A stretch of 45,743 nucleotides of DNA, from assembly GCA_029005175.1 (NCBI GenBank), contig JAQXFQ010000153.1, positions 1-45,743 of the forward strand, read 5' to 3'. Positions 1 through 45,743 of the stretch are shown one piece after another (the first letter of the stretch is position 1; the number at the start of each line of letters is the position of its first letter). Under the pieces are notes generated by a model. It saw only the letters and a list, made by a program, of their open reading frames with translations. It ran no database searches and was not told the DNA's origin. The position numbers and the translations under genes were made by a program. Source of the DNA: Bacillota bacterium. Its GTDB lineage: Bacteria > Bacillota > Clostridia > Oscillospirales > Acutalibacteraceae.

Positions 1-627
1 CATGCATTTGATGCCGCGCTTTTCGGCTTCGGCGGCGACCAGCTTAAGCATAGGCTTGGGTCCGCATGCATATACGGCGTCGCAGGGAGCCTCGTCAAGC
101 CGAGCCGCAAGAAGCTGAGTGACAAAGCCGTGATGACCGAACGAGCCGTCGTCTGTGGCAATGCGTACATCTGCGCCGTTTGCGCGGAAATCATCGGCGA
201 GAATCATTGCGTCTTTATTGCGGAAGCCGAGCAGTGCAGTTGCATTTGCGCCATAGGGAGCGGACGCGCCGAGCATGGGGGGCACTCCGATGCCGCCGCC
301 CACAAACACCGCCTTTTCATCGGGGTTAATGTCAAAGCCGTTGCCGAGCGGCGCGAGAATATCAAGGCAGTCGCCCTCATTCTTTTTGGATATGATTTCG
401 GTACCTTCGCCGCGTATCTCAAAGACGAATCGGACAGTGCCGTTTTCTTTGCTGAACTCACAAATTGAAATCGGGCGGCGCAGTGTCTTGCCGTCGGCGA
501 GCAGGTTGGCGAACTGACCGGGGCGCATGGTCTGCACGGCACGTTCAGACTTTACCGTGAAGCTGAAGGTTGTCTTGTTGAGCTGTTCCTTTTTGATGAT
601 AGGGCAAAGCTCCTGGGTATATTTCAT
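1..627 (-). CDS. pyrK: Dihydroorotate dehydrogenase electron transfer subunit (PyrK), C-terminus truncated by window edge
   Basis: Translating the minus strand from the ATG at 627 gives MKYTQELCPIIKKEQLNKTTFSFTVKSE..MRPGQFANLL..LRRPISICEF..LGNGFDI..VFVGGGIGVPPML..CDAVYACGPKPML, typical of PyrK-type ferredoxin reductases. The frame is open to base 1. The listed ORFs here are shadow frames. Confidence 0.9.
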   Translation of the reverse strand, partial: MKYTQELCPIIKKEQLNKTTFSFTVKSERAVQTMRPGQFANLLADGKTLRRPISICEFSKENGTVRFVFEIRGEGTEIISKKNEGDCLDILAPLGNGFDINPDEKAVFVGGGIGVPPMLGASAPYGANATALLGFRNKDAMILADDFRANGADVRIATDDGSFGHHGFVTQLLAARLDEAPCDAVYACGPKPMLKLVAAEAEKRGIKCM

Positions 628-796
628 CAGAAAATAACTCCTTTCGGTCGATTAAATATCATATAAATTTTATCATTATATAGGAACAATGTCAAATAAA
701 TATTATCTGACAAAATAAAATCTATTGCATGACAGGGTGTATTTGTGGTATTGTGTATGTTATAAGAACTAACTTTCAGCGGGGGGATTTTACAAG

Positions 797-1816
797 ATGG
801 AAAATCAGCGAGTCAGGATTGCGGATATTGCAGAGGAATTGGGGCTTAGCACGGCAACCGTTTCCAATGTGATACACGGCCGCACAAATAAGGTTTCAGC
901 CGAAACGGTAAAGCGCGTTCAGCAGCTCATTGAGGAGCGGCAGTATATACCCAGCATGGCAGGAATGCTGCTGGCGAGAAACGATTCAAAAATTATAGGT
1001 GTTATGATAAACAATCACACGAAATATGAGCGGCGCGTATTGCAGGATCCTTTTATATCGGCGGCGGTGGATTATCTTTCGGAGGAGATAGAGAAATCCG
1101 GCTATTTCATGATGATCAAGACAACGAGCGACTGTCGTGATATAATCAGATTTGCGTCCATGTGGAATATGGTCGGGGCGATAATGGTGGGCTTCTGCGG
1201 CGAGGATTATGAATATCTGCGCAGTCAGCTTCACATTCCGATGGTTGTGTATGACGGATATTTTGACAAAATCGAGCGCTATGCCAACGTAACTGTGGAC
1301 GATTTTGACGGCGGAATGCAGATGGGAAAATATCTGATAGGCAAAGGGCACAGAAAAATCCTCTGCATTGCCGACAACGATATATGTATGGACAATAAGC
1401 GTTATATGGGATTGGCGTCGGCATCCGGGCAATGCGGCGGGGTACAGGTGAATAGAATGCTGGTGCCCATGAAAAGGTCAGAACGTGAGGTATATTACAC
1501 AGGGCATCTGGAGAAAATAATGTCTTATTCGGCAGTATTTGCGGTGTCGGATGTGTATGCGGCTGAGCTTATAGGATTTTTGTCATCTCATGGAATAAGA
1601 GTTCCGCAGGATATTTCGGTAGCCGGTTTTGACGACAGCCCGATATGCGGAATGATAACGCCGAAGCTTACCACGATACATCAGGACAACCAAACGCGCG
1701 CCCGTGCTGCCGTTGAATTGCTGCTGTATCAGAAAGAGCATCCCGATTCGCATCAAAACCGAATTCTGCCTGTGTATCTGGTAGAACGGGAAAGTGTACA
1801 GAATTTACAAAGATGA
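797..1816 (+). CDS. LacI/PurR-family transcriptional regulator
   Basis: N-terminal RIADIAEELGLSTATVSNVIHGRTNKVSAETVKRV HTH plus periplasmic-binding-like domain (VAGFDDSPICGMITPKLTTIHQD). Confidence 0.93.
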   Translation: MENQRVRIADIAEELGLSTATVSNVIHGRTNKVSAETVKRVQQLIEERQYIPSMAGMLLARNDSKIIGVMINNHTKYERRVLQDPFISAAVDYLSEEIEKSGYFMMIKTTSDCRDIIRFASMWNMVGAIMVGFCGEDYEYLRSQLHIPMVVYDGYFDKIERYANVTVDDFDGGMQMGKYLIGKGHRKILCIADNDICMDNKRYMGLASASGQCGGVQVNRMLVPMKRSEREVYYTGHLEKIMSYSAVFAVSDVYAAELIGFLSSHGIRVPQDISVAGFDDSPICGMITPKLTTIHQDNQTRARAAVELLLYQKEHPDSHQNRILPVYLVERESVQNLQR

Positions 1817-1946
1817 GTTTACTTTTTTGGTCGTAGGTTACGCGATTAACCTTTGCTTTTTGCGAGATAATGGAATACAATTTTATTGTCGGATAAAGCT
1901 TTGACGATATGATTTATTTTCAAAAATAAATAAGGATGATTGCATT

Positions 1947-3278
1947 ATGAATTTTCGCAAAACTGTATTTCAAATCGCCCTGCCTATAACTGTACAAAGC
2001 CTGGTGCAGGCCTCGTTCAGCGTAATCGACCAAATCATGACCGGACAGCTCGGAAGCGTCAGCGTTGCCGCAATCGGATTGGGCGGTAAATTTTCGTCGC
2101 TGTTTTCGGTGGTTGTAGCTGCGATAGCAACTGTGGCCGGCATAGTGTTTGCACAATATATCGGCAGTGGCGACAAAAACGGCGTGAGCAGGATGTTCAC
2201 GATAAATACCGCCGTGATTTCGGCTATTTCAATTGTGTTTCAAATTTTCAGTATGGCGATTCCGTTTGGAATTATGTCGCTGTATTCCAAGGAAACAGCC
2301 ACGATTGCTGTGGCAGGAGGGTATTTGTTTATCATAGCGATTGGATTCCTTCCGCAGGCGCTTTCTCTGCTGATGTCGTCACTTTTCCGCTGTCAGGGCA
2401 ACGCAAGCTTTCCGCTTTTTGCGAGCTTGGCGGCGGCGGTGATAAACACGGCTCTGAATTACATTTTGATTTTCGGTCACATGGGCATGCCGAGGCTGGG
2501 CGTTGACGGCGCGGCAATAGCTACTACCGTTGCCCGCTTTGCCGAATTTCTGATTCTGGCGATTTTTATGCTTCGTAAAATTGCACGCTCTGAATTCAGC
2601 CTTAAATTTACACGCGGCCAAAAGAGCGGCGAATTTAAAATGTTTATTTGCATTTTGCTGCCTATGCTTGCCACCGAATTTTTGTGGAGCCTGGGCGAGA
2701 ATGTTTATGCCGTGATATACGGGCGCATGGGAACGGATGAATGTGCGGCTATGACACTTACCAATCCGATTCAGTCGCTGATGATAGGCGCTATGACTGG
2801 CTTATCTGCCGCATCGGGCATAATTATCGGCAGACTGCTGGGCGAGGGCAATGAAGCTGAAGCCTACGCAAATTCCAAGAAATTTATCAAATACGGTTTT
2901 ATCGGCTCCATCGCACTGTCGGCAGTTCTGCTGCTGTCAAGATCATTGTATGTGGAAATTTTCAATGTGAATGAAAATGTAAAGAACCTCACCTGTTTAA
3001 TTTTGATTGCATATGCTATAATTGCGCCGATCAAGGTCGAAAATATGATTCTCGGCGGCGGAATTGTCCGAAGCGGCGGCAAGACAAAATATATCATGGC
3101 AGTGGATATAATAGGCACATGGGGCTTCGGCGTCCCGCTGGGTCTGATTTCCGCATTCGTTCTGCACCTCCCGATTTACGCTGTATATTTTATACTTTCG
3201 CTGGAGGAGTGCGTGAGATTTGCTATTACGCTTTGGATTTTCAAGAGAAAGAAATGGATGAACAATCTGGCGGCTTGA
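1947..3278 (+). CDS. MATE family efflux transporter
   Basis: Polytopic 443-aa protein with N-terminal FRKTVFQIALPITVQSLVQASFSVIDQIMTGQLG..IGLGGKF, typical MATE. Confidence 0.92.
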   Translation: MNFRKTVFQIALPITVQSLVQASFSVIDQIMTGQLGSVSVAAIGLGGKFSSLFSVVVAAIATVAGIVFAQYIGSGDKNGVSRMFTINTAVISAISIVFQIFSMAIPFGIMSLYSKETATIAVAGGYLFIIAIGFLPQALSLLMSSLFRCQGNASFPLFASLAAAVINTALNYILIFGHMGMPRLGVDGAAIATTVARFAEFLILAIFMLRKIARSEFSLKFTRGQKSGEFKMFICILLPMLATEFLWSLGENVYAVIYGRMGTDECAAMTLTNPIQSLMIGAMTGLSAASGIIIGRLLGEGNEAEAYANSKKFIKYGFIGSIALSAVLLLSRSLYVEIFNVNENVKNLTCLILIAYAIIAPIKVENMILGGGIVRSGGKTKYIMAVDIIGTWGFGVPLGLISAFVLHLPIYAVYFILSLEECVRFAITLWIFKRKKWMNNLAA

Positions 3279-3327
3279 TTAATTTTGGTATTTCACAAGC
3301 GACAAATAAAAGCTTTAATTTAAGGGG

Positions 3328-4248
3328 ATGGATGCAATTAAAATTGACAGGCTCATAGGTATATTGTCGATACTCCTGCAGACCGACCGAGTGACCGCGC
3401 CGTACTTGGCGGAAAAATTCGAGGTGTCACGCCGCACGATAATCCGCGACATTGATACCCTCTGCCGTGCGGGAATTCCGATAGTTACCACGCAGGGCAC
3501 GGGCGGCGGCATTTCGATAATGTCGGGCTATAAAATCGACCGCGCGTTGCTCACCTCCGCAGACATGCAGGCGATTCTGGCGGGTCTGCGGAGTTTGGAC
3601 AGCGTGAGCGGCACAAACAGATACCGTCAGCTAATGGATAAGCTGGCGGTGGAAAACTCACATTTTCTGCCTTCAAGCAATCACATAATGATTGACCTTT
3701 CATCGTGGCATAAATCTACCCTCGCTCCTAAAATCGAGCTTATCCAGTCGGCGATTGAGGCGGGGCGCAAAATAAGCTTTCGATATTATGCTCCCAACGG
3801 CGAGAGTTTGCGTACTATTGAGCCGTATCTGCTGATTTTTCAGTGGTCTTCGTGGTATGTGTGGGGATATTGCGGCGAGCGGCAGGATTATCGGCTCTTC
3901 AAGCTGAACAGATTGACCGAGCTGAAATGTAACGATGAGAAATTCGACAAGCGGCAGTATTCCGCACCGAATTTCTCCGAGTGGCGCGATACAGGGGAGA
4001 GCGTCAAGGTAAAGGCGCGGCTGGCTTCGTCTGAAAAGTGGCGGCTGATTGAGGAATTCGGTGTGGAATATTTTGAGGAGCAGCCCGACGGCAGCTTGAT
4101 TTTTGAGTTTGAATTTTGGGAGGAAAGCAGCGCACTTCGCTGCATGCTATCCTTCGGCAGAGGCGCAGAAATATTGGAGCCGCAGGAATTGCGTACTAAA
4201 ATCGCACAGCTTACCGCAGAAATAAATAAAAAATATTCTCAAACATGA
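3328..4248 (+). CDS. YafY-type HTH/WYL-domain transcriptional regulator
   Basis: HTH_11 start (RLIGILSILLQTDRVTAPYLAEKFEVSRRTIIRDID) and WYL-like region (KISFRYYAPNGESLRTIEPYLLIFQWSSWYVWGYC). Confidence 0.92.
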   Translation: MDAIKIDRLIGILSILLQTDRVTAPYLAEKFEVSRRTIIRDIDTLCRAGIPIVTTQGTGGGISIMSGYKIDRALLTSADMQAILAGLRSLDSVSGTNRYRQLMDKLAVENSHFLPSSNHIMIDLSSWHKSTLAPKIELIQSAIEAGRKISFRYYAPNGESLRTIEPYLLIFQWSSWYVWGYCGERQDYRLFKLNRLTELKCNDEKFDKRQYSAPNFSEWRDTGESVKVKARLASSEKWRLIEEFGVEYFEEQPDGSLIFEFEFWEESSALRCMLSFGRGAEILEPQELRTKIAQLTAEINKKYSQT

Positions 4249-4337
4249 CATACATATGTCGTGTTGAGTGTATTATCATGTGATTACAACAATGATTCGC
4301 GAATTTGTTGAGGAATACAATAAAATGAGGTAATAAC

Positions 4338-4793
4338 ATGAATTACGAAATTGTAGAACTGAATGAAATGACCGTGGCGGGCATATCCGCGCGCACAAAC
4401 AACAATTCTCCCGAAATGCATGCCGTTATCGGAGGCTTGTGGAATGACTTTTACGGCAAGGGCATTTATGAAGCTATCCCGGATAAGGTCAGCGGCAAGG
4501 CGATAGAAATCTACACCGACTATGATAATGACGAAAATGCGGATTATACCGTAATGGTGGCATGCGAAACAGAAAATAAGGCGGCTTTGCCTGAGGGGAT
4601 GCACAGAAGAGTTATCCCTGCCGGCAGATATGCAAAGTTTGTGGTCAGGGGAAATATGGTCACGGCGTGTATGGAATTTTGGCAGGAATTGTGGAGCATG
4701 GATCTGCCGCGTTCGTTCGTGTGCGATTTTGAGGAGTACCAAAACAGCGATCGGGACAACTGCGAGATACATATGTATATTGGACTAAAGTAA
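4338..4793 (+). CDS. GyrI-like/AraC effector-binding domain protein
   Basis: MNYEIVELNEMTVAGISARTNN..GLWNDFYGKGIYEAIPDK..YTVMVACETE..IPAGRYAKFVVRG resembles GyrI-like small-molecule-binding proteins. Confidence 0.8.
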   Translation: MNYEIVELNEMTVAGISARTNNNSPEMHAVIGGLWNDFYGKGIYEAIPDKVSGKAIEIYTDYDNDENADYTVMVACETENKAALPEGMHRRVIPAGRYAKFVVRGNMVTACMEFWQELWSMDLPRSFVCDFEEYQNSDRDNCEIHMYIGLK

Positions 4794-4838
4794 AAATAGA
4801 CTGAGCTGCTTGAAATAAAACAGCTCAGTCTATTTTTG
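4792..4838 (+). terminator. Intrinsic terminator after the GyrI-like gene
   Basis: aaaaatagactgagctg..cagctcagtctattttt, long inverted repeat with T run. Confidence 0.85.
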
Positions 4839-4843
4839 AATGC

Positions 4844-5043
4844 AAAAAAAATTCCCGCCCGACCGTAATGTGCTTTAGATAACCTGCTACTAAAAGTAAC
4901 AGGTGGGTGCCATCCCAACGGCTTCACGCTCCCTGCTTCCGTACTCAGTTCAAGACTGCGGGAGGTCTGCAATCCACCGTCGGAGTGCTGGCTCCCGGGG
5001 ATAAGTTTGTAGGGTTATAAAAGCACAGTCCGCGAATCGGGCA
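4844..5043 (-). ncRNA. ssrS: Probable 6S RNA
   Basis: Minus-strand RNA ~200 nt: closing stem GCCCGA/TCGGGC and GTGCTTT..ATAACC/GGTTAT..AAAGCAC, a bubble with a side hairpin (CCTGTTAC/GTAGCAGG), then a long imperfect rod (GGGAGCC/GGCACCC, TCC-GACGG/CCGTT-GGGA, CTCCC/GGGAG), ending in an 8-T run. Adjacent to a DUF1292/YrzB-like gene. Confidence 0.72.
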
Positions 5044-5096
5044 GAAATATATTTGATTTTTGCTGACAATATTAATTATATGCAGATTTCAGGAAA

Positions 5097-5432
5097 TTAT
5101 AACTCCTCAGTTTCATAAAGCTCGTCAAATCTTTCCTGAAAAACGTCGGCCAAAGCTTCGAGCAGCTCTTCGTCCTCAATTTCGGCAAGTTCTTCTTCAC
5201 CGTCGACATCGACTACCTGAAGAATAATGTATTCACCCACGCCGGAATCCTCGTCAAAGGAGGCAAGCGGCAGCAAGGCGACGAATCTGCCTTCGTCTGT
5301 TTCGATAGCATCAAGAACCTCAAACTCGGACATGCGGCCTTCATCGTCAATCAAAGTGATAATGTCTTCGTTTTCTTCATTTACTACATCGTTTGAATTA
5401 ATGTTATCGCTCATTTGTAAGTTCATCTCCAA
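5097..5432 (-). CDS. DUF1292 (YrzB/UPF0473-like) acidic protein
   Basis: DIITLIDDEGRMSEFEVLDAIETDEGRFVALLPLASFDEDSGVGEYIILQVVDVDGEEELAEIEDEELLEALADVFQERFDEL is a characteristic DUF1292 pattern. Confidence 0.88.
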   Translation of the reverse strand: MEMNLQMSDNINSNDVVNEENEDIITLIDDEGRMSEFEVLDAIETDEGRFVALLPLASFDEDSGVGEYIILQVVDVDGEEELAEIEDEELLEALADVFQERFDELYETEEL

Positions 5433-5618
5433 TTATGCGGGGCAATAAAATATATCGTGAGATGAAATATTTTAGAATTGCCGATAATAATTGATAACTG
5501 ATAATTACGTTGGTCATCAACTGTTATGTATTGTACATGTTTTTTTTCAATTAGTCAATAGGAATTTTCATGTATTTTAAAATAAATAATTTTTTTCAAG
5601 AAAATTAGAAAAAACTAT

Positions 5619-5648
5619 TGACAAATGCACAAAGATGTGTTATATTAT
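5619..5648 (+). promoter_or_regulatory. Sigma-A-type promoter of the gene-free transcription unit
   Basis: TTGACA (5619-5624) and TATATT/TATTAT (5641-5648), spacing 16-18. Confidence 0.7.
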
Positions 5649-5654
5649 AGTTGA

Positions 5655-6843
5655 GCTTAGGAAAGCGAAGATAAAAAAGGAAAAAACGAACAGAAAAAGT
5701 AAATCGTAAAAAATTAAAGTAGATCAAAATCTTGATTGAAAAAAAGATTGAAAAAGTAAGTCGTTTGAAATCCGAAACATATGGGAAAAACCTTAGATGA
5801 GTCGGGTTGATTCCTTAAAAGTAAACGCTTGAATAAGCAAATATAAAAAAGAATGGAGTGTTGCCGATGCACGATTTAGAAGCCTCACAAAACATCGGAT
5901 TCGGCGCACATGAGATTGAAACAAAGTAAATCAATAGGGCATTATAAACGCCAAGAGTTTTCGCAGCAAACAATCCGAAATGCTAATGAGCATTGAAGCA
6001 GATTGGTTTATGCACGGTGAAAACCTGCGTAATGAATTGAAGTGAAAATGCCTGAGGTTGAAAAACGTCAATCCGTGGGCATCGGATATATTTGAGAAAG
6101 TTAAAAAACGATTGTGAATTATTGAATAATAATTTTACCGATTGAACTCCATTAATTGAAATGGACTTGAAGCCTCGCAAGACACATAAAAATTGCCGCG
6201 AAAAAGCGACCGCCGGTAAGCAGGACGCAAGTGAATGTGATATGTAAATGATAAGAAACAGATGACGAAAAACATTCTAGCAAAATCGAAAAAATGCAGG
6301 ATGCCCGTTGCAAGGCGGTGATAGCTGACCGCTGTAAATGCAAATAGTCATTAGTATTGTGTAAGGCAAACATTATGTGTATATTGATTAATTCGTTGTG
6401 TTTCGTAAGAAAAAGCGAACAACGCAAGTAAGACGAAAACAATGTTGAATATAGAATCAGAGTACCAAAAAGGTGCAAGTGTGATAAAGCGAGCTTAAAC
6501 CGATGTAAAATTGATTAAGAGGCGCAAAGCTTTAACGATACATTGCGATGTTCTTCAAAACAGCAATGAAATGTACGGCTAAAAGGTGCAGTCCAATGAA
6601 AAGTTAAATTATCACCGATAATCATGCAATAATAATTCAAAGGGCGTGAACTTGAGATGAAAAAGTTTATGAAAATCCTGAGAATTTAGATGGTAAAGGG
6701 TGAGTCCAAAGTACAGTTTAATTTAACAAAAAGCGGATGCTCGAAAGAAATCCGCACAAGAAATGAAAAAAGAATAGCCACAGCGGCATAAAGCTGATTG
6801 CAGCACCGATGTTCAAAAGAGAATGTCGGTGCTTTGCTTTTTT
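5655..6843 (+). ncRNA. Candidate large non-coding RNA (~1.19 kb), family not recognised
   Basis: Bounded by a promoter (5619-5648) and intrinsic terminator (6803-6844). No plus-strand ORF of 60 aa or more is listed. Strongly A/G-rich with stops in all frames and many short stem-loops. Confidence 0.55.
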
Positions 6844-6844
6844 A
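6803..6844 (+). terminator. Intrinsic terminator
   Basis: gcaccgatgttc-aaaaga-gaatgtcggtgc followed by tttgctttttta. Confidence 0.88.
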
Positions 6845-6970
6845 TTTAATTCAGTATAAATTTAATGCAAAAATATTGTCAAATTTATTTGATAAAGGTA
6901 TGGACGAATAGAGAAACTTAATGTATAATATTACTTAATATAATATTTGTGATTTTTAGGGGGAAATGCA

Positions 6971-8263
6971 TTGTTGATTCCAAATTGGCTTACAATTTTA
7001 ATAATTCTCGTGATATTTGCCGCTGTTATGGTCTTGCTTGAACTTTTCAGAAGCAAATATGTTCTGTCCACTACGCATAAGGCCGTTACGGTTACAGGAT
7101 TGTCCAAGGTGCTGGACGGAATGAAATTTGTCGTTATCGGAGATTTGCACAGCGTGAGTTTCGGCGAAAAAAATTCCGAGCTTGCCAGAAAAATAAAGAG
7201 GGAAAAGCCGGATTATATTTTGTTTACAGGCAATATGGGTGATGCAAAGTCGATGCAGGTGGATGCGTTTTATGATTTCCTTGATGCAATAGGTCGGGAT
7301 ATTCCTGTCGTGATGGTTCCGGGCTGTGATGATTTGCGTCTGGGCAACGGTACACTGCACAAGAATTTTGTCAAGTCGGTTACAGAGGCGGGGGGAATTA
7401 TTTTGAATAATTCCAGAGCCGAAATAAATGTCGGCGGCGAGAAAATATATATCTACGGCTTTTGTCCTGAGCTTCGCAAGGACGACAGCAAACCCTCGAG
7501 TGAATGGAAGTTTCGCAAGGTGCGCACTGAGGACGTGTCAAACGCACTCGGTGTATGTCCAAAGGACGCTACAGTTATATTGATTACCAACTATGCAAAT
7601 GGTTTTGAAGCCTATTCGCGCTGGGGCGCCTCGTTGGTACTGGCGGGAGGTACTCACGGCGGCTACTACAGGATACCTGTAATAGACAGATTCGTAAGGA
7701 ACAAGGCATTTGTTTACACCGGCGGCGAGTACCGTTTATCGAGATGCAAGATGTATGTAACCCGAGGCCTTGGCACTTCGGGCAAAGTTAGATTTAATAA
7801 CCCTCCTGAAATTGCGGTGCTCAGCTTAGTTCGTCCGAATAGCCCTCTTTTGCGCACTATGCCTGTAAATCAGGAAAGTATTTACGACATGTTTTCATAT
7901 TGGTTCAGGTCTGAAAGCAGAGCTGTTTTGGAGCTTTTAAACGAGCGAACCGACTCATTGCGCGACTGGTGGGCATCCGTGACCAAAAAGGAACAGTCGG
8001 TTTATGCAAAGCGCGGCAATGAAAAGCGAGATGGTAATCTCTATCTTTCACCGCAGGAGCGAGCCAAAGAAAATGCAAAGCGTGTGATGAAAAGCGAGGA
8101 AGGTAAGCCTGTTCGCAGAGTTTCCAGAGTGAAAACCCGCTCGGAATACATACGTGAAATTCAAGCTGAATCGGAAGAATCCGAGAAAGTTCATTCCTAC
8201 GATAAATTCAAGTCCGCTGAAGAAATTGACAAAATTAAAGTGTTCAGCGATATTCACATCTGA
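6971..8263 (+). CDS. Membrane-anchored metallophosphoesterase with a long charged C-terminal extension
   Basis: N-terminal TM, then GLSKVLDGMKFVVIGDLHSVSFG, FTGNMGDAKS, VPGCDD, AGGTHGGYYRIP: YaeI/YkuE-like motif order. Confidence 0.8.
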   Translation: MLIPNWLTILIILVIFAAVMVLLELFRSKYVLSTTHKAVTVTGLSKVLDGMKFVVIGDLHSVSFGEKNSELARKIKREKPDYILFTGNMGDAKSMQVDAFYDFLDAIGRDIPVVMVPGCDDLRLGNGTLHKNFVKSVTEAGGIILNNSRAEINVGGEKIYIYGFCPELRKDDSKPSSEWKFRKVRTEDVSNALGVCPKDATVILITNYANGFEAYSRWGASLVLAGGTHGGYYRIPVIDRFVRNKAFVYTGGEYRLSRCKMYVTRGLGTSGKVRFNNPPEIAVLSLVRPNSPLLRTMPVNQESIYDMFSYWFRSESRAVLELLNERTDSLRDWWASVTKKEQSVYAKRGNEKRDGNLYLSPQERAKENAKRVMKSEEGKPVRRVSRVKTRSEYIREIQAESEESEKVHSYDKFKSAEEIDKIKVFSDIHI

Positions 8264-8266
8264 CAA

Positions 8267-8309
8267 TAAAACAGGCGGATAACAGTTATTGCAATCCGCC
8301 TGTTTTCGT
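8267..8309 (+). terminator. Intrinsic terminator
   Basis: aaaacaggcggat..atccgcctgtttt. Confidence 0.85.
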
Positions 8310-8339
8310 ATACATATTTGAACAAGGATGGTGGCTTTT

Positions 8340-9593
8340 ATGCCGACAATTATTAAAAATGTTAAAATTGTAAATGCAGAGCAAACTATACAAGGAGATA
8401 TTTTGATTCAGAATGGAAAGTTTGCTAAGATTTCCGATGAAATTGCCGCTCAGTCGGGATATGAGGTAGTTGACGGCAGCGGACTGTGCGCAATTCCGGG
8501 ATTGGTGGATATTCATGTGCATCTGCGCGACCCGGGACAGACACATAAGGAGGATATAGCGTCCGGATGTGCGGCGGCGGCGGCAGGCGGAGTGACCTCG
8601 CTGGTATGTATGCCGAACACGCTCCCAACGGTCGATAATCCTGAAACTGTTGCCTATATTAGGGAAAAGGCGGCACTCACAGGAGTTAAGGTTTACCCCG
8701 CCGCCGCGATAACATACGGCATTTCGGGCAAGGGCTGCTGTGATTATGCCGGGCTCAAAAGTGCAGGTGCGGCGGCTCTCTCTGACGACGGGCGACCTGT
8801 GGAAAGCGATGAAATGCTTATTGAGGCATTACAGGAGGGGGTTCGCCTTAATCTGCCTGTACTCTGCCACTGTGAGGACTTAAAGCAGGCGGCGGGCGGC
8901 AAGGTTCACGAGGGTGAAATTTCCAAGGCTTTGGGAGTTAAAGGCATGTCCTCAGCGTCGGAATACGAGGATATTGACCGCACCATTCGTCTGGCGGAGC
9001 AGGTCAATGCCCCTGTGCATATCTGCCACGTAAGTACGGCGGAATCACTCAGAATTATACGCGAAGCAAAGGCGCGCGGTGTTAAAGTGACCTGCGAAAC
9101 CGCGCCGCATTATTTTGTCTACACTCATGAAAAGCTGCTGAGCCGCGATGCTGACTATCGCATGAATCCCCCGCTGAGAGAGGAATGCGACCGCAAGGCT
9201 GTGATTCAGGCTTTGATTGACGGCACGATTGACGCTATCGCAACTGATCATGCGCCGCATTCCCCCGAAGAAAAGGCGGATTTCGTCAACGCGCCCAACG
9301 GCGTTGTAGGCATGGAAACATCTCTCGCCGCGACAATGACATACATGGGCGAAATTCTCTCAATGAATGATATTATTCGCCTTATGTCGTTCAATCCCGC
9401 AAAGATAATGGGAATTGAGGGCGGCGAAATCAAAGAGGGCGCAAGCGCGGATTTTGCGTTGGTTGACCCGGATGAAAAATGGATTGTTGACGTTGACAAG
9501 CTTCACGGAAAGTCAAAAAATGCCGTGTTCAAAGGCGTTGAGCTGACAGGCAGGGTAAAGGCGACCTACTGCGGCGGCAAAAAGGTATATTAA
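8340..9593 (+). CDS. pyrC: Dihydroorotase
   Basis: VDIHVHLRDPGQTHKEDIASG, CHCEDL, HICHVSTAESLRII, ATDHAPHSPEEK. Start chosen at the second ATG (8340) because of the upstream aaggatgg. Confidence 0.96.
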   Translation: MPTIIKNVKIVNAEQTIQGDILIQNGKFAKISDEIAAQSGYEVVDGSGLCAIPGLVDIHVHLRDPGQTHKEDIASGCAAAAAGGVTSLVCMPNTLPTVDNPETVAYIREKAALTGVKVYPAAAITYGISGKGCCDYAGLKSAGAAALSDDGRPVESDEMLIEALQEGVRLNLPVLCHCEDLKQAAGGKVHEGEISKALGVKGMSSASEYEDIDRTIRLAEQVNAPVHICHVSTAESLRIIREAKARGVKVTCETAPHYFVYTHEKLLSRDADYRMNPPLREECDRKAVIQALIDGTIDAIATDHAPHSPEEKADFVNAPNGVVGMETSLAATMTYMGEILSMNDIIRLMSFNPAKIMGIEGGEIKEGASADFALVDPDEKWIVDVDKLHGKSKNAVFKGVELTGRVKATYCGGKKVY

Positions 9594-9660
9594 TTGTTGA
9601 ATTAAAGCTTTGCTTGGTGTATAATATTTTTAAACAGAGAATAGAAAGGATGTAAAAATC

Positions 9661-10578
9661 ATGTCATTTAATCCACTTATCGAAAAAATTATAAAGATGA
9701 AAAACCCCACTGTTGCAGGTCTTGACCCGAAGCTTGATTATGTGCCGCAGTACATCCGTGAGAAGTATTATGCGCAGTACGGTAAGACTCTTGAAGCCGC
9801 AGCCGAGGCTCTTTATGAGTATAACACTGCCCTTATCGACGCTCTTTGCGACATCGTTCCCGCTGTCAAGCCGCAGATGGCCTATTATGAGATGTACGGC
9901 TGGCAGGGCGTTCGCACCTTTGACCGCACGGTTAAATATGCCAAGTCAAAGGGCATGTATGTAATTACCGATGGCAAGCGCAACGACATAGGCGCGACAA
10001 TGGAATCCTATGCAACCGGACACCTCGGTCTGACCGATGTTGAGGGCGAAAAGATTGCGGCATTCGGCAGCGATGCGCTCACAGTCAACGGCTACCTCGG
10101 CACCGACGGTATCAAACCTCTGCTCAATGTCTGCGCGGAGCAGGACAAGGGAATTTTCGTTCTGGTCAAGACTTCCAACCCGTCCTCGGGCGAGCTGCAG
10201 GATTTGAAGCTTGAGAGCGGGGAGAGCATTTACAGCCGCATGGCTTCAATGTGCGACGAATGGGGAAAGGAGCTTCCGGGCAAATATGGCTTTACAGGCG
10301 TCGGCGCAGTAGTCGGCGCGACATATCCCGAGCAGCTCACCGAGCTTCGCGCGGCGCATCCTTCTATATTCTTCCTCGTTCCCGGCTACGGAGCGCAGGG
10401 CGGCGGAGCAAAGGGTCTGGTCGGCGCATTCAACAAGGACGGTTTGGGAGCAGTAGTTAATTCCTCCCGTGCAATCATGTGCGCATATAAAAAGGAAGGC
10501 TGTGACGAGCACGATTTCGCGGGTGCCGCAAGACGTGAGGCACTGCGCATGAAGGACGATATTAACAGCGTACTTTAA
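9661..10578 (+). CDS. pyrF: Orotidine-5'-phosphate decarboxylase
   Basis: VAGLDPKLDYVP, VKPQMAYYEMYG, VITDGKRNDIGATM, LVPGYGAQGGGAKG: type 2 OMP decarboxylase. Confidence 0.96.
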   Translation: MSFNPLIEKIIKMKNPTVAGLDPKLDYVPQYIREKYYAQYGKTLEAAAEALYEYNTALIDALCDIVPAVKPQMAYYEMYGWQGVRTFDRTVKYAKSKGMYVITDGKRNDIGATMESYATGHLGLTDVEGEKIAAFGSDALTVNGYLGTDGIKPLLNVCAEQDKGIFVLVKTSNPSSGELQDLKLESGESIYSRMASMCDEWGKELPGKYGFTGVGAVVGATYPEQLTELRAAHPSIFFLVPGYGAQGGGAKGLVGAFNKDGLGAVVNSSRAIMCAYKKEGCDEHDFAGAARREALRMKDDINSVL

Positions 10579-10583
10579 AACTT

Positions 10584-11855
10584 TTGAAATTGCTCCGAAA
10601 GGAAAAAATATTGAAAAAATCTAGTGTCGAGTTTCATAAAAAAAGAAAAAATAGCGGCTTAATCGTGACCTATTGCGTTATTTTGCTTTTTATTTTATGT
10701 GCTTCTGCTGTATGGTATTCGGTTATGGTTTATATGTCTGATTTTTCACCGTCAAGACTGCAAACCAGTGCAGTTGGCGATAATTCTTCGGACAGCGACG
10801 CCGTTGTTTCGCCATCAGAAATTGCAGAGATGAAATTGAAGCAAAGGGTTGCCGATATTGTCGCCGATATGTCGATTGAAGAAAAAGTGGGTCAGATGTT
10901 TGTTTTGCGAGCTGATGACTCTACCGAGTTTTGCAGCATTTTAAGCCAAACCAAAGCGGGCGGTGTGCTGCTGTTTGCACGTGATTTCAAAAACAAGAGC
11001 CGCGATGATGTAATCGCCATGGTTGGACGTATGCAGAGCGCGGCTGACGGCAGACTGCTGATGGCTGTTGACGAAGAGGGCGGTACAGTTGTAAGAGTCA
11101 GCAGCAATCCGAATCTACGCAGTACCAAATTCAAATCTCCGCAGGATTTATATGCGGCGGGCGGGTTTGATTTGATAAAAGCCGACACTGTGGAAAAATG
11201 CACACTTCTGAAGTCTTTGGGAATAAATATGAATTTCGCGCCAGTGGCCGATGTATGTACCGATCCTAAAGGGTTTATGTACAAGCGTTCTTTCGGTAAG
11301 GATGCGGAGCAAACCGCTGAATTTGTCACACTTGTTGTTGATACTATGCGGCAAAACGATGTTATGTGCTGTGTCAAGCATTTTCCTGGATATGGCAACA
11401 GTGTGGCAGACACTCACGATGGTTTGGACGTAAACACCAAAACGCTGCAGGAGCTTAATGATTCTGACCTGATTCCGTTTCGACGGGCTATTGCACATGA
11501 TGTTGACAGCATTATGCTGACACACACGATTATCAACGCCATAGATTCCGAAGCTCCTGCCTCGCTGTCAGAAAAAGTTGTAAAAATGATACGCGATGAG
11601 ATGGGTTTTGACGGTGTTCTTATTTCAGATGCTATGGACATGGGCGCCATTCAAAAATTCAGCGGCAACAGCGGAAAGGCATGTGTTTCTGCTGTAAAAG
11701 CAGGTGTAGATTTGATTTGCTCCCCTGAAAATCCTGTGTCGGATTATAACTCCGTGCTGAATGCCGTGAAATCCGGCGAGATTCCTGAAAGTCAGATTGA
11801 CGAGGCGGCTGCGCGTATTATTAAAATGAAAATACAAAGCGGTATTTATGCTTAA
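10584..11855 (+). CDS. Glycoside hydrolase family 3 beta-N-acetylhexosaminidase (NagZ-like), membrane-anchored
   Basis: MSIEEKVGQMFVL, GINMNFAPVADV, CVKHFPGYGNSVADTHDGL, ISDAMDMGAI, with an N-terminal TM. Confidence 0.92.
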   Translation: MKLLRKEKILKKSSVEFHKKRKNSGLIVTYCVILLFILCASAVWYSVMVYMSDFSPSRLQTSAVGDNSSDSDAVVSPSEIAEMKLKQRVADIVADMSIEEKVGQMFVLRADDSTEFCSILSQTKAGGVLLFARDFKNKSRDDVIAMVGRMQSAADGRLLMAVDEEGGTVVRVSSNPNLRSTKFKSPQDLYAAGGFDLIKADTVEKCTLLKSLGINMNFAPVADVCTDPKGFMYKRSFGKDAEQTAEFVTLVVDTMRQNDVMCCVKHFPGYGNSVADTHDGLDVNTKTLQELNDSDLIPFRRAIAHDVDSIMLTHTIINAIDSEAPASLSEKVVKMIRDEMGFDGVLISDAMDMGAIQKFSGNSGKACVSAVKAGVDLICSPENPVSDYNSVLNAVKSGEIPESQIDEAAARIIKMKIQSGIYA

Positions 11856-11949
11856 GGATATGCTGAATAAAGGCGAAGCCGTCGATTCCACGCCGCGAAA
11901 ATCCGCCACTGAGCGGTGTGTGAATCGACTTTATTCAGCGTTTCCTTAA
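11852..11949 (+). mobile_element. MITE family A, copy 1 (~98 bp hairpin element)
   Basis: ttaaggatatgctgaataaaggcgaagccGTCGATTCcACGCCGCgaaaatccgccactgaGCGGtGTGtGAATCGACtttattcagcgtttccttaa. TIR TTAAGGAtAcGCTGAATAA; near-identical copy at 39607-39703. Confidence 0.85.
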
Positions 11950-11950
11950 A

Positions 11951-11998
11951 AAAACATCGGAGTTTGTCATTTCTACAAACTCCGATGTTGCTTTTTTG
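11951..11998 (+). terminator. Intrinsic terminator (bidirectional potential)
   Basis: aacatcggagtttgt..acaaactccgatgttgctttttt. Confidence 0.85.
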
Positions 11999-12004
11999 CG
12001 GTTT

Positions 12005-12742
12005 TTATTTAAGAATTAAGCCCTTGACTTTGGTGAAGTCGCCGTCCATAATTTTGTATGTGGCGGGAATGTCCGCGCCTGTGAGGTCGGTTATTTTGGG
12101 CGAAATATCAGAATGAATGTAAAGCGAATCCAAGCCGACGCTGTTTGCGCCCTTAATGTCGGTACCTGCGTCGTTTCCAATCATAATAGATTGCTTGATG
12201 TCGAGGTTATAGCGATCAATAACCACACGGAAAAATCTTTCCTCTGGCTTGCAGAGTCCCTCGTCAGATGAAAAGACAATGCCGTCAAACTTATCGAAAA
12301 TACCAAGAGCTATCATCTCATGTTTTGTGTACATTTCCTGAGCGTTTGAGAGCAAGTAAGCCTTTTTGCCGGCAGCGTGAATTGAATTGAGCAGGTCTAT
12401 TACACCGTCATACAAACAGATAAATTTGGTAGATATTGCTCGCAATGCCTGACCGATTACGCGCACGATTTCCATAGAAACCTCAACGCCTTTTTCCTTA
12501 AACAAATCCATAAACACATATTCAAGCTGAATTTCGGGATAATCCGCACCGTTTTTTGCGCGCAGCTCCTCAGTATGCTTGGCACAAAGGCGCAGGTAAG
12601 CCTTTTTAAATTCGGCAGGAGTGTAATGTGCGCCGTAATACGCATACAATTCGGTGACTTTTTTCCACAGATAAGGCTTGTTTTCGTTGGTGTTTATGTC
12701 AACTAAAGTGCCATAAAGATCGAAAATATAGTTTTGATACAT
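12005..12742 (-). CDS. HAD-superfamily hydrolase
   Basis: YIFDLYGTLVDI, AYLLSNAQ, CKPEERFF, IGNDAGTDIKGANSVGL. Confidence 0.93.
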   Translation of the reverse strand: MYQNYIFDLYGTLVDINTNENKPYLWKKVTELYAYYGAHYTPAEFKKAYLRLCAKHTEELRAKNGADYPEIQLEYVFMDLFKEKGVEVSMEIVRVIGQALRAISTKFICLYDGVIDLLNSIHAAGKKAYLLSNAQEMYTKHEMIALGIFDKFDGIVFSSDEGLCKPEERFFRVVIDRYNLDIKQSIMIGNDAGTDIKGANSVGLDSLYIHSDISPKITDLTGADIPATYKIMDGDFTKVKGLILK

Positions 12743-12829
12743 TTTATAACAATCCTTTTGATAAACGCAGCAAAGCGGGCAACTTTAATGGGTGTCCGCT
12801 TTGTCTGTGGTTTATATAATGATTTTCAA

Positions 12830-14365
12830 CTATTTGACTATGAGTGAAACGCCATCCATTTCAGCGGGCTGCTCCAAGCCGAGAACTTCAAGCATTGTAG
12901 GTGCGATGTCGGCAAGGCGGCCGCCTTCGCGGAGCTTGCAATCGTAACCGACTACGCAGAAAGGAACAGGATTTGTAGAGTGAGCTGTGAAAGGAGAACC
13001 GTCTGCCTCGAGCATCTGGTCAGCGTTTCCGTGGTCGGCTGTAATCATTACAACGCCGCCCATGTTGTCAACAGCTGCCTTGACTACATCTCCGACACAT
13101 GTGTCAACAGCCTCGACAGCAGCTTTTGCAGCGTCGAATATACCTGTGTGACCAACCATGTCGCAGTTAGCAAAGTTGAGGATGATAACATCGTACTTGC
13201 CGGAGTTGATTCTTTCAACGATTTCATCTCTTACAAGATACGCGCTCATTTCGGGCTGGAGATCGTAGGTTGCAACAGCGGGGGACTTGATAAGTGCTCT
13301 GTCCTCGCCTTCGTACTGCTTTTCAACGCCGCCGTTGAAGAAGAATGTTACATGAGCGTATTTTTCCGTTTCGGCAATTCTGAGCTGAGTCAATCCCTTG
13401 TTTGAGATGTATTCGCCCAAAGTGTTCTTAAGGGATTGCGGCTTGAATGCTACGTTTACATTCGGCATTGTGGCATCGTACTGTGTCATGCAGACGAAGT
13501 AGAGCGGGAATGCGCCGTTCTTGCGCTCAAAGCCTTTGAAATCGGGATCAACCAAAGTTCTGGTGATTTCTCTTGCGCGGTCGGGGCGGAAGTTAAAGAA
13601 TACAACGGAATCGTCAGCTTTGATGGTCGCACCCTCAGCGCAGACTACCGGAATGACAAACTCGTCGGTGATGTTCTTGCCCTCAGCGTCAACCTGCTCG
13701 TAGGAAGCCTTGATCGCGGCAACAGGGTCAGAATTCATGATTCCCTCGCCGTAAACCATTGCGGAATATGCCTTCACAACGCGTTCCCAGCGGTTGTCTC
13801 TATCCATAGCATAGTATCTGCCCATAACTGTTGCAATTTTACCCACGCCGATTTCAGCCAGCTTGTCCTGAAGCTGTGCGACGTAATCTGCGCCTGATGA
13901 GGGAGGAACATCACGACCGTCGAGGAAACAGTGAACATAGACCTCGGTCAGACCGTATTTCTTAGCCATCTCAACGAGAGCATAGAGGTGTGTAATATGG
14001 CTGTGAACACCGCCGTCACTGAGCAGACCCATCAGGTGAAGTGCGCTGCCCTTAGACTTGCAGTTTTCCATTGCGCCCTTGAGAGCTTCGTTCTCAAAGA
14101 AAGTACCGTCAGAAATCGACTTGGTGATTCTTGTGAGTTCCTGGTAAACAACGCGGCCTGCGCCCATATTGGTGTGACCGACTTCGCTGTTGCCCATCTG
14201 ACCGTCGGGAAGTCCGACGTCCATGCCGGAAGCTCCTATAGTGGTGTATGCATTTTCTGCAAAGAGCTTGTCAAGGTTCGGCTTGTTCGCGGCAGCAATA
14301 GCGTTACCGTAGTTGTCTTTAATTCCATAGCCGTCCATTATGCAGAGAACAAGAGGTTTTTTCAT
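12830..14365 (-). CDS. gpmI: 2,3-bisphosphoglycerate-independent phosphoglycerate mutase
   Basis: [55 protein letters not shown]. Start set at the ATG at 14365 behind gaaaggaaaac; the listed ORF extends to 14425. Confidence 0.96.
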
Positions 14366-14470
14366 AAGATCTGTTTTCCTTTCATCTTTCGATGCGCGAA
14401 ATAATGATTTGAATATATTTTTCATAAAAAATCCCTTAATATATAGTATTAACAGACGTTCGGTGATTAT

Positions 14471-14550
14471 AGGGGAACGCTGATTAAATCCGATTCTACC
14501 GTGAATTTCACGGTAGAATCGATGGCTGCGCCATTAATCAGTGTATCCCT
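14471..14550 (-). mobile_element. Diverged MITE family A relative (~80 bp)
   Basis: aggggaacgctgattaa..CGATTCTACCGTGaatttCACGGTAGAATCG..ggctgcgccattaatcagtgtatccct. TIRs and the gGCgcAGCC block resemble family A; the internal hairpin differs. Confidence 0.65.
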
Positions 14551-14584
14551 AAGCAGCAGAACGCCTGTTTTTTATATAATAGAG

Positions 14585-15364
14585 TTATCTGCTTGCTGCA
14601 GCAACGATTGCAGCGAATTTTGATGCAACGAGAGATGCGCCTCCGATAAGACCGCCGTCAACATCGGGCTGGTCGAGAAGCTCAACAGCGTTGCCATCGT
14701 TCATAGATCCGCCGTACTGAATAACGATCTTGTCAGCAGCCTCAGCGGAATAAAGCTCACCGATGAGTGTGCGGATGATTTTGCAAACTTCGTTTGCCTG
14801 CTCAGCGGTAGCAGTTTTGCCTGTGCCGATAGCCCAGACGGGTTCGTATGCAATGATAATTCTGTCAAGCTCTTCGGCAGATACGCCTTCGAGCGCCTTG
14901 GTTGTCTGCTCGCGAACGAGGGACTCTGTGATGCCGCTTTCGCGCTGTTCGAGAGTTTCACCGACGCAAACGATAGCTGTCATGCCTGCATCGAGAGCAG
15001 CTCTTGTTCTGCTGTTTACAGTAGCGTCTGTCTCACCGAAATACTGTCTGCGCTCGCTGTGACCTATGATAACGTACTGAACGCCCATAGATGTGAGCAT
15101 TTCTGCGCTGACCTCAGCTGTGAAAGCACCGCTCTTTGCCCAGTGGCAGTTTTCTGCGCCGACCTTGATGTTTGTGCCCTTTGTAGCTTCCAGAGCGTTC
15201 TGGAGGTCAACGTAAGGAACGCATACGAGAACATCGCAGTCTGCATCCTTTACAAGGGGAGCTATTTCGTTGATGAGAACAGTTGTCTCAGCGGGGGTTT
15301 TATTCATCTTCCAGTTGCCGGCGATAACAGCCTTGCGGAGTGTCTTATTCATTTCAATTACCAT
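14585..15364 (-). CDS. tpiA: Triose-phosphate isomerase
   Basis: VIAGNWKMNKTP, YVIIGHSERRQYFGE, IIAYEPVWAIGTGKTAT, IQYGGSMNDGNA, GLIGGASL. Confidence 0.97.
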   Translation of the reverse strand: MVIEMNKTLRKAVIAGNWKMNKTPAETTVLINEIAPLVKDADCDVLVCVPYVDLQNALEATKGTNIKVGAENCHWAKSGAFTAEVSAEMLTSMGVQYVIIGHSERRQYFGETDATVNSRTRAALDAGMTAIVCVGETLEQRESGITESLVREQTTKALEGVSAEELDRIIIAYEPVWAIGTGKTATAEQANEVCKIIRTLIGELYSAEAADKIVIQYGGSMNDGNAVELLDQPDVDGGLIGGASLVASKFAAIVAAASR

Positions 15365-15460
15365 CCTTATAGAAATTTAAACGCAGAGGCCGACTCCAAA
15401 AAAGCAGTCCAAAGCCTGCACGGAATCAGCCCCGCTTAATAAATTAGTTATTTAAAAAAA

Positions 15461-16669
15461 TTACTTCTCGTTGAGGCATGCAATACCGGGAAGCTCCTTG
15501 CCCTCGAGGAATTCGAGAGATGCGCCGCCGCCTGTGGAGATGTGAGACATCTTATCGCCGAAGCCGAGCTGATTTACAGCAGCAGCAGAGTCACCGCCGC
15601 CGATGATTGTTGTAGCGTCTGTCTCTGCGAGAGACTTAGCGACAGCGATTGTTCCCTTAGCGAGAATCGGATTCTCAAACACGCCCATCGGACCGTTCCA
15701 TACAACTGTCTTAGCTGACTTAACAGCGTCTGCGTACATTGCAGCAGTCTTTGTGCCGATGTCAAGACCCATCTTATCTGCGGGAATTGTGTCAACAACC
15801 TCTACCGGGATTTCTGCGTCAATGGGATTCGGGAACTCTGTTGTAACAGTTGTGTCAATGGGGAGGAGAATTTTCTTGCCGAGCTTTTCAGCCTTTTCAA
15901 GCATTTCCTTGCAGTAGTCGAGCTTTGTGTCGTCAACAAGAGATGTACCGATTTCCTTGCCCTGAGCCTTGAGGAAAGTGTAAGCCATACCGCCGCCGAT
16001 AACGAGAGTATCGCACTTCTCAAGGAGGTTGGAGATAACATTCAGCTTGTCTGCAACCTTTGCGCCGCCGAGGATAGCAACGAAGGGTCTGACAGGATTC
16101 TCAACAGCGTTGCCGAGGAACTTGATTTCCTTCTGGATGAGGTAGCCGACAACAGCAGTGTCAACGATGCTTGCCACACCGACGTTGGAGCAGTGAGCTC
16201 TGTGAGCTGTGCCGAAAGCGTCATTTACGAATACATCGCAGAGAGAAGCGAGTTCCTTAGAGAAAGCTTCGCCGTTTTTGGTTTCTTCTGCTCTGTAGCG
16301 TGTGTTTTCGAGAAGGATAACGTCGCCGTCGTTCATAGCGGCAACAGCAGCCTTTGCGTTGGGACCGACAACCTCGTTGTCAGCTGCAAACTTAACTTCC
16401 TGACCGAGAAGCTCAGTGAGCTTTGCGGCAACGGGAGCGAGAGAAAGCTCAGGCTTAGGCTCTCCTTTCGGCTTGCCGAGGTGAGAGCAAAGTATAACCT
16501 TACCGCCGTCAGCGATAAGCTTTTTGATTGTGGGAAGAGCTGCCGTAAGACGGTTTGTGTCTGTGATCACACCGTTTTTAAGCGGTACATTAAAGTCGCA
16601 GCGTACAAGAACTTTCTTGCCTTTTACATCGATATCATCGACGCTCTTTTTGTTCAGAAGAGAACTCAT
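15461..16669 (-). CDS. pgk: Phosphoglycerate kinase
   Basis: [77 protein letters not shown]. Confidence 0.97.
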
Positions 16670-16912
16670 TGGTAATACATCCTTTCATAATAATACCGTC
16701 CAGCCGCCGTCCATAGGGCGCTTGAAACGATATATAATACAAATTCTGTGATTATGCCGACTTACGGAACACGCCGTCTTGCCGCATACCGATAATATTC
16801 TACAATATTTTTCCTGATATTGCAAGTGTCAACCGTATATTTGAAGTAATTTTTCTGTTAATTTTTGTGAGCAGCGTAAAAATCAACGGAATCAAGTCAT
16901 GCAAAGGCAGGT

Positions 16913-17761
16913 TTAATCAGTGCCGCCTTTGGTGACGAATACGACGCCGAACGCTTCAGGACCTATGTGAGTGCCTATGGTAGGACCTATCTGGCTGCGC
17001 ACACCCATTTTAAATCCCGCATCCTCCATTTTGGTTTCAAAGCTTTCACAATTCTCCGTGCCGTAGCTGTAGAGCGGATATATTGGAAAATTATCGTCAA
17101 TTTCCATCCCCTGAAGAGTTCTGACCACCTGCACTATCGCTCTGCTCATGCCGATGCATTTTGCTGCCATTTCAACACTGCCGGTTTCGCTGATTTTTAT
17201 AATCGGTTTGATATTTGCCATACTGCCGACTGCGGCAACTGCCTTGCTGATTCTGCCGCCTTTGGCGAGAAATTCCAGTGTATTCAGTCCCGCAATGCAC
17301 TTGACATGAGATTTGAATCTCTCAATTTTTTCCGCGATTTCGGGAGCGGTAAATCCCTGCTCGACGAGGGAGAGGGCATAATCAGCCATTACCTTAATGC
17401 AGAATGATGCCGAGAGCGAGTCGACAAGATAAATTTTATCGTACCCGACCATTTCCTTAGCCAGAGACGCGCTCTGGAATGTGCCGCTTAACTGCGATGA
17501 CAGGAGAATGCAAACCAGTTCGTCGCCGTTTTCCTCAGCCTGGGCAAAGATGTCGGCGAAGGTCTGCGGTGACGGCTGTGAGGTCTTGGGAAAATCGTCG
17601 CTCTCCTTGAGAATTTCGTAAAAATTGCTGCGGTCGAGATTGATACCCTCAATATAAACCTTGTCGCCGATTGTGATTTCGATAGGAACTAATATAAGCC
17701 CTTTTTGCTGAACTTCATCCGCTGTGTAATCCGATGAAGCGTCAACCAGAATTTTTATCAT
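16913..17761 (-). CDS. DegV family fatty-acid-binding protein
   Basis: KILVDASSDYTADEVQQKGLILVPIEITIGDKVYIEG, FPKTSQPSPQTF, SSQLSGTFQSA. Confidence 0.93.
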   Translation of the reverse strand: MIKILVDASSDYTADEVQQKGLILVPIEITIGDKVYIEGINLDRSNFYEILKESDDFPKTSQPSPQTFADIFAQAEENGDELVCILLSSQLSGTFQSASLAKEMVGYDKIYLVDSLSASFCIKVMADYALSLVEQGFTAPEIAEKIERFKSHVKCIAGLNTLEFLAKGGRISKAVAAVGSMANIKPIIKISETGSVEMAAKCIGMSRAIVQVVRTLQGMEIDDNFPIYPLYSYGTENCESFETKMEDAGFKMGVRSQIGPTIGTHIGPEAFGVVFVTKGGTD

Positions 17762-17991
17762 AAAATACCCTCTTTCCCATGCAAGTTATCAAATTCAATG
17801 CTTCTAAAACTTTTAACTGTTGGAATTTTATCATATATTTAAATGTGTTGTCAAGTTGGTAGAAAGTTAAATTCATAAATTTCAATTAATTCCTTAAAAA
17901 AACATAAATTTCAGAGAAATCTATTTTAATAATCACGCGACTGTGGTATAATATGTTAAATTAATGGAAGCCGAACTGAGGTGAAACAGCT

Positions 17992-18096
17992 ATGCCTTTT
18001 GAAAATTTTGATTTTTCGGATTTCTGGGACGATTGCGAATGGGCAAAGAAAGCCTTGCTTGAAAAAAGAAAATTAAATTTAATGGAGTTGAAATAA
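17992..18096 (+). CDS. Small ORF (34 aa) abutting era; start resembles SMI1/KNR4 (SUKH) N-termini
   Basis: MPFENFDFSDFWDDCEWAKKALLEKRKLNLMELK*, with gaggtg upstream; stop directly precedes the TTG start of era. Confidence 0.5.
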   Translation: MPFENFDFSDFWDDCEWAKKALLEKRKLNLMELK

Positions 18097-19002
18097 TTGA
18101 ATTACAACACAAAATCGGCATTTGTTGCCATAGTCGGCAAGCCAAACGTGGGCAAATCGTCCATACTTAACAAGCTGCTGGGCGAGAAAATTGCCATTGT
18201 ATCTGCCAAACCGCAGACTACCCGCAGCAAGATAATGGGCGTGATGAATTACGGCGAAACTCAGCTTGTCTTTACAGATACACCCGGTCTGCACAAGCCG
18301 AAGAACAAGCTTGGAGATTATATGGTGAAGACGATTGCCGACAGTATAGGCGATGTTGACATGTGCCTTATGGTGGTGGAGGAGTCGGGCAGGATTCACG
18401 ACGCCGAGCTTGAGCTTATCGAGAAATTCAAAAAGCTCGAAATGCCGGCAGTTCTTGCTATAAATAAAATCGACAAGCTGAGCGATAAATCAAAGCTTGC
18501 CGAGAGAATCGCGCAGTTTTCCGAATTGTACGATTTTGAGGCGATAGTGCCCGTGAGCGCCGAAACAGGCGAGGGCTTGGAGGATATGACAATCGAGCTT
18601 TGCAAGCTGGCAGAGGAAGGACCGCATTTCTTTGACGAGGACACACTTACCGACCAGCCCGAGCGCGTAATTGCCGCCGAGATAATCCGCGAGAAAATGC
18701 TGCGCCTGCTGAATGATGAGGTTCCCCACGGCACGGCTGTGGAAATCGAAAAGATGCGCGAGCGCGCGGACGGCGGCATAATGGACATTGAAGCCACAAT
18801 TTACTGTGAAAAGGACTCGCACAAGGGCATTATCATAGGCAAGGGCGGCGCAATGCTGAAGAAAATCGGCACATACGCCCGCACTGACCTCGAAAAATTC
18901 CTTGAAATTAAGGTGAATCTCAAGCTGTGGGTCAAGGTAACTCCCGATTGGCGCAATAAGGCGGGAGGGCTGAAGCGTTTCGGGTACGTTGAACAAAAAT
19001 AA
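18097..19002 (+). CDS. era: GTPase Era
   Basis: GKPNVGKSSILNKLLGEKIAIVSAKPQTTR, FTDTPGLHKPKNKLG, NKIDK, C-terminal KH motif IIIGKGGAMLKKIG. Confidence 0.97.
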   Translation: MNYNTKSAFVAIVGKPNVGKSSILNKLLGEKIAIVSAKPQTTRSKIMGVMNYGETQLVFTDTPGLHKPKNKLGDYMVKTIADSIGDVDMCLMVVEESGRIHDAELELIEKFKKLEMPAVLAINKIDKLSDKSKLAERIAQFSELYDFEAIVPVSAETGEGLEDMTIELCKLAEEGPHFFDEDTLTDQPERVIAAEIIREKMLRLLNDEVPHGTAVEIEKMRERADGGIMDIEATIYCEKDSHKGIIIGKGGAMLKKIGTYARTDLEKFLEIKVNLKLWVKVTPDWRNKAGGLKRFGYVEQK

Positions 19003-19120
19003 TTGTTTAAAAATCTGTTAAAATTGCTTTAGTCCGCTAATCTTATTCGATTTTTTGACAATGATAATAGTGATACCGCAAAGGTATCTTACATCATTAT
19101 AAAATCGGAGATGGCTGAAA

Positions 19121-19330
19121 ATGAGCAATCAGGAAGCTTGGAATAAATTTATGCAGACGGGCAGGGTGGATTATTATCTGCTCAGCCGTGGTATCAATAT
19201 ATACGCGAGCGGAGTTTTTCCGCAGGAGAAAAAATCCGCTGTGATAACAGCGCAGTCAGTCGGAGGTGATATTGTTGAATCTGACGGTTTCGGGAATTGT
19301 GCTGAGAGTACAGCCGTCGGGCGACAATGA
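19121..19330 (+). CDS. YqzL-like small protein between era and recO
   Basis: AWNKFMQTGRVDYYLLSRG pattern and era-x-recO synteny. The C-terminus overlaps the recO start. Confidence 0.65.
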   Translation: MSNQEAWNKFMQTGRVDYYLLSRGINIYASGVFPQEKKSAVITAQSVGGDIVESDGFGNCAESTAVGRQ

Positions 19331-20018
19331 CAGGCTGTGTACAATTCTCACCGACACGCACGGCGTAATCAGCGCATATGCGCGCGGCGCTAAAAGTATG
19401 AAAAATAAAAACTGCACGGGTACGGCTCAGTTTGTCTATGGCAATTTTGAGCTGTATCGCCGCAAGGATTATTATATAGTGGACGAGTCGCAGTATGAGC
19501 AGCTTTATGCGGGGCTGCGCGAGGATATAGTACGTTTGACGGTTGCGCAGTATCTCTGCCAGCTGGCGATGGAAATTATTCCCGAGGAGCAGCCCGCGCA
19601 GGATTATCTGCTGGTAATGCGCGCCGCGCTGTATTATTTATCCGAAAACACCCGCCCGGCTCTGATGGTAAAGGCGGCGTCTGAAATGCGTATGCTGAGC
19701 ATTGCGGGATACATGCCGGATCTGGTGATGTGTCCCGAATGCGGCACATATGAAGCTGATGTGATGTATTTCATACCTCGCACAGGGCAAATCAAATGCG
19801 GAAAATGCGGCATTGGCGGCAATGAATTCGGTGTAGAGCTGGGCAGAGGTGCAATGACGGCTATGCGCCATTCGATTTATGCCGATATAAAGAAGCTGTT
19901 TGCATTTTCTCTCAACGAGCACAGCCTGACTCAATTTTACAGGGCGGCGGAAAGCTTTGTGCTGGCAAGACTGGATAAAAGCCTGACAACGCTTGAATTT
20001 TTGCGCGGCATATTGTAA
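19266..20018 (+). CDS. recO: DNA repair protein RecO
   Basis: LTVSGIVLRVQPSGDNDRLCTILTDTHGVISAYARGAK and zinc-ribbon-like CPECGTYEADVMYFIPRTGQIKCGKC. Confidence 0.92.
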   Translation: MILLNLTVSGIVLRVQPSGDNDRLCTILTDTHGVISAYARGAKSMKNKNCTGTAQFVYGNFELYRRKDYYIVDESQYEQLYAGLREDIVRLTVAQYLCQLAMEIIPEEQPAQDYLLVMRAALYYLSENTRPALMVKAASEMRMLSIAGYMPDLVMCPECGTYEADVMYFIPRTGQIKCGKCGIGGNEFGVELGRGAMTAMRHSIYADIKKLFAFSLNEHSLTQFYRAAESFVLARLDKSLTTLEFLRGIL

Positions 20019-20092
20019 TATAATTTTAGAATGGTTCTGCGATTACTTATGATTATATGTTTCTAACAGATTTACATATATGCTGTCTTATA

Positions 20093-20183
20093 TGGAAACG
20101 CTGAATAAGTCAATTTACACCCCGCTCAGTGACGGATTTTCGCGGTGTGAAATTGACGGCTACGCCTTTATTCAGCGTATCCA
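20093..20183 (-). mobile_element. MITE family A, copy 2 (inverted orientation)
   Basis: ggaaacgctgaataagtcaatttacaccccgctcagtgacggattttcgcggtgtgaaattgacggctacgcctttattcagcgtatcc, the reverse complement of the copy 1/4 pattern with substitutions. Confidence 0.82.
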
Positions 20184-20225
20184 TAGTATGAGAATTAAAA
20201 AAACATATAGAAACCCGGAGAAAAT

Positions 20226-22616
20226 ATGGATAACAACAGAGATTACAGAGTTTTGGAACTCAGCAAGGTGCTGGAGATGCTTGCGGCTAAATGCTCCTGC
20301 GCCGATACCGCCGAAATGGCGAGACAAATAGAGCCGCAGTCAGATATTAATAAGGTGCATGAAATGCTAACGCAGACTTCCGATGCCCACATGCTTGCCG
20401 GACGCTTTGGAACACCGTCATTCGGCGGCGTTTCAAATGTCGCAAATCCGCTCCGCAGAGCGCAGTCGGGCGCGGTGCTGTCAATGAGTGAGCTGCTGCG
20501 AGTAGCTTCGGTGCTTCGCATGGTGCGTATGCTCAGAGAGTGGCGCAGTCATTGTGAGGGTGTATCCACGTCGCTGGACGGTTTGTTTATGACGCTTGCA
20601 CCGCACCGTTCACTTGAGGATAAAATCACAACCTCAATTCTCAGCGAGGATGAGATGAGTGACCGCGCTTCTTCCGAGCTTTTCGACATTCGCCGCAAAA
20701 TCAAGAGCGCCGAGAGCCGCGTGCGTGAACAGCTCGATAAGATGATTCGCTCCGCAACATATCAGAAGTATTTGCAGGACGCGCTTGTCACCATGCGCGA
20801 TGGCAGATTCGTAGTTCCCGTCAAGGCTGAATTCCGAGGACAGGTCGCGGGTCTGGTGCACGACACCTCATCGTCGGGCGCAACGGTATTTATCGAGCCG
20901 ATGGGTGTAGTCGAGGCAAACAACGACATCCGACTGCTAAAAGGCAGGGAGCAGGAGGAAATAGAGCGTATTCTGGCCGCTCTTTCTTCCGAGTGCGGCG
21001 AAAATGCGGATATGATTATCGCAAGCTATAACACGCTGATAGAGCTTGATTTGCTTTTTGCCAAGGCGAATCTGGCATATGACATGAAGGCATCGCTGCC
21101 TGTGGTATCAGCGGACGGTGTGATTGACCTAAAAAAAGCCAGACACCCGCTTATAGATAAAAATAAAGTCGTTCCGTCAGATATTAGGCTGGGCGGCGAA
21201 TTCGATACATTGATGATTACTGGACCTAATACCGGCGGTAAGACTGTCACGCTCAAAACGCTTGGACTTCTCACAGCGATGACTATGTGCGGCATGATGA
21301 TTCCCGCAGGCGATAACAGCCGAATTTCGGTGTTTGACAAGATTCTCGCGGATATAGGTGATGAGCAGTCAATTGAACAGTCGCTGTCAACATTCTCTGC
21401 GCACATGACAAATATCATCCGAATACTTGGACTTGCGACAGATAAATCGCTTGTTCTTCTGGATGAGTTAGGCGCAGGCACAGACCCGATTGAAGGCGCG
21501 GCACTTGCCGAATCCATAATAGAAGAACTGCGCGGAAAGGGCGCGAGGATTGCCGCAACTACCCATTATGCCGATCTTAAAAGCTATGCGCTTACCACAA
21601 GCGGCGTGGAAAACGGAAGCTGTGAATTTGACGTGGAAACCCTTCGACCGACATATAAGCTTTTAATCGGCGTTCCGGGACGTTCCAATGCCTTTGCGAT
21701 TTGCTCGCATTTGGGAATGCCCGATAGCGTGGTTGAACAGGCAAAAACACTTGTTTCCTCTGAAAACACACGAGTGGAAGATGTGGTTGCGAGCCTTGAC
21801 ACCACACGTCAGACTATGGAAAAGAAGCTGGAGGAGGCCGAGCAAATCAAGATTGAAGCCGAGGCTCTCAAGGCTGAAATTAAAGAGCGTGAGCAAAAGC
21901 TTGAAAAGGCAAAGCAAAACGAAATCGAGCTTGCCCGCGCTGAAGCGTCGCGAATAGTTTCACAGGCGAGGGGAGAGGCAGACGCCCTGCTCAAGGAAAT
22001 CGACCGACTGCGCAAGGACTACGAATCGGCAAAAATCTCTGCGCTCAACGGCGATGCCAAATCTACCCTGCGCTCCCGTCTGCGCAAAATGGAAGCGTCG
22101 GTGGACCCTGTCGAGGAGCGTTCCAACGAGGGTTATGTCCTGCCGCGCGAGCTGAAAATCGGCGACACTGTAGAGGTATTCGGACTGCGGGAAAAGGGTA
22201 CAGTCACCGGGCTTCCTGATAAATCAGGCAATGTAGAGGTGCAGATGGGCATAATTAAATCGCGTGTAAAGCTGAGTGAGTTGCGTCTGATAGAGGAAAG
22301 CAAAATTACTCTTAACGGTCAGAAGCGCAAGCAGAAAGGCAGTACCACCCACAGCATCGACACCAAGACGGTGCAGACCGAGGTTGATGTGCGCGGCTGT
22401 ACCGTGGACGAGGGAATTTTGGAGGTTGACCGCGTTATTGATCACGCAGTTGTGATGAAGCTTGGTGAGGTGCGTGTGATTCACGGCAAGGGCACAGGCG
22501 CGCTTCGCGCCGGACTTCACCAACATTTTCGCAAGCATCCGAGCATAAAATCTTTCCGTCTGGGCGTTTACGGTGAGGGTGAAAACGGCGTTACGATACT
22601 TGAACTCAAAAAGTAA
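20226..22616 (+). CDS. mutS2: Endonuclease MutS2
   Basis: MITGPNTGGKTVTLKTLGLLTAM, LVLLDELGAGTDPIEGAALAESI, C-terminal Smr domain VDVRGCTVDEG..VIHGKGTGALR. Confidence 0.97.
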   Translation: MDNNRDYRVLELSKVLEMLAAKCSCADTAEMARQIEPQSDINKVHEMLTQTSDAHMLAGRFGTPSFGGVSNVANPLRRAQSGAVLSMSELLRVASVLRMVRMLREWRSHCEGVSTSLDGLFMTLAPHRSLEDKITTSILSEDEMSDRASSELFDIRRKIKSAESRVREQLDKMIRSATYQKYLQDALVTMRDGRFVVPVKAEFRGQVAGLVHDTSSSGATVFIEPMGVVEANNDIRLLKGREQEEIERILAALSSECGENADMIIASYNTLIELDLLFAKANLAYDMKASLPVVSADGVIDLKKARHPLIDKNKVVPSDIRLGGEFDTLMITGPNTGGKTVTLKTLGLLTAMTMCGMMIPAGDNSRISVFDKILADIGDEQSIEQSLSTFSAHMTNIIRILGLATDKSLVLLDELGAGTDPIEGAALAESIIEELRGKGARIAATTHYADLKSYALTTSGVENGSCEFDVETLRPTYKLLIGVPGRSNAFAICSHLGMPDSVVEQAKTLVSSENTRVEDVVASLDTTRQTMEKKLEEAEQIKIEAEALKAEIKEREQKLEKAKQNEIELARAEASRIVSQARGEADALLKEIDRLRKDYESAKISALNGDAKSTLRSRLRKMEASVDPVEERSNEGYVLPRELKIGDTVEVFGLREKGTVTGLPDKSGNVEVQMGIIKSRVKLSELRLIEESKITLNGQKRKQKGSTTHSIDTKTVQTEVDVRGCTVDEGILEVDRVIDHAVVMKLGEVRVIHGKGTGALRAGLHQHFRKHPSIKSFRLGVYGEGENGVTILELKK

Positions 22617-22647
22617 AAAAATTTTAATAAAAAAGGAGAAATCAGAC

Positions 22648-23580
22648 ATGGCAAACGAAAAGAAAGAAAATAATTCTATTGCGTCGGAGGAAACTTCGAT
22701 TGAGAAGAAAAACATCCAAAGCGAAACTAAAAATAAGAAGAAACTCAGCCCTGCGGTAATCGCTATTTCGGCCGCTGCTGCGCTGCTGGTAGTTTTGGTG
22801 GTATCACTTGGCGTGCTTTTTGCACTTGCCACAAGTGATACTATGCCTAAAGCACCGCTGGTTTCAACAGATATGTCCACCTTAATCAAGGATTCTGCGA
22901 TAGAAATGATTAAGGATAAAAAAATCACATTTACATCAGATGAAGTAAATCTTTGTCTGAAAACCCTTGTAGAAAAATCCTCTGAGACACTCGAGAAAAA
23001 CGGTATAAGAGTGAAAGATTTGTTCGTTGTAATAAATAATGATAAAGCCACTATTTACTGCCGCGCGGTGTATAAGGGTATAACATGGCCAATAAGAGCG
23101 GTAGCGGATATTAACTATGACGACCCATACATAGTGGTCGGCTTCAGCAGCGCGAGTATCGGCAAGCTTGAACTGCCGACGAATCTGCTTATGGAATATG
23201 TAGGTGATAATATCGCCGTGACGGATATTTCTGTTCATAACGGTTTTATCTATTACGATACAACTACATTTAACGATAAGCTTTCGGATATGACATTAAA
23301 CGCGCTCGGGCTTAAGCCGTCAGATATTGAATCCGGAAACGAAGATGGCAATTCAAATGATGATGGAAGCTTCTCATGGAGCAAGTGGTGGCAGAAATTC
23401 ATAGGCGGAATTTCCGACACATTTAAGGACTGGGCGGCTAAGCTCATCAGCGATTTCATCCACAACATCAGCTTTAAAGACATAAAAATAATTGACAACG
23501 AAATTATTCTCGAAGTTGCATTCGATGAGGGAACAAGCGATACCGCCGGCGGCACTGTTTCTGCCGATGCGGCGGCATAA
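22648..23580 (+). CDS. Hypothetical single-pass membrane protein (possibly YpmS/DUF2140-like)
   Basis: MANEKKENN..KKLSPAVIAISAAAALLVVLVVSLGVLFAL followed by an extracellular domain. Start revised from 22573 to 22648 behind aaaaggaga. Confidence 0.7.
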   Translation: MANEKKENNSIASEETSIEKKNIQSETKNKKKLSPAVIAISAAAALLVVLVVSLGVLFALATSDTMPKAPLVSTDMSTLIKDSAIEMIKDKKITFTSDEVNLCLKTLVEKSSETLEKNGIRVKDLFVVINNDKATIYCRAVYKGITWPIRAVADINYDDPYIVVGFSSASIGKLELPTNLLMEYVGDNIAVTDISVHNGFIYYDTTTFNDKLSDMTLNALGLKPSDIESGNEDGNSNDDGSFSWSKWWQKFIGGISDTFKDWAAKLISDFIHNISFKDIKIIDNEIILEVAFDEGTSDTAGGTVSADAAA

Positions 23581-23582
23581 AT

Positions 23583-23630
23583 AAAAAGCAACACCTGTAT
23601 TATATACTTGATATGGGTGTTGTTTTTTTG
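23583..23630 (+). terminator. Intrinsic terminator
   Basis: aaagcaacacctgtat..atgggtgttgttttttt. Confidence 0.8.
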
Positions 23631-23766
23631 TTAATAATCCCCTATATACGAATAAGAATGCCGATAAAAATATTGAAAAAATTATGAAATATCGGAAAAA
23701 TTTCAAAAATACTGTAGACTATTTTTAGCTAATATGTTATAATATATGCGAGGTAAGGAAATCTCC

Positions 23767-23967
23767 TTAAGGATACGATGAATAAAGGCGAAGCTGTCGA
23801 TTCCACGCCGCGAAAATCTGTCACTGAGCGGCGTGTAAATCTACTTATACTAATATTCAATTAAAAAAGTACAAAAAAATCGAGCAAAAAACTTGCGTAT
23901 ATGGTTTTTTGCGAAGATTTTTTGTCGTACTTTTATTGAAAATTAGTATTATTCAGCGTTTCCTTAA
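23767..23967 (+). mobile_element. MITE family A, copy 3, interrupted by a second element
   Basis: ttaaggatacgatgaataaaggcgaagctgtcgattccacgccgcgaaaatctgtcactgagcggcgtgtaaatctacttat-[insert]-tattcagcgtttccttaa. Confidence 0.85.
23849..23947 (+). mobile_element. MITE family B (~99 bp), nested inside family A copy 3
   Basis: ACTAATaTTCAATtAAAAaAGTAC...GTACTTTTATTGAAAATTAGT terminal inverted repeats; interior AAAAAAATCgaGCAAAAAAC/GGTTTTTTGCgaaGATTTTTT extends the hairpin. Confidence 0.78.
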
Positions 23968-24013
23968 TTCCGCCCTCAATATTCCTGATATTTGGAAAGG
24001 AGCCATTGTTTTT

Positions 24014-24559
24014 ATGAAATTGACAATCACAGGCAGAAAGATTAATTTGAGAGATTCTTTCAAAGAAAAAGTTGATAAGAAATTTGCAAAATTTGATAAA
24101 TTTTTCGATGAAAACGCTGATGCGGCCGTTACTGTTACCATGGAAAGAAACAGATACACAATTGAAGTTACTATTCACAGCGACGGTTACATCTATCGCG
24201 CCGAAAAATCCGGGCTGGATTTGGAGGAAGCACTTGATCTCGTTGTTGACAGCCTCTCCGCACAAATCCGCCGCAACAAGAAAAAGCTCGCAAAGCGCGT
24301 AAAATCTCCTAATCCCATGGAGGCGTTTATTCCATTTGGCGGTGATGCCGATGATGAAGCCGATGAGGATTCACAATTCCAGATAGTCCGTACCAAAACT
24401 TTCCCTGTATATGCTATGGACGTAGACGAAGCTGTTCTTCAGATGAACATGCTTGGACACAAGTTTTTCATGTTTCGCAATGCTGAGTCAGGTCAAATAA
24501 ATGTAGTTTATCTCCGCCACGACGGCGATTACGGTTTGCTCATCCCTGAGGATAAATAG
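24014..24559 (+). CDS. hpf: Ribosome hibernation promoting factor, long form
   Basis: MKLTITGRKINLRDSFKEKVDKKFAKFDKFF..AAVTVTMERNRYTIEVTIHSDGYIYRAEKS and C-terminal IVRTKTFPVYAMDVDEAVLQMNMLGHKFFMFRNAESGQINVVYLRHDGDYGLL. Start at 24014 behind ggaaaggag. Confidence 0.95.
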   Translation: MKLTITGRKINLRDSFKEKVDKKFAKFDKFFDENADAAVTVTMERNRYTIEVTIHSDGYIYRAEKSGLDLEEALDLVVDSLSAQIRRNKKKLAKRVKSPNPMEAFIPFGGDADDEADEDSQFQIVRTKTFPVYAMDVDEAVLQMNMLGHKFFMFRNAESGQINVVYLRHDGDYGLLIPEDK

Positions 24560-24599
24560 TTCACGGTTCGACTTGATTTTTTCATGAATTAATTGATTT

Positions 24600-24640
24600 T
24601 TGTTCCGTCTGCCGGCTTCGGCGGGCGGGACTTTTTATTC
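24600..24640 (+). terminator. Intrinsic terminator
   Basis: gttccgtctgccggcttcggcgggcgggacttttt. Confidence 0.8.
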
Positions 24641-24922
24641 TGTCAGAAATATGGGGTTGACAAATGATTAATATCATGTTAATATAATCATAAAATGGAT
24701 TATGTATGCAATCTTCTTTGTTAATAAAATAATAATTTTTTTTTACTAAAAAGTTATTATTTTACGCTTTATGTGAGATATGTATGTCTACGTTCATTTT
24801 TACACGTTATTACAGCGATCACAAAATTGACTATACAAATATTAGCATTGATTAAGTGGTATAGCAAAAAATTTCTAATATCATCATTTTTTGTATTGCT
24901 GTAGAAAGGATGAAATTGATAC

Positions 24923-25768
24923 ATGGGCAAAAAAATACTCAAAAGTATCGCTGTTATAGCTGTTACGTTTGCCTTTTCATTTTTGCTCGGCGTGGCATGC
25001 TTTGGCAGACAGTATTATTCAATCATGCCGTTTAACGCTCGGGAAAACTGCACTCTCGGCTTTATTCTTATTGTGATAGCTTCATTAATTACGCTTACTA
25101 CATCGGTTTTTATCCTCAAATATTTCATTTTCTTCACAAAAACTCAGGTTTTGGATGCTAAGGGAAACACCCTGAGTGACAACAGCTCAATCCGAATCGG
25201 TTCCACTAATGTCAAACCGATAGTTGCCGCCTCTGTGACGGCTATGCTCGGAGTTGTCTTTTTTGGCTTCGGCTTCGGCATGATGTTCAGGGAAATTGTC
25301 GTTTACACCTTTTACCTGGCCGCGATTGCGCTGATATTTCTGGCAATTGGATTGATATTCTTTCTTTTCTCGATAATTCATCACAAAATCAGACGCAGAT
25401 TTGCATGGGTAACTTCAGGAGTATGCGCAATATTTGCAGCAATCGTAATTTTTAATATGATACCCGCATTGTGCGACATCAATGTAACCGAAAAAGAGCT
25501 AACCGCCGTTACAGGCACAATATCATCAGTGGCTTCCGACAGCGGTGTTGTTTCGGGTCCGGGTAAGACTGAGGTTGTAATCAAGGGTACTAGCGGCGAA
25601 ACCATTATACTGCGTTACAGCGGTGATACAAATGATCTTGCTGTGGGCAGCAGATATACTTTTTACTATCTGCCCAATACTCGTTTAATAGACAAAATTG
25701 CCCACGCGGAAAATATAAATATTGACTCAGAAACCCACCCGCTTACTACATCTGATAAAAACAAGTAG
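24923..25768 (+). CDS. Hypothetical multi-TM protein (C-terminal region DUF3592-like)
   Basis: Several hydrophobic segments, then a soluble tail VTGTISSVASDSG..VVIKGTSGETIILRYSGDTNDLAVGSRYTFYYLPNT. Confidence 0.65.
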   Translation: MGKKILKSIAVIAVTFAFSFLLGVACFGRQYYSIMPFNARENCTLGFILIVIASLITLTTSVFILKYFIFFTKTQVLDAKGNTLSDNSSIRIGSTNVKPIVAASVTAMLGVVFFGFGFGMMFREIVVYTFYLAAIALIFLAIGLIFFLFSIIHHKIRRRFAWVTSGVCAIFAAIVIFNMIPALCDINVTEKELTAVTGTISSVASDSGVVSGPGKTEVVIKGTSGETIILRYSGDTNDLAVGSRYTFYYLPNTRLIDKIAHAENINIDSETHPLTTSDKNK

Positions 25769-25769
25769 C

Positions 25770-25821
25770 AAAAACGCTTTAACCGAACATCAAATCCGGT
25801 TAAAGCGTTTTCGATTTTTTA
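25770..25821. terminator. Bidirectional intrinsic terminator
   Basis: aaaaacgctttaaccg..cggttaaagcgttttcgatttttt. Confidence 0.87.
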
Positions 25822-26553
25822 TTTGAGATTGTCGCAATAAATTTCTATGGCCTTTGCGGCAAATTCTGCTGTACCGCTGCCGCAGTATTTGTCGATATTC
25901 TCGGTGAATTCATCTCCGCTGCAATACATGATGCCCAAACTGCGGAATATCTCGGGAGTGCAGTTGTAATAATTCTGCGTGATGTATTCGCGAAGCTTTG
26001 CGACCAAGGTCTGCACGCTCTCGCTGTCGGCTGCGGAATCCTTGTTTTCACCGATTTCGGCGAGAATCTTCATCAAACCTTCGCCTGTTGTAATTTTCTC
26101 GCCGTTACTCTTGTCGGCAGTCTTTTCCTCATATTCCTTATATGCATCAGTGCTGCCCCACATTTCTTTCGCCTTTGCGGTGTATTCGTCAATTTTTGTA
26201 GTGCAAAAAGCTGAAAAATCCAAAATTATCTCTCCATTCGTTTGTATTTCACGGGCTAAAGATATTAAATCCTCAATGTGCGCCTTTCGCAGCTCAAGCA
26301 ATTCTATCTGCTGATCAAGTGCCTTTGCACGGTCAAAATCCGGACTTGCCAGGATTTTTTTAATATCTTTCAGAGGAAATTGCAGTTCACGAAACAGCAA
26401 AATTGATTGCAGCCGCTCCAATGCTGTATCGTCATACAGCCTATAGCCTGATTCTGTGACCTGCGTGGGTTTAAGCAGGTCAATTGAGTCATAGTAATGC
26501 AGCGTGCGTACGCTCACGCCGGTCAGACTGCTAACTTCTTTTACGGTTCTCAT
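25819..26553 (-). CDS. MerR family regulator with TipAS-like C-terminal domain
   Basis: MRTVKEVSSLTGVSVRTLHYYDSIDLLKPTQVTESGYRLYDD plus a C-terminal domain with TipA-like composition. Confidence 0.92.
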   Translation of the reverse strand: MRTVKEVSSLTGVSVRTLHYYDSIDLLKPTQVTESGYRLYDDTALERLQSILLFRELQFPLKDIKKILASPDFDRAKALDQQIELLELRKAHIEDLISLAREIQTNGEIILDFSAFCTTKIDEYTAKAKEMWGSTDAYKEYEEKTADKSNGEKITTGEGLMKILAEIGENKDSAADSESVQTLVAKLREYITQNYYNCTPEIFRSLGIMYCSGDEFTENIDKYCGSGTAEFAAKAIEIYCDNLK

Positions 26554-26639
26554 TTTACAATCCTCTCTTTCCGTGTGTCATCAGTATACAGTATGACGTA
26601 ACGTGGGAGTCAAGAGTTTTTTTCAAAAAATTTAAAAAA

Positions 26640-27560
26640 TTATAGAAAATTCTGAACAACAGAAACCAGCACCGGCAAGGTTATCATTGAAAATATCGTG
26701 GAGAGTGCCACCATTCGGCTTGCGAGCTGACTGTCGCGGTTATATTTGGCAGCAAACAGCGCGCAGGAGGCCGCCACAGGTGCGCCGCACTGCACTGCAA
26801 GTGTAACTATTTGTTTGTCATTGAGCCAAGGTATGTTCATCACAATCAGCATTACCAGCGCGGGCATAACTATCAGCCTGAGAAATGCCGCAGCATAGCA
26901 TCGAACGTCCTTGAGTGTGCCTATAATGTCGGTCTTTGCCAGGTGTGTGCCGATTATCACCATAGCCAGCGGTGAATTCAAGTCTGCGAGCATTGAAACC
27001 GCGCTCTCCACGGGCGATGGAATGTTCAGTGAAAGCAGAAAAACAGGCATCCCAACTGCCAGACCAAGCACGCAGGGGTTAAATATAGCCTTTTTCACCG
27101 AGAGGCTCTCTCCGGACATCACAGCAACGCCATATGTCCACTGAAACAAATTGAATATCACCAAAAATATTGACGCATAGAGAACCCCCTCCTCTCCGCA
27201 GATAGCTTCTGTCAGAGGTAGTCCCATAAATCCGCAGTTTGAAAAAACAAAACCGAATTTTTGAACAGCGCGGACATTCTCGTCCTTGCCGCGGAATATC
27301 ATAGCCGCGACAATTACACCGAGCAGCATCACAAAGATTCCCGCCACAGCGAATACGCCGATTGCGGAAGCTGTATTGGGATCAAACTTGCGGTCGAAGG
27401 CTTTGATTACGATACACGGTGTTACGGCATAGAGCAGCAGATCCGTCATCTGAGCCGCGCCTGCGTCATTGATGAATTTCACCTTGTACATGCCAAAGCC
27501 TACGCCTATCATAATGAAAAGCGAAAACACCTGTCCGAATACTATTAAAAAACTCTCCAT
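26640..27560 (-). CDS. AEC family transporter (auxin efflux carrier-like)
   Basis: Polytopic; FGFVFSNCGFMGLPLTEAI and QCGAPVAASCALFAAKY are typical of AEC permeases. Confidence 0.92.
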   Translation of the reverse strand: MESFLIVFGQVFSLFIMIGVGFGMYKVKFINDAGAAQMTDLLLYAVTPCIVIKAFDRKFDPNTASAIGVFAVAGIFVMLLGVIVAAMIFRGKDENVRAVQKFGFVFSNCGFMGLPLTEAICGEEGVLYASIFLVIFNLFQWTYGVAVMSGESLSVKKAIFNPCVLGLAVGMPVFLLSLNIPSPVESAVSMLADLNSPLAMVIIGTHLAKTDIIGTLKDVRCYAAAFLRLIVMPALVMLIVMNIPWLNDKQIVTLAVQCGAPVAASCALFAAKYNRDSQLASRMVALSTIFSMITLPVLVSVVQNFL

Positions 27561-27649
27561 AAAATAAAAAACTTCCTCTCAAAAATAAACAGCAATAATC
27601 GGAAGCATTTCGCCCCGGAAACGCTCCCGATTTTTTCAAGCATCAATCG

Positions 27650-27997
27650 TTATTCGTTATTCTCATCTTCACTCTCGTCGGCTTCTTCGCCGTCAATTGA
27701 TTTTCCCCCATCCTGCGGCTCGTCAAATTCGGCCTTTTGTTCAGCGCGTACGTTGTTATAGCTCAGCAGCATATACACAAGAAATACCACCAGCACACCT
27801 CGCGCTGCCCATGAAGTGATCTCACTGTCGGCAAAGCCCTTTATAAATTCGCGGCACAATATGTAAATTCCGCCCAAAGCGGCAAGTATTCCGACCGGAA
27901 TACTCACGGGAGTTGCCTTGCGCAGTTTGGTAAACATAAGCGCCGCGCATGCAAAACAACCGATTGCTATGATAATGTGATAAGGTGAAAATATCAT
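27650..27997 (-). CDS. Hypothetical membrane protein
   Basis: 115-aa ORF with hydrophobic segments and an acidic tail; consistent position upstream of the AEC gene on the same strand. Confidence 0.65.
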   Translation of the reverse strand: MIFSPYHIIIAIGCFACAALMFTKLRKATPVSIPVGILAALGGIYILCREFIKGFADSEITSWAARGVLVVFLVYMLLSYNNVRAEQKAEFDEPQDGGKSIDGEEADESEDENNE

Positions 27998-28031
27998 GAT
28001 TTCATTCTCCTCAAATTTTCGTTTTTACAGG

Positions 28032-28265
28032 TCAGTCGTCATCGATTTCGTCATCTTCTTCACCGGGGACATATTCCAAAATGTCTCCGGGCTGGCAGTC
28101 AAGCTCCTTGCATATGGCAAGCAGCGTAGAAAATCGGATTGCTTTTGCCCTGTTGTTTTTTAATATAGAAAGATTGGACAGAGTTATGCCGACGCGCGAA
28201 GCCAGCTCTGAGGCTCCGATTTTTCTTTTTGCCATAACTACATCCAGATTAACAATGATCGGCAA
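28032..28265 (-). CDS. XRE-family HTH regulator (YozG-like)
   Basis: MAKRKIGASELASRVGITLSNLSILKNNRAKAIRFSTLLAICKELDCQPGDILEYV. Confidence 0.92.
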   Translation of the reverse strand: MPIIVNLDVVMAKRKIGASELASRVGITLSNLSILKNNRAKAIRFSTLLAICKELDCQPGDILEYVPGEEDDEIDDD

Positions 28266-28282
28266 ATTGGTGTCCTCCTTAC

Positions 28283-28816
28283 TTAGACTGTCAGGTCGTT
28301 TTCTTCTTTATATTTTATGGCAGTCTGGAAAAGATTTGCAAATACAGCAGTCAGCAAAGCAAGCAGCAGGAATATCACTGTAATAATAAGCGGGAAAAAT
28401 GATGAGAGAAATGTTGAAAAAAACTGAACCATTATCGCTATTATCACGCTGCATACACTTATCGCTCTCAGATAGGTGACATTTTTTGCTACGAACGACT
28501 TGCCGCGGCTGATGTTCATGGTGAGCAGCCACGCCAGCACCAGCATTATAAAAATTGGGACGCCTATTGAATACAGCATGGAAATCATGACACGGTGAGT
28601 AGAGGCTGAAATTTCCACGGCGGTGTTTTCAATGTACAAATCAATCAGCCAAGGCAGCCCCACATAAATAACCATACCTATTAATATAATGACGCTTATA
28701 AAGAAGCACGCCATATAGCTCAGATTGATTTTCAAAAAATTTTTTATCTTTTTCATATCATTCTGTCCTTTCAATAATTTAATTCTTAATAAAAGTATCA
28801 TGATAAAATTAAGCAT
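28283..28816 (-). CDS. DUF2975-like membrane protein paired with the XRE regulator
   Basis: Four hydrophobic segments, FRGKSF-like NISRGKSFVAKNVTYLRAIS, directly upstream of a YozG-like regulator. Confidence 0.8.
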   Translation of the reverse strand: MLNFIMILLLRIKLLKGQNDMKKIKNFLKINLSYMACFFISVIILIGMVIYVGLPWLIDLYIENTAVEISASTHRVMISMLYSIGVPIFIMLVLAWLLTMNISRGKSFVAKNVTYLRAISVCSVIIAIMVQFFSTFLSSFFPLIITVIFLLLALLTAVFANLFQTAIKYKEENDLTV

Positions 28817-29310
28817 ATATTTTCAATCTGCGCGCTGATTTCATCAACAGAGTACAAAATTCACTCAAAATATCAACTTACAAAAGATAACATAAAAAAT
28901 TACTAACGAAATACAAAAAAAGTATGTACTATTTTAATTTTTTATATTATAATATTATTAAAAGTGTGATGCGTGTTGAATGTCAGTCGGCAACCGCTTT
29001 TAATGCTTGTTTAAAGAATATCACAAATTTTGTTTCTATTCAAGAGTTCATTGATTAAATCTTGAATAATTTGCATTTTTTTATAAATCATGATGTAGAA
29101 ATCTGCTTTTTAAAAAATGCGCTATTGCACAAACTGAGTCGCTCTATCTTCCTTTTTTTGGAAAATAGGTACAACATAAAAGACGATTTTTTTGCTTCTT
29201 TAAGAGGGAAAGTTGAAAAACGTAGTGCAATATTGACATAATTTAGAGATTATATTCTATCAAGCCGTGCTTCGATTTGTTTGAAGTCACAAATTTCGAG
29301 TAAAAAGTTG

Positions 29311-29338
29311 TTGACATTGACGAGAAATGTGTTATAAT
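29311..29338 (+). promoter_or_regulatory. Near-consensus sigma-A promoter
   Basis: TTGACA (29311-29316) and TATAAT (29333-29338), 16-bp spacer. Confidence 0.75.
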
Positions 29339-29451
29339 AACAGTGGTGATTGCGAAGGGCGATTTAATGATATGAATTGCAAGCCCTACAGACTGCCTGT
29401 AATCCGCTTTTAAAATTCAGCAATCAAGTATTTTGAAAGGATGATTTTATT

Positions 29452-29706
29452 ATGAGTACAGTATGGTCACTTAGCAATGTTGATGTCAATGAATTCCTTA
29501 CAATTATTGACAAATGCCAGGGTAATATTTATTTGGTAACAGAGGAAGGCGACAAGCTCAACCTCAAGAGCAAGCTTTGCCAGCTCGTAGGCCTTAACAA
29601 GCTCATCGAGGGCGGCATCATCTCCAATGCAACTCTTCTCTGCGAAAACATCAAGGACGAAGAAATTCTTGTAAAGTACAAGCTCTATAAAGTTATCGAG
29701 GACTAA
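29452..29706 (+). CDS. Conserved-looking small cytosolic protein of unknown function (84 aa)
   Basis: MSTVWSLSNVDVNEFLTIIDKCQGNIYLVTEEGDKLNLKSKLCQLVGLNKLIEGG..; RBS gaaagga; strong promoter upstream. Confidence 0.8.
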   Translation: MSTVWSLSNVDVNEFLTIIDKCQGNIYLVTEEGDKLNLKSKLCQLVGLNKLIEGGIISNATLLCENIKDEEILVKYKLYKVIED

Positions 29707-29984
29707 ATAATATTACGTTTTCCCTTGTGCGGTAGTTTAAAACATTTAAAACAATAATTTTTACAGGAAAGTCTGCAAAAATAAAAACATCACCACTAAC
29801 CGCATGTCTGTTTCTGCTGATGTGCTTTTACATGCGCACGGCATTGATATATATTCAACACGTCATCTCCTTTTTTATTTTCTTTTTATTTTCTTTTTTT
29901 CATTATTGCTTCACCGGTTAAAATGCTGTTTACAATCCCGGCAGCAATTTTTCCAAAACCGATGTTGGCAATCCAATCCCTCTT

Positions 29985-30033
29985 AAAATTTTAGCTCCCA
30001 AGCCTTCACGGTGGTGGGAGCTAAAATTTTTTC
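29985..30033 (+). terminator. Intrinsic terminator
   Basis: attttagctccca..tgggagctaaaatttttt. Confidence 0.87.
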
Positions 30034-30127
30034 TAAAATATTGCATTTTCATTTGTTTATTAGCAATGCATGTGCTATAATTATCTAAACTATTTTTAAG
30101 ACAGCTAAGATAGCGAGGTTAATCAAA

Positions 30128-30544
30128 ATGAATAAAAGAAAACTTACAATAATCATCTCTATTGTCGCAGTGTCAATAATAGCCGCTGCCCTGATTATTC
30201 CCAACGCAATCTACAGAATGAATGAGAATCTGGTCGAGCAGGAGATTGTTGTGGAAGACATCGATATAAGCTCGCTCAGCGACGATATATACACGGGATC
30301 CTATCAGTCGGGGCATATGTCGGCGGATGTGGAAGTAACCATAGAAAACGGGATGTACTCCTCGATTGTTCTCACGGATTATGCAGGCATAAATCCTTCA
30401 CGCGCCAATAAGGTAATCAATGCCATTATTGAACAGCAGACTATCACACCAAATCAGGGAGACATCGGCACACAGTTCACTGACAAAATCGTGCAGAAAG
30501 CAATTTATTACGCTATCAGGTATCAATATAACACGGCGTCGTAG
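30128..30544 (+). CDS. Membrane-anchored FMN-binding-domain-like small protein
   Basis: N-terminal TM, then DDIYTGSYQSGHMSADVEVTIENGMYSSIVLTDYAGIN..VINAIIEQQTI. Confidence 0.6.
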   Translation: MNKRKLTIIISIVAVSIIAAALIIPNAIYRMNENLVEQEIVVEDIDISSLSDDIYTGSYQSGHMSADVEVTIENGMYSSIVLTDYAGINPSRANKVINAIIEQQTITPNQGDIGTQFTDKIVQKAIYYAIRYQYNTAS

Positions 30545-30558
30545 AATTTTGGAGAGCA

Positions 30559-31266
30559 TTGCATATGAACAAATTAAAAATCAAAGGACAAGTCTCTGAC
30601 TCGGGGCGATTGGGCACTATTCTGGCCCTTTCCGGCGGATTCATGGACGCTTACACATACATATTGCGCGGGGAAGTATTTGCCAACGCGCAGACGGGCA
30701 ACGTAATTCTGCTGGGAATAAGCGTGTCTGAGGGGCAGTTTTCAATGATTCCTCGTTATCTGGTTCCCATTCTGGCCTTTGCTTCGGGCATAGTTTTTTC
30801 TGAGATAATTAAAAATTGCTTCAAAAACAGAAATTCTATTCATTGGCGTCAGCTCACCATAATCGTGGAATGCCTTATGCTGTTTGTTGTCGGATTTATC
30901 CCGCTTGATTTCAACCTCATTGCAAACAGCCTGATTTCGTTTGCGTGTGGCATACAGGTGCAGAGCTTCCGCAAAATACACGGCTGCCAGATCGCCACCA
31001 CTATGTGCATAGGCAACCTTCGCACAGGCACACAGGCCGCCGTTGAATATTACCGCAGCCGAAAGCCTGAGGACAGAAAAAAGATTTTCCTCTATTACGG
31101 TACGATATTCGCCTTTATGATAGGCGCGATATTAGGAAATATGTGTGTAAAAAAATTCGGCATAAGCGCGATTTGGGTCAGCAGCCTGTTGACATTCATC
31201 GGATTTATAATGATGTTTTACAGCCGGATGGAATGCGGTGATGAAAAATGTGAATTATGCAATTGA
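30559..31266 (+). CDS. DUF1275 (YoaK-like) membrane protein
   Basis: GGFMDAYTYILRGEVFANAQTGNVILLGI..FACGIQVQSFRKIHGCQIATTMCIGNLRTG. Confidence 0.92.
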   Translation: MHMNKLKIKGQVSDSGRLGTILALSGGFMDAYTYILRGEVFANAQTGNVILLGISVSEGQFSMIPRYLVPILAFASGIVFSEIIKNCFKNRNSIHWRQLTIIVECLMLFVVGFIPLDFNLIANSLISFACGIQVQSFRKIHGCQIATTMCIGNLRTGTQAAVEYYRSRKPEDRKKIFLYYGTIFAFMIGAILGNMCVKKFGISAIWVSSLLTFIGFIMMFYSRMECGDEKCELCN

Positions 31267-31267
31267 T

Positions 31268-31322
31268 AAATCAGCCTCACATATGGCTTTTAATAGTCAT
31301 ATGCGGGGCTGATTTTATATTT
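31268..31322 (+). terminator. Intrinsic terminator
   Basis: atcagcctcacatatgg..tcatatgcggggctgattttatattttt. Confidence 0.75.
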
Positions 31323-31457
31323 TTTTACAATTATTGACTGACAATGATAAAAACAATTGATTTTTTGTGTTAATTGAATTATAATTTATGTATAATTTAT
31401 GTATGTATAAATTTTATTAATATATTTGTCATATCAGAAAGGAGTTTCAATTTAACC

Positions 31458-33800
31458 ATGGTCAAGCGAGTCACTATAATGAAAATCTTATTTTTTACTT
31501 TTTTTCTGTCTGCAGTTATGATGCTTACGGGATGCGCCGATATGTCCACCGAAATAAGCCTTGACGGTGAAAAATTCAGCGGTAAACGTGTGATGTCGGT
31601 TACCTTTGATATGGATGAACTGCTCACACAGCTTCCCGGAGGAACCAAAGCGTTGAACGAGCAGATCGATGCAGTAATTCCAAAACACCTCACCTATCAA
31701 TACGATGTTGAGGACGGCGAAGCGGTATATAAATTCACACTCGCTTTTGAATCAAAGCAGGACTACATCGACAAACTCAAGGATATTCTCAGCAAAGCCC
31801 CGGAAGTCAAATTCACATATTCATCAGGTGTATTTACCCGCGGTGTGACTTACAGCGAAAATTTTGAAAGCCGCGAGCTTTTCACATGGTTTGACAAGCT
31901 GGTTGTGGATAACGGCTTAAAAGACACGACCGGAGGTTATGTCAGAAACTACTCTGCGGACAAATTTTGGAATCAGACTGAGGTCAAGGTGAATCTTGAC
32001 GGTGAACAGTATACCTGTAAGGGCGGCAAGGTTGATATTAAATCGGGCGGCAGCTCGGTAGTTTCCAATATTTCCATATCAACCGCGCTGAAAAGCTCGG
32101 GTGACATTGAACGCACCATGCTTATCATCGTGCCGAAATCCGTGGATAAGTCTCAGATTACGCTGATCGATAATTACCTAAACGACACCATTCCGGACAG
32201 CGGACAGTGGACCAAGCGCACCCGCTCCGAAAGCATAATTTACACCGTAAAATTCACTGCCGGCAGTGCCGCTAAACTGCAGAATTATATGGAAAAGCTG
32301 ACAAGCAGAAAATGCGAATGCTCGCTGGAAAACGCAAAGGATCTTTCACAGCCGCTTGCGGAAAGCAGTGTGTTGAGTGAATCACTTGATTTTTCCTATT
32401 TCGGCGGTGAAAGTGCTGTAGCTGTGACATACGAAATCAGTTCCGAGATAAACGAACCTTATCAGATAAACCTTGACGACGGAACTCAGGAAAAAACTGT
32501 TGAAACTACGTTGGACGGCAGCAAGCGAGTTTGCAAAGGAAGCTTCACTTCCATTAAATTCAAAACTATTTTAAGAAATACCGCAGTCGTGGAATCTGTC
32601 GAATACAACCTGACCCAAATCGGCAAAGACAAATTCATACGCGAAGTATTGATTGTAATGGAGGATGGCACAGCCCCCACCGTGCTGGATAATTTATCGG
32701 AATATTACAAGGTCAAGGGTGCGGGAAATACCCAGATTTCTGTCAGAAATGACACTTTGCCGACTGTTGTGATATGCATCGGAGGCAGCTCAAAGCAAAT
32801 AACAGCAGCCGAAGCCGTGCTGTTCGGCGGTGTAGGAGCGCGCGCCTTGGGATATGACAGTGACTGGGGATTTTACACCCTGCATCCCGATACGACATTG
32901 ATTGACAGCTTTGACATCACATCGTTGATTACGCTGACAAATGTAAAAGTATACACATACACCTATTTACACAAAAATAATATTATGACTAAAGTTATCG
33001 CGTCATCAAACGGTCAATCAACGTCACGAAAAATTCAAAATAAATCTGACGCTATTTGCGTCGGTCTGGACAACGGTATACAGACAATAACTATCATAGG
33101 ATATTATTTCAACGGCTGGGCGGTATTTTTCATAGTTCTGACCGTACTTCTGCTGATAGCATTAATTGCTATGGCCACCCTGCTGTATCTCTATCGCTTG
33201 GGAAAGATCACTCTGCCCACCAGGAACAGGGAGCCTGGCGCGCCGCAGTCGACCGAATCTGTGTTCAATTACAGTCCGATTACTCCACCTTCACCTGCGC
33301 CTGAGCCTGCTCCCATCCCTCTGCCTATTCCGGAGCCTGAACCCGAACCTGAACCAATGCCTGCTCCGCGCGACCTGACAGAAAGCTTTGATGACGAAGC
33401 TGCCGAACCTCCGATATTCTTTAGTATGCCGGTTGATACCCAGCCTGAACAGATTTCGCAGCCCGAGCCACCTATAGCTATGCCTCAAAGCTCTGAGCCT
33501 GATATGGAGCCTGTGCTTAGTTATCCCGAAAAGTGTCACTCGACAATTGAACCTGCTTCAGCCCAACCTGTTGAGCAACCACCTGTATTCACCGAACCGG
33601 AGATTATTGATACACCGCATGTCGAACCCGCAGTCCCCGATAAAACCGCAGAAGAACCCATACAAAGGGATGTTCCAAAGGATTACACTGATGATGATAT
33701 GATTGAGGATTTGGACGCTCTGGGACTTCTTAGCGAGTATAAACGACGCGTGCAAAAGGTTAAAGTCAAGGTTCGCAAGGTCAAGGGCGATTCCGATTAA
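31458..33800 (+). CDS. Large lipoprotein-like surface protein with TM and Pro/Glu-rich cytoplasmic tail
   Basis: Lipobox-like MKILFFTFFLSAVMMLTGCADM; TM WAVFFIVLTVLLLIALIAMATLLYLY; tail PSPAPEPAPIPLPIPEPEPEPEPMPAP. Start revised to 31458 behind aaaggag. Confidence 0.7.
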   Translation: MVKRVTIMKILFFTFFLSAVMMLTGCADMSTEISLDGEKFSGKRVMSVTFDMDELLTQLPGGTKALNEQIDAVIPKHLTYQYDVEDGEAVYKFTLAFESKQDYIDKLKDILSKAPEVKFTYSSGVFTRGVTYSENFESRELFTWFDKLVVDNGLKDTTGGYVRNYSADKFWNQTEVKVNLDGEQYTCKGGKVDIKSGGSSVVSNISISTALKSSGDIERTMLIIVPKSVDKSQITLIDNYLNDTIPDSGQWTKRTRSESIIYTVKFTAGSAAKLQNYMEKLTSRKCECSLENAKDLSQPLAESSVLSESLDFSYFGGESAVAVTYEISSEINEPYQINLDDGTQEKTVETTLDGSKRVCKGSFTSIKFKTILRNTAVVESVEYNLTQIGKDKFIREVLIVMEDGTAPTVLDNLSEYYKVKGAGNTQISVRNDTLPTVVICIGGSSKQITAAEAVLFGGVGARALGYDSDWGFYTLHPDTTLIDSFDITSLITLTNVKVYTYTYLHKNNIMTKVIASSNGQSTSRKIQNKSDAICVGLDNGIQTITIIGYYFNGWAVFFIVLTVLLLIALIAMATLLYLYRLGKITLPTRNREPGAPQSTESVFNYSPITPPSPAPEPAPIPLPIPEPEPEPEPMPAPRDLTESFDDEAAEPPIFFSMPVDTQPEQISQPEPPIAMPQSSEPDMEPVLSYPEKCHSTIEPASAQPVEQPPVFTEPEIIDTPHVEPAVPDKTAEEPIQRDVPKDYTDDDMIEDLDALGLLSEYKRRVQKVKVKVRKVKGDSD

Positions 33801-33877
33801 GTAGGATTCTACTGTGATATTCAGTCGCAGATTTTGGCGTGTGCGAACGATGACCGCATCTTTAAGCTGCGATTATA

Positions 33878-33914
33878 CAAAAAAGGTGACACTCGCGAGG
33901 GTCACCTTTTTGTA
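33878..33914. terminator. Intrinsic terminator (bidirectional potential)
   Basis: caaaaaaggtgacactcgcgagggtcaccttttttg-like inverted repeat. Confidence 0.82.
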
Positions 33915-33923
33915 TGATTGCAG

Positions 33924-34652
33924 CTATTTTGTATCGGTAAGATCCTTGATAACCTCACCTGCTATAATCAGTCCTACAACCGACGGCACAAATGCCGTGC
34001 TGCCTGGAATGCTTCGCCTGCCTGTACCCGCCAGTTCATTCGCCGTTTCTTCGGTGATGTCCGGTGTTACAGGCGGCTCGGTAGAATACACCACCTTGAG
34101 CTTTTTTATGCCGCGCTTGTTCAGTTCGCGGCGCATCACCCTGGCAAGAGGACAGACTGATGTTTTATAAATATCAGCCACCCTGAACGCAGTTGGATCG
34201 AGCTTGTTGCCCGCGCCCATTGAGCTGATAATAGGTGTTCCGGCGGCCTCCGCCTGCATAACGAGCTGAATTTTTCCGCTCACTGTGTCGATAGCGTCAA
34301 TTACATAGTCGTACCGCCTGAAATCAAATTGCCCGGCGGTTTCCGGGGTGTAAAAAATTCGGTGCTTGCGAACAACTGCATCAGGATTTATGTCAAGAAT
34401 ACGTTCCTCAGCAGCGTCAACCTTGTATTGTCCTATAGTCTTACGGGTAGCAATAATTTGTCGGTTTATGTTGCTTAAGCAGACTGTGTCGCTGTCTATC
34501 AGGTCGATTGCGCCGATTCCGCTGCGGGCGAGTGCCTCCACGGCATATCCGCCGACACCTCCGACGCCGAATACTGCAACTCTTGCGGCTGCCAGCTTTG
34601 CCATAGCATCTCCACCCAAAAGCAGCTCAGTTCGTGAAAATTGATTTCCCAT
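33924..34652 (-). CDS. tcdA: tRNA threonylcarbamoyladenosine dehydratase / ThiF-family
   Basis: FSRTELLLGGDAMAKLAAARVAVFGVGGVGGYAVEALARSGIGAIDLIDSDTVCLSNINRQ..SSMGAGNKLDPT. Confidence 0.92.
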   Translation of the reverse strand: MGNQFSRTELLLGGDAMAKLAAARVAVFGVGGVGGYAVEALARSGIGAIDLIDSDTVCLSNINRQIIATRKTIGQYKVDAAEERILDINPDAVVRKHRIFYTPETAGQFDFRRYDYVIDAIDTVSGKIQLVMQAEAAGTPIISSMGAGNKLDPTAFRVADIYKTSVCPLARVMRRELNKRGIKKLKVVYSTEPPVTPDITEETANELAGTGRRSIPGSTAFVPSVVGLIIAGEVIKDLTDTK

Positions 34653-34682
34653 GGATATGAACCTCTATTTTGAGAATTTTTT

Positions 34683-35126
34683 CTAATGTTTATCAATGCA
34701 CATCTGACGATAAACCAAGTCGTCAAACCCAAGTCGGCGGTAAAGCTGGGCGGCGCGCGGATTTTCTTCGGAGTATTCCAGTCGGAAACGCGCCGCGTCA
34801 GAGTAAATACTCATCATCTGCTTTAAGGCGTTACCTCCGATACCCCTGCCGCGAAATTCAGGTTCAACCCAAACCTCGTCGAACCATATGCAGATGCCGC
34901 CGGCCTCCTGAGAGTAGGTCTTGAGCAGCATGATATATCCCGCAATCTTAGCGTTTTCCTCGATAAACCAGCATTCGACGTATGTGTCGGAACGCATCAT
35001 TTCATCGAAAGCCTTTTCAAAGTTTGGTGTGTCTACAGCGTGATCAACGGCCTCGGAATTGTAAAACTCGGTTGCCATTTCTATATATTTTTCTTTGTCG
35101 GATTGTAATATTTTTCTCAGATTCAA
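34683..35126 (-). CDS. GNAT family N-acetyltransferase
   Basis: VWVEPEFRGRGIGGNALKQMM..EENPRAAQLYRRLGFDD. Confidence 0.92.
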   Translation of the reverse strand: MNLRKILQSDKEKYIEMATEFYNSEAVDHAVDTPNFEKAFDEMMRSDTYVECWFIEENAKIAGYIMLLKTYSQEAGGICIWFDEVWVEPEFRGRGIGGNALKQMMSIYSDAARFRLEYSEENPRAAQLYRRLGFDDLVYRQMCIDKH

Positions 35127-35154
35127 AAATTTTCCTCCAAAAATAAATTTTGAT

Positions 35155-36975
35155 TTATTTTAAAATTTCTGTGTACATCTCAAGAAGAACATCGTATTCC
35201 GGTTTAACAGGATTGTTGCTCAATCGCACCGGATTAACAGACTTCGCAAGCGTTTCCAATGTATTATAATCGCAGCAGGTGGGGTTCGGCATGTTCAATT
35301 CGTCAAAAAGCCGTTCGAATATATCTGCGCCGTCAATTGAATTTACGCCGCCGAAAAGCGAAGAAAGCACTTCTAATGTATCGTTGAGATACTCAGCGCC
35401 GCGCTTATCTATGCATTTGTCTGTATTTTTTGCCATGTACCTCCAGATTTCAGGAAGGCAAAGAGCGACTGCGTGACCGTGTGAAATACCGAAAATTGAT
35501 GTGATTTTATAGCTCATTGCATGCGCGGCAGTGGTCTGTGTAATATTTATCGCGCGACCTGCGAGATTGGAGGCGAGCATTATTTGGCACGCACAATTCT
35601 GATTTCCCTCGAGATAGCCGCGATAATTTGCGAGAATAATTTTCACTGACTTTTCGGCATAACTTTTGCTGATTTCATCGGAATTTACTGACCACATTGA
35701 TTCAATTCCCTGACAGAGCGCATCAAGAAGCGTAGACTTTTTTTGATATTCCGGCAGCGATTTAAGCAGTGAACTGTCTAAAATTGCCACGTCCGGCAGT
35801 ATTGAATCGTGGGTTACCGACTGCTTTTCGCCGTTGTAATACATTACCGCAAAACGGGTGGATTCACTTCCGGTTCCGGCTGTCGTGGGAATTGCAATGT
35901 GTTTTATGGGACTGAATTTGAATTCCTGCTCAATGTAGGGGAGAGAGTTGTCCGTCATAGCTGAATACAGCTTGACGCATTTTGCAGTGTCAATTGCGCT
36001 GCCTCCGCCTATCGAAATTATGCCGTCGCAGCCGTTGTTTCTAAACACCTCGACAGCTTTGCAAACGTCCTCATAGAGAGGGTTTGGGCGAACTTTGTCA
36101 AAGAGAACAAAATCAAAATCAAGCTGCGGCCTTATTGTTTCGACGGGAATGCCGCAGATGAGCATGGGATTTTTTATGCGGTATTGAGAGAGAATATTTT
36201 TCACCACCGAAACAGAGTCATAGCATTCCTGTTCGGCAAAGTCAAAGCGTCTGATGTCTGCGGAAACCCGCGCCAAATCTTCAGCGTTGTCCACCTCGTC
36301 AACATAATAATTCTCGTAGCCGAAAGCCTTGACCGACAGCTTGCCGAAAATTTCATTCATAGCATTTTCGGCATAGCATTGATCCTGCCCCGCTTCAATA
36401 AACTTTACCACCTGAGCCAGCCAAGCGGACACATCAGCTTTGGTCAGTTTATAAAACGGTTGAAAAGCGAAACAATTTTCATCGAAAATATTTATTGAAA
36501 CCTCGTGCACACATTCGTCAATAATTCTAGCTTTAAAGTCCTTTTCGGGAAGGGCTTTTGACTTATTTACGCAGCCGAGAGATGGATATTCACTGTCGAT
36601 AATATCGCGCGCGAGTTTCTTATTAAAAACCAAATCGCCGTGAAGCATAAGCACGTCATCATCAATATAATCGCGTGCAAGATACATAGAATATATATAA
36701 TTTGTTTTGTCGTAAATCGGATTTTCGACGAAGATAAATTCACAATCGCTCAGGTGTTTTGCTTTGCTGGCCTCAATAAGCTGCTCTTTGAATGGTCCGA
36801 CTGTCACTATAAATTGATTTATCCCGCACTCATGCAGCAGTCTGAGCTGACGCTCAAATATAGTTTCGCCGTTTTGCAGCTTAACCATGGATTTGTGATT
36901 GTGCTCAGTCAAAGAACCCATTCTTTTGCCAAGCCCCGAGTTAAAAATAACCGCTTTCATTTTATTATTCCTCAA
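35155..36975 (-). CDS. Fusion: LicC/MobA-like NTP transferase plus iron-containing alcohol dehydrogenase (phosphonoacetaldehyde reductase-like)
   Basis: N-term MKAVIFNSGLGKRMGSLTEHNHKSMVKLQNGETIFERQLRLL (nucleotidyltransferase). C-term IISIGGGSAIDTAKCVK, IPTTAGTGSESTRFAVM, FGISHGHAVALCLP (Fe-ADH). One continuous 606-aa ORF. Confidence 0.9.
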   Translation of the reverse strand: MRNNKMKAVIFNSGLGKRMGSLTEHNHKSMVKLQNGETIFERQLRLLHECGINQFIVTVGPFKEQLIEASKAKHLSDCEFIFVENPIYDKTNYIYSMYLARDYIDDDVLMLHGDLVFNKKLARDIIDSEYPSLGCVNKSKALPEKDFKARIIDECVHEVSINIFDENCFAFQPFYKLTKADVSAWLAQVVKFIEAGQDQCYAENAMNEIFGKLSVKAFGYENYYVDEVDNAEDLARVSADIRRFDFAEQECYDSVSVVKNILSQYRIKNPMLICGIPVETIRPQLDFDFVLFDKVRPNPLYEDVCKAVEVFRNNGCDGIISIGGGSAIDTAKCVKLYSAMTDNSLPYIEQEFKFSPIKHIAIPTTAGTGSESTRFAVMYYNGEKQSVTHDSILPDVAILDSSLLKSLPEYQKKSTLLDALCQGIESMWSVNSDEISKSYAEKSVKIILANYRGYLEGNQNCACQIMLASNLAGRAINITQTTAAHAMSYKITSIFGISHGHAVALCLPEIWRYMAKNTDKCIDKRGAEYLNDTLEVLSSLFGGVNSIDGADIFERLFDELNMPNPTCCDYNTLETLAKSVNPVRLSNNPVKPEYDVLLEMYTEILK

Positions 36976-37003
36976 TTTTCTAATAATTATTTTTCACAAA
37001 ATG

Positions 37004-38119
37004 TTATTTTGAACCGAATTTTTTCATCATATTTTTTTTGTTTTCCTGTGGAGATATTGTCGGTCTTCCGAGATTTTCTCTGGAGCCTTGATGTGTGTTG
37101 ATAATCAGGGCGGAGAGATTTTCATTTGCCAATAAATCCATCCCCGCTGATATTTCTTCTGCGGTTTCAGCGGTATGCACATGGCGAAATCCGACGGCCT
37201 TGAGAATTGCGGGAACATCTATTTTAAGTCCGACGGTTGGCTGTCCTCCGACAGATTCGTGTGCGCCGTTGTTGTTGAGGATATACTTGAAATTTGCTCC
37301 GGCCTTGTCCGCTGTGATGGCAAATGAGCCCATATGCATAATAAATGAGCCGTCGCCGTCTATGCAGTATACATTTTTGTCCGTGCCGAGTGACATTCCA
37401 AGCGCAATAGAAGAGGTGTGACCCATTCCGCCGACCGTGAGAAAATCTCCCGAATGGCTCTGGCCGCGCGCTTCTCGAATTTCAAAAATTTCTCGTGATG
37501 TCTTACCTGTGGTTGATACGATGAAGTCGTTTTCACCGATTTTGTCGAGTATACATTCCAACGCCTGTTCACGGGTGAGAGGATAATCATTTGTTTCTTT
37601 TTGAACCCTGTATTCGCTGAACATTCCCTTACGCACGATAATTGCGTATGGTTTGTTGTGAGTTTGCATGTACTTTTTCGCAGCGTCAATCTGCGGTATA
37701 TAGTCATCGCTTAATATTTCGTATTCGATACCCATTGCATCAAGCAACGCGAAAGTAACCTTGCCCTGTTTTTTGTGCTGAGGCTCATCTTTAGTACCGG
37801 GTTCGCCGCGCCAGCCTATCATGAGCAGCATGGGTATCGAATAAACGTCTTCATCAGCTATGGAAAGCAGAGGATTTACCGCATTGCCCTCGCCGCTGTT
37901 TTGCATATAAACTACACCGTAATTTCCTGTTGCAATGTGGTATCCGCAGGCAATTCCCACAGCGTTTCCTTCGTTGGCGGCAATAATGTTATTTTTTTCG
38001 GGGGAATTTTCCTTGATGCATGCGCAAATGTTTGCCAGCAGGGAATCGGGCACTCCTGTGAAAAAATTCATGTCATTTTTTACTAAATAATCGTAAAAAT
38101 CCTTTGTATTTATCATAAA
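37004..38119 (-). CDS. aepY: Phosphonopyruvate decarboxylase
   Basis: FFTGVPDSLLANICACI, ANEGNAVGIACGYHIATGN, YMQNSGEGNAVNPLLS, TPP motif GDGSFIMHMG..LNNNGAHESVGGQPT. Confidence 0.94.
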   Translation of the reverse strand, partial: FMINTKDFYDYLVKNDMNFFTGVPDSLLANICACIKENSPEKNNIIAANEGNAVGIACGYHIATGNYGVVYMQNSGEGNAVNPLLSIADEDVYSIPMLLMIGWRGEPGTKDEPQHKKQGKVTFALLDAMGIEYEILSDDYIPQIDAAKKYMQTHNKPYAIIVRKGMFSEYRVQKETNDYPLTREQALECILDKIGENDFIVSTTGKTSREIFEIREARGQSHSGDFLTVGGMGHTSSIALGMSLGTDKNVYCIDGDGSFIMHMGSFAITADKAGANFKYILNNNGAHESVGGQPTVGLKIDVPAILKAVGFRHVHTAETAEEISAGMDLLANENLSALIINTHQGSRENLGRPTISPQENKKNMMKKFGSK

Positions 38120-38216
38120 TACGGCTCCCTTTATCAATCATATTTGTGAAAATTATATTTGTAAAAAAAGAGCTCCGAAAATACATCAGAACTCTTTTTT
38201 ATTTTTTTACGATTCT

Positions 38217-39533
38217 CTAGCTTTTGCTCGGAATCAGCGTGAGAACCTCTTTGATCGGCATGCAGTCCTCATCGACTTCTTTACTGCGCGAATATTGGAG
38301 AATCTTCTTTGCGGTATTGACCATAGCGGGATATGCACTGCGGAGCAGGTGATTTGCGTAAATAATTATGTTAGCGCCCGCAGCATATAATTCTTCTTCA
38401 GTGAATTGATTGTATGAGGTCGGAACGAGTACCACTGGCACATCGGGTGAGTATTCACGGAATCTGCGCAGAAACTCAAAAATTTCACTTCCGTCTTTTT
38501 CGCGGCTGTGAATCATAATTCCGTCAGCTCCGCCTTCCTCGATATAAATTTTTGCGCGTTCCATAGCGTCGTCAATTCCTGCGCCCGCAATAAGGCTTTC
38601 AAGACGGGCGAATATCATGAAATCGCGGGTCTGCTGAGCCTGCTTGCCGGCATGTATTTTTGCGGCAAATTCGTGAGGGTCGTCCAGAATCTGTTTAGCG
38701 TCCGTGCCAAAGAGAGAATTCTGTTTAAGTCCCGTCTTGTCCTCAATGATGACCGCCGAAACGCCCAGACGCTCAAGAGTACGCACGTTAAAAGAGAAAT
38801 GTTCAGGTTTTCCGCCTGTGTCTCCGTCAAGAATTATCGGCTTGGAGGTGACCTCCATAATCTCGTTAATAGTGTTGATGCGGCTGGTCAGGTCCACAAG
38901 CTCAATATCAGGCTTGCCCTTGAAAGTTGAATCACAAAGACTGCTGACCCACATAGCGTCGAATTCCTTGACAGTGGCGGTTTCGGGATTTTCAATTTTA
39001 GTTTTTTCCACTATAAGACCCGAAAGACCGTTTGAGGTTTCCATAACTCGCAGCCATGGTTTGAACTTTAGCAGACGGCGAAGCTTTGCACGGCGCACAT
39101 CCGGAGTGTTGTGTACCGAGCGCAGGCTTTCCTCCAGATCTGTCGCGCTTACACCGCGGGTATAGGGCACCTCTACGAGCTGACCGCCGTATTCACTCAG
39201 CAGTTCGATGACCTCGCGGCGGATATTTGACTGAATGCCGCTTTTCCAGTCGTCACCGTGAACGACATAATCGGGCTTTAAATCCCGTATGTTTTTCGCA
39301 TAAGAAAGTGTGTCCTGCTTTACAACTTGCACAACACCCTTTATGTTGTTAAAAATATTAACGCGTGTTTCGTAATCAAGCAGCGGAAGGCGTTTGTATG
39401 CTGCGATTGCCTCGTCAGTCAGTACACCGATTATGACATCGCCAAGCTTTGCGCCTTCGTTGATTACATTTATGTGACCGCTGTGAATAATATCGGCAGA
39501 CATTGCTATATATACAGTTTTTCTTTCTGACAT
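38217..39533 (-). CDS. aepX: Phosphoenolpyruvate mutase with N-terminal TagD-like cytidylyltransferase domain
   Basis: N-term YIAMSADIIHSGHINVINEGAKLGDVIIGVLTDEA (HxGH motif) and GVSATDLEESLR. C-term VIIEDKTGLKQNSLFG matches the PEP mutase EDKx5NS signature. Confidence 0.95.
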   Translation of the reverse strand: MSERKTVYIAMSADIIHSGHINVINEGAKLGDVIIGVLTDEAIAAYKRLPLLDYETRVNIFNNIKGVVQVVKQDTLSYAKNIRDLKPDYVVHGDDWKSGIQSNIRREVIELLSEYGGQLVEVPYTRGVSATDLEESLRSVHNTPDVRRAKLRRLLKFKPWLRVMETSNGLSGLIVEKTKIENPETATVKEFDAMWVSSLCDSTFKGKPDIELVDLTSRINTINEIMEVTSKPIILDGDTGGKPEHFSFNVRTLERLGVSAVIIEDKTGLKQNSLFGTDAKQILDDPHEFAAKIHAGKQAQQTRDFMIFARLESLIAGAGIDDAMERAKIYIEEGGADGIMIHSREKDGSEIFEFLRRFREYSPDVPVVLVPTSYNQFTEEELYAAGANIIIYANHLLRSAYPAMVNTAKKILQYSRSKEVDEDCMPIKEVLTLIPSKS

Positions 39534-39571
39534 TATTAATGTTCCCCCGGGAAATTATTTTTTACTTACCC

Positions 39572-39600
39572 ATTGTACCACATGCCATTGGTAAATGCAA
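39572..39600 (-). promoter_or_regulatory. Putative sigma-A promoter of the phosphonate operon
   Basis: Minus strand TTGCAT (39600-39595) - 17 bp - TACAAT (39577-39572), ~40 nt upstream of the PEP mutase ATG. Confidence 0.6.
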
Positions 39601-39606
39601 GTATAA

Positions 39607-39703
39607 TTAAGGATACGCTGAATAAAGGCATAGCCGTCGATTCCACGCCGCGAAAATCCGCCACTGAGCGGCGTGTGAATCGACTTATTCAGCGTTTCCT
39701 TAA
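39607..39703 (+). mobile_element. MITE family A, copy 4 (intact, 97 bp)
   Basis: ttaaggatacgctgaataaaggcatagccgtcgattccacgccgcgaaaatccgccactgagcggcgtgtgaatcgacttattcagcgtttccttaa. Confidence 0.87.
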
Positions 39704-39704
39704 A

Positions 39705-39749
39705 AACAGCAGATGTATAGTTTTGTATCAAATATACATCTGCTGTGAA
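39705..39749 (-). terminator. Intrinsic terminator for the gene at 39763-40188
   Basis: Minus strand acagcagatgtata..tatacatctgctgttttta. Confidence 0.7.
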
Positions 39750-39762
39750 ATATCACCATAAA

Positions 39763-40188
39763 TTAATTTTCGTTTTCTTCCTGTTGACTTTGGTATATTA
39801 CATTGTCACGAGCGTTCATCAGGACCTCCACCTTATCAATATAAACTGTGGTGTAGCCGTACTTATCGGTTTTGAGTCCGCTGCGTGTAGTCATCTTCAC
39901 TCTCGAACCGACCTCAATATCAGTAGCTTCGCAAGACTTGCCGTTTTCGTCAAAGAATTCACAACTGTCCGGTTCAAATCTTATAAAAAGCTTTTCGGAA
40001 TCAGCAGTATAAGCTCCGTCTTTCTTGTCAAAGTTATCCACCCTTGCTGCTCCGGAATTTATTTCAACTACATCGCCTATGATGTATTGTTCTGTACTCA
40101 TATTGTTTATAAGCAATACTAATCCGACAAAAGCAATAATAACAATGACAATCCAAAGTGCGTACGATTTTAAAAATTTTTTTATCAA
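39763..40188 (-). CDS. Hypothetical membrane-anchored protein
   Basis: N-terminal TM (SYALWIVIVIIAFVGLVLLI) then a soluble beta-rich-looking domain. Confidence 0.7.
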   Translation of the reverse strand: MIKKFLKSYALWIVIVIIAFVGLVLLINNMSTEQYIIGDVVEINSGAARVDNFDKKDGAYTADSEKLFIRFEPDSCEFFDENGKSCEATDIEVGSRVKMTTRSGLKTDKYGYTTVYIDKVEVLMNARDNVIYQSQQEENEN

Positions 40189-40396
40189 GTCAAACTCTCC
40201 CTTTTGGAAAATAATAATGCCTTTAAGGATTTTTTATAAGCATTTTGTAATACGAGTTACTCACAAAAACAACTGAATAAAAACAATTATATTTAATATA
40301 ATATATTAAAAAAATCAAAAAATCAAGATTATTTTAATAAATAATTCCAAAAAATCAGAAAAAAAGTCGGTCAAGTATATGCATGGAATTACAATC

Positions 40397-40462
40397 CGAA
40401 ATATCAGAATCAATGGCTTCGCCTAACCAATCAGAATGATTGTGTAATCAGCGTATCCTTAA
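40397..40462 (-). mobile_element. Decayed MITE family A fragment
   Basis: Right end ..taatcagcgtatccttaa plus internal caatggcttcgcc, separated by a small caatcaGAAtgattg palindrome. Confidence 0.5.
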
Positions 40463-40557
40463 AGGTTATCATTATTTTAAATTTGTAAATATATTATCAT
40501 ATTTGAAATAAATCTAAATAAAATAATAAAAAATTGTAATTAAATATTAAAAAACTC

Positions 40558-40586
40558 TTGACATTTTCATTTTTTTGTAATATAAT
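40558..40586 (+). promoter_or_regulatory. Consensus sigma-A promoter
   Basis: TTGACA (40558-40563) - 17 bp - TATAAT (40581-40586): exact consensus in both boxes. Confidence 0.8.
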
Positions 40587-40591
40587 TTTAA

Positions 40592-40777
40592 CCGTTGAAG
40601 GGATACCGCTAATTGACAAATTTGTTAATTTTTGTCGCATATTCTTAATGACGCGGACATATGGTATGCTGCAATTTGATTCCGCAATTTCTTCAACCGT
40701 AAATTTGATTATGTCTTTTTATATCGTTCCCCATCCACAAATTGCAAAGCCGTCCTTACCGCAGAGGGCGGTTTTGT
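40592..40777 (+). ncRNA. Candidate ~185-nt sRNA
   Basis: Bounded by the consensus promoter and a terminator hairpin (AAAGCCGTCC..GGGCGGTTTT). Internal stems GTTGAAG/CTTCAAC, GACAAA/TTTGTC and GCGGA/TCCGC. Confidence 0.5.
40746..40777 (+). terminator. Intrinsic terminator of the candidate sRNA
   Basis: aaagccgtccttaccgcagagggcggttttg. Confidence 0.7.
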
Positions 40778-40863
40778 ACTATTTACACATAAATTTTATT
40801 TATGTGTAAATTTTCATCAACAGATTTTTTATTCGCAGCTTTTTGACATTGATACATACAAAT

Positions 40864-40914
40864 AAAAAACCTCCTGTTGTCGGTTTATTTATTTCTGACA
40901 ACAGGAGGTTTTTG
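40864..40914. terminator. Strong bidirectional intrinsic terminator
   Basis: aaaaacctcctgttgtc..gacaacaggaggttttt. Confidence 0.9.
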
Positions 40915-40945
40915 GTTGTATTTTGTATAATGTACAAATTGCAAT

Positions 40946-41458
40946 TTATCGGGTGCTTTTTTCGGCAATCCGTATAGCAGAGGCTATCGGAATAATAAGT
41001 ATTCCGCAGAAGAAATTGCTGAATCCGTGAACGATGTCCCATGGCAAGCCTGCGATAATCCACGCTATCATGCCTTTGAAATCCAGCCCGAAAAGCAGTG
41101 CCTGCGCCGGAGCATACAATGTGCCGAACAAAAATCCGTGTGCGGCACATACCGCCATATAAACCAAAGGCTGAATTTTTTTCGGCATATCCTGCGGCAG
41201 CAGCATCACCGCTCCCCACAGGATTGTCCATATATACAGATACGGAATCCACCAGGTCGCAAAACCCGAAAAAAAACCGTTTAAAAAAACATATATATAA
41301 ATCGGATATAGAGCTTTTTTTCTGTAAACGAGGGTAATCGCAACAGTGAATACACCCAGCAGATGAACATTCGGCAGAATTTCAAGCACCAGCTTGGAGG
41401 CATACATAAGTGCGCCCAGCATACCGAAAACTGCAATTTCTTTAACATTAGGCTTCAC
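40946..41458 (-). CDS. ECF transporter S component-like membrane protein
   Basis: EIAVFGMLGALMYASKLVLEILPNVHLLGVFTVAITLVYRKKALYPIYIYVFLNGFFSG..AHGFLFGTLYAPAQALLFG. Confidence 0.82.
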   Translation of the reverse strand: MKPNVKEIAVFGMLGALMYASKLVLEILPNVHLLGVFTVAITLVYRKKALYPIYIYVFLNGFFSGFATWWIPYLYIWTILWGAVMLLPQDMPKKIQPLVYMAVCAAHGFLFGTLYAPAQALLFGLDFKGMIAWIIAGLPWDIVHGFSNFFCGILIIPIASAIRIAEKSTR

Positions 41459-41460
41459 GA

Positions 41461-41940
41461 TTACTCGACCTTAAAGGTGTAAGTTTCGCCGCTCTTGACG
41501 GGAGTAGAGTCTACGCCTGTTGAAGCGTATTCCCCATTAATATAGAACGCCCAATATTTGCCGTCCTTATCATAATCAACAGTAACTCCGTTTACTGTTT
41601 TTACATAAAGGCCGTAGGAGCTTTCTTCGCCTGCAATCAGTTCAAGCTCAAGCAGTGCCTCGCCAACTGTAGTTTTATCGGTGTGAATCTCAAACTTTGT
41701 TTCCAGGCCGTCTTTATCAGTGACGTTGAAGAAAAACTCGGTTTTACCCTCGCCCAGCACAGTAACGTCATCAGACTCAGATGATGAAACTTGTACTTCG
41801 CTTGATACGTTCGATGTATCATCGGAAACGTTTTTGTTGCCGTTACAACCGGTTGTAACCAGTGCCATAGCCGCAATAAGCACAGTACAAAGGAAGAGCG
41901 ACAACGATTTTTTAATTCGTGTCATTTGCATAAATTGCAT
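41461..41940 (-). CDS. DUF4430 lipoprotein (transcobalamin-like domain)
   Basis: Signal/lipobox (LFLCTVLIAAMALVTTGCNGN) and TTVGEALLELELIAGEESSYGLYVKTVNGVTVDYDKDGKYWAFYINGEYASTGVDSTPVKSGETYTFKVE. Confidence 0.88.
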   Translation of the reverse strand: MQFMQMTRIKKSLSLFLCTVLIAAMALVTTGCNGNKNVSDDTSNVSSEVQVSSSESDDVTVLGEGKTEFFFNVTDKDGLETKFEIHTDKTTVGEALLELELIAGEESSYGLYVKTVNGVTVDYDKDGKYWAFYINGEYASTGVDSTPVKSGETYTFKVE

Positions 41941-42014
41941 TCTCCTTAAAAAATTATTATCTCTTGACCGGCACTCGCAGTCAGTGTAATGAGATTTTTG
42001 CTTTTCAATTATTT

Positions 42015-42158
42015 CGACTTAATGCATTATTGCCCACCTTCTCGGATTTTTCCAATGGCGTATCCCCGAATGCGGCTTCGGTTAAGAGCAATAACTTTAT
42101 GTGCAATTCACGGCGACGTGCTCGTACAGGATTCTCACCTGTTTCCTTGATAAGCTTT
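42015..42158 (-). promoter_or_regulatory. Cobalamin riboswitch upstream of the DUF4430/ECF-S pair
   Basis: Minus strand: AAGGAAACAGGTGAGAATCCTGTACGAGCACGTCGCCGTGA..GGGGATACGCCATTGGAAAAATCCGAGAAGGTGGGCAATAATG matches the GGAA..GGTGnnAATCC..ACTGTGA..B12-box layout. Promoter TTGAAT-17-TATAAT just upstream. Confidence 0.82.
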
Positions 42159-42331
42159 GATATTATAGCACATTATCAGTGCGGATTCAACCTCAAAAAA
42201 ATATTTTTTTAATTTTACATTCGTATAATGTTTAATTTACAAACTCAGAGCGTTATCCTTGGAAAAAATATATGTACTGACTTTTTGGAAATAATATGGA
42301 TACGCTGAATAGTTAAAGTGAGGATTCGTTT

Positions 42332-42856
42332 ATGAAATGTCTTATTGTTGTAGATTACCAGGTAGATTTTGTTAAGGGAAAGCTTGGTTTTGACAAAGCC
42401 GCTATGCTTGAAGATAAAATCGCGCAAAAAATATCCGAATACCGCGCCTCCGGCGGAGAAATAATATTTACATTCGACACGCATTATGAAAATTACATGC
42501 AGACACGGGAGGGAAGAAATCTGCCGGTTGCTCACTGTATTGAAGGAACAGAGGGGCACATGCTTTATGGAAAAGTTGCCGCCGCTGTGACTGCTGCCGA
42601 CAAATGTATATATAAATCAGCCTTCGGCTCAGATGAACTGATGGATTACCTGCGCAGCAAGCATTACGAAAGCATAGAACTGGTGGGCGTTGTTTCAAAT
42701 ATCTGCGTTATATCCAACGCTGTAATAGCCAAAACTGCCCTGCCCGAAGTGCCGGTCATCGTAGACGCGTCATGCACGGCAAGCAACGATGAAAAACTGC
42801 ACAATGCTGCACTTGACATAATGCAGGGACTTCATATCAACGTGATAAACAGATAG
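42332..42856 (+). CDS. Isochorismatase-family hydrolase (nicotinamidase-like)
   Basis: CLIVVDYQVDFVKGKLG, FTFDTHYENYM, HCIEGTEGHML, YKSAFGS, LVGVVSNICVISNAV. Confidence 0.9.
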   Translation: MKCLIVVDYQVDFVKGKLGFDKAAMLEDKIAQKISEYRASGGEIIFTFDTHYENYMQTREGRNLPVAHCIEGTEGHMLYGKVAAAVTAADKCIYKSAFGSDELMDYLRSKHYESIELVGVVSNICVISNAVIAKTALPEVPVIVDASCTASNDEKLHNAALDIMQGLHINVINR

Positions 42857-42903
42857 GCCTCAAAAGCTGCATACAATAATCAACATTGTTTATATAAGGC
42901 GGT

Positions 42904-44352
42904 GTGATAATTATGACCGAACGAAATTTAAGCATGCTTTGTGATTTTTACGAGCTTACCATGTCAAACGGCTATTTTAAAAACGGCATGTACAAGCGCA
43001 CGGTTTATTTTGATTTGTTTTTCCGCAAGGTTCCCGACAATGGCGGTTTTGCGATTGCCGCAGGTTTGGAACAGGTGGTGGATTATATCAAAAATCTTCA
43101 TTTCAGTGCAGACGATATAGACTTTCTGCGCTCCAAGGAAATTTTCGATGAGGGTTTTCTGTCATATCTTTCGGATTTTTCATTTAAGGGGGATATTTAT
43201 GCTATCCCTGAGGGTACGCCCGTTTTTCCTAACGAACCGCTCATTACAGTCAAGGCGTCGGCTATCGACGCTCAATTAATTGAAACATATCTTCTTCTCG
43301 CAATCAATCACCAATCGCTTATTGCGACCAAAGCAAACCGCATTGTCCGTGCGTCCGACGGACGGACCGTAATGGAATTCGGCTCGCGGCGGGCTCAGGG
43401 AGCTGACGGTGCGATAATAGGCGCGAGGGCGGCATATATAGGCGGCTGCGGCGGCACAGCATGCACGATAGCCGACGAACTTTACGGTGTGCCCTCGGGC
43501 GGTACTATGGCGCATGCCTGGATACAGATGTTTGACAGCGAATATGAAGCCTTCAAATGCTATTGCCGGATGTATCCGAACAATGCCACACTGCTGGTAG
43601 ATACCTATAACACTCTCAAAAGCGGTGTCCCAAATGCGATTAAGGTATTCAAAGAGGAATTAATTCCTAAAGGAATAAGGAGTTTCGCCATTCGGCTGGA
43701 TTCGGGTGATATATCCTATCTCTCCAAAAAAGCGCGGCAAATGTTGGATGATGCGGGATTACCCGATTGCAAAATTGTTGCCTCGAACTCACTGGACGAA
43801 TATCTGATACGCGACCTTATGCTTCAGGGCGCTAAGGTGGACATGTTTGGCGTAGGTGAATGCATTATCACATCAAAAAGCTCACCTGTGTTCGGCGGGG
43901 TTTACAAGCTGGTTGCTGTTGAAAGCGAGCAGGGCGAAATCATACCGAAAATCAAAATCAGCGAAAATACAACTAAAATTACTACGCCGCATTTCAAGAA
44001 AATTTACCGTTTTTTTGACAATGACAGCGGCAAGGCATTGGCAGACCAGCTTTGCGTTTATGATGAAACAATCGACGAGGGCAAGCCGCTCACGATATTC
44101 GACCCCAACGCCGCATGGAAAACCAAAACTCTAACAAATTTCACTGCACACGAATTGCAGGTGCCTGTTTTTATAAACGGCAGATTGGTCTATAAATTGC
44201 CTGACATCAGCCAAATAAGGGAATATTGCGCACAGCAGCTCGAATTGCTGTGGGACGAGGTGAAGCGATTTGAAAATCCGCATAATTACTATGTTGACCT
44301 GTCGCAAAAGCTGTGGAATATCAAAAATCAGCTTATCGAACATCATGAATAA
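42904..44352 (+). CDS. pncB: Nicotinate phosphoribosyltransferase
   Basis: LCDFYELTMSNGYFKNGM, FDLFFRKVPDNGGFAIAAGLEQ, MEFGSRRAQGADGAIIGARAAYIGGCGGT, AHAWIQMF, IRLDSGDISYLSKKAR. Confidence 0.95.
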   Translation: MIIMTERNLSMLCDFYELTMSNGYFKNGMYKRTVYFDLFFRKVPDNGGFAIAAGLEQVVDYIKNLHFSADDIDFLRSKEIFDEGFLSYLSDFSFKGDIYAIPEGTPVFPNEPLITVKASAIDAQLIETYLLLAINHQSLIATKANRIVRASDGRTVMEFGSRRAQGADGAIIGARAAYIGGCGGTACTIADELYGVPSGGTMAHAWIQMFDSEYEAFKCYCRMYPNNATLLVDTYNTLKSGVPNAIKVFKEELIPKGIRSFAIRLDSGDISYLSKKARQMLDDAGLPDCKIVASNSLDEYLIRDLMLQGAKVDMFGVGECIITSKSSPVFGGVYKLVAVESEQGEIIPKIKISENTTKITTPHFKKIYRFFDNDSGKALADQLCVYDETIDEGKPLTIFDPNAAWKTKTLTNFTAHELQVPVFINGRLVYKLPDISQIREYCAQQLELLWDEVKRFENPHNYYVDLSQKLWNIKNQLIEHHE

Positions 44353-44499
44353 AAATATCTCAAAAAGCGTTTGAAGGCTCTTTTTAGCTGTATAATAAAT
44401 GGAAAATATTTTCAAAGCATTGGAAAGTTTAAGAGCAATAATTAGGATAATAATAAAATTGATGAGGAAAAATCAGTTTAATTTAGCGGAGGTGTATTT

Positions 44500-44685
44500 A
44501 TGCATGTTAAAGTAAACGAAAATTGTATCGGATGCGGATTGTGCGTTAATATTTGTCCCGAGGTATTTGTCATGACAGACGCAGGCGTTGCTGCCGCAAA
44601 GGATGATATTCCACAAGTGCAAGGGGACTTAATCCGGGAGGCAGCTGACAGTTGTCCCGTAGAGGCGATTGAAGCAGAATTGTAA
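44500..44685 (+). CDS. Ferredoxin ([4Fe-4S] type)
   Basis: CIGCGLCVNICPEVF..SCPVEAIE; RBS gcggagg. Confidence 0.95.
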   Translation: MHVKVNENCIGCGLCVNICPEVFVMTDAGVAAAKDDIPQVQGDLIREAADSCPVEAIEAEL

Positions 44686-44725
44686 TTTTATCAACAAAAT
44701 GGAATAATAAGTTTGGAGGAAGCAA

Positions 44726-45743
44726 ATGAAGGATATGTTTTGTTTTCAGTGTCAGCAAACTGCCCACAATATAGCCTGTGAGGGTAAAGCGGGAGTCTGT
44801 GGAAAGAAATCCGATACCGCAAATTATCAGGACGAGCTTGTAGGTGCGCTTATAGGACTTGCAAGAGCAGCAAAATCCGGCAATCCGACAGCTCATACGG
44901 ACGAACTTGTGATGAAAGGTCTTTTCACTACACTCACAAATGTAAATTTTGACAATGTAGCGATTAAAAAAATAAAGACTGAAATTGAAACAGAAAAGGG
45001 CAGAATAAACAGCGAAAAATTTGAAGATTATGATTTGAAAAATATTTGGGAAGATCACGAAGATATCCGTTCTCTTAAATCATTGATACTGTTCGGGATA
45101 AAGGGTATGTCGGCTTATGCTTATCATGCGTTTGTTCTGGGCAAAACCGACAGTGAAGTCAACGGCTTTTTCTATGAGGCACTGTACACCCTGGGAGAAA
45201 AGAAAGGTGCAGATGAATTGCTTAATCTTGTCTTAAAAACGGGCGAAGTTAATTTTAAATGTATGGCTTTGCTCGACGAGGCAAATACCGAAGCATATGG
45301 AAATCCCGTGCCGACAGAAGTTCCTCTCACGATTGAAAAGGGACCGTTTATCGTGGTTAGCGGTCACGACTTGCACGATTTAAAGCTTTTGCTTGAACAG
45401 ACTGAGGGCAAGGGAATAAATATCTACACACACAGCGAAATGCTGCCTGCTCACGGCTATCCCGAACTGAAAAAATATCCGCAGCTTAAAGGTAATTTCG
45501 GTACGGGCTGGCAAAATCAGCAGTCGGAATTTCACAACATTCCTGCCCCGATTCTGTTCACCACAAATTGCCTTATGCCCGTGAGAGAAAGCTACAGCGA
45601 CAGGGTTTTCACTACCTCTGTGGTGTCCTACCCGGAAATAGTTCACATCGGTGAGGATAAAGACTTTACTCCAATTATCCAAAAAGCGATTGAGTGCGGC
45701 GGTTATGACGAGGACAAAGAAATGAGGGGAATGAACGGCGGCA
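44726..45743 (+). CDS. hcp: Hybrid cluster protein / hydroxylamine reductase, 3' end outside window
   Basis: ATG at 44726 behind ggagga; MKDMFCFQCQQTAHNIACEGKAGVCGKKSDTANYQDELVGALIGLARAAK. Frame open to the window end, so absent from the ORF track. Confidence 0.94.
   Translation, partial: MKDMFCFQCQQTAHNIACEGKAGVCGKKSDTANYQDELVGALIGLARAAKSGNPTAHTDELVMKGLFTTLTNVNFDNVAIKKIKTEIETEKGRINSEKFEDYDLKNIWEDHEDIRSLKSLILFGIKGMSAYAYHAFVLGKTDSEVNGFFYEALYTLGEKKGADELLNLVLKTGEVNFKCMALLDEANTEAYGNPVPTEVPLTIEKGPFIVVSGHDLHDLKLLLEQTEGKGINIYTHSEMLPAHGYPELKKYPQLKGNFGTGWQNQQSEFHNIPAPILFTTNCLMPVRESYSDRVFTTSVVSYPEIVHIGEDKDFTPIIQKAIECGGYDEDKEMRGMNGG

Follow-up and report, generated by a model that had tools for sequence, protein, structure and literature searches.

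A large structured RNA outside the described families, encoded on the chromosome beside 6S RNA in Clostridia and carrying repeated start-stop mini-ORFs

In the stretch of DNA analysed here (the window: 45,743 nucleotides from a Clostridia bacterium of the family Acutalibacteraceae), 1.54 kb separate the start of a DUF1292 gene (5432, minus strand) from that of a metallophosphoesterase gene (6971), and the question is what occupies this space. An earlier note, made from the sequence of the window, had described the gap as poor in ORFs and proposed that it holds a large structured non-coding RNA with its own promoter and terminator. The gap is indeed ORF-poor, the longest plus-strand ORF within 5610–6845 in the program-made ORF list being only 33 aa long. 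The claimed promoter (TTGACA-17-TATATT, first hexamer at 5618) has 11 of 12 consensus matches and a TG ahead of the -10 box, and it is nearly letter-for-letter identical in 16 same-genus genomes. The claimed terminator proved equally sound: a 13-pair stem (6802–6833) is followed by a T-run, all 12 complete copies besides that of the window end in it (13 of 13 with the window included), and 140 of the 141 stem cells in other genomes are paired. The transcript strand had been called strongly A/G-rich; its richness is in A (40.5% of 5653–6844) more than in G (21.9%, against 23.2% T and 14.3% C). The interval 5653–6844 is a free-standing RNA gene with its own promoter and terminator, as is typical, at the level of sequence, of large structured bacterial ncRNAs. 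Its features are listed in Table 1.

Table 1. Features of the RNA gene and of the neighbouring locus in the window
Feature	Position	Strand	Basis or remark
6S RNA (RF00013)	4848..5050	-	Rfam; adjoins in same-genus loci covering the site and in several other lineages
DUF1292 gene (PF06949), divergent	5097..5432	-	Pfam; neighbour retained in several lineages
Promoter TTGACA (5618/5619), 17-nt spacer with TG, TATATT/TATTAT	5610..5652	+	Sequence; near-invariant in 16 same-genus genomes
Structured RNA gene, ~1.19 kb	5653..6844	+	Covariation and same-genus homologs; start inferred from -10 box
Leader copy of ribosome-binding element (GAATGGAGTGTTGCCGATG)	5851..5869	+	Degenerate in window; AGAAACGGGGTGACGCCGATG in most relatives
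Leader sORF, 20 codons, MHDLEASQNIGFGAHEIETK*	5867..5929	+	Open with TAA stop in 14/14 genomes
5' strands of long-range helices 5882-5886:6519-6523 and 5892-5899:6499-6506, in leader sORF	5882..5899	+	14-genome alignment fold
Branched sub-domain closed by 5902-5908:6078-6084, covarying hairpins	5902..6084	+	Alignment fold and 5'-domain run
Second sub-domain closed by 6172-6178:6489-6494	6172..6494	+	Alignment fold
Helices within second sub-domain: 6183-6189:6373-6379, 6193-6200:6353-6369, 6270-6282:6295-6305	6172..6494	+	Alignment fold
3' strands of leader helices (6499-6506, 6519-6523), ~0.6 kb downstream	6499..6523	+	14-genome alignment fold
Ribosome-binding element and mini-ORF AAGGTGCAGTCCA-ATG-AAA-AGT-TAA (MKS*)	6583..6607	+	Tolerant finder
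3' AAG-type copy AAGG GTG AGT CCA AAG TAC AGT TTA ATT TAA	6696..6726	+	
Intrinsic terminator with compensatory changes	6800..6844	+	Sequence, homologs, covariation

Homologous regions, for which the earlier note had proposed a nucleotide search, were found by blastn in 15 of the 17 other genomes of the genus, those carrying the RNA being mostly rumen metagenome bins. Same-genus loci give an RNA of 1.24 to 1.53 kb, in which conserved islands alternate with fast-changing linkers. Some linkers are filled by species-specific tandem repeats (GGCAAGAAAAAGCC units in L034 and L041; GAAATC and AAAGATC units in L045 and L046), so that linker length seems to be unconstrained. The order 6S / DUF1292 / RNA is retained in same-genus loci wherever the contig allows, and a metallophosphoesterase and a dihydroorotase follow the RNA in most of them. 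A divergent DUF1292 gene lies upstream of the RNA in four genera of the window's family; L056, L069 and several loci from a second family share this arrangement, and 6S lies beyond DUF1292 in several of these cases. Neither 6S nor DUF1292 was present within about 6 kb in the other families sampled, where that much sequence existed. In L069 (3147–3492), a class A RNase P RNA gene lies closely behind the RNA gene and convergent with it, which brings all three RNA genes, 6S included, within about 2 kb.

The description of the RNA as large and structured was borne out by covariation. RNAalifold gave -346 for the alignment of 14 genomes, against -175 ± 8 for 25 column-shuffled and refolded alignments, and 91.5% of the cells pair in the consensus fold. 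Changes on both sides were found in 80 of 245 pairs, compared with 23 ± 5 in the shuffled refolds, counts that are not independent events because the aligned sequences are related, a relatedness that the shuffles leave in place. Other controls gave 17–29 such pairs when the partners were slid by 1–3 columns, and a mean of 37 (maximum 48) when the letters were re-dealt. A separate tool applied to the 5' domain found double changes in 18 of 47 pairs, and the single sequence of the window folds with z = -5.1 relative to 60 dinucleotide shuffles. The small stem-loops on which the proposal had leaned fared less well: except for the terminator, most pair poorly in relatives, with 10/57 paired cells for ATCCG/CGGAT, 4/23 for GCGGT/ACCGC, 23/74 for GCGGAT/ATCCGC and 30/58 for AATGCT/AGCATT. 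The conserved helices are mostly long-range, and the key ones, among others, are those in Table 1. In a second genus, belonging to another family, the RNA is present in 24 of 25 genomes; the alignment folds at -430 versus -292 ± 10, with 55 double-change pairs versus 13 ± 3. Secondary structure supported by covariation was thus found in the window's genus and, independently, in the second.

No established family accounts for this RNA. In agreement with the earlier claim that no family was recognisable, an Rfam scan of the window gave no match above the gathering threshold inside the RNA gene, and at E<=1 the gene was empty except for one chance Yfr17 match far below threshold. The Rfam models of OLE, GOLLD, ROOL, HEARO and group I and II introns did not reach their gathering thresholds in the window or its relatives, where matches were limited to 6S, tRNA, RNase P and T-box; 6S is a separate gene, and the RNA gene has no RF00013 match. 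No description of this RNA was found in the literature covered, which consisted mainly of open-access journal papers. Beyond the genus, blastn returned only promoter-like or marginal matches. The phage or prophage location of ROOL and GOLLD does not apply, since the locus is chromosomal and conserved and the exact internal motif is missing from viral contigs; 15 looser viral-contig matches are no true homologs, since what comes after them is either a short ORF of an unrelated kind or a longer reading frame. A Fontibacillus match from the exact scan was attributed to chance, as the genus profile does not match it. The minus-strand ORF of 108 aa at 6152–6478 is unconserved in relatives and has no Pfam match. 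A decayed gene, a lack of covariation and an Rfam match had been named in advance as outcomes that would speak against a new structured RNA; each was examined and none was found. Located on the chromosome, the interval 5653–6844 encodes a large structured RNA that fits none of the described families.

Relatives outside the genus were reached by looking for exact matches to the best-conserved internal segment of the RNA, which is the core of its 3' AAG-type copy of a repeated element, AAAGG-N(1-4)-GAGUCC-N-A(U/A)G. Loci L055, L056 and L069 have little sequence in common and share several copies of this element; L056 and L069 share the 6S / DUF1292 / RNA order, and the RNA of L055 is placed elsewhere. 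The element occurs in 79 of 300 genomes of the order, far above a reversed control pattern, often as 2–4 copies within ~1 kb; its frequency in other orders of the class is near that of the control. A tolerant finder located 58 copies in 16 confirmed transcripts; shuffled sequences gave 1.3, and the antisense strand had none. When 251 genomes of the family were searched with a covariance model of the 5' domain, only the genus was matched, so that kinship outside it is supported by the element, the architecture and the locus rather than by aligned core sequence, which appears to be genus-specific at the sensitivity of that model. In L101 (2030–2320, minus-strand reading), a block of ~75 nt with two mini-ORFs (AATAGGTGTTACCAATGAAATAAG and AAAGGTGAGTCCAATG) is duplicated within one RNA. 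In the genome of L081 (G299), at L081 and at other sites, AAAGGTAGGAGTCCAAAG occurs five times in an apparently dispersed and unrelated repeat, which was treated as noise in the motif count. A shorter RNA of ~400 nt, found in four other families of the order (L095 1487–1970; L099 1495–2010; L114, minus, 1495–1900; L128, minus, 1500–1865), has the same element right after its promoter, then a mini-ORF (MYR*, MYK* or MKK*) and, near the terminator, a second conserved sORF (MLDIKSEQK*, MLDIKNSHK*, MLDIKTENK* or MLDNKNHLR*). At two paralogous sites of L106 and in L116, genes resembling those of secreted or surface proteins are directly preceded by the element and a short leader ORF (MVPAVCSL*; MFS*), a placement suggesting that the element may also serve as a cis-acting leader.

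The element has the form of an extended Shine-Dalgarno sequence: its conserved AGAAAGG, GUGA and UCC portions can pair with the 16S 3' tail (GGAUCACCUCCUUUCU) if one G is bulged out. Such pairing leaves the conservation of the G in UGA-G-UCC unaccounted for. The tail sequence was present in 5 of 12 genomes of the order that were searched and had no match in the draft genome from which the window comes, so that it was transferred from relatives. For element copies, the duplex with the tail has a median energy of -13.9 kcal/mol, and for a reference set of 35 ordinary window ORFs the median is -7.8 kcal/mol, a comparison that is partly built in, AGG being part of the search pattern. In confirmed transcripts, an in-frame stop comes within four codons in 24 of 27 later copies; the counts for the other two frames are 2 and 4, and other AUGs in these transcripts give 45 of 172 (Fisher p = 5e-10), 27 being an upper bound on independence since copies within a transcript may be duplicates. 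TAA, TAG and TGA are all used. Enrichment was weaker among all strict matches across the order (21 versus 10 and 14 within four codons), a set of 59 after de-duplication that includes chance matches, so that the clean enrichment comes from the confirmed transcripts. The copies thus look like minigenes, with a start codon behind a Shine-Dalgarno sequence and an in-frame stop a few codons on. AAG-type copies lack the AUG at the usual place and keep the stop, and they always have an in-frame RUG 9 nt upstream, too near AAAGG for standard initiation.

The 5'-most copy differs in that, in most lineages, it starts an ORF of 16–24 codons. In the genus, the pN/pS of this leader ORF is about 0.84, no better than that of other frames, and no selection at the peptide level was detected in 14 genomes: the leader peptide is weakly constrained, and the conservation of its ORF is attributable to pairing with 6499–6523. 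The second genus shows the same anatomy. Its leader ORF starts at position 172 and is traversed by helices 198-218:717-736 and 188-195:737-744, the latter having compensatory changes at 5 of its 8 pairs, and its peptide is recognisable within that genus (MVTEETSYxFAGLAA[AT]L); leader peptides of different families have no recognisable relation. Only the leader copy of the element was found there by a strict search, and the array is thus not universal. Since the leader ORF lies on a long-range helix in two families, a ribosome translating it would have to open that helix, and this shared anatomy is the strongest clue to mechanism. The earlier label "non-coding" stands insofar as neither strand has a protein gene; the conserved leader ORF and the start-stop mini-ORFs make it too simple. 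We know of no described RNA class with repeated high-affinity ribosome sites, each with a near-immediate stop, the first of which lies on a structural helix.

That the RNA engages ribosomes is what we infer from these features, and it is probably either a translation-gated switch or a ribosome decoy. The most likely function, put forward tentatively, is a translation-gated switch that also titrates initiating ribosomes. In such a scheme, 30S subunits would load at the element copies, make a useless short peptide and depart, translation of the leader would pull the long-range helix apart, and the fold, hence the output of the RNA, would depend on the number of free initiating ribosomes. 6S RNA titrates RNA polymerase, and the new RNA could be the translational counterpart of this neighbour. 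A wider proposal, possible but doubtful, is that of a global regulator of a new kind in one order of Clostridia, a large folded RNA that would sense and titrate free ribosomes through repeated extended Shine-Dalgarno/start-stop units, with leader translation gating a helix, as the translational partner of 6S.

The main rival to the switch is protection from decay by bound ribosomes: Shine-Dalgarno/mini-ORF roadblocks, once occupied, would shield the RNA from 5'-to-3' or endonucleolytic decay, and its function would lie in the fold. Copies are spread along the transcript and their frames give no useful product, and strong Shine-Dalgarno sites beside mini-ORFs have been reported to protect transcripts, once by ribosome binding alone (PMC8708949). 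Protection by binding alone needs no in-frame stops, however, yet stops are strongly enriched, and the second genus has one recognisable copy, making this explanation rather unlikely. Still less likely is a pure decoy with no switch, sequestering 30S subunits or depleting tRNAs through peptidyl-tRNA drop-off; the extended pairing with the 16S tail, the frames of one to three codons and the toxicity that very short minigenes with a strong site, such as two-codon ones, can exert via tRNA depletion (PMC8708949) fit this idea, but it leaves the conserved fold and the leader ORF on a long-range helix unexplained, and the codon identity of the mini-ORFs varies widely.

The element could instead be a protein- or RNA-binding motif whose start-stop frames are incidental, given that UGAGUCC is conserved beyond the needs of a Shine-Dalgarno spacer and that some copies have no AUG (GGAGTGAGTCCACCTAA in L103); the confinement of stop enrichment to one frame, with three stop codons at variable distance, makes this improbable. 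An mRNA for a small protein, in which the 16–24 aa leader peptide is the product and the remainder untranslated, would account for a leader ORF open with its stop in all 14 genus genomes and for a peptide recognisable within the second genus, but is very improbable in view of the pN/pS, equalled in other frames, the lack of peptide relatedness between families and of any Pfam match, and the helix pairing that accounts for the conservation. The position between two genes in a gene-dense window might suggest the remains of a protein gene, or else a long 5' leader belonging to the metallophosphoesterase gene that follows. This is scarcely credible: covariation is strong, the terminator closes the RNA and another promoter-like site (6901) precedes the next gene, the minus-strand ORF has neither Pfam match nor counterpart in relatives, and in L035 and L041, of the same genus, nothing downstream matches a metallophosphoesterase.

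To our knowledge, bacteria have rarely yielded new classes of structured RNA of kilobase size, and the functions of the known ones are largely open. The RNA described here shows strong covariation in two families, has 6S as its constant neighbour in several lineages, and is best read as a new class of large structured RNA that appears to engage ribosomes through start-stop mini-ORFs. Start-stop sites together with a leader on a helix suggest a specific and testable link between ribosome supply and RNA folding, and the element provides a simple sequence signature for locating the RNA in gut and rumen genomes. The adjoining 6S RNA (RF00013) is likewise a stand-alone RNA gene and a possible functional parallel, but it is a separate gene of ~200 nt on the opposite strand. 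The raiA motif RNA (ModT), another large structured RNA that is conserved in Bacillota, Clostridia among them (PMC11706538), is set apart by the Rfam scan of the window, in which 6S was the only family matched. Very short start-stop ORFs behind a Shine-Dalgarno sequence are known from the two-codon minigenes of the axe-txe and EHEC LEE1 leaders, which act in cis on their transcript (PMC8708949); those lie in leaders of protein genes, whereas the new RNA is structured, ends at its own terminator and has several copies in its interior. The closest kind is that of the large ornate RNAs OLE, GOLLD and ROOL (PMC12286853), which are likewise stand-alone bacterial RNAs of great size and elaborate structure, with functions known in part or not at all, and none of which matches by Rfam model. 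Ribosome binding has been reported for GOLLD, and OLE is thought to be able to sequester the ribosomal protein RpsU (PMC12286853). The new RNA is longer (~1.2–1.5 kb in the genus) and, unlike ROOL and GOLLD, which occur in phages near tRNA islands, is chromosomal beside 6S; its leader and mini-ORFs set it apart from all three.
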